Assembly (NCBI RefSeq): GCF_027012695.1
Contig: NZ_JALUYR010000023.1
Coordinates: forward strand, 1-41,063
Length of the DNA stretch: 41,063 bases
Direction: 5' to 3'
From: Thermococcus sp.
Lineage (GTDB): Archaea; Methanobacteriota_B; Thermococci; Thermococcales; Thermococcaceae
The translations under genes and the position numbers were made by a program. Of this stretch, positions 1 to 41,063 are shown piece after piece. Position 1 is the first letter of the stretch; each line of letters starts with the position of its first letter. The notes under the pieces were generated by a model. The model saw only the letters and a program-made list of their open reading frames with translations. It searched no databases and was not told the origin of the DNA.

Positions 1-1008
1 GGATAAAGGAATAACTGAGCGCGCGTTTGATTTCCAGGAAAACCGCCAGCTCCATAGGCTTTCCTTTCTCCGGATGTGCTTTCAGGGTGAGGGTTTTGGC
101 TATTCCCGTATCGGTGGGATAAACCTTTCTCGGGGACAGCAGTTGTCCCTTTGGCTTGAAGGAAAAGCGCCTGAGCTGGAAAATAAGGTAAGCCCCCTCA
201 AGATAAGAGACGTAGTCTCTAACGGTGTGGACGTCCCTCAATCCCGCCAGTGAACCCAGCCTTGAATACGTGAACTCGCTGGAATGGTTGGAGATCAAAT
301 AACGTGCCAGCTCCCTGAGGGCATCCACGTGCTTTACGCCGTGCCTTAGTATAACGTCCCGCTCAATCAGGTCGCGGTAGATCTGGCTCAGATAGAACCT
401 CCCGAACCTAACGGCCTCGGGGAAGCCCCCTATCTCAAGGTACTCCTCAAGCTCCCTCTTCACCCGCGAGACTTCTCTGTCGAAGTACTCCCAGCTCTCC
501 GACAGCTCCACTCCTTTGAACCGCAGAAACTCCCGGAAGGAGAAGGGGAACAGCGTCAGATCAACGTGCCTTCCCGTGAGGTAGGTCGCCATCTCCCCTG
601 ACAGGAGCCTGGACGATGAACCTGTGACCACGACCCGCTTGTTGAGTCTGAGCCTTGAGACAAACCTCTCCCAGCCTTTTACCTCCTGAACCTCGTCGAG
701 CACAACGATCTCAGGTTTCCCCCACAGTTCGCGGGCCGCATTCAAAAGCCTCCAAAGTCATCCGAACGAAAAGCCGAGAGTCTCTCGTCGAAGAAGTTCA
801 CGTAGAGGGCATTGTCACCGGCTAAACTCCAAGAGAAAACTGATTTGCCGGAACGTCTGACTCCGAGTATTGCCAGAACGTTTGGGGAAGCCATGGCTGA
901 CTTTGCGTTCTTCTCGGTGTCCCTCTGAATTATCCTCTCCCGCTCGATGAATTCCATCCTCTCCTCCCTTTGGGAAACCAGTACCCGCTTCAGTTCTTCG
1001 ACCTGCAT
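1..1008 (-). pseudogene. Archaeal AAA ATPase with DUF4143-type C-terminus, frameshifted and cut by the window edge
   Basis: The first frame runs from the ATG at 1008 and carries the P-loop (GVRRSGKS), ending at a TGA near 742 just after FRSDDFGGF. The reading continues without a gap in another frame from about 741 to base 1, giving a Walker B strand (IVVLDEVQEV), the sensor-like TGSSSRLLSGE, and the LTGR...PFSFREF and winged-helix/DUF4143 features usual for this family. One missing base in the TTTT run at about 742-745 explains the break. The C-terminus, normally a PD-(D/E)XK-like DUF4143 end, lies outside the window. These ATPases are common accessory genes of Thermococcales with unknown function. 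It could be a true pseudogene, a programmed shift or a sequencing error. The start is supported by a TATA-like CTTAAG at 1031-1036, placing transcription close to the ATG. Confidence 0.85.
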
Positions 1009-1036
1009 GGAGATCTTTACTCAAAAGTGCCTTAAG

Positions 1037-1127
1037 CTTTGTGGCTGCCAACCGCAAAGATATCCAAGATCTTTGTGGTTACCAACCCCAAAGTTCTCCC
1101 CAACCTTTGCGGTTGCCGGCCACAAAA
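1037..1127. repeat. Three palindromic 23-bp repeats at an exact 34-nt period
   Basis: Copies lie at 1037-1059, 1071-1093 and 1105-1127. Each is close to the palindrome CTTTGTGGTT-3 bp-AACCACAAAG; the 11-bp spacers between them are unrelated. The array fills the space between the stop of the Cas4-like gene and the promoter of the AAA ATPase gene. Its inner edge touches a TATA-like CTTAAG at 1031-1036. This layout suggests a set of operator sites for a dimeric DNA-binding protein, possibly the ATPase itself. That role is inference; the repeats and spacing are directly visible. Confidence 0.85.
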
Positions 1128-1128
1128 G

Positions 1129-1764
1129 TCACTCCTCGTCCGGATAGCACAGGTAACGGTAGGGACAGAACCTGCAGGCGTAAGAGTACTCGCCCTTCGG
1201 TGGCTTGTTCTTTTCGTAGGCCTTTTTAACGCGGTAGAAGTGTCTTAGCGTCTCCCTGAAGAGCCTGTCGTCGTAGGGCACCTCGAAGGCCCTGAAGTTC
1301 GGCCCCTTCACGATGGGAAAGCGGGAGAAGTCTATCCTGCTTATGACCTTCATCGGCTCCTCGTGGAGCTTGATGTAGTAGAGGTAGCCGTATTCCGCCT
1401 CGGCCCAGCGGGTGTAGATGTTCAGCTGCGCCATGTGGTAGTCGTAGGGCCTGCCCGGAATGCTGGTTTTGCCCTTGATCTCGATGGGAAAGTCACCGAT
1501 GGCATCAATCCTGCCGTGTATCTCGAAACCCAGCTTTCTCGACCTGAGAACGAGGTGTTTCTCAAGCTCGAAGCCGAAGCGCTTCTTCAGAATCTCACCG
1601 AGGACGTTGTGGGTGTTGATGCCCTGGTTTAACCTCACCTTCACGAACTCAGGCCACCTCTCCGGATAACCCTTTAAACGGAAGTATATCCTCCGGGGAC
1701 AGGTTAAGGCCTCGCTCGCGTAGAACTCCAGCAGTTCCCCTTCATCGCTCCCGTTGCCGTTCAT
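1129..1764 (-). CDS. Cas4-like PD-(D/E)XK exonuclease with Fe-S cysteines (stand-alone)
   Basis: The 211-aa protein has the Cas4/RecB-nuclease layout. An N-terminal Cys22 (LTCPRR) and a C-terminal trio Cys197, Cys200, Cys206 would bind one 4Fe-4S cluster. The nuclease core has His52, Asp87 (GRIDA), Glu95-x-Lys97 (IEIKGK) and the QhxxY motif at Gln113-Tyr117. The start was set at the second ATG (1764) because GGAGGG lies just before it; an upstream ATG at 1794 in the same frame has no such site. Cas4 proteins are 5'-3' ssDNA exonucleases that trim spacers in CRISPR adaptation, but no CRISPR array or other cas gene is in view, so a general DNA-processing role is as likely. A box C/D sRNA lies in its leader. 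Confidence 0.85.
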   Translation of the reverse strand: MNGNGSDEGELLEFYASEALTCPRRIYFRLKGYPERWPEFVKVRLNQGINTHNVLGEILKKRFGFELEKHLVLRSRKLGFEIHGRIDAIGDFPIEIKGKTSIPGRPYDYHMAQLNIYTRWAEAEYGYLYYIKLHEEPMKVISRIDFSRFPIVKGPNFRAFEVPYDDRLFRETLRHFYRVKKAYEKNKPPKGEYSYACRFCPYRYLCYPDEE

Positions 1765-1814
1765 AGCCTTCCCTCCAGGAGCGGGGCGGGTCATCGGCCC
1801 GCGAACCTCGCCGC

Positions 1815-1876
1815 CCCTGCGTCAGCTAATACCGACGTCATCACCGATCAGACTGGGCAAGGGTCGTCATCCGCCT
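1815..1876 (-). ncRNA. Box C/D guide sRNA in the leader of the Cas4-like gene
   Basis: Read on minus, the order is box C (ATGACGA, 1870-1864, one change from consensus), a 12-nt spacer, box D' (CTGA, 1851-1848), 3 nt, box C' (GTGATGA, 1844-1838), a 12-nt spacer, and box D (CTGA, 1825-1822), with a short GCG/CGC terminal stem. These spacer lengths are those of archaeal C/D sRNAs that guide 2'-O-methylation by fibrillarin-Nop5-L7Ae. The D' guide is CCCTTGCCCAGT. The D guide is CGTCGGTATTAG; by the N+5 rule it would methylate the U in target CTAAUACCGACG. Targets were not searched. A TATA box at 1898-1908 places the transcription start at the 5' end of the RNA. Confidence 0.85.
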
Positions 1877-1897
1877 GGAGAGTTAAGCCCAACCGGA

Positions 1898-1908
1898 CAT
1901 TTAAATCT
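1898..1908 (-). promoter_or_regulatory. TATA box for the C/D sRNA and Cas4-like gene
   Basis: The minus strand reads AAGATTTAAATG here. About 25 nt downstream falls the predicted 5' end of the C/D sRNA (about 1877). The same transcript could continue into the nuclease gene starting at 1764, because no T-run separates them. Confidence 0.6.
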
Positions 1909-1936
1909 TTGGGAGAGAAGTGAAGGGAAAAGGGGA

Positions 1937-2281
1937 TTAAAAAATTGTCCGCCTCTTCCTCCTGAGCGAGTAGCTCAGTCCGTAGGCCGGCCAGAGGCTT
2001 GGAGGCTGCTCGTAATGGTGCAGGTTTCTCAGGATCTTCTCAGCGATCATCCGGTTCTTTGCCCTGACCTTCAGAACGCCCTCATCGAGCTCTACCGTGC
2101 CGTCGGAGAGCCGGACAGTGAGCTTCGAGCCCTTTACTTCGGGCCTTGCCTTCATCAAAAGCGCCCTGTAGTCCTCGTAGGCCTCCCTGCTGAGCTTCTG
2201 TTCAAGAAGTGCGGGTTTTTCACGTGGTTTAAACAGGCGGGAGAACCAACTACTTGGAGGTTCTTCATCCATACCCTTCAT
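1937..2281 (-). CDS. Hypothetical basic protein, Thermococcales type
   Basis: This 114-aa protein is not assigned to a family. It has a variable N-terminus (about residues 1-30), a central stretch that looks like a small beta-rich domain (KGSKLTVRLSDGTVELDEGVLKVRAKN, given here only as positions 50-76), a helix, and a strongly basic end (SLRRKRRTIF). No Cys, signal peptide or membrane segment is seen. The start may be the ATG at 2281, very close to GGAGG, or the in-frame ATG at 2272 at a longer spacing. A TATA-like CCTTAAAAAC near 2319-2328 on minus fits either. It is divergent from taw2. The basic tail suggests nucleic-acid contact, which is inference. Confidence 0.65.
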   Translation of the reverse strand: MKGMDEEPPSSWFSRLFKPREKPALLEQKLSREAYEDYRALLMKARPEVKGSKLTVRLSDGTVELDEGVLKVRAKNRMIAEKILRNLHHYEQPPSLWPAYGLSYSLRRKRRTIF

Positions 2282-2397
2282 CAGCCTCCAGGCTTTCTCG
2301 CCTTAACTTCGGCCTTTCAGTTTTTAAGGCTTTCTCCTCGCTTTTTGACGAAACGACGGGAGGAACGCTTTTAAGGTTCCAGATCAGAATAAAGCCG

Positions 2398-3246
2398 ATG
2401 TCAGGGAAAAGGGGAACCCAGCTCATCAAACCCCGCATAAGGGAAATCCTCTCCCGCGAGCTTCCGGGGGAGTTAGTCGAACTTCTCCCAAAGCACTGGG
2501 TCCGGATAGGGGACGTTCTCATCCTTCCGCTCAGGCCGGAGCTCGAGCCTTACAGAGAAAGGATAGCCCGGATCTACGCGGAGGTTCTCGGCGTTAAAAC
2601 CGTTCTCAGAAAGGGCCGCATCTCCGGCGAGTTCCGCGAGACGAACTACGAGGTGCTCTACGGCGGCGATACGGTAACGGTTCATGTGGAAAACGGGATC
2701 AGATACAAGCTCGACGTCGCGCGGATAATGTTTTCTCCTGCCAACGTCAAGGAGCGCGTGAGGATGGCGAAGGTAGCTATGCCGGGAGAGCTGGTTGTTG
2801 ATATGTTCGCCGGAATCGGACACCTCAGTCTGCCGATGGCCGTCCACGGTGGAGCGAGGGTCATTGCGATAGAGAAAAGCCCCTACACTTTCCGCTTTCT
2901 GGTTGAGAACATCGAGCTGAACGGGGTTCAGGACAGGATGACCGCCTACAACATTGACAACCGCGACTTTCCCGGTGAGAACATTGCCGACAGGGTTCTG
3001 ATGGGTTACGTCGTAACAACCCACGAGTTCATACCAAAAGCGCTGCAGATAGCGAAGGACGAGGCGATAATTCACTATCACAACACGGTTCCAGAGAGGC
3101 TTATGCCCGGGGAACCCTTCGAGACCTTCAGGAGGATAGCGAGGGAGCACGGCTATGACGCGGAGAAGCTGGAGGAGAGGATCATAAAGCGCTACGCTCC
3201 CGGTGTCTGGCACGTCGTTGTGGATGTGCGGGTGTTCAAGAAGTAA
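2398..3246 (+). CDS. taw2: tRNA(Phe) wyosine-base aminocarboxypropyltransferase Taw2
   Basis: The 282-aa protein is a class I Rossmann SAM-binding enzyme. Motif I is VDMFAGIGHLS (about 134-144), followed by the acidic IAIEKSP and the RVLMGYV segment near 199-205. The MGY motif marks Taw2/TYW2; Trm5 methyltransferases have NPP/NLP there. Taw2 moves the 3-amino-3-carboxypropyl group of SAM to C7 of 4-demethylwyosine at position 37 of tRNA(Phe). The start at 2398 was chosen over an open upstream extension because the length then matches archaeal Taw2 and a TATA-like CTTTTAAGG at 2369-2377 lies about 25 nt upstream, giving a very short or no leader. Confidence 0.9.
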   Translation: MSGKRGTQLIKPRIREILSRELPGELVELLPKHWVRIGDVLILPLRPELEPYRERIARIYAEVLGVKTVLRKGRISGEFRETNYEVLYGGDTVTVHVENGIRYKLDVARIMFSPANVKERVRMAKVAMPGELVVDMFAGIGHLSLPMAVHGGARVIAIEKSPYTFRFLVENIELNGVQDRMTAYNIDNRDFPGENIADRVLMGYVVTTHEFIPKALQIAKDEAIIHYHNTVPERLMPGEPFETFRRIAREHGYDAEKLEERIIKRYAPGVWHVVVDVRVFKK

Positions 3247-3264
3247 AAAGCAATCCGGAAGCCC

Positions 3265-3450
3265 CTATTCCCTCTCCCCCCAGAGGGGCTCCCAGTCGTC
3301 GCAGACGAAGTTCATGTGCACCGTTTTCATGTGCTTTCTGCACAGCCCGTGGGCGGGAAGGCCTGAGTCTATCGAGCCGAACCATCTGCAGGTCCTGCAT
3401 GCCCTGATCACGTTATTCAATCTCTCCACCTGGGGAGATTTTTGAGTCAT
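3265..3450 (-). CDS. Cys-rich small protein, putative zinc-binding
   Basis: The 61-aa protein has CxxC (Cys18, Cys21: ACRTCRWFG), then CRKH (Cys37) and VCDDWEP (Cys50), a spacing suited to one zinc or Fe-S site. His40 and His45 are extra possible ligands. The pattern of a CRxCxWFG start and a CDDWEP end looks like a conserved small archaeal zinc-ribbon-like protein rather than a chance frame. Its stop is convergent with taw2, with a TTTTT run on minus at about 3246-3250 that may end the transcript. No function can be assigned. Confidence 0.7.
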   Translation of the reverse strand: MTQKSPQVERLNNVIRACRTCRWFGSIDSGLPAHGLCRKHMKTVHMNFVCDDWEPLWGERE

Positions 3451-3593
3451 TCAGATAAAACTTTTGGATCCTCGCGGAGTCCGGATTCGCAGGTAGTTAA
3501 CGAGTGGGCTTAACTATATGCGTTTTGTGAAACATTCCCTTTTGCGAAGACCTTATATCCCCGGAGCCGAAAATCCTTCGAGGTGATTCTGAT

Positions 3594-5495
3594 ATGGAGG
3601 CGAAAGGCGGTTACTGGGGCAGGATTCTGAGGGTCAACCTGACGACCAAAGATGTCAGGGTTGAGCCCTTGCCCGAGTACTTCCCAAGAAAGTACCTAGG
3701 CGGCGTCGGTTTTGGAACGAGGGTTCTCTACGACGAGGTTCCGGCCGGGGCTGACCCGCTCGGAGAGGAGAACAAGATGATCATCACGCCGGGACTCTTC
3801 GTCGGAACCGGCATCGGGACCGGCTCAAAGACGGCCTTCAATTTCAAGAGCCCGCTCACCGGTGGCTACGGAAGGGCAATGTCGGGCGCGAAGATGGGGG
3901 AAGAGCTCAAGAAGGCCGGCTACGACATGCTCATCATTGAGGGTAGAAGTGAGGAGCCCGTTCTTCTCGTTATAGAGGACGATGATGTCAGGATCGTCCC
4001 GGCGGACGGTTACTGGGGCCTCACCACTGGCGAGGCGAGGGCCAAAGCTAAAGGGGAGTACCCGGGTTTTGCCACCGCCTTCATAGGCCCCGCCGGAGAG
4101 AACCTCAACCTGATCGCCATGATAGACACGGACGAGAGGCAGGCCGGCAGAGGAGGTCCGGGAGCGGTTCTCGGAAGCAAGAAGCTCAAGGGGATCCTCG
4201 TCAGGGGAAGCAAGAAGGTGCCGATAGCCAATCCGGAGAAGCTCCGCGAGCTTATCAAGGAGTGGGCGCTGGTCTTCAAGAACCACCCGGCAACTAAAGC
4301 GGACATGGAGTACGGGAGCGGCGAGTTCCTCGACTGGATGAACAGGGAAAGAGGTACCTTCCCGGTCAGAAACTGGCAGATGGGCTTCTTCAAGAAGGCC
4401 TACGAGAGGGCCAAAAAAGAGGGACGGGAACACATCGAACTCGATCCCTACTTCTGGGCACCCAGGTATCGCGTGGGTAGGCGGCCATGCCCTCTCTGTA
4501 ACAAGCCCTGCAGTCAATACATAAAGGTTGAGAGCAAGAAGTGGGGCACCTTCATGACCGACGGTCCCGAGTACGAGACGCTCTACTCCTTCGGAGGAGT
4601 CATCGAGGTTGACGACTTCGAGACAGTGGCTTACCTCAACTACCTTGCCGACCAGCTGGGTCTCGACACAATCTCGGCCGGTGTAACCATAGCCTGGGCA
4701 ATGGAGGCCTACGAGAGGGGACTTCTCACGAAGGAAGATACGGACGGCCTTGAGCTGACCTTCGGCAACGGCGATGCAGCGGTTGAGGCCCTAAAGAAGA
4801 TGGCCTACCGCGAGGGCAACCTCGGAAAGCTTTTGGCGGATGGTGTCAAGAGGGCCAGCGAAAGACTCGGTAGGGGAAGCGAAAAGTTCGCCCTCCACGT
4901 CAAGGGCATGGAGCCTCCAGCGTACGACGTCCGCGGCATAAAGGGAATGGCGTTGGCGTTTGCGGTCAACGTTCGCGGTGCCGACCACCTCACCAGCGGC
5001 GCCTACGGAACCGAGCTAGTTGGCAAGTGGTGGAAGTTCGAGGGCGTTGACAGGACGAAGGGCGAGAACAAGGGGTTCGAGATAGCCTTCCACGAGAATC
5101 TCATGGCGATCTACGATGCAACTGGAACGTGCAAGTTCTCCAGGCATATGTACTACCTCGAGGGCTTCCCGCCGCTGGTCGAGGCAGTTACTGGCATGAA
5201 CATTGGGGAAGCAGAACTGATGGTTATCGGCGAGAGGATAATGAACGTCGCCAGGGCTTTCAACGTCCGTGAGGGCTTCACCAGGAAGGACGACAACCTG
5301 CCCTACAGAATAATGTGGGAGCCGATACCGGAGGGACCGAGTAAGGGCCTCCACGTCCCGCCGTGGGAGCTCGACAGGATGTTGGATGAATACTACCAGG
5401 CCCGTGGCTGGAGCAGGGACGGTATCCCGACAAAGGCCAAGCTCGTTGCCCTCGACCTCCCGGACATCGCGGAGGACATCGGCGCGGGGATTTAA
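3594..5495 (+). CDS. Tungsten-containing aldehyde:ferredoxin oxidoreductase family enzyme (substrate unknown)
   Basis: The 633-aa protein shows the full AOR layout: an N-terminal YWGRILRVNLTT strand, KSPLTGGYGRAMSG, GPAGEN and AGRGGPGAVLGSKKLK typical of domain 1, and cluster ligands Cys299, Cys302, Cys306 (CPLCNKPC) and Cys513 (GTCKFS) for the 4Fe-4S cluster. DQLGLDTISAG and the C-terminal GPSKGLHVPPWE segment also match. The family oxidises aldehydes to acids in the cytoplasm using tungsto-bis-pyranopterin and passes electrons to ferredoxin. The residues around the active site do not clearly match AOR, FOR, GOR or WOR5 as I remember them, so it may be a WOR4-like or further paralog. GAGGTGAT precedes the ATG, TTATATC at 3551-3557 is the likely TATA box, and a T-rich tract follows the stop. 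Confidence 0.93.
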   Translation: MEAKGGYWGRILRVNLTTKDVRVEPLPEYFPRKYLGGVGFGTRVLYDEVPAGADPLGEENKMIITPGLFVGTGIGTGSKTAFNFKSPLTGGYGRAMSGAKMGEELKKAGYDMLIIEGRSEEPVLLVIEDDDVRIVPADGYWGLTTGEARAKAKGEYPGFATAFIGPAGENLNLIAMIDTDERQAGRGGPGAVLGSKKLKGILVRGSKKVPIANPEKLRELIKEWALVFKNHPATKADMEYGSGEFLDWMNRERGTFPVRNWQMGFFKKAYERAKKEGREHIELDPYFWAPRYRVGRRPCPLCNKPCSQYIKVESKKWGTFMTDGPEYETLYSFGGVIEVDDFETVAYLNYLADQLGLDTISAGVTIAWAMEAYERGLLTKEDTDGLELTFGNGDAAVEALKKMAYREGNLGKLLADGVKRASERLGRGSEKFALHVKGMEPPAYDVRGIKGMALAFAVNVRGADHLTSGAYGTELVGKWWKFEGVDRTKGENKGFEIAFHENLMAIYDATGTCKFSRHMYYLEGFPPLVEAVTGMNIGEAELMVIGERIMNVARAFNVREGFTRKDDNLPYRIMWEPIPEGPSKGLHVPPWELDRMLDEYYQARGWSRDGIPTKAKLVALDLPDIAEDIGAGI

Positions 5496-5520
5496 TTTTT
5501 CTTTCTTTTCTCTTCTATTT
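5496..5520 (+). terminator. T-rich terminator after the AOR gene
   Basis: The tract TTTTTCTTTCTTTTCTCTTC directly follows the TAA. Such pyrimidine/T runs end transcription in Thermococcales without a hairpin. Confidence 0.65.
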
Positions 5521-5584
5521 GGCCCTTAATGATTGACAAAGCCAGATGCCATCATGAGCAGTACTTAATATTCCGCCATCCAGC

Positions 5585-5793
5585 AACCTTTGCTTGCGCA
5601 AAACTTGACCAAAAATCCTTTACCCTCAAAGAGCATGAGAACGCGCCGTGCACACGATTATAAAGCTTGGATAATTCCTAGCTTCCGAGAACCATTTCTA
5701 AAATTGTCAGTTTTAGGGTGTACGGCCCTTAAACACTAACCCCATTAAACAGTCAGAGCTTTTTGATGAAACTTTGCTTGTGCAAAGTTTCTG
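5585..5793. repeat. Non-coding block bounded by inverted hairpin repeats (MITE-like?)
   Basis: The right end (5758-5793) holds a perfect 10-bp hairpin, GAAACTTTGC-TTGT-GCAAAGTTTC (5768-5791), two bases from the encoded CCA end of tRNA-Ser. The left end (5585-5618) is a decayed copy in reverse orientation, with TTTGC-TTGC-GCAAA (5589-5602) followed by ACCAAAAATC, which matches the complement of GATGAAA preceded by CTTTTT on the right. About 140 bp between them carry no convincing gene, only AT-rich patches. A short non-autonomous element, or two copies of a dispersed palindrome, are both possible. The gap 5521-5584 shows nothing else. Confidence 0.55.
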
Positions 5794-5880
5794 TGGCGCC
5801 GGGGCAGGGATTTGAACCCTGGCGGGCTAACGCCCACGGACTCTCCAGGCCCGCGCCTTCCCAGGCTAGGCTACCCCGGC
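5794..5880 (-). tRNA. tRNA-Ser (anticodon GGA)
   Basis: On minus the acceptor GCCGGGG pairs with CCCCGGC. The anticodon loop CTGGAGA gives GGA, read as Ser (UCC/UCU). A long class II variable arm (TGGGCGTTAGCCC region) and the T-loop TTCAAAT with its CAGGG/CCCTG stem complete it. The 3' CCA is encoded (5796-5794). It follows rps10 by 14 nt and is probably cotranscribed with tuf-rps10 and cut out of the transcript. Confidence 0.96.
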
Positions 5881-5894
5881 GCATAAAGGGAGAA

Positions 5895-6203
5895 TCAGGA
5901 GATGAGCTCGATCTCGATTGTGACATCCTCGGGAACGCGGATGCGCATGATCTGGCGCATGGCCCTTTCATCCGCTTCAATGTCGACGAGCCTCTTGTGA
6001 ACGCGGAGCTCGAACCTGTCGAAGGTGGCGGTTCCCTCTCCGTCCGGGCTCTTCCGGGTGGTGATCCTTATCCTCTTGGTCGGGAGTGGTATCGGGCCGC
6101 TCATCCTAACGCCGGTCCTCTCCGCGATCTGCCTGATCTGGTCGGTGACCTGGTTGAGGGCTCTAATGTTGGTGCTAGCCAGTTTAATCCTCGCCTTCTG
6201 CAT
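5895..6203 (-). CDS. rps10: Small-subunit ribosomal protein uS10
   Basis: The 102-aa protein begins [12 protein letters not shown] and contains the S10 signature region [25 protein letters not shown] (about residues 32-56), whose loop contacts the 16S rRNA head. The length matches archaeal S10. The ATG at 6203 was chosen because AGGAGGG lies 8-14 nt upstream; an earlier in-frame TTG would include that ribosome site in the coding region. It lies 45 nt after tuf, the usual archaeal EF-1A-S10 pair, and is followed by tRNA-Ser. Confidence 0.96.
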
Positions 6204-6248
6204 TTCCGTCCCTCCTACTTTCAAGGATTAAAGGAAAGGCCGGAGAAA

Positions 6249-7535
6249 TCACTCGGCCTTCTGGATGGATATGACCATACCGGCAGCGACGGTCTGGCCC
6301 ATGTCACGGATGGCGAAGCGGCCCATCTGCGGGATCTCCTTGACCGGCTCGATGACCATCGGCTTGGTCGGCCTGAGAACGACGATGGCCGAGTCACCGG
6401 TCTTGATGAACTGCGGGTTCTCCTCGACGACGTTACCGGTCCTTGGATCGAGCTTGGCCAGGAGCTGCTCGAACCTGACGGCGACCTGGAGGGTGTGCGC
6501 GTGGAGGACCGGGGTGTAGCCGACGGTTATTGCAGTCGGGTGGTTGAGGACGATGATCTGGGCCTTGAAGGTGTCCTTCGGCCTGACGACGGTCGGCGGG
6601 TTGTTGGTGTGGCCTGCAACATCACCGCGCTTTATGTCGTTCTTACCGACACCGCGGACGTTGAATCCGATGTTGTCACCCGGATAGGCTTCCTGGAGGG
6701 GCTCGTGGTGCATCTCGATGGACTTTACCTCACCCTGGACGGGCTTGTGGAAGATCGTGCTTGCAGGCTCGAAGATGACGGTGTCGCCAACCCTGAGAAC
6801 GCCGGTCTCGACCCTACCAACGGGGACGGTACCGACACCCTTGATGGAGTAGACGTCCTGGATCGGAATGCGGAGCGGCTTGTCAACCGGCTTCGGCGGC
6901 TCCGGTATCTGGTCGAGGGCCTCGAGGAGGGTCGGCCCCTTGTACCAGGGCATCTTGTCGCTCTTCTTGACAACGTTGTCGCCCTCCCAGGCGCTGATCG
7001 GGATGATCTGGACGTTCTTGTAACCGAGCATCTGAAGGAGCTTCTTGACCTGCTCGGCGACCTGCTTGAACTTCTTCTCGTCGTAGTTGACCATGTCCAT
7101 CTTGTTGACTGCGACTATGATATGGTTGATACCGAGGGTTCTCGCAAGGAAGGCGTGCTCCTTGGTCTGGGGCATGACACCGTCGGTGGCAGCGACAACG
7201 AGAACGGCAGCGTCGGCCTGGCTGGCACCGGTGATCATGTTCTTAACGAAGTCCCTGTGGCCCGGAGCGTCGATGATAGTAATGTAGCGGTGCGGGGTCT
7301 CGAACTTGGTGTGGGCGACGTCGATGGTGATACCCCTCTCGCGCTCCTCCTTGAGCCTGTCCATGACCCAGGCGAACTTGAAGGACTTACCCTTCTCACC
7401 CATCTCCTCAAACTTCTTGATGATGTTCTCCGGTATGTTCGCGGTGTCGAAGAGCAGCCTTCCGATGGTGGTGCTCTTTCCGTGGTCCACGTGGCCTATA
7501 AACACGATGTTAACGTGCGGCTTCTCCTTAGCCAT
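6249..7535 (-). CDS. tuf: Translation elongation factor EF-1 alpha
   Basis: The 428-aa GTPase delivers aminoacyl-tRNA to the ribosome. G1 GHVDHGKST, the switch region [17 protein letters not shown]3 DAPGH, G4 NKMD and G5 SAW are in order, followed by two beta-barrel domains ending [15 protein letters not shown]. The ATG at 7535 has GGAGGTG 7 nt upstream; a TTG two codons earlier is less likely. The TATA element (ATTTAAAAA, about 7583-7592) lies about 50 nt upstream, and a short palindrome sits between TATA and ribosome site. It heads the tuf-rps10-tRNA-Ser unit. Confidence 0.98.
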
Positions 7536-7559
7536 TTTCAAACACCTCCAGATTTTGGT

Positions 7560-7592
7560 CTAGTCTCGTTGACTAGGATGGCTTTTTAAATC
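7560..7592 (-). promoter_or_regulatory. EF-1A promoter with a CTAGTC/GACTAG palindrome at the predicted start site
   Basis: The TATA box (ATTTAAAAAG on minus) is at about 7583-7592. CTAGTC-5 nt-GACTAG at 7560-7576 overlaps the expected transcription start near 7562-7565. It may be an operator or form a hairpin at the mRNA 5' end. Upstream, 7593-7715 holds GC-rich sequence including the small inverted repeat GGCGGG-AAA-CCCGCC (about 7614-7628) and the 3' tail of the next gene; no other gene is seen there. Confidence 0.5.
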
Positions 7593-7715
7593 TTTCGAAC
7601 CTCGGCCCCCTCGGGCGGGAAACCCGCCGTTCGTTGGGGAGGCCTCACCAGTTCCGGGTTTACCTCATGTGGCGGGTTTAAAAAGTTAACTGCATGCGTT
7701 TTCTGACTTAAAACG

Positions 7716-8726
7716 TCACTCTGGGTTTGCTTTGTTCTCCGGAACCACCTCGTATAGCCTGATCGCGATTTTCCTGTTCTCGGGTAGCAGGTTTCGTTTA
7801 AACCGACATATCACCGTGGGTTCTGGAGGCTCTTCTTCTCCAACAACCCTTCTCAGTTCCCGTTTGAACGTTTTAGTTTTTCCCAGCAGGTACTCTCGGG
7901 TGACATCAAAGCCTGTGTTCTCCTCCAGGTTGATGAATGGTTCGTATTTATTCCGGGGGTTGCTCAGGTAGTCAAGCATGTGCCCATCGGCAATATAAAC
8001 TAGATACCTCTTAATGTTGGCTCCCGGTCTAAAGAGGGCGAGTTTGAGAACATCCGCGAACACTGCTCCGGCGTTGTTTGGTTTGGCCAGTTCATTATTC
8101 CCGATTTTCCTGTGAAACTTCATTTCAAATGCAATGGCAGGCCTGTCTCCTTTTGGAGCCACAAATGTGTCAAGTTTTGCATGGTTTCGATTGGGGACCT
8201 CGGGGTGGGGATATTCAAGATAAACCTCTGTCGGGCTTATTCTCCCGACGATCGTCAGCGCATGGAACATCATGTATCTCATTGTGTCTTCGCTCTCCCG
8301 GTAAATTTCATCAAGCTGAGAACGTCCCTCAAGTATTGCCCTGAGTCTCGTCTCCACGAGGAAGGCAAATTTCTCAAAAACCCCGTACATCCGTCTATCG
8401 AGCCCATCGGCTGGATACCCTCTGGCCAATGCACCCGTTGTACTCACTGCCCCGTTGTTTTGCCCATTCTCCACTCTTTCCTCTATTTGAAACCCCAGCC
8501 TCGTTAGATACCTCAAGGCATCTTGGGTTGTAAACTTTGACGGGTCTAACAATTCACCGTTGGCGTATCTGTTGGCGATGGACACAACGTACTTGGGCGG
8601 GTACTCGCGTCCATTGTGCACCAGGGAATAGCGTAGGGACCTGAACCTTCCTGGAACCCCATGTTCGTTTATTTCCAGTATAGCATTCAACACATGCTTT
8701 CGGATGATGTTCCTGGGAATGGCCAT
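7716..8726 (-). CDS. Putative modification-dependent restriction enzyme: ScoMcrA-like head plus PD-(D/E)XK nuclease
   Basis: Residues 1-82 of this 336-aa protein (IPRNIIRKHVLNAI..., SLVHNGREYPPKYVVSIA, RLGFQI) match my memory of the N-terminal head domain of ScoMcrA-type type IV restriction enzymes, which normally precedes a modified-base reader and an HNH nuclease. After a low-complexity linker (about 84-105), the C-terminal part looks like a PD-(D/E)XK fold: Glu171, Asp186 (KLDTFV), Glu201-x-Lys203 (IAFEMKFH), then a conserved-looking AGAVFADVLKLALF helix. The ATG at 8726 was preferred to an upstream in-frame start because a TATA-like TTTATACTT at about 8757-8766 puts transcription about 10 nt before it. 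It is AT-richer than its neighbours and sits alone between EF-2 and EF-1A, suggesting acquisition. No methylase partner is seen. Confidence 0.7.
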   Translation of the reverse strand: MAIPRNIIRKHVLNAILEINEHGVPGRFRSLRYSLVHNGREYPPKYVVSIANRYANGELLDPSKFTTQDALRYLTRLGFQIEERVENGQNNGAVSTTGALARGYPADGLDRRMYGVFEKFAFLVETRLRAILEGRSQLDEIYRESEDTMRYMMFHALTIVGRISPTEVYLEYPHPEVPNRNHAKLDTFVAPKGDRPAIAFEMKFHRKIGNNELAKPNNAGAVFADVLKLALFRPGANIKRYLVYIADGHMLDYLSNPRNKYEPFINLEENTGFDVTREYLLGKTKTFKRELRRVVGEEEPPEPTVICRFKRNLLPENRKIAIRLYEVVPENKANPE

Positions 8727-8812
8727 ACGAACACCAGTTCCAAAAATATCGGGAGAAGTATAAAATTGTATCCAGAAAGGGAAGGATATGAAAAGAGAGG
8801 AATAACGCCTCC

Positions 8813-11011
8813 TCACTGCTGCGGGCAGACGTCCTGCTCCTTCGGCGGGTTCGGGTCGAGGCCCTTCCTCTGGCGTATCTGCCTGATGATCTGCTGGGCC
8901 AGCTCGTTCGGGACGCGCTTGAATCCGGCATGTTCGGTGCTCCAGAGCGCCCTTCCGCTGGTGGCACCACGTATCGCTCCAGCGAATCCGAACATCTCCG
9001 CGACCGGTGCTTCCGCGATGATGATCATGACCTCTCCCTCCTGGCGCATGTCAATGAGCTGGCCGCGCCTCTGGTTGATCTCCCTGCTGACGGCACCCAT
9101 GTACTCGTATGGAACGTTGATGATGACCTTCTGGTAGGGCTCGTAGAGGACCGGGCCGGCCTTCATCATGGCGCAGTGTATAGCGGTCCTGATGGCGGGG
9201 TATATCTGGGCCGGACCGCGGTGGACGTTGTCCTCGTGGATCTTGGCGTCGTGGAGGCGAACGATAACCTTCATAACCGGCTCCCTGGCGAGCGGGCCCT
9301 CGTCCATGGCCATGTGGAAACCGTCAACGAGCAGGTCCATGACCTCGTTGAGGTACTGGATACCCTTGGTGTTGTCGAGGAACATATTGCCGTTGTAGAC
9401 GTCGACGATGCCTTTCGCGACCTCGTAGTCCATGCCGAGCTCCGCCAGCTTCTTGGCAACCTCCTTCGGGTTCTTGGGCCTGCCTTCGGGGATTATGCCC
9501 TCCCTGATGGCCTCGTAGATCTCGTCCGGCATCGGCTCCACGGTGATGTAGAACCTGTTGTGCTTGTTCGGGCTCTTTCCTTCAACTATCGGGCTGGGCT
9601 TGCTGACGCTCTCGCGGTAAACCACTATCGGCGGTGAAACGTCGACGTCGAGCTTCCAGTCCTCCTTGAGCTTGACGAGCTTGACCTCGAGGTGGAGCTC
9701 ACCCATACCGCTGAGGAGGTGCTGGCCGGTCTCTTCGTCAATCTTGACGTGCAGAGTTGGGTCCTCCTTGGCGAGCTGCCTCAAAGCCTCGATAAGCTTC
9801 GGAAGGTCCTTGACGTTTTTGGCCTCAATCGCGACGGTAACGACCGGCTCGCTCGCGTAGTGGAGGGCCTCGAAGGGCTCAATCTTTTCGGTCGAGACTG
9901 TCTCACCGGCCATGGCATCGCGGAGACCTGTAACCGCGACGATGTTTCCGGCAGGGACGGCCTCCATGTTGACCCTCTCGGGACCCATGTAGATACCGAC
10001 CTGCTGGATCCTGGACTTCCTCTTGGCGTTGATGAGGTAAACCTCCTGGCCGGTCTTCACCGTACCGCTCCAGACGCGGCCGGTTGAAACTTCACCGGCG
10101 TGCTTGTCGAGGATGATCTTGGTGACGACCATCGTCATCGGTCCCTTCGGGTCGCACTTGAGCATGGCCTGGCCGACCTCGCTGTTGACGTCTCCCCTCC
10201 AGAGGTGCGGGATCCTGTACTTCTGGGCCTCAAGCGGGTTCGGGAGGTGTCTGACGACCATGTCCAGAACCACAACGTGAAGCGGGGCCTTCTGGCGAAG
10301 GGTCTTCAAATCACCGCTGTTGGTGAGCTCGACGATGTCCTTGAAGGAAACGCCGGTCTTCTTCATGTAGGGAACGCTGAGCGCCCAGTTGTAGTAGGCA
10401 CTTCCAAAGGCGACGCTACCGTCCTCAACTTTTACCATCCACTGGCTCTTGAACTCCTCGGGCGCGTACTTCTTGATGAGCCTGTTGACGTCGGTGATGA
10501 TCTTGGCGAACCTCTGGAGTATCTCGTTCGGTCCGAGCTTGAGCTCCTTTATGAGACGGTCAACCTTGTTGATGAAAAGGACCGGCTTAACGTACTCGCG
10601 AAGGGCCTGTCTGAGGACGGTCTCGGTCTGGGGCATCACTCCTTCAACGGCGTCAACAACGATGATGGCACCGTCTATGGCACGCATGGCCCTCGTAACG
10701 TCACCGCCGAAGTCAACGTGACCGGGAGTATCAATCAGGTTGATGAGGTAGTCGTTGCCCTCGTAGTTGTGAACCATCGAGACGTTGGCCGCGTTGATGG
10801 TAATTCCTCTCGCCTGCTCCTGCTCGTCGAAATCCAAAACGAGCTGCTTTCCGGCGAGCTCTTCGCTTATCATTCCAGCTCCGGCGAGCAGGTTGTCGCT
10901 GAGGGTCGTCTTACCGTGGTCAATGTGAGCGGCGATACCCATGTTCCTGATCCTCTCGGGCTGGGTCATCAGTTCTTTGATCTTCGCAATCATCTCTTCC
11001 CTTCTTCCCAT
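8813..11011 (-). CDS. fusA: Translation elongation factor EF-2
   Basis: The 732-aa translocase GTPase has G1 [10 protein letters not shown], the switch region [17 protein letters not shown]3 [10 protein letters not shown] and G4 NKVDR. Domain IV has [11 protein letters not shown], which contains the loop bearing the diphthamide histidine, and domain V has [16 protein letters not shown]. Its length is that of archaeal EF-2. GGTGAT precedes the ATG at 11011. A TATA box (CTTTATAAC, about 11062-11071) is about 50 nt upstream. The stop lies 86 nt before the start of the downstream nuclease gene, whose own promoter falls in that gap. Confidence 0.98.
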
Positions 11012-11130
11012 CTACATCACCATCCTTGGATGAGCTTGTCGGCTTAACTTAAAAGGTGCGGTTATAAAGCTTTTCCCGGTTTAGAATGGGAGCTGAGGGG
11101 ATGCGTTCAGGATACTTAAGGGTTTTGGAT

Positions 11131-12204
11131 TTACAAAAGCTTTTCCAGCGCCTTCAACACGGCATCCTTAACGTCCTCCCTCGCGTAGACCCCCCAGCGC
11201 CAGTGAGTATCCTTCAGCTCGACCAGTGAGCGCACCAGCGGGGAAACCTCACTGAGCCTTTTCAGTCCCTCGCAGGTTTCCACGAAGGCGTTCCTCTCCT
11301 CGAACTTCGGCTTCGGCGGGTAGTCAACGAGAACGAGGTGTCCGAACTCGGCCTCGAGCTGCTCCCTAACGGTGGAAACTACCCCCTCTCCGGGGTCCTC
11401 CCTCGTGTAGAGAACCCTCTTGTAGAGCCTCCTGTCGTCTATCGCCCCCACAAGTTCTCTCACTTCGGGCCTTTCACTTCCCCTGAGCCTCGCTAAAAGG
11501 TCAATCTCGTCCATCGTCCTGATTTCTTCGTAGGGAATTCCATCAAGCTCCACCGCCTTCACGAGCATGGCCCCGGATATTCTCGCCGTGTGGTGCTGGT
11601 AAACGGCCGGGTACATCATGCTCCTCGCGAGGAGAAGGTTCTGGGCGGCCATGATACCCTTTTCCATGACCACCAGTCTGGACCCGTCCCAGTGGAGGTA
11701 CCTGACAAGCCGGTCGAGGTCAACGAGGCCGAAGGCGACGCCCGTGTAGTAGGCATCCCTCACCAGGTAGTCCATCCTGTCGGCGTCGATGTCGCCGCTA
11801 ACGAGGGGGTGTTTGAGGAGCCTTTTGAACTCATTCCCTGAGAAGCGCTCCCCCAAAACGTCCCCGATTTCGCCGTGTTTTATTAGCCAGAGGGTGTTGT
11901 CCTCGTGCCTCGGGTAGAGGGCCTCAAGCGTGTGGGAGAATGGGTAATGGCCGAGGTCGTGGAGCAGGGCCGCGTAAACGGTTCCTTCGTCGATGTCGGG
12001 GTTGTGAGCGCGTATCCTCTCCGCGAGGTAGAACGTTCCCAGTGAATGCTCGAAGCGCGTGTGCCTGGCGGAGGGGTAGGCGAGATAAACCAGACCGAGC
12101 TGGGTTATCCTCCTCAAACGCTGGAACTCCGGTGTATCCACGAGTTTAACCGCGAGGTCGTCAAGCTCGATTCCCCGGTGTATCGGGTCGTGGACGAGCT
12201 TCAT
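11131..12204 (-). CDS. HD-superfamily phosphohydrolase (COG1078 type)
   Basis: The 357-aa protein carries the HD metal site in order: RHTRFEHSLG (about 49-58), ALLHDLGHYPFSH (about 79-91, the HD pair), and DIDADRMDYLVRDAYYTG (about 138-155) with the last metal-binding Asp. This is the dGTPase-like COG1078 family of nucleotide or phosphoester hydrolases; the substrate is unknown. GAGGGAAGGG lies before the ATG at 12204 and TTTATTAATC (about 12222-12232) is the probable TATA box. It lies downstream of the ABC operon but has its own promoter signals. Confidence 0.9.
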   Translation of the reverse strand: MKLVHDPIHRGIELDDLAVKLVDTPEFQRLRRITQLGLVYLAYPSARHTRFEHSLGTFYLAERIRAHNPDIDEGTVYAALLHDLGHYPFSHTLEALYPRHEDNTLWLIKHGEIGDVLGERFSGNEFKRLLKHPLVSGDIDADRMDYLVRDAYYTGVAFGLVDLDRLVRYLHWDGSRLVVMEKGIMAAQNLLLARSMMYPAVYQHHTARISGAMLVKAVELDGIPYEEIRTMDEIDLLARLRGSERPEVRELVGAIDDRRLYKRVLYTREDPGEGVVSTVREQLEAEFGHLVLVDYPPKPKFEERNAFVETCEGLKRLSEVSPLVRSLVELKDTHWRWGVYAREDVKDAVLKALEKLL

Positions 12205-12242
12205 ACCCTTCCCTCGGGAAAAAGATTAATAAACATTGGCCC

Positions 12243-13001
12243 CTAAGTTCCATTCGTCGGTGGGAGTTTACCGACCTCCTGCCTTGGGAGGGATTCTTCC
12301 GGATTCCCTCCCCCCTTACGTCTCACACGCGGCTTGAACAGCCTTTCAACGTCTTTCTGGACTTCTTCCGCCTTTCCGGCTAGAACTAGCTTTCCGCTGC
12401 CTATGACCACCACCCAGTCCGCTATCGGCATCAGTGGTTCCCATATGTGGCTGATTATCACGAAGTTGGTCTCTTTCCTCATCTCTTCGATGGTTTCGAT
12501 GACCCGCTCCATGCTGTCGAAGTCTATATTGGCGAGGGGCTCGTCGAGGAATATAAGCTCGGGTTTTCCAATGAAGGCCTGGGCAAGACTCAACCTCTTA
12601 AGCATTCCAGAGGAGTAGCTGTTTATTCTCTTGTCAAGGAATTCTCTGGCGTCGAAGAGCCCCGCAGCCCTCTCGGCCTCTTCCCCATCAAGCCCCTTGC
12701 TCCTGGCGAACAGGGTAAGCCACTCCCTCCCCGTCACGAACTGCGGAAAGGCGGGCGGGTCGTAGGCGACTCCGAAACGGGCCTTCACCTTCCCGTTGTT
12801 CCACGGCCTTTCTCCGAACACCAGTATTTTGCCGCTCGTGGGTCTGTAAATTCCGGTTGCCAGCTTGAGAAAGGTGCTCTTTCCGCCGCCGTTCGGCCCG
12901 AGGATGAGGGTTATTCCCCCGGGAATTTCAACTGTCACCCCATCGAGCGCCCTGATGCTCCCGAAGATTTTCTGGAGTTCTTTCGCCTCTATCAGCGTCA
13001 T
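12243..13001 (-). CDS. ABC transporter ATP-binding protein (ABC-2 type) with odd C-terminal tail
   Basis: The 252-aa ATPase has Walker A GPNGGGKST, an ABC signature YSSGMLKRLSLAQAF, Walker B LIFLDEPLANID and the switch His (ISHIWE). The Q-loop position reads AYDPPAF, without a clear Gln. The ATG at 13001 overlaps the upstream stop as ATGA and has GGAGGTG before it. It would power the ABC-2 permease encoded upstream in the operon. The last ~19 residues (ESLPRQEVGKL region) are encoded by DNA that is nearly the same as the leader of the first gene of this operon, so the tail may come from a recombination event. Confidence 0.92.
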   Translation of the reverse strand: MTLIEAKELQKIFGSIRALDGVTVEIPGGITLILGPNGGGKSTFLKLATGIYRPTSGKILVFGERPWNNGKVKARFGVAYDPPAFPQFVTGREWLTLFARSKGLDGEEAERAAGLFDAREFLDKRINSYSSGMLKRLSLAQAFIGKPELIFLDEPLANIDFDSMERVIETIEEMRKETNFVIISHIWEPLMPIADWVVVIGSGKLVLAGKAEEVQKDVERLFKPRVRRKGGGNPEESLPRQEVGKLPPTNGT

Positions 13002-13459
13002 CCGGTCCACCTCCAGACCACCAGGGCGAGGAGAAGGGCGAAGGCTGAGCCGCTCACGTAGATCGTGTTCTGAACCTCTTCAGTCGGATAGTTCCGGATG
13101 AAGCGGAAGGAGCAGGTGACCTTTTCAGTTCCGTTGTTAATTATCAGGTAGTCCCCTTCCCTGGGAAGGAGGAACTGGTACCTGGCATGGTCATAGATGG
13201 GGTGTCTGTCCATCAGCTTCCCGGTGATGACGTCGTACACCTCGACGATTCCGTTGCCGTTGCAGGAAGCTTCAACCAGCGAGCTGGTGGGGGTATGTGC
13301 CGTTACCGTGCTGATGCTGGTGACGTTTCCCTGCTGCTCCATCGGGGGGAGAAAGACCGGCCCTACCGAGCCGACCCTGTCTTCGTAGGAGCTGTAAACC
13401 CAGAGGAAGCCGATGGAAAGCATCAGCATTGCGGCAAGAAGGGCCGCCCAGAACCTCAC
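12998..13459 (-). CDS. Small membrane protein with two TM segments flanking an external domain
   Basis: The 153-aa protein starts at a GTG overlapping the permease stop (GTGA), with AGGAGGAGGG just upstream. A first hydrophobic helix (about 3-25) is followed by a polar domain with two Cys (in SCNGNG and VTCSFRF) that could pair outside the cell, and a second helix (YVSGSAFALLLALVVW) near the end. It belongs to no family I recognise. Placed between permease and ATPase with 4-nt overlaps on both sides, it is likely a subunit or modulator of this ABC system. Confidence 0.8.
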   Translation of the reverse strand: MRFWAALLAAMLMLSIGFLWVYSSYEDRVGSVGPVFLPPMEQQGNVTSISTVTAHTPTSSLVEASCNGNGIVEVYDVITGKLMDRHPIYDHARYQFLLPREGDYLIINNGTEKVTCSFRFIRNYPTEEVQNTIYVSGSAFALLLALVVWRWTG

Positions 13460-14223
13460 ACCACATCCCTCCTCCTGATGAGGACCCAAGAGAGGGCTAA
13501 GAGTGCCAGCGGGACGAGAATGCCCCAGCCGAGGTACTGTGCCGTGAAGGGCGTGAAGTTGGTGCTGCCGCTCCTCGGGATGGCGTCAATGAAGAGCTGG
13601 GGTGGTATGCGGGAGTTCCCCAAAATTCTGGGTGTATATATCACCGCGAAGCCGACCATGAATGCGAGGAAGGCATTGGGAGAGGCAAGAGAGACCAGTG
13701 TGGCGACTGCTATCAGGTAGAGCAGGAGGAATGCGGTCAGAGTGAGTGCATGGCCGATGAATGGAGCGACTATCTCCGGGAGGTAGTTCACTATGCTTGC
13801 GTAGGTGGTCAGGACAACGTAGGTAAACGGCAACAGGAACATCAAGAACCCGTAGACCAAGGATGAGAGTAATTTGATCCCGAAGATTTCGTCGTTCGAA
13901 TAGGGTAGGGAGTAGACCGAACGCGCCACGCCGCTGTCCCTGTCGTAGCGGAAGGTGAGTGCGCCGAGGAGCAGGAGGAGGAAGCTCAGAAGCATCCAGA
14001 CGTCATCGAGGGAGAGGAGTTCTAGGATAGACGTCGAAACACCACTGGACCGTGAGGGGCCGAAGAGCACTACATCCGTTCCCGAGGCGATGCTCATTGC
14101 GCTTTTAACGTGCATCAACGACTGCTTCATCGCCATCCCTGCCATCAGTACTCCCAGGAACAGCAGGATGGCCTTTATCAGGTCGTTCATCTCCCACTTG
14201 AAGAGCGTGTGAATCCTTCCCAT
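13456..14223 (-). CDS. ABC-2 type transporter permease
   Basis: The 255-aa protein has about six hydrophobic helices: AILLFLGVLMAGMA near the start, then around MLLSFLLLLLGALTF, LLSSLVYGFLMFLLPF, LTAFLLLYLIAVATLV, FLAFMVGFAVIY and LVPLALLALSWVLI, which ends in a positively charged tail (RRRDVV). The YDRDSGVARSVYSLPYSNDEIFGIK segment (about 110-134) is the typical cytosolic loop of ABC-2 permeases. GGAGGTGAACCG precedes the ATG at 14223. The cargo is unknown; ABC-2 systems often export peptides or confer immunity to them. Confidence 0.9.
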   Translation of the reverse strand: MGRIHTLFKWEMNDLIKAILLFLGVLMAGMAMKQSLMHVKSAMSIASGTDVVLFGPSRSSGVSTSILELLSLDDVWMLLSFLLLLLGALTFRYDRDSGVARSVYSLPYSNDEIFGIKLLSSLVYGFLMFLLPFTYVVLTTYASIVNYLPEIVAPFIGHALTLTAFLLLYLIAVATLVSLASPNAFLAFMVGFAVIYTPRILGNSRIPPQLFIDAIPRSGSTNFTPFTAQYLGWGILVPLALLALSWVLIRRRDVV

Positions 14224-14227
14224 CGGT

Positions 14228-15280
14228 TCACCTCCTTTTAAGTCTCCCCACAACAACCAAGCCGAGGAGCAGCAGGGAACCGTAGAAGATGTAAGCTACT
14301 TTGGTTTTTGGTTTCCTAAAAATAACCTTTTCTACCTCCCCCTCATTAATTCTAAATGATTTGAGGAAGAGACCGAAAGCATATAAATAATCGTGTTTAA
14401 CCTCCACTCTGTAGCAGGAGTATTCGTCTATAAAATCTGCATTGAGGATGCCAATCGCCCAGAGGTCCGGGCCGCTATTGAGTGTTGTTATGAGTTTCCC
14501 ATCGGAGGCATCAAACGTATAACTCAAGGTGGCCATTGGTACAATTTCAATCGGAAATCCCCTTCCAAAGGGCTGTGTTATGTTAAAAGAGTAGTAATCA
14601 GTAACCACTGTCTTTGTTGGAGGATAATAGATGATGTTCTTCCATTTTAGGGGATCCCTGTTGTTGATAGTGATTTTGTTTATGGTTGTGAAAAAGGGAT
14701 ACACCGTAAAGACTTCCCCCTCTTTGAGAGGGTTTCCGGGGTCATCAAAAAGCATTGTGTGGCCATAGGCTATCCCGTCCCGTATCACCTGCAGATCCTT
14801 CTTCCTGATAGTATAGGCCCCTCCTATTTTGACCGTTCTCAATTCAAAAATATACCACGTCCAGTTCTTGAAGTTGAATTCGTGACTTTTCTCAGTTCTC
14901 TCCGAGATCAGCTCTGACTCGTTCCAGAAAATTCGGGGAGACACTCCCCTGGGGAGGATGGTCATGATAGTAACGTTGCTCAAAAGAACGGTAACGTGCG
15001 AGTGTATATATCTGCCCTGGTCTTTAAGTTTGAAAATGACCTCAGTGTCGTTGTGTGCCTGTATTACGTAGGCCACTCCAGAGTAGTTGTAGATCATTAA
15101 AGAGGTTGTTACCCACTCGGGTTTGTCCCCACGCGAAAGCCGGTACTGGATATAGGGGTTGTATCTTGAGGAAACATAAACTAATGATGCATTTCCATGG
15201 AGTTCAAATGCACTGGAAAGAGAGGCTGTAAAAAGAATGAACGCTACTAATAAGAGGCCCATTGCCCTATACATACTCAC
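14228..15280 (-). CDS. Membrane-anchored extracellular protein of unknown function
   Basis: The 350-aa protein has an N-terminal signal peptide (hydrophobic GLLLVAFILFTASLSSAF), a ~300-residue beta-rich external domain with many N-x-S/T sites, and a C-terminal anchor (YIFYGSLLLLGLVVVGRLKRR, about 329-349). The start is a GTG at 15280 behind GGGGG, or an ATG two codons on. No family is recognised. The coding region is AT-richer than the flanking housekeeping genes. It stands 4 nt before the permease and 49 nt after a small secreted protein, so it probably acts with the ABC system at the cell surface. Confidence 0.8.
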   Translation of the reverse strand: MSMYRAMGLLLVAFILFTASLSSAFELHGNASLVYVSSRYNPYIQYRLSRGDKPEWVTTSLMIYNYSGVAYVIQAHNDTEVIFKLKDQGRYIHSHVTVLLSNVTIMTILPRGVSPRIFWNESELISERTEKSHEFNFKNWTWYIFELRTVKIGGAYTIRKKDLQVIRDGIAYGHTMLFDDPGNPLKEGEVFTVYPFFTTINKITINNRDPLKWKNIIYYPPTKTVVTDYYSFNITQPFGRGFPIEIVPMATLSYTFDASDGKLITTLNSGPDLWAIGILNADFIDEYSCYRVEVKHDYLYAFGLFLKSFRINEGEVEKVIFRKPKTKVAYIFYGSLLLLGLVVVGRLKRR

Positions 15281-15329
15281 TTGGAATCCCCCAAAGGATT
15301 TTTTGAATTATGAATAAAGAAGGAAAAAA

Positions 15330-15653
15330 TCAGATGTACGGCCATCCAGCAGAGGATATTACCTTATGGTATCCATCAATCTTCACAATGGTTTCTGCCC
15401 CATGGGGGTCCGCTATTATTATGACTTTGGTCACAACGTGCCCCCCATATGCTCCTCCTCCACCGCGTCTGTATGTGATGGAGTAATGGGTGTACGGGTG
15501 CTGGACATCGTACTTGACCCCTATCTCTGTCCAGGAATATCCGTAGGAGTCGCTGTTGGATCCCCTAACCGAAGTAACGGCCCACTGAGTCGCTGCCGCG
15601 AACCCTGTCGCCACTACTAACAGACCGAACAATATGGCAACTAACTTTTTCAT
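15330..15653 (-). CDS. Small secreted protein, first gene of the ABC operon
   Basis: The 107-aa product starts at an ATG with GGAGGT 6-11 nt upstream and has a clear signal peptide (KKLVAILFGLLVVATGFAAA). The mature part (~85 aa) is rich in Tyr, Gly and His, with a RRGGGGAYGGH patch near its middle and no Cys, and ends GWPYI. No family is recognised. Being first in an operon with a surface protein and an ABC-2 exporter, it may be a substrate, signal or toxin-like peptide; that is inference from context only. Confidence 0.78.
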   Translation of the reverse strand: MKKLVAILFGLLVVATGFAAATQWAVTSVRGSNSDSYGYSWTEIGVKYDVQHPYTHYSITYRRGGGGAYGGHVVTKVIIIADPHGAETIVKIDGYHKVISSAGWPYI

Positions 15654-15718
15654 GGTACCGACCTCCTGCCCTGGGAGAGACTCCATCACCCTGGGCAGTT
15701 GTTTCTAACACCCTCCGA

Positions 15719-15727
15719 CTATTTAAC
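15719..15727 (-). promoter_or_regulatory. TATA box of the secreted-protein/ABC operon
   Basis: The minus strand reads GTTAAATAG. The predicted start is about 25 nt downstream, giving a leader of about 45 nt that includes the GGAGGT ribosome site. Confidence 0.55.
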
Positions 15728-15756
15728 CCTTTCCTCGGAATCCGCTTGAGAATTCC

Positions 15757-15765
15757 AAAAAAAAA
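15757..15765 (-). terminator. T9 terminator of the aIF1A-to-mptA operon
   Basis: An uninterrupted run of nine T on minus lies about 75 nt after the mptA stop and just upstream of the next promoter. This is the usual terminator form in Thermococcales. Confidence 0.7.
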
Positions 15766-15840
15766 CACAGGGACGTTTGGAAAGCAGAATATTTCCCGGA
15801 TTTAGGTTGAAAAATGTCAAAATGTCGGGATTGGGTGTCC

Positions 15841-16647
15841 TCAGCTCCACGTTTCCGCGATAACGTCGTGCTTGTGTATGCTCTCGTTGCTGATCACTTT
15901 AACGCGGATTTTGCCCGGGAAGCGCTCCCTGGCCTTCGCGAAGATCTCCCTCGCAACGTCCTCGACGAACTTGGGGTTGGCGAACATGCCCTGCACAACC
16001 GCGTTCTCGTCCACAGTCTTGAGGAGCGTGTAGGTTGGATGGCTGAAGGAGCTCTCAACGACATCAATCATATCCTCAAGGGCTATCTCCTCCTCGAAGG
16101 GGGCTCTAATCTCCAGCTCACCAAGGGCGCGCTGGATGTGGGTCTTTCCGTTGTTGTTGGCCATTGCATGGGGACACGCGGTGTTTCCGATGACCTTGAC
16201 GCGGAGGACCTTCTCAAAGCTCCCATCGTAGTTCTTTATAACGCCCACCTCGACGTCATAGGGCTCATAGCTTGTCTTTCCGCTCGCGGGGGTTTTCCTC
16301 GGGATTATGAGGTGGGTCTTAATCCACACCTCCGCGCGCCTGTGAGGGTGCTTCTCTTCGAGGCGCTTTATTACGGCCTTTCCCAGTTCCTCAAGCGAAG
16401 AATGGGCCTCCATAACCTCCTCCTCGACGGCCTCGCTCATGCTCTCTGTTATGCTCTCAACCAGGCGGCTCATGTGGATGCCCTTCTTCTCCTCCGGAAC
16501 GTCAATGGTGACCTCGAATAGGGGGAGAAAAGTGTAAACCTTCTCCTTCCAGTTTATCTTCGCGACGCTCCTCAGGTTGGTGATTCCGACGCGGTGAAGG
16601 CGCTCTTTAATCTCAGGCACTTCCTCCTGGGTCTCGAATATCGGCAT
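15841..16647 (-). CDS. mptA: GTP cyclohydrolase MptA (type IB/FolE2 family)
   Basis: The 268-aa protein has the FolE2/MptA features: HMSRLVESI (about 58-66, with a metal-binding His), [21 protein letters not shown] (the Cys-Pro-His metal/substrate loop, about 175-184), and [13 protein letters not shown]. MptA is the Fe(II)-dependent enzyme that opens GTP to 7,8-dihydroneopterin 2',3'-cyclic phosphate, the first step of archaeal pterin cofactor synthesis. GGTGATATC precedes the ATG. A dihydropteroate-synthase-like gene at 35131 in this window may act later in the same pathway. Confidence 0.94.
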
Positions 16648-16689
16648 GATATCACCCTCTTTTTTAGGTCAATCTAACAGGGAGCCCTT

Positions 16690-17094
16690 TTAAACGTGCT
16701 TCTCCCCGGTTCGCTCGATAATGTAGTAAACAGTTCTAAGGGGTATCCCGAGACGCGAACTGATCTCCTTCGCCGGAACGCCCCTCTGAAAGAGTTCCCT
16801 CACCCTTCTTACCGTATCTTCATCGTACTTTCTCGGCCTCCCGCGAGGATATCCCTCTGGAACGAGCTCGATGCCCATCTGGGAGAGGGCCGCTATGACC
16901 TTTCTGGAGACCTTTGGATAGAGACTCGGCGGGCAGGATATCTTTCTCACGTTGGGTGCGCGCTCGAGGATTCTCACCAGTATCTCCTTTGTCGGGCGGA
17001 GGTTGACGTAAACTTCAGTAACGTCGTCGTTCAGCCGTTCGTCCAGCTTTCTAATGAGCTCCTCGTTGTTTCGCGCCTTCACCTCCACCCTCAT
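16690..17094 (-). CDS. DNA-binding protein: DUF1699-like N-terminus plus resolvase-type HTH
   Basis: The 134-aa protein has a ~75-residue N-terminal alpha/beta domain (EVYVNLRPTKEILVRILERAPNVRKISCPPSLYP) that resembles archaeal DUF1699. This is followed by a basic AT-hook-like GRPRKYD and a helix-turn-helix (DTVRRVRELFQRGVPAKEISSRLGIPLRTVYYII, about 93-126) like those of Hin/resolvase recombinases. No catalytic recombinase domain is present. It lies 4 nt after the unknown gene downstream of top6A and 42 nt before mptA. It is likely a transcription regulator; the target is unknown. Confidence 0.78.
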   Translation of the reverse strand: MRVEVKARNNEELIRKLDERLNDDVTEVYVNLRPTKEILVRILERAPNVRKISCPPSLYPKVSRKVIAALSQMGIELVPEGYPRGRPRKYDEDTVRRVRELFQRGVPAKEISSRLGIPLRTVYYIIERTGEKHV

Positions 17095-17098
17095 CGTA

Positions 17099-18346
17099 TC
17101 ACCCTTGGAGGAGGCTGAGGAACTGCTTGGCCCTGTCGCTCTTGGGCATGAACTTCTCGAACTTCTTCGTGTCCGCGAACAGCGTCTTGTGAAGGCCCGA
17201 AATTACGAACTTCTTTATGGCCTCGACGAGCTCATCCTCAGGGATCCCCAAGAGCTGGGCGACCTTCTTCTCGCTGTAATCACTCATGCCGTAGAGCAGG
17301 ACGCCGCCCAGCAGGTAGTTTGGAACACTCGCTATGTCCTTTCTCCGCCCGATGAGGGCCTTCTCCATCTCGCATTTGCGTATGACCAGCATGCTCCCAT
17401 GTCCGGTCTTGAAGCCGGGCTCGTTCTTGAAGGGCAGGTCGAAGATGGAATAGTGGCAGTCAATGCAGAGCCTTATGTCCGGGTAGAGGCCGAGGCTCTC
17501 CCTCTCGTTCTCCGAGGTGAGGAAGTAGTACCTGAAGAGATCGAGGCCGAGCTTTTCGGCGCCTTTCTCCGGATCGAGGATCGCGTAAGCCAGGGCGAGA
17601 TTGTCAACCGTGTAGTGATTGTTTATCAGAACGCCCTTGGTCTTGACGAAGCTTAAAACGCGCCAGCGGAATCTCCTCCCGTAGCGCTTCCTGAGTTCCC
17701 CCTCGATGTCCGCATCCGCCGGAAGATCGAGCCTCGCCTTCTTGAGCCGGTTGTTCTCCCAGTACTCCACCTCTATCCTGAGCCCGCGGGTTCTGACGGT
17801 TCCCTTCTCGCGGAGCTTGCTCTTTATGAACTTGAAGGCCTCCCTGACTTCTATACCCTCCCTGGAGAGCAATCTGAGGACGTCGCCGGAGTATGCCAGG
17901 TGGGGGAGTATCTCAACCCTGCCGATCTGGACGGGGTTGGGGATTGCCCGGACCTTTTCCACGTTCTCCCGCGTCAGTTCCCTGATCGTCACGGGCTTCT
18001 TCCCGAGCAGTAGGGTGTAGTTGGCCGAGATATGGGCTAGGGCCATCTTGTGGGCGGTTATGGCTGAGCGGAGGCGCTCCAGAGCGAGAATCCTGTTGCG
18101 CTTCTTCCGATAAATCCACTGGATGTGTGGGTCGCGGTTCTTCCTATCTGAAAAGCCGGCGGAGGGGGTTGCCTCCCCCACGCGCTTTGAGAGGTCTTCC
18201 TCAAGCTCACCAAGGAGCGAGAGGTTTTCCCTTAGGCGATAGGCCACGGTCGGGACGTGAAACCTCTCGAATAACCCCGTCACGTCTATCCCGATGTCGT
18301 CCAGTATCTTGTTAACCTGCGCGACGAGCTCCTCGGTCGTCGTCAT
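17099..18346 (-). CDS. Conserved archaeal protein of unknown function (probably DUF530)
   Basis: The 415-aa soluble protein resembles the archaeal DUF530 family as I remember it; I cannot check this. It has a helical N-terminus ([20 protein letters not shown]), a basic middle part, a [13 protein letters not shown] segment (a CxxCH that could bind metal) and a C-terminal HTH-like stretch ([25 protein letters not shown]). Its ATG overlaps the top6A stop as ATGA, so it is translationally coupled to topoisomerase VI, and the next gene follows after 4 nt. The coupling suggests a role near DNA topology or chromosome handling, which is inference. Confidence 0.75.
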
Positions 18347-19503
18347 GGCAGTAACTCACCGTTGTTTATCTTTTCGGGGAGGTACTTCTTGGCAACGAAC
18401 TCGAGGCTCTTGTTCGCCAAGGCCTGCTGCTCAATCCTGACCCCCATCTTAAGGGCCATCTTGAGCTGCCTCTGCCACTCCCTGTTCTGGAACCATGGGT
18501 AGTTCATCTCCTCGATGATACGCTTGTAGTCGCCGGTCGGCCCGCCCTTCTTGTTGGGCGGGATTCCCTTGAGCTTCTCGGTGACGTTCTTCAGGCCGTA
18601 GCGCTCGATGTCGTCCATGGTCATCCCAACGAACTTCGCCTCTGGCGTTGCAAGCTTCTCGCTGAGGTATGCCAGGTTTATCGAGCCCTGCTTTATGGTG
18701 GAGTAGATGTACCAACCGTAGGGATCGCCATCGGTGAAGACGATGATGGGAAGGCCTTCCTCGTAGTGGAGCCTGTGGATTAAACGCCTGACGCCACGGG
18801 AAGCCTGTCCCTGCGTCGCTATGATCAGGGCGTTTTCCTTCTTCGGGAACTTTTCCTCTATCAGGCGGTCGGCCATAGCTGCCGTCTCGACGACCAAAGC
18901 GTAGTCAACGTTTATCTCAGGGAACTGGAGGTGTTCAACGGTTCCCGGAACCGCCCAGCCACCCATACCGAGCTTGCTCGTGTTGAACTCGTCCTCCCCA
19001 TCCCTGATGACTATGTCGCCGTAGATGTAGCCGCGCCTGTCCGCCGTGAGGTGCATCTCTTCCCTCAATACGCCCATCATCCTCTCGAGGTCCTCTATGA
19101 TCGGATCGCTCTCGCGCTGGTCCTCGAAGGTGTTCTCCTTCGTTCCGGGGATGGTATGCTTGTTGGCGTAGTAGGCCTCACGAAGGCTCGCGTGCTTGTT
19201 TTCACTCACGAGCCTCTTGACGTAGGCCATCAGGAGGAGCGTCTGCATGAACTTTCTGGCGTGAGCCACGTTGAGGAAGTACCTCCTCGAGAGTTTATCA
19301 CCCATCCTGATGACGCGCCTCTTCTCGTCGAAGTAGACGTTGTTGAGACCACGGGTGGGTATGTCGAAGTAGGGATTCCTGCCGGCCTTTACCTCCTCCA
19401 AGATCCTTCTACCGTATTCCTCGAGCTTGTTGAGGACCCTGGTTGGATCATAGGAGAAGCGCTCCTTTGGTTTTTCGCGATGTATGGCTTTTCTATCAGG
19501 CAT
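18343..19503 (-). CDS. top6A: DNA topoisomerase VI subunit A (Spo11-like)
   Basis: The 386-aa subunit cuts both DNA strands in the A2B2 type IIB topoisomerase. The 5Y-CAP domain carries SLREAYYAN (about 106-114); the second Tyr of the pair (112) is the likely catalytic one. The Toprim fold has [13 protein letters not shown] and the metal motif [11 protein letters not shown]. The ATG at 19503 lies within the end of top6B (8-nt overlap) and is preceded by GGGGGTGAG; a GTG two codons upstream is possible. It ends in an ATGA overlap with the next gene. Confidence 0.96.
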
Positions 19504-21178
19504 TCTCACTCACCCCCTCCTTGGCCGCGAAGTGGCTCTCGATGAAGGCCATGAAGTACTCCCTTATCTTCTCCTCAGGTTCGCCCGTGAGTATGCTAAG
19601 GGCCCTCGCTATCTCTGGCACGTACTTCTCAAAGGTCTTCTTCCTCCTGACCTGCGCCATCTTCCTGTGCTTCCCGCTGAGGTATGTCTGTAACCTTCTC
19701 GCCGCGTCCATTATCGCCAGGCGGATCTCGTTGTATATCTCCTCGACGTTGGCTATGCTCTGCTTCCCTGTTCCCGTGTAGGGCACGTGGACGCTGATGA
19801 CGTTGATCATGAGGACGAGGGGTGCTCTCTCAGGATCGTCAATCTTGTACCGCTTCCAGTCTATGGAGCGCGCTGCCAGCGTGGTGACACACGAGCCGGC
19901 ATCAAAGAGGAGCGGAACGCGGTTGGCATACCTGAAAAGCTCGAAGCCCGACTGGATCTCGCCGCCGTACGCTAAGCCGACCTCCACCTGGAATGGAATC
20001 CCACCGGAGTAGACCTTGGGCGGCCTCGTCACCGCGGTGACGAACTCCGGCTTGAGGATTCCTTTCAATCCTTTCTCGATGTTCTCCTCTCCTATCGGCC
20101 TTAATCCGTGGGTCGGGGGAGCTAAGAACTTCATGTACCTGAAGGCCTCGACTATCTCCTCCGCTTCCTGCCAGGTGAGCTTCTCCGGCGGCTTCTCCAT
20201 CATCTTAGCGACCTGCCTGACGACCTTTGTGTATCCCTTAAAAGAACGGAGAACCGCTTTTACGTTCCCCTTTGCCAGCTTCTCGTAGAGCTGCTCCTGA
20301 ACGGTTTTGTCCTGAACGGTCTTGATGAGTCTGAGGGCCGCTATGTACTCGATGAGCTCGTCGACCTTTTTGTCGCTTATGCGCGAGAACTCGCCGATGA
20401 GGAAGCGTTTTACCGTGTTCCTCCTCGTCTTCCTGGCCATCCTGTAAACGTCATCGGTAAGAACTCCCCGTGGATGGGGCTTCATCTCGACCGGCGGTTC
20501 CGGAACCTCGTCGCTGGAGCGCGGAAAGACGATGAGCTTTCCGTCCGGCTCTATCAACTCGATGTGGGCATGTGGATTCGCTATCGCGGTAAGCTTGAGG
20601 TACCAGTAAACGCCCTGCTTCGAGCGAACGTAGCGGACGTTCTTAACCTCCAGCTCTATCCTCGTCCCGCGCCAGCCTCTGGGGTTCGGGTGCTTCTCCT
20701 TCCTGACGATTTTACCCTCGTTTTTATCGACGTCGATTTTAACCCAGGCCTCGATAATCTCGTCGTTTCCGGTTGAGGTGATGACGCGCGTGGCCTTTCC
20801 GCTCGTTATCTGGGCGAACATTACGGCACCGCTTATACCTATACCCTGCTGCCCCCTGCTCTGGATGTTCCTGTGGGCCTTGGTTCCGGCGAGCATCTTT
20901 CCAAAAACGTGGGTTATGTACTTCTCCGGGATTCCCGGGCCGTTGTCCTCCACAACAACCCGGTAGTGCTCCCTGCCGAGTTCCTCTATCTCAACGCGGA
21001 CGTAGGGCAGTATTCCAGCTTCTTCACACGCATCGAGCGAATTCGTTACTGCCTCGTGGATAACGGTCGTCAGCGAGCGTATTTTACCGGTGTAACCGAG
21101 CATTGCCGCGTTTCGCCTGAAGAACTCGCTGACGCTCTGTATCTTAAACTCCTTAAACAGCTGCTTTGCCTCGGCCAT
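19496..21178 (-). CDS. top6B: DNA topoisomerase VI subunit B
   Basis: The 560-aa subunit has a GHKL ATPase domain with the N box [15 protein letters not shown] (about 41-55), [10 protein letters not shown] and the ATP lid GQQGIGISG, then the helix-two-turn-helix and transducer domains with the switch Lys region near [13 protein letters not shown]. It drives strand passage for subunit A. The ATG at 21178 has GGAGGACTGAGG directly upstream and follows the KH gene stop by 2 nt; an earlier in-frame start would overlap that gene. Confidence 0.96.
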
Positions 21179-21180
21179 CC

Positions 21181-21876
21181 TCAGTCCTCCCAATCGTCCT
21201 CCCCGCCTTCGGGAAGTTCGTGATAGATGGAACCCTCGAGTTCGAGTTCCTTCTTGCGCCTTTCGAGGTACTTGTAAACGACCCCATGGGGTGAGCCTTT
21301 GGCGAGCTTCTCTATGGCGGTCTTGGCAACCTCAACCTGGAGGGGGTTGCCGATTATCGCGACGGTCTTCCCGTAGACGCTCACATCCGCACCGCTCATC
21401 TCCTCTATGATCTCCCTCGTTCTGCCCTTCCTGCCGATTATCCTGCCCCTGACCCTGGGAAGGGCGTTCTTGTCGTTGCCGATGATTATATCCGTGAGGT
21501 TGACCACCTCAAGGGTTTCTCCCTCGTTGAAGAGCCTGAAAGCCCTCTCGGGGGAGAAGCCCCTTCCGATGGCCATAACCACATCGCGGGCCTTCCACAC
21601 TGCCAGGGGATCGTCGGTTTTCTCCGTTGAGGTTATGAAGACCTCTCCGGTCTCGCTGTCTATCTCGATCCTCGTCTTCGTGCGCTCCTCTATCTCCTTC
21701 TTTGTTTGTCCGTTCTTTCCAATGACAACGCCAACGCGCTCCCTTGGTATTCTCAAAAACTCTTCCTGCTCGCCTTCGGCGGCGTAGCTTATCTCCTCCT
21801 CGGGTTCCTCCCGAATGGGAGCACCGTCCTTATCGATCCGCTCGTACTTCTTCAGGAGTCTCTCAAACTCGTCCAT
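21181..21876 (-). CDS. KH-domain RNA-binding protein (archaeal Pno1/Dim2-like)
   Basis: The 231-aa protein has two KH modules. The first is FLRIPRERVGVVIGKNGQTKKEIEERT (GKNG loop, about 55-61) and the second is RVRGRIIGRKGRTREIIEEMSGADVSVYG (GRKG loop, about 150-157). An acidic N-terminus and an acidic end (EGGEDDWED) flank them. This arrangement matches the archaeal homologue of Pno1/Dim2, which helps 3'-end maturation of 16S rRNA. It lies 4 nt after the RIO kinase gene, its eukaryotic partner in 40S maturation, which supports the role. GAGGTGAGATA precedes the ATG at 21876. Confidence 0.9.
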   Translation of the reverse strand: MDEFERLLKKYERIDKDGAPIREEPEEEISYAAEGEQEEFLRIPRERVGVVIGKNGQTKKEIEERTKTRIEIDSETGEVFITSTEKTDDPLAVWKARDVVMAIGRGFSPERAFRLFNEGETLEVVNLTDIIIGNDKNALPRVRGRIIGRKGRTREIIEEMSGADVSVYGKTVAIIGNPLQVEVAKTAIEKLAKGSPHGVVYKYLERRKKELELEGSIYHELPEGGEDDWED

Positions 21877-21880
21877 TATC

Positions 21881-22663
21881 TCACCTCTCAAGGAGTTCGC
21901 GAAGTTTGTCATCGTAATCGTCAACGGGAACGCCCTTCCTGGCGAAGTAGTTTATAACGTTCCTCAGGTCCCTCTTCAGCAGCTCAACGCTCATGCGGTT
22001 CCTTTTAACGGTCGCCTGCGACCAGTCTATGATCACCGGTTTATCCCAGAGCAGGACGTTGTACTCGCTTAAATCGCCGTGCACCATGTCACCGCGCTTC
22101 CAGAGGCGCTCGATTACACCCATCAGGTAATCATAAAGCTCCCCGAAGTCCTCCCGCCGGAGTTCCCTCTCAACGTCCTTGAGCCTTGGAGCCGGAAGTT
22201 CATCACCTATGAACTCCATGACGAGAACGTTGTTCCGGAAGATTATCGGTTCCGGAACGCGGACGGCGTACTTGATGGCTCTCTGGAGGTTCTTGAACTC
22301 CCTACGGGTCCACTGAAAGACGAGCTTCCGCATATCCTTCGGCAGGTAGCCAATTCTCGGATCGGCCGCGAGGTACTCCCATATCCTCCTGAAATCGGTG
22401 GTGTAGGTGCGGTAGATTTTAACCGCTATCCGGTTTCCGTCCGAATCGACACCCGCGAAGACGTTGGCCTCTTTGCCCGTGCTGATAACTCCGTGAAGCT
22501 CTCCGATTTTCCCGCGCCGGTGGAGGTAGGCGAGGGCCTCCTTTGTTGTTTTGTCGAAGACCTCGTTGGCTATCTTGTAGAGCTCGCTGTCCTTCTCTCG
22601 TCTCTCCCCCAGCCGGAGCACCGCCTCCATCTCACGCTCGATGGTCTTCTCGCGCATGCCCAT
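21881..22663 (-). CDS. rio1: RIO1-type serine protein kinase
   Basis: The 260-aa atypical kinase carries the RIO1 nucleotide loop STGKEANVF (about 60-68), the catalytic loop HGDLSEYNVLL and the metal motif IIDWSQA. RIO1 enzymes act late in small ribosomal subunit maturation and may work mainly as ATPases. A GTG-ATG-GGC-ATG string offers several starts; the ATG at 22663 was chosen. It follows aIF1A by 10 nt in the operon, which puts it beside other small-subunit factors. Confidence 0.94.
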   Translation of the reverse strand: MGMREKTIEREMEAVLRLGERREKDSELYKIANEVFDKTTKEALAYLHRRGKIGELHGVISTGKEANVFAGVDSDGNRIAVKIYRTYTTDFRRIWEYLAADPRIGYLPKDMRKLVFQWTRREFKNLQRAIKYAVRVPEPIIFRNNVLVMEFIGDELPAPRLKDVERELRREDFGELYDYLMGVIERLWKRGDMVHGDLSEYNVLLWDKPVIIDWSQATVKRNRMSVELLKRDLRNVINYFARKGVPVDDYDDKLRELLER

Positions 22664-22673
22664 CACTCGACCG

Positions 22674-23045
22674 TCAGAACAGCAGCTCGCCGCCGCTGAT
22701 GAAGTCCTGGCTTATCTTACCCCTCCTCAGGAGCCAGTCCACCTGTGTCCTGGTGTAGCGATAGACTATATCTCCCCTCTCGTCGGTCTGCACCGGCCAG
22801 GGCTGGACTATGACGACGTCGCCAACGCGCATCCACATCCTCCTCTTGAGCTTGCCCGGAATGCGGCATCTCCTTATCTTGCCGTCCTCACAGCGGACGT
22901 CCATCCAGCCCGAACCGAGGGCCTGCTCGATGACCCCAAAGAGCTGTCCCTTGCTCCTGTCGGGGAGTGGAACGCGGATCACCTCGTCTCCCTGGACTTG
23001 TCTGTTTTTCTTTTTTCTGTTTCCCCCACGCTTGTGGTACGCCAT
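22674..23045 (-). CDS. eif1A: Translation initiation factor aIF1A
   Basis: The 123-aa protein has a basic N-terminal tail ([15 protein letters not shown]), an S1/IF1 OB-fold ([49 protein letters not shown], about 36-81) and a C-terminal helix region ending GGELLF. It is the archaeal counterpart of bacterial IF1 and eIF1A, which bind the ribosomal A site during initiation. GGAGGTGATGATC lies before the ATG at 23045. The promoter (TTTATAAGG, about 23077-23086) starts the eight-gene operon that runs to mptA. Confidence 0.96.
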
Positions 23046-23076
23046 GATCATCACCTCCCTTGGGCTCGGTTTAAGC

Positions 23077-23166
23077 CCTTATAAACCTGAGCCTTGCAAA
23101 AATTTTCCAGGGGGAGTATCTGCCCGGGTTTTTAAAATTTTTGCACAGCCCACCAAGGTTTAAAAG
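23077..23166. promoter_or_regulatory. Divergent promoter region with a perfect 12-bp inverted repeat
   Basis: The minus TATA for aIF1A (TTTATAAGG) is at about 23077-23086 and the plus TATA for the metal ABC genes (GTTTAAAAG) is at 23158-23166. Between them TGCAAAAATTTT (23095-23106) is matched by its exact complement AAAATTTTTGCA (23134-23145) across 27 nt. The repeat ends 12 bp upstream of the plus TATA, a place where a metal-responsive repressor or activator could bind. Confidence 0.6.
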
Positions 23167-23196
23167 CCGGTCCGACGAAATCATCGGGGAGATCCC

Positions 23197-23991
23197 ATGA
23201 AGGCGATAGTGGCCGAGAACCTCACGATAACCTACGACGGGAAGCCGGCCCTCGAGGGGGTTAGCTTTTCCCTTGACGAGGGCGAGACGTTGCTCCTGCT
23301 GGGCCCCAACGGGGCGGGAAAGACAACCCTTCTAAGAACCATAGCCTGCTTTCATCGGGAGTACACAGGAAGGCTGGAAGTCTTCGGAAGGGAGCCCTGT
23401 GATGCCCGCGAGCTGATAGGTTACGTGCCCCAGAGCCACAGCCTCAACGAGCGCGTTCCGCTCACCGCCCTGGACGTCGTCGCGATGGGTGGGCTTTACC
23501 GCAGGGGCTTTGTCCACTTCAGAATCCCCCGCGAGATACTCGAAAAGGCGGAAGAAGTCCTTGGCTTCGTCGGGTTGGCCCACGTCAGGGACAGACTCTT
23601 CAGAGAACTCAGCGGCGGTCAGAAGCAGCGGGTTCTCCTGGCGAGGGCCCTCATGAGCGATCCGAAGCTGCTCCTCCTCGACGAACCCCTCTCGGCCCTC
23701 GACCCCAGCGCGAGGGCGGAGGTCACGGGTGTTCTGAGCAAGATCAAGCGCGAGCGGGGTATAACGATGGTGATCACGACTCACGACATAAACCCCCTGC
23801 TTGAAATAGGTGACAGGATAATGCTCCTCAACAGGCGCCTCATAGCCTTTGGCAGGCCGGAGGAGGTTCTCAGGGACAGTATCATCAAATCCGTCTACGG
23901 GCCGCTGGCCAGGGTTATTCCCGTTGGCGGAAAGCTCTTCTGCATAACCGGTGACGTTCACCTGCCGAGAAAAGGGGGTGGGGGGAGGTGA
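23197..23991 (+). CDS. Metal-type ABC transporter ATP-binding protein (ZnuC/MntB-like)
   Basis: The 264-aa ATPase has Walker A GPNGAGKTT, Q-loop YVPQSHSLN, signature LSGGQKQRVLLARAL, Walker B LLLLDEPLSALD and the switch His in TTHDINPL. The GDRIMLLNRRLIAFGRPEEVL end is typical of the zinc/manganese ABC family. GGGGAGAT precedes the ATG. It overlaps the permease gene as GTGA. No substrate-binding protein gene is adjacent. Metal uptake is a family-level inference. Confidence 0.92.
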   Translation: MKAIVAENLTITYDGKPALEGVSFSLDEGETLLLLGPNGAGKTTLLRTIACFHREYTGRLEVFGREPCDARELIGYVPQSHSLNERVPLTALDVVAMGGLYRRGFVHFRIPREILEKAEEVLGFVGLAHVRDRLFRELSGGQKQRVLLARALMSDPKLLLLDEPLSALDPSARAEVTGVLSKIKRERGITMVITTHDINPLLEIGDRIMLLNRRLIAFGRPEEVLRDSIIKSVYGPLARVIPVGGKLFCITGDVHLPRKGGGGR

Positions 23992-24809
23992 TACCGGAAT
24001 ACCTGTTAAGGGCCCTTCTCGCGAGCTTGATGGTCAGCGTACTCCTCGGTCTCCTGAGTCCCCTCATAAACGCGAAGGGTCTGGCCTTCCTCACCCACGC
24101 GCTCTTCCACTCGCTCCTCTTCGGGGCGGTGCTGGGCATGATACTCGGGCTGGTATTCGAGAACCTCTCCCTCGTAATGCTGACCGCCCTGTTCGTCACG
24201 ATCGCGGTGGTCCTCCTCATAGCTCACCTCGAACAGCTCGGCTTTTCCCCCGACTCGGCAGTGGGGATAGTGGCCAGCTTTGTGGCCGGCTTGACCGTCC
24301 TCGGCTTCGGGATACTCTATCGGGTGATGGCCACGAGGCCCTACTTCCCCCTCGGTGAGAGCATCGTCTCCTACCTCACGGGCGACATCTTTCTGATAGG
24401 GCTGGGTGATCTAAAGGTCCTGGTGCTCGGGGGTGCCCTCCTGTTCTTCACGATGCTCCTCCTCTACCGGGACTTCCTCTACCTGAGCTTCGACCCGGAA
24501 GGGGTCGAGAGCTACGGTGGCAATGTGAGAGCCTACCTTATGATCCTCTACGTCCTCGTGGGTGCCATCGGCTCCCTGATCGTCCAGACCGTTGGTCTGA
24601 TAACCCTCCAGGTGGTTGCTGTTCTGCCCGGGGCGATAGCGCTGATGGTGAGCAGCGACCTGAGAAAGGTTCTCGGAGTCAGTCTCTTCCTGACCCTGGG
24701 CGTTCAGCTCTCTTCGGTGTTGCTGGCCTACGTCACCGACATACCACCGAGCGGTCTGGCCACGCTGATCCTGGGGGCAATATACGGCGTGCTGCTCTTC
24801 AGGAGGTGA
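23988..24809 (+). CDS. Metal-type ABC transporter permease (ZnuB family)
   Basis: The 273-aa protein with about eight hydrophobic helices belongs to the ABC-3 permease family: SPLINAKGLAFLTHALFHSLLFGA in the first third, a GESIVSYLTGDIF segment, and QVVAVLPGAIALMVSSDL near residue 210 (the conserved LLxxPAA-type region). It starts at a GTG overlapping the ATPase stop. It would form the channel for the ATPase encoded just upstream. RNase HII follows after 4 nt and is probably cotranscribed. Confidence 0.92.
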   Translation: MIPEYLLRALLASLMVSVLLGLLSPLINAKGLAFLTHALFHSLLFGAVLGMILGLVFENLSLVMLTALFVTIAVVLLIAHLEQLGFSPDSAVGIVASFVAGLTVLGFGILYRVMATRPYFPLGESIVSYLTGDIFLIGLGDLKVLVLGGALLFFTMLLLYRDFLYLSFDPEGVESYGGNVRAYLMILYVLVGAIGSLIVQTVGLITLQVVAVLPGAIALMVSSDLRKVLGVSLFLTLGVQLSSVLLAYVTDIPPSGLATLILGAIYGVLLFRR

Positions 24810-24813
24810 GACC

Positions 24814-25518
24814 TTGGGGAGAAAGATCGCGGGGATAGACGAAGCCGGAAGGGGGCCGGCAATTGGACCGATGGTGGTGGCGGCGGTGGTAGTGGACGAG
24901 AAAAACCTCTCGAAACTCCGGGAACTCGGCGTTAGGGACTCGAAAAGGCTGACACCAAAGAGGCGCGAGAGGCTCTTCAACGAGATAATTAAACTTTTAG
25001 ACGATTATGTAATTCTGGAATTATGGCCCAGGGAGATAGACTCCAGGAAAGGAACGCTCAACGAGTTCGAGGTCGAGAACTTCATTAAAGCTTTGAACTC
25101 GCTCAGGATCAAACCCGACGTGGTTTACATTGACGCTGCCGACGTCAAGGAAGAGCGCTTTGGTGAAGACATCCGAAGGGGATTGAACTTCAATGCCGAA
25201 ATCGTGGCGGAGCACAAGGCGGACGACAGGTTCGTCCCGGTTTCGGCCGCCTCGATCCTCGCGAAGGTCACCCGCGACAGGGCGATAGAAAGGCTGAAGG
25301 AGGAATATGGCGAAATCGGGAGTGGTTACCCGAGCGACCCGAAGACGAGGGCCTTTCTCGAGGAGTATTACAGACAACACGGCGATTTCCCGCCGATAGT
25401 GAGGAAAACATGGAAGACCCTAAAGAAGATAGGGAAAAAGCTGGGGGCCGGGGCTGAACCGAGGGAGGACAAAAAAGGACAGACGAGCCTTGAGGAGTTC
25501 CTTAGGGGGAGGTCCTAA
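24814..25518 (+). CDS. rnhB: Ribonuclease HII
   Basis: The 234-aa enzyme cuts RNA in RNA-DNA hybrids and single ribonucleotides in DNA. The active-site acidic residues are Asp9 and Glu10 (GIDEAGRG), Asp107 (VYIDAAD) and Asp137 (EHKADD). The start is a TTG at 24814 behind GGAGGTGAG. The last residues hold QTSLEEFL (223-230), which fits a PCNA-interacting (PIP) motif after a charged linker, as in other archaeal RNase HII proteins that work on the sliding clamp. It is coupled to the metal transporter genes upstream, with no clear functional reason. Confidence 0.96.
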   Translation: MGRKIAGIDEAGRGPAIGPMVVAAVVVDEKNLSKLRELGVRDSKRLTPKRRERLFNEIIKLLDDYVILELWPREIDSRKGTLNEFEVENFIKALNSLRIKPDVVYIDAADVKEERFGEDIRRGLNFNAEIVAEHKADDRFVPVSAASILAKVTRDRAIERLKEEYGEIGSGYPSDPKTRAFLEEYYRQHGDFPPIVRKTWKTLKKIGKKLGAGAEPREDKKGQTSLEEFLRGRS

Positions 25519-25559
25519 AGCGACTGGGCCATCGGATGGGCAATCCCCTTCCAATGGGA

Positions 25560-26825
25560 TTAGTCCCTCCTCACGAGCTCCATAACAGCTTCAACGTGCG
25601 GCGTGTGGGGAAACATATCGATGAGAACCGCTCCGTCTATGCGGTATGCCTTTTTAAGGTGTCTCTCGTAGTCGAGCTTAAACGCTTTTGGATTGCAGGA
25701 GACGTAAACTATTTTCTCAACCCCGCTCTTCACGAGCAACTCGGCCGCTTCTTTCAACCCCTTTCTCGGTGGATCAACTATTACCGTATCGTAATCCCCC
25801 ACTGATGTTCCCTCAGCCCTTCCAACCCTGAATTTTGCGTTAACGCCGTTAATTTCGGCGTTTTTATTTGCCATCTCCACGGCGAAGGGGTTCAGCTCGA
25901 TGCCTTCAACTTTAAAGCCCCTCCTGGCCAGCCACACTCCAAAGGTACCAACGCCAGAGTAGAGGTCGAGAACCCTCTCGCCGTCGGTGAAACCTTCCAC
26001 TGCCCTCAGGAGAAGCCTTAGAGCGTGGCTGTTGGTCTGGAAGAACGAATTGGGATGGATTAAATAAACGACGTCCTCGATTCTCTCGCGTATGTAGGGT
26101 TCTCCAGCTATAAGCTCCGCCTCACCCCTCGGATCGTCCCTGTCGTCTCGTTTAAGGCTCCAGTAGAGGGAATCGGCAAAGGAAAAGTAGTCCTTGAGGG
26201 CCTCTAAAACTCCCTCCGAGGGCTTCGTGTGGGCTATGAGGTTCACCATGACTTCGCCGGTGAACTTGCCCTCCCTGACCTGGAGGTAGTGAACTTCACC
26301 GCTTTTCTCCCTCAGGTTCCACGGCTTCAAGTCTGTTTCCTCTAGAAAATTCCGGAGGACGCGCAGGTATTCGGGCGTTCTCTTTGAGAAGACGGGGCAT
26401 TCTCTCAGGTCAACAACGCCTAGAGGGTTCCCGTACTCCTTAAGTCCAATCCCCTCTGTGGTCACGATGAAGTTGCTCACGTTTCTGAAGCCCCAGATTT
26501 TTGGGGAGCCCTTTATTTCGGCCTTTAAGCCGGTTATTCGCTCAAAGATCTCAGCTTTAATCCTGAGCTGCTCTCCGTACCTCAATCCCTGCCAGAGGCA
26601 TCCGCCGCAGGTTCCGAAGTGGGGGCAGCGAGGGGTCTGCCTCAAAGGTGATCCCTTAACAAGCTCGAAATCCCGCGCGATTCTCCTTCCGAAGCGGCGC
26701 TTTGTCCTCTTAACCCTCACGACGTCGCCAGGATATGTGAAGGGAACGTAAATTCTCCTCCCGTCCGCTTCAAGCATGCCGAGGCCATCGTCGCTGATGT
26801 CCTTTATTCTGCTCTTGAGCGTCAT
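25560..26825 (-). CDS. RNA m5U methyltransferase, TrmA/RlmD family
   Basis: The 421-aa protein starts with a TRAM-like domain (residues 1-57), has Fe-S ligands Cys67, Cys73, Cys76 and Cys143, and a Rossmann core with [16 protein letters not shown] (motif I), [14 protein letters not shown], the VDPPRKG motif and the nucleophile in YVSCNPKAF. It makes 5-methyluridine in tRNA (position 54) or 23S rRNA; Thermococcales have several paralogs and the substrate cannot be set here. The ATG at 26825 lies about 26 nt from the TATA centre, so the mRNA is probably leaderless. A short hairpin AATCCC...GGGATT at about 25543-25561 lies between its stop and rnhB. Confidence 0.93.
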
Positions 26826-26846
26826 GTCATCGGATAGTGAAGAGAC

Positions 26847-26855
26847 TTTTTATAT
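26847..26855. promoter_or_regulatory. Single TATA element serving two divergent genes
   Basis: TTTTTATAT on plus reads ATATAAAAA on minus. Its centre is about 26 nt from the methyltransferase ATG (minus, leaderless) and about 33 nt from the gyaR ATG (plus, with GGTGGTG just before it). No second AT-rich box is present in the 58-nt space, so both genes appear to use the same element in opposite directions. Confidence 0.6.
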
Positions 26856-26883
26856 CTCACCCCGATCTAATCCGGTGGTGCCA

Positions 26884-27882
26884 ATGCCAAGGGTTTTTAT
26901 CACGCGCAGGATTCCTGAGAATGGGATAAAACTCCTCAGGAAGCACTTCGAGGTCGAGGTGTGGGAGGAGGAGCGTGAGATACCGAGGGAAGTCCTCCTT
27001 GAAAAGGTTAAAGGGGCGGATGCACTCGTCACGATGCTCAGCGAGCGGATTGACAGAGAGGTCTTCGACAGCGCGCCAAAGCTTAGGATCGTTGCAAACT
27101 ACGCCGTCGGCTACGACAACATAGACGTCGAAGAGGCCACTAAAAGGGGAATCTACGTCACCAATACTCCCGATGTTCTCACGGACGCCACCGCCGACTT
27201 CGCCTGGACGCTTCTCCTGGCGACGGCCAGAAGGCTCGTTGAGGCTGACAATTTCGTCCGCTCAGGTGAGTGGAAGAGGAGAGGGATTGCCTGGCATCCG
27301 CGCTGGTTTCTGGGACAGGACGTCTACGGGAAAACCATTGGTATAGTCGGCTTCGGCAGGATCGGGCAGGCGGTGGCGAGGCGTGCTAAGGGTTTCGGAA
27401 TGAAAATCCTTTACAACGCGAGGAGCAGAAAGCCGGAGGCCGAGAAGGAACTCGGCGCGGAGTTCAGACCGCTGGATGAGTTACTAAAAGAGAGCGATTT
27501 CGTTGTGTTGGCAGTCCCGCTCACGAAGGAGACATACCACATGATAAACGAGGAGAGGCTTAAGCTCATGAAACCCAACGCGATACTCGTTAACATAGCG
27601 CGCGGGAAGGTGGTTGACACCGAGGCACTGGTGAAGGCCCTGAAAGAGGGCTGGATAGCGGGGGCTGGACTCGACGTCTTCGAGGAGGAGCCGTACTATC
27701 ATGAAGAGCTATTCAAGTTGAAAAACGTCCTTCTGGCGCCGCACATAGGCAGCGCCACCTTCGGAGCGAGAGAGGGCATGGCGGAGCTTGTTGCTAAAAA
27801 CCTCATAGCCTTCAAGAACGGCGAGGTTCCTCCCACGCTCGTGAACGGGGAGGTGGTGAATATAAGAAAGCCGGGCTTTTAG
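26884..27882 (+). CDS. gyaR: Glyoxylate reductase (D-2-hydroxyacid dehydrogenase)
   Basis: The 332-aa protein is close to the Thermococcus litoralis glyoxylate reductase as I recall it. It reduces glyoxylate (and hydroxypyruvate) with NAD(P)H. The nucleotide-binding motif is [13 protein letters not shown] (about 152-164). The catalytic Arg is in NIARGKVVD, the Glu in DVFEEEPYY, and the His in [14 protein letters not shown]. The start at 26884 was set by family length and the GGTGGTG before it; an open extension upstream runs through the shared promoter and was dropped. A box C/D sRNA begins a few bases after the stop. Confidence 0.95.
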
Positions 27883-27887
27883 TGGGG

Positions 27888-27950
27888 CCGGGCGATGATG
27901 AGGCATTAACCGGCTGACGGTGATGAGCTGGACCCGTGCCTGAGCCCGCC
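27888..27950 (+). ncRNA. Box C/D guide sRNA downstream of gyaR
   Basis: The order is box C ATGATGA (27895-27901), a 12-nt guide GGCATTAACCGG, box D' CTGA (27914-27917), 2 nt, box C' GTGATGA (27920-27926), a 13-nt guide GCTGGACCCGTGC, and box D CTGA (27940-27943). GGGC before box C pairs with GCCC after box D as the terminal stem. By the N+5 rule the guides point to the U in CCGGUTAATGCC (written as DNA otherwise) and the fifth base, G, in GCACGGGTCCAGC. It begins within 15 nt of the gyaR stop and has no clear promoter of its own, so it may be processed from the gyaR transcript. All four boxes match consensus. Confidence 0.92.
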
Positions 27951-27975
27951 TTACTGAACACAGGGGCACGTTGCT

Positions 27976-27988
27976 ATTTTTCTTTTTT
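27976..27988 (+). terminator. T-rich terminator after gyaR and the sRNA
   Basis: ATTTTTCTTTTTT lies about 30 nt after box D. The rest of 27989-28053 shows nothing recognisable. Confidence 0.65.
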
Positions 27989-28053
27989 GAGATCCACGTT
28001 GCAGCTATTGGGCATCCTCACGCAAATTCTCTATTTTGAACCACCAGGATCCC

Positions 28054-29304
28054 TCACTCCAGCGGCTCCCTCCCGTACCTCAGGAAGCCGAGGAAGCGCT
28101 CGTCCTCCCCGATGAGAGCACTCAGCACCGCGTTGACGTAGGCGTCGAACTCCTTCTTCTTTATGACGACGGAGTGGTGGGCATACTCAAGCGGGAGCAC
28201 GTACTCGTCCTCTGCAACGGAGAGTATCTCTGCGAGGGTTTTTTCGAAGTCCTGCTTCTCCGGAACCTCGAGGAGGTATATCAGCCCGCCGTCGGCGAAG
28301 CGGACGTAGGCCGGCCTTATCTTTGCCCCGATGATCTTGCCGCCCTCCATGATCAGGGTCTCCCTGAGGTTCCGGAGCCTTCCTTGCGCCATTATCTCCG
28401 CGACCAGCTTTGGGAAGCCGCCCTTAGGCTCCTTCAGGTAGCTGAACTCCAGGTAGCCCCTCTCGTCGGAGAGAGAAGCGACGACAGGGGTGTCAACTAT
28501 CATCGGTGTGCCCTTGAGCTTGTCCCCCTCGCGCGCCTTCACGGCCTTCACAACGTCGGCCTTGTAGAAGGTCTTCGCTATCGCCGCTATCCTGCCCCCG
28601 AGGAGCCTGTCGAGGGCATGGAGGTACTCCAGGTACTCGAAGAGGACCATGAGGTCTTCCCTGTCGTTGACCCACCAGAAGCTTCCCCTTATGCTCCTCG
28701 CCCCGCGCTTCATGAGGATCGAGAATATCTCCTCGCCGTTCCATCCCCTTGAGGGAAGGGAGAAACCGTTTAAAACGCCGCTTTCCTCGAGTTTCTCCCG
28801 CCACTCGACCCACTGCTCGTCCAGGAAGTCGAGGAACTCCAGGGCCGCGTTGAGGAGTTGCTCTCCGTGCTTTCCATAGAGTTCCCTCGTCGTAGATGTG
28901 ACGTAAGTGGGCGGCGTGATTATGGCGCTGCTTATCGTCCCGTCCATGAGGACCAGATCTGCCCCAAGCTCGAGCATCATCGCGCCCATCCTCTTCTCGA
29001 GGATGTCCATGTGGATCCTAACCCTCTCGTCAACGCTCTTGTAGGGAAAGACCATGCCGATGTCGTTCCAGTAGTAGAGCTTCTCCCCTATGGCCGAGGC
29101 GGAGACGGCGTAGATTATCGCCCCGCTGAGGCGCTTCATCATCCTGCTGCCGTCTATGGCATAAACGCTCGCCTCCCTTGGCTCCGGAAGGGGCCTCCAC
29201 TCGAAGTGCTTTCCCACCGCCTCCCTGAGTCTCTCAACGTCCCGCAGGCTCTTCAGTAGGAACTCCCGGATTTCTCTGATATGAACGTCGCTAATACGCT
29301 CCAA
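28054..29304 (-). CDS. nurA: NurA 5'-3' nuclease
   Basis: The 416-aa nuclease works with the HerA helicase to resect DNA ends for homologous recombination. The Mn-binding Asp51 lies in YAIDGSRMMKRL, a second acidic site in LVLMDGTISS (about 122-131), and the C-terminal HHSVVIKKKEF has the conserved His region. The start is a TTG at 29304 behind GGAGGTCGAG and overlaps the rad50 end by 14 nt. It is the last gene of herA-mre11-rad50-nurA. Confidence 0.95.
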   Translation of the reverse strand: MERISDVHIREIREFLLKSLRDVERLREAVGKHFEWRPLPEPREASVYAIDGSRMMKRLSGAIIYAVSASAIGEKLYYWNDIGMVFPYKSVDERVRIHMDILEKRMGAMMLELGADLVLMDGTISSAIITPPTYVTSTTRELYGKHGEQLLNAALEFLDFLDEQWVEWREKLEESGVLNGFSLPSRGWNGEEIFSILMKRGARSIRGSFWWVNDREDLMVLFEYLEYLHALDRLLGGRIAAIAKTFYKADVVKAVKAREGDKLKGTPMIVDTPVVASLSDERGYLEFSYLKEPKGGFPKLVAEIMAQGRLRNLRETLIMEGGKIIGAKIRPAYVRFADGGLIYLLEVPEKQDFEKTLAEILSVAEDEYVLPLEYAHHSVVIKKKEFDAYVNAVLSALIGEDERFLGFLRYGREPLE

Positions 29305-31954
29305 GGCTCTCGACCTCCACCCTGCTCTTTCCTCCGACGTTCTCCACCCGTATCACGTAGTCGGCTGCATCCTTGAGTTCTTCGTCGTGCGAAACTATGA
29401 TAACCTGCGGTATCTTCCTGAGCTGGCTCGAGATTATCTCCACGAGCTTCTTCCGCCTCTCCTCGTCGAGGAAGGGCGTCGGCTCGTCTAAAATCAGCAG
29501 CTCAAGGTTACCCACCTTGTAGAGCGATAACGCCAGACGGAACGCCAGACCGAGCGCTATCCTCTCGCCGCCGCTCAGGAACTCCAGACCGACCTCGTTG
29601 CCCGCGTAGAGCACCTTCAGCTCTATCTTCTCCTTCCCGTACTTCTTCACGCGCCTGAGCTTTACCCCCTGGTACTTGCCCTCGGTCATCTCGGAGAACG
29701 TCTCACCCGCTAACTTCTGGACCTCCTCCAGCCCGCGGAGTTCTTCCTCGGCCTTGAGCCTCGCGACCTTCTCCCTGAATGCAGTCATGTCCGCTATGGC
29801 CTTCTCGACGGTCTCAAGCTCCTTTTCCGCTTCTTCAATCTCCCTTCTCTTGGCCTTTAGCTCATCCAGGAGCTTCATGACCTCGTTTCTAAGTTCCTCT
29901 GCCCCTTTGAGCTCCGTTTTGGCTTTCTCAAGCTCCTTCGCGCTCTCCATGTACCTCTTTTCGGCTTCCCTGTAAGCTTCATCAGAGAACTCCTTTGAGA
30001 GCTCCTCTATATCCTCTTCCAGCTCTCTGGATTCTTTCTCCAGCTTTTCGAGGGCTTTGACGCTCTCCTTACGCTTTCTCTCGAGGAGGGCGAGCTTCTT
30101 CTTCGCTCCATCAAGCTGCGCTGGAACGCCCTTCAGGGAAAGGTACTCGCGGTAGGCGGGCTCGAGTTCTTCAAGCCTCTCCTCAATCTCGTCGAAGGAG
30201 TCGAAGCCCTGGCCCTTCAGCTTCTCCCTTATTTCCTCCTTCTTTATTCCTATCCCGGCGAGCCGCTTTTCTATCCGTTCAAGCTCTTCCCTGGCGTTCT
30301 CAAGTTCCTCAAGTTCTTCCCGGAGGTGCCTCAGCTCCTTCTTTATCTCGATGAGCCGCGCCTTCACCTTCTCGAACTCCTCAGCGGCCTTCTCAAGCTC
30401 CTCCAAATCGTACTTGGAAAGCTTCTCCTCGACCTCCCTCAGCAGGTCGGCGGTCTTCTTCAGCCTTATGAGCTTTGGCTCCCCCTCGATGATCTCCTTG
30501 AGTTCTTGCTCCCTCTTCTTCAGCTTCTCTAACTTCCTCCCCAGTCCCTTCAGCTTCTTCTCGATGGAGGTTATTTCAGCTTCGTATTCCCTCTTTATCT
30601 CCTCCCCGTCGTGCTCCTCGATGGGTCTCTTACACAGCGGGCACACTCTGGCACCTTCGAGCTTTGAGAGGTTCTCGATGAGGCTCTCCCTCAGGCCATT
30701 GAGGCTCGCCATCTCCTCCCTTATCCTCGCCATCTCCTCGCGGAGCCTCTCTAACTCCTCCCTCGCCTTCCCGATGGATCTCAGCTCCTTCTCAAGCTTC
30801 TCCGGTGTGGTTCCGGCCTTCTCAAGCTCTTTCCTGTACCTCTCCGCCTCGGCCTTTAACTGAAGGGCGCGCTGGTGGAGGGAGTTCTTGCGCTTCAGCT
30901 CCTCGTAGGTTTCCCTTAGAGCTTTCTCCTCCCTCTCCAGTTCGACTATTTTTGAAGAGATCTCGCCGAGTTTGGTGACTTTTTCCTCCAGTGTTCTCTT
31001 CTTTTCCCTCAGCCTGGCCTCCGAGACTTCAAGCTTCGCAAGTTCGTCCTTGAGCGAGAGGAGCGACTTGAGCTTCAGGTACTCCCCCACAAGCGGTTCA
31101 AGCTCCCTCAGGCGGGAGAGCTTCACCTCAAGCTCCGCTATCTCCCTCTCCACCTCGGAGATCTGCCCCTCGTAGTCAGCTATTCTCTGCTTCTCGGCCT
31201 TTATCCTCTGCTCCAGGACTGCCTTCCTCTTCTCCAGTCCATCAAGTTCTTCTTTCAAGGTCTTGAGGCGGTTGTATTCTTTCTCCGCCTCCTCGAATTC
31301 CTTCTCAAGCTTCCTTATCCTCTCTCTCAACTCGCTTATTCTCCTCAGCGTCTCGGAGAAGCGCTTCTCTGCCTCGCGGAGGCTCTCCTCAACATCGGCC
31401 TTCCTCTCGATGATCTTGCCAAGGTATTCCTTTTTCTTCCGGAGGTCCTTTATCACCTCCGCCGCGTTTCTCTCGGCGTTCTCGTAGTCCTCTATGCCCA
31501 AAACCTTCCGCAGGACCTTCTCCATTACCTCGCGATTCGTGATTATGCCCTCAATCTCGCCCTGCCTTATGTAGAGGGCGTTGGTGAAGACCTGTATCGG
31601 GTAGACGTTCCGCTCCACCCAGCGGGCTATGTCCGAGCTCTTCTCCGCTATCAGCGAGCCGTCCTCCAAGAGTTCGCTCTTCTTGGTGTCCCTCACGATT
31701 CTGTAGGCCCTCCCGCCGTGCTCGAACTCAAGAGCAAGCCCCATACCGCCCTTCGCGTTAACGCGCGTGTTGGCCTGGAGGTAGCCTTTGGGGAAGCTCG
31801 GGTGCCCCATGTATAATGCAGCAAAGATAGCCTCGAGGATTGAACTCTTCCCGGAACCGTTCGGTCCGATGAGGAGGTTTATGCCGTCGCTGAACTCGAC
31901 CTCGCTCTTCTCGTGCGCCCTGAAGTTTTTGATTTTAATCCGCCTTATCCTCAC
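29291..31954 (-). CDS. rad50: DNA double-strand break repair ATPase Rad50
   Basis: The 887-aa SMC-like protein has an N-terminal Walker A LIGPNGSGKSSILEA (about 31-45), two long coiled-coil arms rich in Glu/Lys/Leu, a zinc hook CPLC in the middle (Cys about 444 and 447), and a C-terminal signature LSGGERIALGLAF plus Walker B LLILDEPTPFLDEE. It dimerises through the hook and clamps DNA with Mre11. It starts at a GTG overlapping the mre11 stop (GTGA) behind GGAGGGG. Strong purine bias on the coding strand in the coils explains many spurious open frames on the other strand. Confidence 0.97.
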   Translation of the reverse strand: MRIRRIKIKNFRAHEKSEVEFSDGINLLIGPNGSGKSSILEAIFAALYMGHPSFPKGYLQANTRVNAKGGMGLALEFEHGGRAYRIVRDTKKSELLEDGSLIAEKSSDIARWVERNVYPIQVFTNALYIRQGEIEGIITNREVMEKVLRKVLGIEDYENAERNAAEVIKDLRKKKEYLGKIIERKADVEESLREAEKRFSETLRRISELRERIRKLEKEFEEAEKEYNRLKTLKEELDGLEKRKAVLEQRIKAEKQRIADYEGQISEVEREIAELEVKLSRLRELEPLVGEYLKLKSLLSLKDELAKLEVSEARLREKKRTLEEKVTKLGEISSKIVELEREEKALRETYEELKRKNSLHQRALQLKAEAERYRKELEKAGTTPEKLEKELRSIGKAREELERLREEMARIREEMASLNGLRESLIENLSKLEGARVCPLCKRPIEEHDGEEIKREYEAEITSIEKKLKGLGRKLEKLKKREQELKEIIEGEPKLIRLKKTADLLREVEEKLSKYDLEELEKAAEEFEKVKARLIEIKKELRHLREELEELENAREELERIEKRLAGIGIKKEEIREKLKGQGFDSFDEIEERLEELEPAYREYLSLKGVPAQLDGAKKKLALLERKRKESVKALEKLEKESRELEEDIEELSKEFSDEAYREAEKRYMESAKELEKAKTELKGAEELRNEVMKLLDELKAKRREIEEAEKELETVEKAIADMTAFREKVARLKAEEELRGLEEVQKLAGETFSEMTEGKYQGVKLRRVKKYGKEKIELKVLYAGNEVGLEFLSGGERIALGLAFRLALSLYKVGNLELLILDEPTPFLDEERRKKLVEIISSQLRKIPQVIIVSHDEELKDAADYVIRVENVGGKSRVEVESLGAY

Positions 31955-33354
31955 GGCTTACCCCTCCTAAGCCAGGCGTCGAGGCTTGGTGGATTTTTAG
32001 GTTTGGGAACGGGCTTCTTTTTGGGGGTTTTCTCTTTCTTTCCGGGTTTCTTTTCCTTCGGCGGTTTTTCGGGGGCTTTGGCTTTCTGTGGGCCTTTTTC
32101 CTCCGGTTCCGCTTTCCTCTCCGGGGCCTTCTTTGGAACCATAGCCTTTGCTGGTATCCCCTTCTCGTACCTCTCCATCAGCCATGAGACGAACTCAGAA
32201 AGCCCTTCCGAGAACTCCTTCGGCTCAACGCGGAGGTGCATCAGCAGTTCCCTCTCCCACTCCGTGAACAGCTCCTCCTCGCTCAGCCTTTCCTGGGAGA
32301 GAACAGCCTCCCCGACGACCCTGCTCCTGAAGGTGTAGTACCTGATTCCGGAGTTCCTGAGCAGGTCGTTGAACTCCGCTAAAGCTATACCCCCCTTAAC
32401 CGTTCCCTCAAGCGTTATCACGGCTATCGCGTTCTTCGGGATGAGATTTGCGACCTCCGCAACCTTACTCCTCAGCTCGGCCTTGCTGTTTCCCTCGACC
32501 CTGATCGAGTAGAATGGTCTCGTCTCGACCTCCACGAACTCCGGGACAAAGTCCTCGACGATGTAGAACCCTTTGGCTTCGCGGTTCTCGATCACCTTGG
32601 GCTTTTTATCCCTGGTGGAGTAGCGGATTATGTGGCTCGCCTCCCTGATTTCGGTTCTCTCCGGGGAGCCTGGGTAAGCTAAGGGGCCGCTTAGACCCGT
32701 TTGGGAAGGCTCGGCTATCCTCCTGACGTGGATGTGCCCGAGGGCGTAGTAGGAGAACCCATCGGGAAGCTCGCTCAGTCTCAGATCGAAGGCATCCTGA
32801 TAGGGCGTGTCCTTGGCGAGGTAGTCTATCGCCTGATGAAGCATGAGGATTCCCCTCTTTCCCTTGAAGAGCGCCCTGAGGACGTTGACGTCACCCCTTA
32901 TGAGCTGCCAGCGGGTGTGGTGCCTCAGCCCGTGGATTTCAAGGTCTCCTACCTTTCCCCACACCAAATAGCGGTTCTCGGATAGCTTCCTACTCTCCTG
33001 GAACTCGCCCCTCCTCGGCTCCCTCTTGAGGCCGACGGTGTATATCAGTCCGAGGTGCTCTAGGAGGTCGAAGACTGACGTCTCCCTTATCGTCTTGTCG
33101 TGGTTGCCCTCTATCGCGAAGACCGGAATTCCCTTCCTCCTCGGCAGTTCGAGAACCTCAACGGCATCGCGTATCGTCCTCGGCGATGGCCTGCTCACGT
33201 GGAAGAGGTCTCCGGCGATGAGTATGAAGTCAACGTTGGCCCTCACCGACTTTTCGATGGCCTCGCGGAAGGCCCTCAGGTAATCCTCGTAGCGGAAGGG
33301 CTGGTTGAACTGCTCCCTGCCGAGGTGAACGTCAGCTATGTGCGCGAACTTCAT
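31951..33354 (-). CDS. mre11: DNA double-strand break repair nuclease Mre11
   Basis: The 467-aa nuclease has all phosphodiesterase motifs: HIADVHLG (7-14), IAGDLFH, IEGNHD, the HH of GLRHHT, MLHQAI and ALGHIHVRR. A capping domain follows, then from about residue 400 a Lys/Pro/Glu-rich disordered tail. The tail ends in SLDAWLRRGKP, resembling a PCNA-binding motif without the usual Gln; a PCNA-Mre11/Rad50 link has been reported in Pyrococcus. GAGGTG precedes the ATG, 9 nt after the herA stop. Confidence 0.97.
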   Translation of the reverse strand: MKFAHIADVHLGREQFNQPFRYEDYLRAFREAIEKSVRANVDFILIAGDLFHVSRPSPRTIRDAVEVLELPRRKGIPVFAIEGNHDKTIRETSVFDLLEHLGLIYTVGLKREPRRGEFQESRKLSENRYLVWGKVGDLEIHGLRHHTRWQLIRGDVNVLRALFKGKRGILMLHQAIDYLAKDTPYQDAFDLRLSELPDGFSYYALGHIHVRRIAEPSQTGLSGPLAYPGSPERTEIREASHIIRYSTRDKKPKVIENREAKGFYIVEDFVPEFVEVETRPFYSIRVEGNSKAELRSKVAEVANLIPKNAIAVITLEGTVKGGIALAEFNDLLRNSGIRYYTFRSRVVGEAVLSQERLSEEELFTEWERELLMHLRVEPKEFSEGLSEFVSWLMERYEKGIPAKAMVPKKAPERKAEPEEKGPQKAKAPEKPPKEKKPGKKEKTPKKKPVPKPKNPPSLDAWLRRGKP

Positions 33355-33363
33355 AGCAACACC

Positions 33364-35043
33364 TCACAGCGGGAGAGCCTCTATGGCCTCCTCCTCCGTC
33401 ATCTCCTCTGCTTCATCCTTCCCCTCGAGCCACTCGGCAACGATGTCTATGTCCCCGCCGCCGTAGTGCCCCTTGAAGTCCCTCTCGAAGCTGTAAATCT
33501 TCACCATCGCGGGAATCGTTATCGCGTAGCCGACTATCACCGCCTCACCCACTCCGAGGGAAGCTATATCCCCGAGCAGGTCCTCGCTTATCTGCTCGCT
33601 CGCCTGCTGCACGTAGCGCTGGTCGTTCGGCTCGACGAGCTTGAGGATTATCTTCGTGTTCGTCTGGCTCAGTATGTCGTCGTCGAGCTTCTTCGGTCTC
33701 TGGGAGACTATGCCGAGACCGACGCCGAACTTTCTTCCCTCGCGAGCAATCTTGCCAAGCCAGAGGGTTGCGGGGTTCTTCTCGCCCCTCGGGGCGAATA
33801 TGTGGGCTTCCTCTACGATGACGAGCAGGGGCTTTTTAACTGCGGGGTAGGCGTCAAGTATTTCCCTCATGGTTAACCTGTCGTTCGTTCTGAGGGCCTT
33901 TATGTACTCGATGCGGTTCTTGAGGATTCCCCTGAGAACGAAGCTCGCTAACGTAATCATCTGCTCCTCTTCCATGCCGCTCAGGTCTATTACGTTCACC
34001 ATTCCCGGCCTTATCTCCCCGAGTACATCAATAGGGCTTATGAACTCGCCGAAGTTTGCCTTGAGTTCTCCGATGTAATCCTTCAGCCTTATTAAGGAGT
34101 CCAGATCCTTTGCCTGTATTTTCCGCTGCACGGCGTTGCCCTTTTCATCGTAGTAGGTTATGTGTTTCTCTTCTTTGTCCTCTGCCCCTTCGTAAATCCG
34201 TATCCACTCCTCGATCTTGTCCTCCATTGCCTCGAGGAATGGCAGGCCCCCAATGACCTTGCCGTTTTTTCTCATCTCCGCCCTGACCGTTCGGTACACA
34301 AGCCCAAGGAAGCGCCTCTGCAAACTGGCGTTCTCCGCTATGCCGAGCAGCGTGGCTAACTCGCTGAGCCTTATCCTGCCCGGATCAATCGTGGCCTTTA
34401 TCGGGTTCACGCGCGCTCCGGGCCAGCTTAGATGTCTGTACTCGCCGTGAGGGTCGAGGATGACGACAGTGGCGTTGACGTTGCTAACTAACTCCTTCGT
34501 GAGAACCGCTATCGTGTTGGACTTTCCGGCGCCGGTGACAGCTAAAACCGCGAAGTGCCTCGAAACGAGCCTGTTGGCGTCGAGCTTCACCTCGACTTTC
34601 TCCCTCGCTATGAGCCTTCCGAGCCTTATGTGCCCCTGGGAGAAAATCCTCTCTAAATCCTCATCCCTCGCGAGGTAGACCTTCTCGCCCGGTTTTATAG
34701 GAACGCGGTTTGGAGCGGGCTTTGCTAAGAACTCACCACCGGCTGTCCTCAGTACTCCCAAAACTTTCGCCGTCGCGAGTATCTCCTCACTCTTGTCGAG
34801 AACCCCCTTCGAGAAAACGTTCACCGTCTTCTCCACGTAATCGTAACTCCCCCTCCCGGCATCCATCAGCCAGTTGATGTTCCGTATGGACTTCAGAAGG
34901 GCCAAAACCTCGTCGCCGTCCCTGTTCCTCGCTATCAGAAACTCCCCGAAGCGGGGGAGCTCATTTCTCGGATTAACTATGAAAGTGAAATGGTCGGTGG
35001 TTGATTCACCGAACACTATTCCAACGGGATTATCACGCTCCAT
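33364..35043 (-). CDS. herA: DNA helicase HerA
   Basis: The 559-aa hexameric FtsK/HerA-family ATPase has an N-terminal HAS-barrel (about 1-140), Walker A VTGAGKSNT, Walker B LLVIVEEAHIFAP, and the C-terminal RVVRPQ-like region RPKKLDDDILSQTNTKIILKL. It pumps DNA for NurA during end resection. The ATG at 35043 has GGTGG upstream and begins MERDNPVGIVFG as in related proteins; an open extension to 35118 lacks support. It is the first gene of the operon and diverges from the DHPS-like gene. Confidence 0.96.
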   Translation of the reverse strand: MERDNPVGIVFGESTTDHFTFIVNPRNELPRFGEFLIARNRDGDEVLALLKSIRNINWLMDAGRGSYDYVEKTVNVFSKGVLDKSEEILATAKVLGVLRTAGGEFLAKPAPNRVPIKPGEKVYLARDEDLERIFSQGHIRLGRLIAREKVEVKLDANRLVSRHFAVLAVTGAGKSNTIAVLTKELVSNVNATVVILDPHGEYRHLSWPGARVNPIKATIDPGRIRLSELATLLGIAENASLQRRFLGLVYRTVRAEMRKNGKVIGGLPFLEAMEDKIEEWIRIYEGAEDKEEKHITYYDEKGNAVQRKIQAKDLDSLIRLKDYIGELKANFGEFISPIDVLGEIRPGMVNVIDLSGMEEEQMITLASFVLRGILKNRIEYIKALRTNDRLTMREILDAYPAVKKPLLVIVEEAHIFAPRGEKNPATLWLGKIAREGRKFGVGLGIVSQRPKKLDDDILSQTNTKIILKLVEPNDQRYVQQASEQISEDLLGDIASLGVGEAVIVGYAITIPAMVKIYSFERDFKGHYGGGDIDIVAEWLEGKDEAEEMTEEEAIEALPL

Positions 35044-35130
35044 ATTACCACCTTTAGTTGATCTCTCCAGGTGGAACAAAAACCTTTCGCCGACCATAAC
35101 TCCTAAAAGCCATTCCACGGAGGTTCATCC

Positions 35131-36684
35131 ATGGGGAACTCCCGAAGAATCCTCCTCGTCACCGGCAGACTGGCAGAGCCGCTCGTCAGGAAGTACGGTA
35201 AAGGTTGCGACGTCTTCGTTGCCCCTGTGAGCGTCGCGGCCTTCCTTACGCCTCAGCTTATCGCCCGCTACCTCAAAAAGACCGGAATCCGGAGCGAGGA
35301 CTACGACCTGATACTTATTCCGGGCCTCGTCCGCGGTTCCGCCCAACTCGTAGAGGACGAGCTTGGAATCCCGGCATTCAAGGGGCCGAGGAACGCGATG
35401 GATTTGCCCCAGACCCTTAAGGCTCTCCGCGATGGCTTCAAGCTGAGCAGGGAAATCCCTGCTGACGACCTCTTCTCTGTTGATGCGCTCAAGAGGGTGG
35501 AGGATATAAGAAACAGAACGGGGAACAGGCGCTACATAGAGAAAGCCCTCAAGAAGCCCTGGAACGTCCTCGTTGGAAACCTGCCAGCTGGAAGGGACTT
35601 CCCGGCGAGGATTTTGGGTGAGGTGGTTGACGCTCCGAGGCTCGGCGTAGAAAAAACGGTCGAGAAAGCCCTCTACTACCTCCGCGAGGGAGCTGACATA
35701 ATAGACATCGGCATGGTCGCTGGAGAAACCAACCCTGACTTCATTGAGGAAATTCCGGAGATCCGCGAGCGACTTGCAGGGAAGGGCTTCGACGTTCCGA
35801 TAAGCTTCGACTCGCTAAACACGGCCGAGATCGAGAGGGCCTTGGACTACGCCGACCTTTTCTTAAGCGTTGATGCCGGAAACGTTGAGGAACTCGTGAC
35901 GGAGAAACCGGTCGTTCTAATCCCAACGAACCAGAGTACGGGATTCTTCCCCGCGAAACCGAGCGAGCGAGTTGAGTTCCTTGAGAGACTGAAGGAGAAG
36001 GCCCTTGACCTTGGATACGGAACGGTCATTCCCGATCTAATCCTCGAGCACGTCCCCCATTTAGCTCGTTCCATCACAGCCTTCCAGCTCTACCGCGAGA
36101 GGAACCCAGATGATGTCCTTTTAGCGGGCGTTGGGAACGTGGTTGAGCTCTACGATGCCGACAGCGTTGGCATGAACGCCCTTCTCTCTGGAATCTCGAA
36201 GGAGCTTTCAATAAACCTTCTCCTCACGACCGAAACCAGCCCGAAGGCGAGGGGATCGGTGAGGGAGTTGAGGAGAGCCGTTGACATGAACCTCTTTGAG
36301 ATACCGAAGGATTTGGGCTTCGACCTCCTGATACTGAAGGAGAAGAGGTCTGTCGAGTGGAGGTTCGAGCCTGCCGAAAAGATCATCGAGGCCAGGGAAA
36401 AACCAGTTCGGCTTGAGCCGGTTTACTTCAGGATATGGGTCGAGGACGGAAGAATCTGGGTCAACGCCCACCGCGGGACGGAGGTAATTCTTACAATCGT
36501 CGGCGATGAGCCGAACGCCATAATAGACACGATCCTGGAGCACTTTGATATAGGCCCCAGGCATGCCTTCTATCTCGGCCGCGAGCTGGAGAGGGCGAAG
36601 ACAGCCTTAAAGCTGAGGCGAAGCTACGTCCAGGAGGTCGAGCTCTTCGGGGAGTTTTACGTTTTCAAAGGAGTTGATGTGTAA
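35131..36684 (+). CDS. Dihydropteroate synthase-like protein (MJ0107/TIGR00284 type)
   Basis: In this 517-aa protein residues 1-150 form a DUF6513-like domain (VFVAPVSVAAFLTPQLIARYL). About 165-400 is a TIM barrel with pterin-binding features (GADIIDIGMVAGETNP, VPISFDSLN, DAGN) and the C-terminus is a further alpha/beta domain. MJ0107-type proteins are thought to act in archaeal pterin (methanopterin-like) cofactor synthesis, joining the pterin to an aryl amine. The exact reaction is not proven here. GGAGGTTC lies before the ATG. Its 3' end overlaps the convergent ATPase gene by 20 bp. MptA in the same window makes the first intermediate of this pathway. Confidence 0.9.
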   Translation: MGNSRRILLVTGRLAEPLVRKYGKGCDVFVAPVSVAAFLTPQLIARYLKKTGIRSEDYDLILIPGLVRGSAQLVEDELGIPAFKGPRNAMDLPQTLKALRDGFKLSREIPADDLFSVDALKRVEDIRNRTGNRRYIEKALKKPWNVLVGNLPAGRDFPARILGEVVDAPRLGVEKTVEKALYYLREGADIIDIGMVAGETNPDFIEEIPEIRERLAGKGFDVPISFDSLNTAEIERALDYADLFLSVDAGNVEELVTEKPVVLIPTNQSTGFFPAKPSERVEFLERLKEKALDLGYGTVIPDLILEHVPHLARSITAFQLYRERNPDDVLLAGVGNVVELYDADSVGMNALLSGISKELSINLLLTTETSPKARGSVRELRRAVDMNLFEIPKDLGFDLLILKEKRSVEWRFEPAEKIIEAREKPVRLEPVYFRIWVEDGRIWVNAHRGTEVILTIVGDEPNAIIDTILEHFDIGPRHAFYLGRELERAKTALKLRRSYVQEVELFGEFYVFKGVDV

Positions 36685-38062
36685 AATCCTCTAAGTCCCA
36701 CACCAGCCAGTCCTCTTCCCTAAGCTCATCCTTCCCCTCGACCTTCTTCGCCACAAGCCCGTATCTCTTCTCCCACCCATCCAATCCCACAAGCTCGCTC
36801 TTCCTCTCCAAGTCCTTCAAAACTCCCCGCGCTTCTCTCTCGCTTAGCTCTTTCCATTTAACTTCGACAAACAGGGCCTTCCTCTCCCGCTCGTTCAAAG
36901 CAACCACATCGATTTCCTCCCCTTTCCTCCACCACCTACCGAGCTTCGTGAAGCGGAACCCGGTTATCTCAAAAAACACCTCGGGCCTTCTCACGAGGTT
37001 CTCAAAGACCCAGCCAGTGTAGGCATTGAAGTCCTCCCGCGAGCGCTCCCAGACCTCCTCTGCGAGACCGGCCTCAAGGTAGCTCTTGTTCGGGAGGACG
37101 TAGCGGAACCAGAATGCGAAGTAGTTGTCGGCTATCGAGTAGAGCCCCCTCTTTGTGGTCTCCTTTGAGGTGGCCGTCACCGGGACTTCCCTCTTTACCA
37201 CCTCGAGCCTCTGGAGGACGGAGAGGTACTTGGAGACAAGGCTCTTGTCAAGGCCTGTCGCGTTCACTATCTCCCCAAAGCGGCTCCTCCCACTTGCTAT
37301 CGCCTCCAGTATAGCGAAGTAGTTGGCCGGTTCGCGGAGCTCCTCCCTGAGTAGTATCTCCGCCTCCTCGTAGAGGAAAGCCCCCTTGGAGAGGACGTTC
37401 TTAACCACGTTCTCGTCAAAGGTCTTTTTCGAGTCGAACTGAAGCAGGTAAGCGGGAATGCCTCCGAGGACGCCGTAGGCCTTCACGAGCTCCTCCGTCG
37501 AATAGTCGGGAAGGAACTCGCCGATATGGAAGAACGGTATCTCCGTCACCCTCCACTGCCCCGTTCTCCTCCCGTAGAGGGGGCTTTTATACGCCAGAAT
37601 CTCCGTTTCCATGGCCGAGACGCTTGAACCGCAGAGGACGAGCATTATTCCCGTCTCCGAGAGCTTTAAGTCCCACGCCTTTTGGAGGAGGGACAACACA
37701 GGCCGGTACCTCTCGATCAGGAGCGGGAATTCGTCTATTATGAGGACCACTCGCTTCTTGCCTATCCTGTCTGCAAAGACGGTTAAAAGTTCGTCAATGT
37801 TCTTGAATTGAACCCTCCCAAAGAGCTCGTCGCCGAGGAACTCCGCCAGGAGCCTCTGCAAATCCTTGAGGTTCTCGGCGTAGGGCCTCTCCGTTGCCAG
37901 AAAATAGACGTGGGGCTTGTCCCGGGCGAACCTGAGGAGCAGTTCGGTCTTCCCTATCCTTCGTCTCCCGTAGATTACGAGAAGTTCTGCCTTTCCGCTT
38001 GAATACCTCCTCTCCAAAAACTCAAGCTCACGCTCCCTATCGACGAACTTTTGTCTACTCAT
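36665..38062 (-). CDS. Archaeal AAA ATPase with DUF234 (PD-(D/E)XK-like) C-terminus
   Basis: The 465-aa protein of the MJ-type ATPase family has Walker A YGRRRIGKTELL (about 30-41), Walker B VVLIIDEFPLLIE, sensor LVLCGSSVSAME, a winged helix (SRFGEIVNATGLDKSLVSKYLSVLQ, about 268-292) and DUF234. The latter has a nuclease-like EEIDVVALN...ALFVEVKWK site (Asp, Glu-x-Lys). A TATA-like TTTTTAAGT about 27 nt upstream makes the ATG at 38062 leaderless. Function is unknown; the family is linked to mobile or defence DNA. Unlike the ATPase at 1-1008 it is intact. Confidence 0.92.
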   Translation of the reverse strand: MSRQKFVDRERELEFLERRYSSGKAELLVIYGRRRIGKTELLLRFARDKPHVYFLATERPYAENLKDLQRLLAEFLGDELFGRVQFKNIDELLTVFADRIGKKRVVLIIDEFPLLIERYRPVLSLLQKAWDLKLSETGIMLVLCGSSVSAMETEILAYKSPLYGRRTGQWRVTEIPFFHIGEFLPDYSTEELVKAYGVLGGIPAYLLQFDSKKTFDENVVKNVLSKGAFLYEEAEILLREELREPANYFAILEAIASGRSRFGEIVNATGLDKSLVSKYLSVLQRLEVVKREVPVTATSKETTKRGLYSIADNYFAFWFRYVLPNKSYLEAGLAEEVWERSREDFNAYTGWVFENLVRRPEVFFEITGFRFTKLGRWWRKGEEIDVVALNERERKALFVEVKWKELSEREARGVLKDLERKSELVGLDGWEKRYGLVAKKVEGKDELREEDWLVWDLEDFTHQLL

Positions 38063-38138
38063 AAGTATTATACCCACGTTTCAACTACTTAAAAATTTCG
38101 GGGGCAAACCTTAACTTCCCTTCCGCGTACTCCCTCCG

Positions 38139-38806
38139 ATGCCTATGCTAAGAGGAGTCTTTGTCCCCCACGTCACGCCCTTTGATGAGAACGAGGATAT
38201 AGACGAGCCCGCGCTTAGAAAACTTGTTAACAACTTCATCAAAGCCGGCCTCAACGGCCTCGTATCCCTCGGCAGCAACGGTGAGTTCCCCTACCTGAGC
38301 TTCGGGGAGAAGCTTAAAGTCGTTGAGACTGTTTTGGACGAGGCTAACGGCAGACTACTCGACCCTTGCGGAGAGGCTCAACGGTAAGATGCTCCTATTA
38401 CAACGTCCCCAAGTTCACTGGAAGCATGGGGAGGATAACCGAACTGGTAAGGCATCGGGGAGAAAGGTTCACGGTCTTAGCCGGAACCGCCGAGGTAATG
38501 TATCCCTCCTGGTCATCGAGGCTTACGGGGTCGTTGTGGCGGTTGCCAACGTTGTCCCTGAACTCTGCGCCGAACTCTGGGAAGTCTTCAGAGACGGAAA
38601 ACCCCGACAAGCCAGAGAACTCCAGCTCCGTATCAACCTGATAGATGAGGTTGTCGGGAAGAGGTACAACCAGATAAGCGCGTAAAGACCGCGATGGGGA
38701 TGGGGGGCCTTACAGTCGGAAAGCAGAGGTTTTGCCTTCTCTGCCCCTGGAAAAAGATATGGTCGAGAATATAAGGAATGCCCTCGTGGAGGCTGGGATT
38801 CTCTGA
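38139..38806 (+). pseudogene. Decayed DapA/KDG-aldolase family gene
   Basis: Pieces of one aldolase appear in order in three frames: RGVFVPHVTPFDENEDID...GLVSLGSNGEFP (38145-38300), YYNVPKFTG...RITELVRHRG and FTVLAGTAEVMYPS (about 38394-38510), AYGVVVAVANVVPELCAELWEVF (about 38521-38590), VKTAMGMGGLTVG (about 38684-38722) and MVENIRNALVEAGIL at the end. At least four shifts and a deletion of about 60 codons, which removed the region before the Schiff-base barrel strands, make it non-functional. Family members condense pyruvate with an aldehyde. Confidence 0.88.
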
Positions 38807-38808
38807 TT

Positions 38809-39114
38809 TTACTCCATGTTTTCGAAAATGGGGGGTTTGGGTTTCCTGAATTTGATATCGAGCTCGGTCCTTCTTTTGCTTATCCTTTCCAGGAGCCCCT
38901 CAACTTTTTCATTTCCCTGGTATTTCCTTCTCAGGCTCACCAGTGTACCCTCGAGGAAGCCCAGTATCGAGACCTCAATGAACTCCTTCCCCTTTTTGGT
39001 CTCAAGCCCCTCGTTGAGCGCCACGAAGGAATCGAGCCTCTCAATGAGGGCACTTTCTCCCAGTTTATCCAGCAGCTTTCGAACCTCTCCAACCTCTGGA
39101 ACATCAACTGCCAT
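38809..39114 (-). CDS. Hypothetical small helical protein
   Basis: The 101-aa charged protein is predicted mostly alpha-helical with heptad-like Leu (VRKLLDKLGESALIERLDSFVALNEGLETKKG) and ends in KPKPPIFENME. It has no Cys and no membrane segment. GAGGTGGTAG precedes the ATG at 39114, and it overlaps nothing but lies 11 nt after the TatD gene, so the two are likely cotranscribed. No family is recognised. Its stop converges with the decayed aldolase gene, 2 nt apart. Confidence 0.75.
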   Translation of the reverse strand: MAVDVPEVGEVRKLLDKLGESALIERLDSFVALNEGLETKKGKEFIEVSILGFLEGTLVSLRRKYQGNEKVEGLLERISKRRTELDIKFRKPKPPIFENME

Positions 39115-39125
39115 TCTACCACCTC

Positions 39126-39884
39126 TCAAATTTTCAGCCCGAAAAACTTGATCGCGTTCCTTTCCGTTGCCCTCTCCACCTCTTCGAACCCCAGCCCCCT
39201 TATCTCCGCTATCCTCCTAACCGCGTACTCCACGTTCCAGGGGTAGTTCTTCTCCCCCCTGTAGGGGCTCATGTAGGGTGAATCCGTCTCCACGACGATG
39301 CTTTCGAGAGGCAGAACTTCAGCAACTTCTCTAACTGCCGGAATGAAGTCTATCCCGGTGTTTATGCCGATGATGTGGCCGTTCTCAGCTATCTCAAGGG
39401 CCAAATCCTTCGGTCCGCTGTAGGAGTGGAAGTAGGCCCTAACCCCCGCCCTCTGAATCGCCTCGAAGACCTCCCGTTCGGCGTCGCGTGCATGTAGGAC
39501 GACGGGAAGGTTTAGCTCGACGGCCAGGTTGAGGAAGTGGTGGAAGATCTCCCTCTGGCTTCTCCTCTCCCCCTCTGTCTTCGCGTAGTGGAAGTCCAGT
39601 CCTATCTCTCCGAGGGCTACTATCTCGTTAGCGTGCTCGCGGATGAAGGCCTCGACCTTCTTAACCTTCTCCCAGTTGCCCCTCCTAGCTTCGTTAGGCG
39701 CGTAGCCGAGGGTTGGCTGGACGAAGCCGAAGTATGGCTTTAGCAGTTCCCAGCTCTTCCAGACGTGGAACTTCCTGTACTCCGTTATGGAATCAACAAC
39801 GGCCTTGAGGTGCTTCCTGCTCTCTTCGACGACTTCTGGAGCTTTTCCACGGAACATCTCGATGTGCGCGTGCGCGTCTATCAT
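39126..39884 (-). CDS. TatD-family metal-dependent hydrolase
   Basis: The 252-aa TIM-barrel hydrolase shows its metal ligands in order: DAHAHIE (His4, His6), VALGEIGLDFHY (Glu), LPVVLHARD (His), AYFHSYSG (His) and VVETDSPYMSP (Asp). TatD proteins are DNases or related phosphoesterases; the substrate is unknown. AAAAAGCTTTTC about 25-30 nt upstream of the ATG points to a leaderless mRNA. The gap 39885-39966 upstream has nothing else that I can support. Confidence 0.92.
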   Translation of the reverse strand: MIDAHAHIEMFRGKAPEVVEESRKHLKAVVDSITEYRKFHVWKSWELLKPYFGFVQPTLGYAPNEARRGNWEKVKKVEAFIREHANEIVALGEIGLDFHYAKTEGERRSQREIFHHFLNLAVELNLPVVLHARDAEREVFEAIQRAGVRAYFHSYSGPKDLALEIAENGHIIGINTGIDFIPAVREVAEVLPLESIVVETDSPYMSPYRGEKNYPWNVEYAVRRIAEIRGLGFEEVERATERNAIKFFGLKI

Positions 39885-39966
39885 GGTTGTGGGTTCGGGA
39901 GGGGATAGAAAAGCTTTTTCCTGTCAGTAAAAACCTTCGACGGGAGGTTCTCATCGGAATCGCATT

Positions 39967-40212
39967 TCAGAGCTTCCGCGTCTCCCAGATTATTTTCCCG
40001 TCCTTTCTCACGACCTTCAGAATGCGATGGTAGGGTATCTGCGCATCTCCAACGAAGAAGTAGCCGTGTCCAAGCTCGATCATCTCAACCGGGATTCGCT
40101 TGATGTCACCGTAGGCCCCGCGGTGCTCGATGACGACGTAGTAGTCCCTCTCGTCCTCTCGCGGGTCGTACTTGATCTTTGCCAGAACCTCCTTCACCGA
40201 GCCTTTCCTCAC
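39967..40212 (-). CDS. DUF504 (UPF0248) family protein
   Basis: The 81-aa protein shows the DUF504 pattern: VKEVLAKIKYDP near the start, YVVIEHRGA, the KRIPVEMIEL strand, and IPYHRILKVVRKDGKIIWETR at the end. This family of small basic archaeal proteins is often annotated as RNA-related, without a proven role. The GTG at 40212 overlaps the stop of the upstream hydrolase gene as GTGA and has GGGGTGG before it; an earlier GTG at 40221 is less likely. Confidence 0.88.
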   Translation of the reverse strand: MRKGSVKEVLAKIKYDPREDERDYYVVIEHRGAYGDIKRIPVEMIELGHGYFFVGDAQIPYHRILKVVRKDGKIIWETRKL

Positions 40213-40931
40213 AATAACCACCCCATTATTTCCTTGAGGTTCCCCCTCCAGTCGTCTATGTACCTGCCATGCCCCGGAAGGCCGAAATCAACCTCGAACT
40301 CAGAAAGCCGTTCAAGGCTCTCCTTCAGTTTTTCACTGTCCCCTGTGGGGAGATCTGTTCTCCCGACGGTGCCCCTGAAGAGCGTATCGCCGGTGAACAT
40401 GATCCTCGTTTCCCCGTCGTCGAGGTAGAGGCACGAGCTTCCCGCGGTGTGGCCCGGCGTGTGGATCAGCTCAAGCCCCAGCGAGCCTATCCTGAGTTTA
40501 TCCCCGTCTTTGAGCTTTAAATCCACTTTATGGGGCTCGAACTTCCTTCCGTATAAGTGGGCAAGAATAACGTAGTCGTCGCCCCTTTCCAGGGTTTTCG
40601 CCGTTGTCTCGTGGGCCGCGAAGAGGACTTCGATACCCCGGTTTTTCAGCCACTCTCCCAGCGGCCGATTTCCGCCCACATGATCGAAGTGCTCGTGGGT
40701 GTTGAAGACGATGGCTTTTTCTACCCCGTCGAGATAACCTTCCCTCTCCCAGATTCCGGTGTAGACGTGCCAGTTCACACCGGTGCCGGTGTCGATTATC
40801 AGGGCTTCTCCACCATCCCGAACGAGGTAGACGTTTGAGTCCCACGCGATTCCGCGGAGCATCACCGTGTGGGGAGGAATCTCAACCGGTACCAGCTCCC
40901 GCGGGAACTCCTCTATGGAGCTTATCCTCAA
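40209..40931 (-). CDS. Metallo-beta-lactamase fold hydrolase (glyoxalase II-like)
   Basis: The 240-aa protein has the zinc motifs NTHEHFDHVGG (HxHxDH), HTPGHTAGS, FTGDTLF and a final LPGHG. The family includes glyoxalase II and related thioesterases or persulfide dioxygenases; the substrate is open. The start is a TTG at 40931 because GGAGGTGAT lies 5 nt before it, while the earlier in-frame ATGs near 40976 lack a site. It is cotranscribed with the DUF504 gene and has a ~90-nt structured leader. Confidence 0.9.
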   Translation of the reverse strand: MRISSIEEFPRELVPVEIPPHTVMLRGIAWDSNVYLVRDGGEALIIDTGTGVNWHVYTGIWEREGYLDGVEKAIVFNTHEHFDHVGGNRPLGEWLKNRGIEVLFAAHETTAKTLERGDDYVILAHLYGRKFEPHKVDLKLKDGDKLRIGSLGLELIHTPGHTAGSSCLYLDDGETRIMFTGDTLFRGTVGRTDLPTGDSEKLKESLERLSEFEVDFGLPGHGRYIDDWRGNLKEIMGWLL

Positions 40932-40981
40932 ACTATCACCTCCAAGAAGGGGCTCGAGGGGGGACCGCGTCATCATCTCGG

Positions 40982-41055
40982 GGGGAGCGAGTCCCCGTCA
41001 GGAGGGATGAATCTCTTCATCGCCCCCTGGACTCTACGCCTGGACTTTATTAATC
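40982..41055 (-). promoter_or_regulatory. Promoter and structured leader of the hydrolase gene
   Basis: A TATA-like TTAATAAAG (about 41046-41054 on minus) predicts a start near 41022. The leader then has the hairpin GATGAA-GAGA-TTCATC (41021-41006, GNRA-type loop) and GGGGA-5 nt-TCCCC (40996-40982). C/D-like boxes (GCGATGA, CTGA, ATGATGA) also occur, but there is no proper final CTGA. Either a structured 5' UTR or an overlapping sRNA is possible. Confidence 0.45.
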
Positions 41056-41063
41056 TTAGTCTT

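Follow-up and report, generated by a model that had tools for sequence, protein, structure and literature searches.

A ScoMcrA-type head joined to a putative PD-(D/E)XK nuclease in Thermococcus: a candidate single-chain effector of a type IV-like restriction cassette

The head-nuclease gene and its genomic slot

In the window (the whole stretch of 41,063 nt analysed here), an open reading frame on the minus strand extends from an ATG start codon at 8726 to a TGA stop codon at 7716 and encodes a protein of 336 amino acids. It is flanked by the genes of the elongation factors EF-2 (8813-11011) and EF-1A (6249-7541). As an earlier note on this DNA had claimed for both its position and its composition, the gene lies between the two and is richer in AT, with a GC content of 0.49 and a GC3 of 0.55 compared with 0.585-0.589 and 0.81-0.84 for EF-2 and EF-1A. 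Based on the reading frame and its homologues, the gene (7716-8726) can be divided into a ScoMcrA-type head (residues 1-85, 8472-8726), a linker (residues 86-105, 8412-8471) and a putative PD-(D/E)XK nuclease domain (residues 106-336, 7719-8411). The linker marks the point at which the homologues from a Thermococcus barophilus plasmid and from the PYG1 island carry a DUF7662 domain. A TATA-like TTTTATA motif on the same strand (8759-8765), situated some 39 nt upstream of the start codon, is compatible with an archaeal promoter followed by a short leader. A sigma-70 promoter scan was set aside as irrelevant to archaea.

The gene is part of an inserted segment (7692-8812), as the conserved flanks stop at about 7691 on the EF-1A promoter side and at the EF-2 stop codon at 8813. 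In 84 of 94 genomes, the EF-1A promoter region is conserved as far as about 7691, and the interval between this region and EF-2 measures only 75-139 bp in G011, G042, G058, G019, G036, G056 and G034. The same slot is occupied by a 173-aa membrane-like protein in five other genomes and by an AAA ATPase in several more. The comparison of this interval among relatives, which the earlier note had proposed, revealed that it is empty in several of them and filled with other genes in others; with L062-L101 as the comparison, the EF-2/EF-1A interval (window 7541-8813) emerges as a slot for gene swapping in Thermococcus.

Several further features of the surroundings were observed. An ATPase_2-DUF234 archaeal ATPase, of the same kind as the EF-slot ATPases of other species, is encoded at 36665-38077, and an AT-rich reading frame of 350 aa (14228-15280, GC 0.44, no Pfam match) is found among neighbors of higher GC content. 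A tRNA-Ser(GGA) gene is located beyond rpsJ (5794-5880), and in another genome (G053) a headless homologue of the nuclease with a C-terminal DUF7662-like domain is situated just past EF-1A and rpsJ (L026 1567-2643). The EF-1A/rpsJ neighborhood may be a wider integration hotspot.

The N-terminal head

As a single sequence, the whole 336-aa protein showed weak matches to ScoMcrA in the PDB (E=0.57) and to mREase_IV in PADLOC (E=0.047). A firmer connection is provided by a Rhodococcus protein that combines the head with an HNH nuclease (HNH_2), as it is matched by the head of the 336-aa protein (tblastn, E=3e-4) and its own head in turn matches residues 5-96 of ScoMcrA (E=7e-15). A profile built from twelve heads, including the Rhodococcus row, retrieved ScoMcrA at E=6e-10; omission of this row reduced the match to E=0.048 and left the register unchanged. 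The AlphaFold2 model of the head (pLDDT 90.6) was compared with the PDB by Foldseek and yielded 5zmm_B, i.e., ScoMcrA, as its only significant match (probability 1.00, E=6.7e-4, TMq 0.67). Because transitive homology, head profile and fold agree, the assignment is firm: residues 1-85 are confirmed as a ScoMcrA-type head, corresponding to ScoMcrA residues ~4-94. The identification of the N-terminus in the earlier note is thereby borne out by sequence links and by the predicted structure alike.

In the ScoMcrA structure paper, the head is described as small and flexibly attached and was assigned no known function, while phosphorothioate is bound by a separate domain, the SBD (PMC6224610). To call the head a modified-DNA reader is therefore not warranted. 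In the window protein it carries a net charge of +5, which permits nucleic-acid binding without demonstrating it. The same head is also present on HNH nucleases, on McrB-like GTPases of Thermococcales (L024, L028, L030) and on McrB-like GTPases encoded by contigs of a viral collection (L043, L046-L049). Two further contigs of this collection carry ScoMcrA-type heads joined to unrecognised domains (L044 5995-7182, L045 3240-4310).

The C-terminal domain

Searches of Pfam, NCBIfam, PADLOC and PHROGs with the C-terminal domain retrieved no convincing family match, and matches to AHH, Met-zincin and XTBD were dismissed as weak and single-member. Conservation within the family was more informative. 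Eight homologues from eight Thermococcales sources could be aligned with the nuclease domain, and a more distant homologue was detected in a DPANN-like genome (G347; profile E=4.7e-9, 17% identity). Invariant positions of an eight-row alignment of the domain are S145, E146, R150, E171, K184, D186, E201, K203, D225, R240, Y241 and D247. The first three belong to the motif ESEDTMR (residues 144-150, 8277-8297), which is proposed to form helix 1. The earlier note had based its nuclease call on a motif with D186, E201 and K203 and had named a lack of their conservation among homologues as a possible refutation. A check of the sequence found D, E and K at these positions, and all three are invariant across the eight aligned domains (alignments A1 and A6), including the one of 17% identity; the claim was not refuted on this count. 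By chance, three prespecified residues would all fall into invariant columns with a probability of 4e-4, which becomes 3e-3 when the count is restricted to D, E and K positions. D186 (codon 8169-8171) is a proposed metal ligand and E201-M202-K203 (8118-8126) a proposed ExK motif.

The motif spacing D-x14-E-x-K, the hydrophobic flanks and the invariant acidic helix motif upstream are accompanied by an order of elements (helix with ESED..R, strand, strand with D, strand with ExK, helix, strand) that is consistent with PD-(D/E)XK enzymes, whose core fold is alpha-beta-beta-beta-alpha-beta. With three sequences as input, AlphaFold2 gave a poor model of the domain (pLDDT 54), and Foldseek searches of PDB and BFVD with it returned only unrelated folds of low probability. 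Comparison of the domain profile with Mrr_cat, Hjc, PDDEXK_7 and McrC by hhalign gave nothing significant; Hjc was aligned on its D...ExK motif below significance, and the Mrr-Hjc control itself reached a probability of only 14%. Since two true PD-(D/E)XK families scored no higher, such profile comparison has little power, and neither a solved PD-(D/E)XK relative nor a significant profile match was found for the domain. The conserved D/E/K triad supports a PD-(D/E)XK nuclease, and judged by these motifs the C-terminal domain very probably is one.

Homologues and the conserved cassette

The head-nuclease gene occurs in seven of 94 Thermococcales, and its carriage includes a plasmid and an integrative island. 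The closest homologues of the window protein are found in other genera of Thermococcaceae. Of two scans of genome contigs, the first gave no match and the second only two headless homologues, and the viral contigs held no relative of the nuclease domain, although heads on McrB were present. The absence of a visible separate reader domain, as stated in the earlier note, is true of the window protein; in the homologues of T. barophilus pTBMP1 and G126, DUF7662 (E about 1e-15) is located between head and nuclease, and a DUF7662-like domain forms the C-terminus of the headless homologues (G053, G058). This varying placement indicates that the nuclease domain is combined with exchangeable modules.

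In G066, G129, G122, G125 and pTBMP1, the head-nuclease gene is situated with an RNase J-like metallo-beta-lactamase gene on one side and the gene of a class-II glutamine amidotransferase (GATase_4) on the other. In G126, which judging by gene order and protein sizes (638, 321, 113 and 689 aa) corresponds to the PYG1 island of Pyrococcus yayanosii, a PLD-HerA gene upstream of the head-nuclease takes the place of the RNase J-like gene. Genes for gamma-glutamylcyclotransferase and ADP-ribosylglycohydrolase follow in three relatives (G129, G126, pTBMP1). The amidotransferase gene is located directly 3' of the head-nuclease gene in six of six relatives with both domains. Among the 94 Thermococcales, eight possess close amidotransferase copies, seven the head-nuclease and six both (hypergeometric p=2.4e-7, uncorrected for relatedness). 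In G066, the amidotransferase beside the head-nuclease is interrupted into two overlapping pieces with one stop (G066:C1:1528280-1529243), which suggests cassette decay.

The same position can be filled by a McrBC system. In G008, the RNase J-like gene and the amidotransferase enclose a head-McrB and McrC (PF10117), and in G037 head-McrB and McrC follow the RNase J-like gene while the amidotransferase is a decayed remnant. Proteins of nuclease and McrBC cassettes are 64-76% identical for the RNase J-like members and 72-75% for the amidotransferases. As the same slot holds either McrBC or the head-nuclease, a single protein takes the place of the head-McrB/McrC pair, and this exchange is the strongest evidence for a restriction-like effector role. 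The homologues also display the association with defence and McrBC genes and the mobile carriage by which type IV restriction was judged. Of the type IV restriction enzyme suggested initially, the head, the conserved triad, the insertion into the EF slot and the homologues in McrBC clusters stand, while the PD-(D/E)XK fold and a dependence on modified DNA are putative. The head itself gives no grounds for assuming a modification reader (PMC6224610).

Two of these regions contain additional genes. The island of G125 (L024 3056-15268) encodes GmrSD, head-McrB, McrC, the RNase J-like protein, the head-nuclease, the amidotransferase, a DUF2357-PDDEXK_7 protein and an AAA protein that matches PADLOC PDC-M26A. 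The G008 region (L030 6947-14715) encodes a 155-aa protein followed by the RNase J-like protein, head-McrB (1120 aa), McrC and the class-II amidotransferase, and carries genes for an Adenine_glyco domain protein and an ADP-ribosylglycohydrolase on the opposite strand.

Possible function and alternative explanations

Taken together, the protein is best explained, with a probability of roughly 0.6, as a metal-dependent endonuclease that works as a single chain within a type IV-like restriction module. In this model, the head would serve as a targeting or docking module common to the McrB GTPases of the same cassettes, and the PD-(D/E)XK-like domain would cut nucleic acid by means of D186, E201 and K203. 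In relatives, the head-nuclease replaces McrB-McrC beside the RNase J-like nuclease and the class-II glutamine amidotransferase. It probably acts there as a single-chain stand-in for McrBC within a restriction cassette of type IV-like character and is thus probably an anti-invader enzyme of a kind not described before. Modified DNA would be its target. In the window genome, an orphan gene would have been gained horizontally in the EF-2/EF-1A slot. No amidotransferase was found in this genome (91% complete), so the orphan head-nuclease may be idle; the copy fits an orphan effector that arrived horizontally and kept its active-site residues.

A nuclease for stress response or for RNA or DNA repair rather than restriction, which would join the RNase J-like enzyme and the amidotransferase in handling damaged nucleic acid under heat or oxidative stress, is an unlikely explanation. 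The homologue in PYG1, PYCH_15270, was listed as hypothetical and its module called metabolic; expression of PYCH_15270 and its partner PYCH_15260 is increased at 100 C as well as upon changes of pressure, their reported homologues PF1316 and PF1317 belong to a peroxide-induced cluster, and deletion of the whole PYG1 island impairs growth at 100 C (PMC5126054). This island phenotype, the sole one published, concerns temperature and pressure rather than phage and counts against the restriction reading. Genes for an RNase J-like enzyme, an ADP-ribosylglycohydrolase and a methyladenine glycosylase in the neighborhood would also suit repair. However, the patchy occurrence in seven of 94 Thermococcales, the location of copies on a plasmid and on an integrative island and the exchange with McrBC are typical traits of defence and not of a housekeeping function.

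An enzyme of PD-(D/E)XK type might alternatively cut unmodified or sequence-specific DNA, as a type II-like or nonspecific suicide nuclease regulated by its head or partners. The protein lacks a known modification reader, and DUF7662 might, in the homologues that carry it, simply bind DNA in an ordinary manner. But no methyltransferase is located directly beside the window gene, none is annotated in the cassettes that were inspected, and the head is common to ScoMcrA and McrB, which renders this explanation improbable. That the C-terminal domain is no nuclease, with D, E and K conserved for a different fold and reaction and the resemblance to the PD-(D/E)XK motif a coincidence, is the least probable explanation, as the missing family match, the lack of a significant Mrr_cat or Hjc profile match and the unusable fold model are opposed by the motif spacing, its hydrophobic flanks, the acidic helix motif, the expected element order and the alignment of Hjc, though not significant, on its own D...ExK motif.

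For the restriction reading, a more tentative extension can be considered, in which an undescribed archaeal defence cassette would consist of the RNase J-like nuclease, an exchangeable head effector (either head-McrBC or a single head-PD-(D/E)XK enzyme) and the class-II glutamine amidotransferase, with gamma-glutamylcyclotransferase and ADP-ribosylglycohydrolase as frequent additions. The head might then be the common adaptor and read a signal that the other enzymes of the cassette produce or remove. The novelty of the family is partial, as PYCH_15270 had already been listed (PMC5126054), but no paper among those searched points out the head or the nuclease motif, or notes the exchange with McrBC; new here is the genomic context of the gene in relatives. 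If the restriction reading is true, the head of the best-studied phosphorothioate-dependent restriction enzyme would be a general type IV adaptor that can be fitted either to a GTP-driven machine of two proteins or to one nuclease alone. Its function would be directly testable in thermostable proteins, and archaea would possess a new restriction cassette that unexpectedly includes an amidotransferase and an RNase J-like protein.

Comparison with known systems

Modification-dependent enzymes of the EVE-HNH and YTH-McrB type likewise combine a small N-terminal module with an exchangeable nuclease or motor; they differ in that the head of the window protein is not established as a PUA-type or other base reader. 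The type IV enzyme ScoMcrA (PDB 5zmm; head-SBD-SRA-HNH) shares its N-terminal head with the window protein, in which SBD, SRA and HNH gave no Pfam or NCBIfam match and no PDB match past the head, and which instead possesses a PD-(D/E)XK-like domain. The McrBC systems with head-McrB (G008, G037, G125) have the same head, and that of G008 (degraded in G037) occupies the same cassette slot, flanked by the RNase J-like gene and the amidotransferase. In contrast to these systems, the window protein is a single chain without GTPase whose nuclease domain is not McrC; McrB GTPase and McrC are both absent from it. The direct homologues are PYCH_15270 of PYG1 and WP_048160006.1 of T. barophilus pTBMP1, about 61-68% identical in head and nuclease; unlike the window protein, they carry DUF7662 between the two domains and are encoded in an operon with the amidotransferase.
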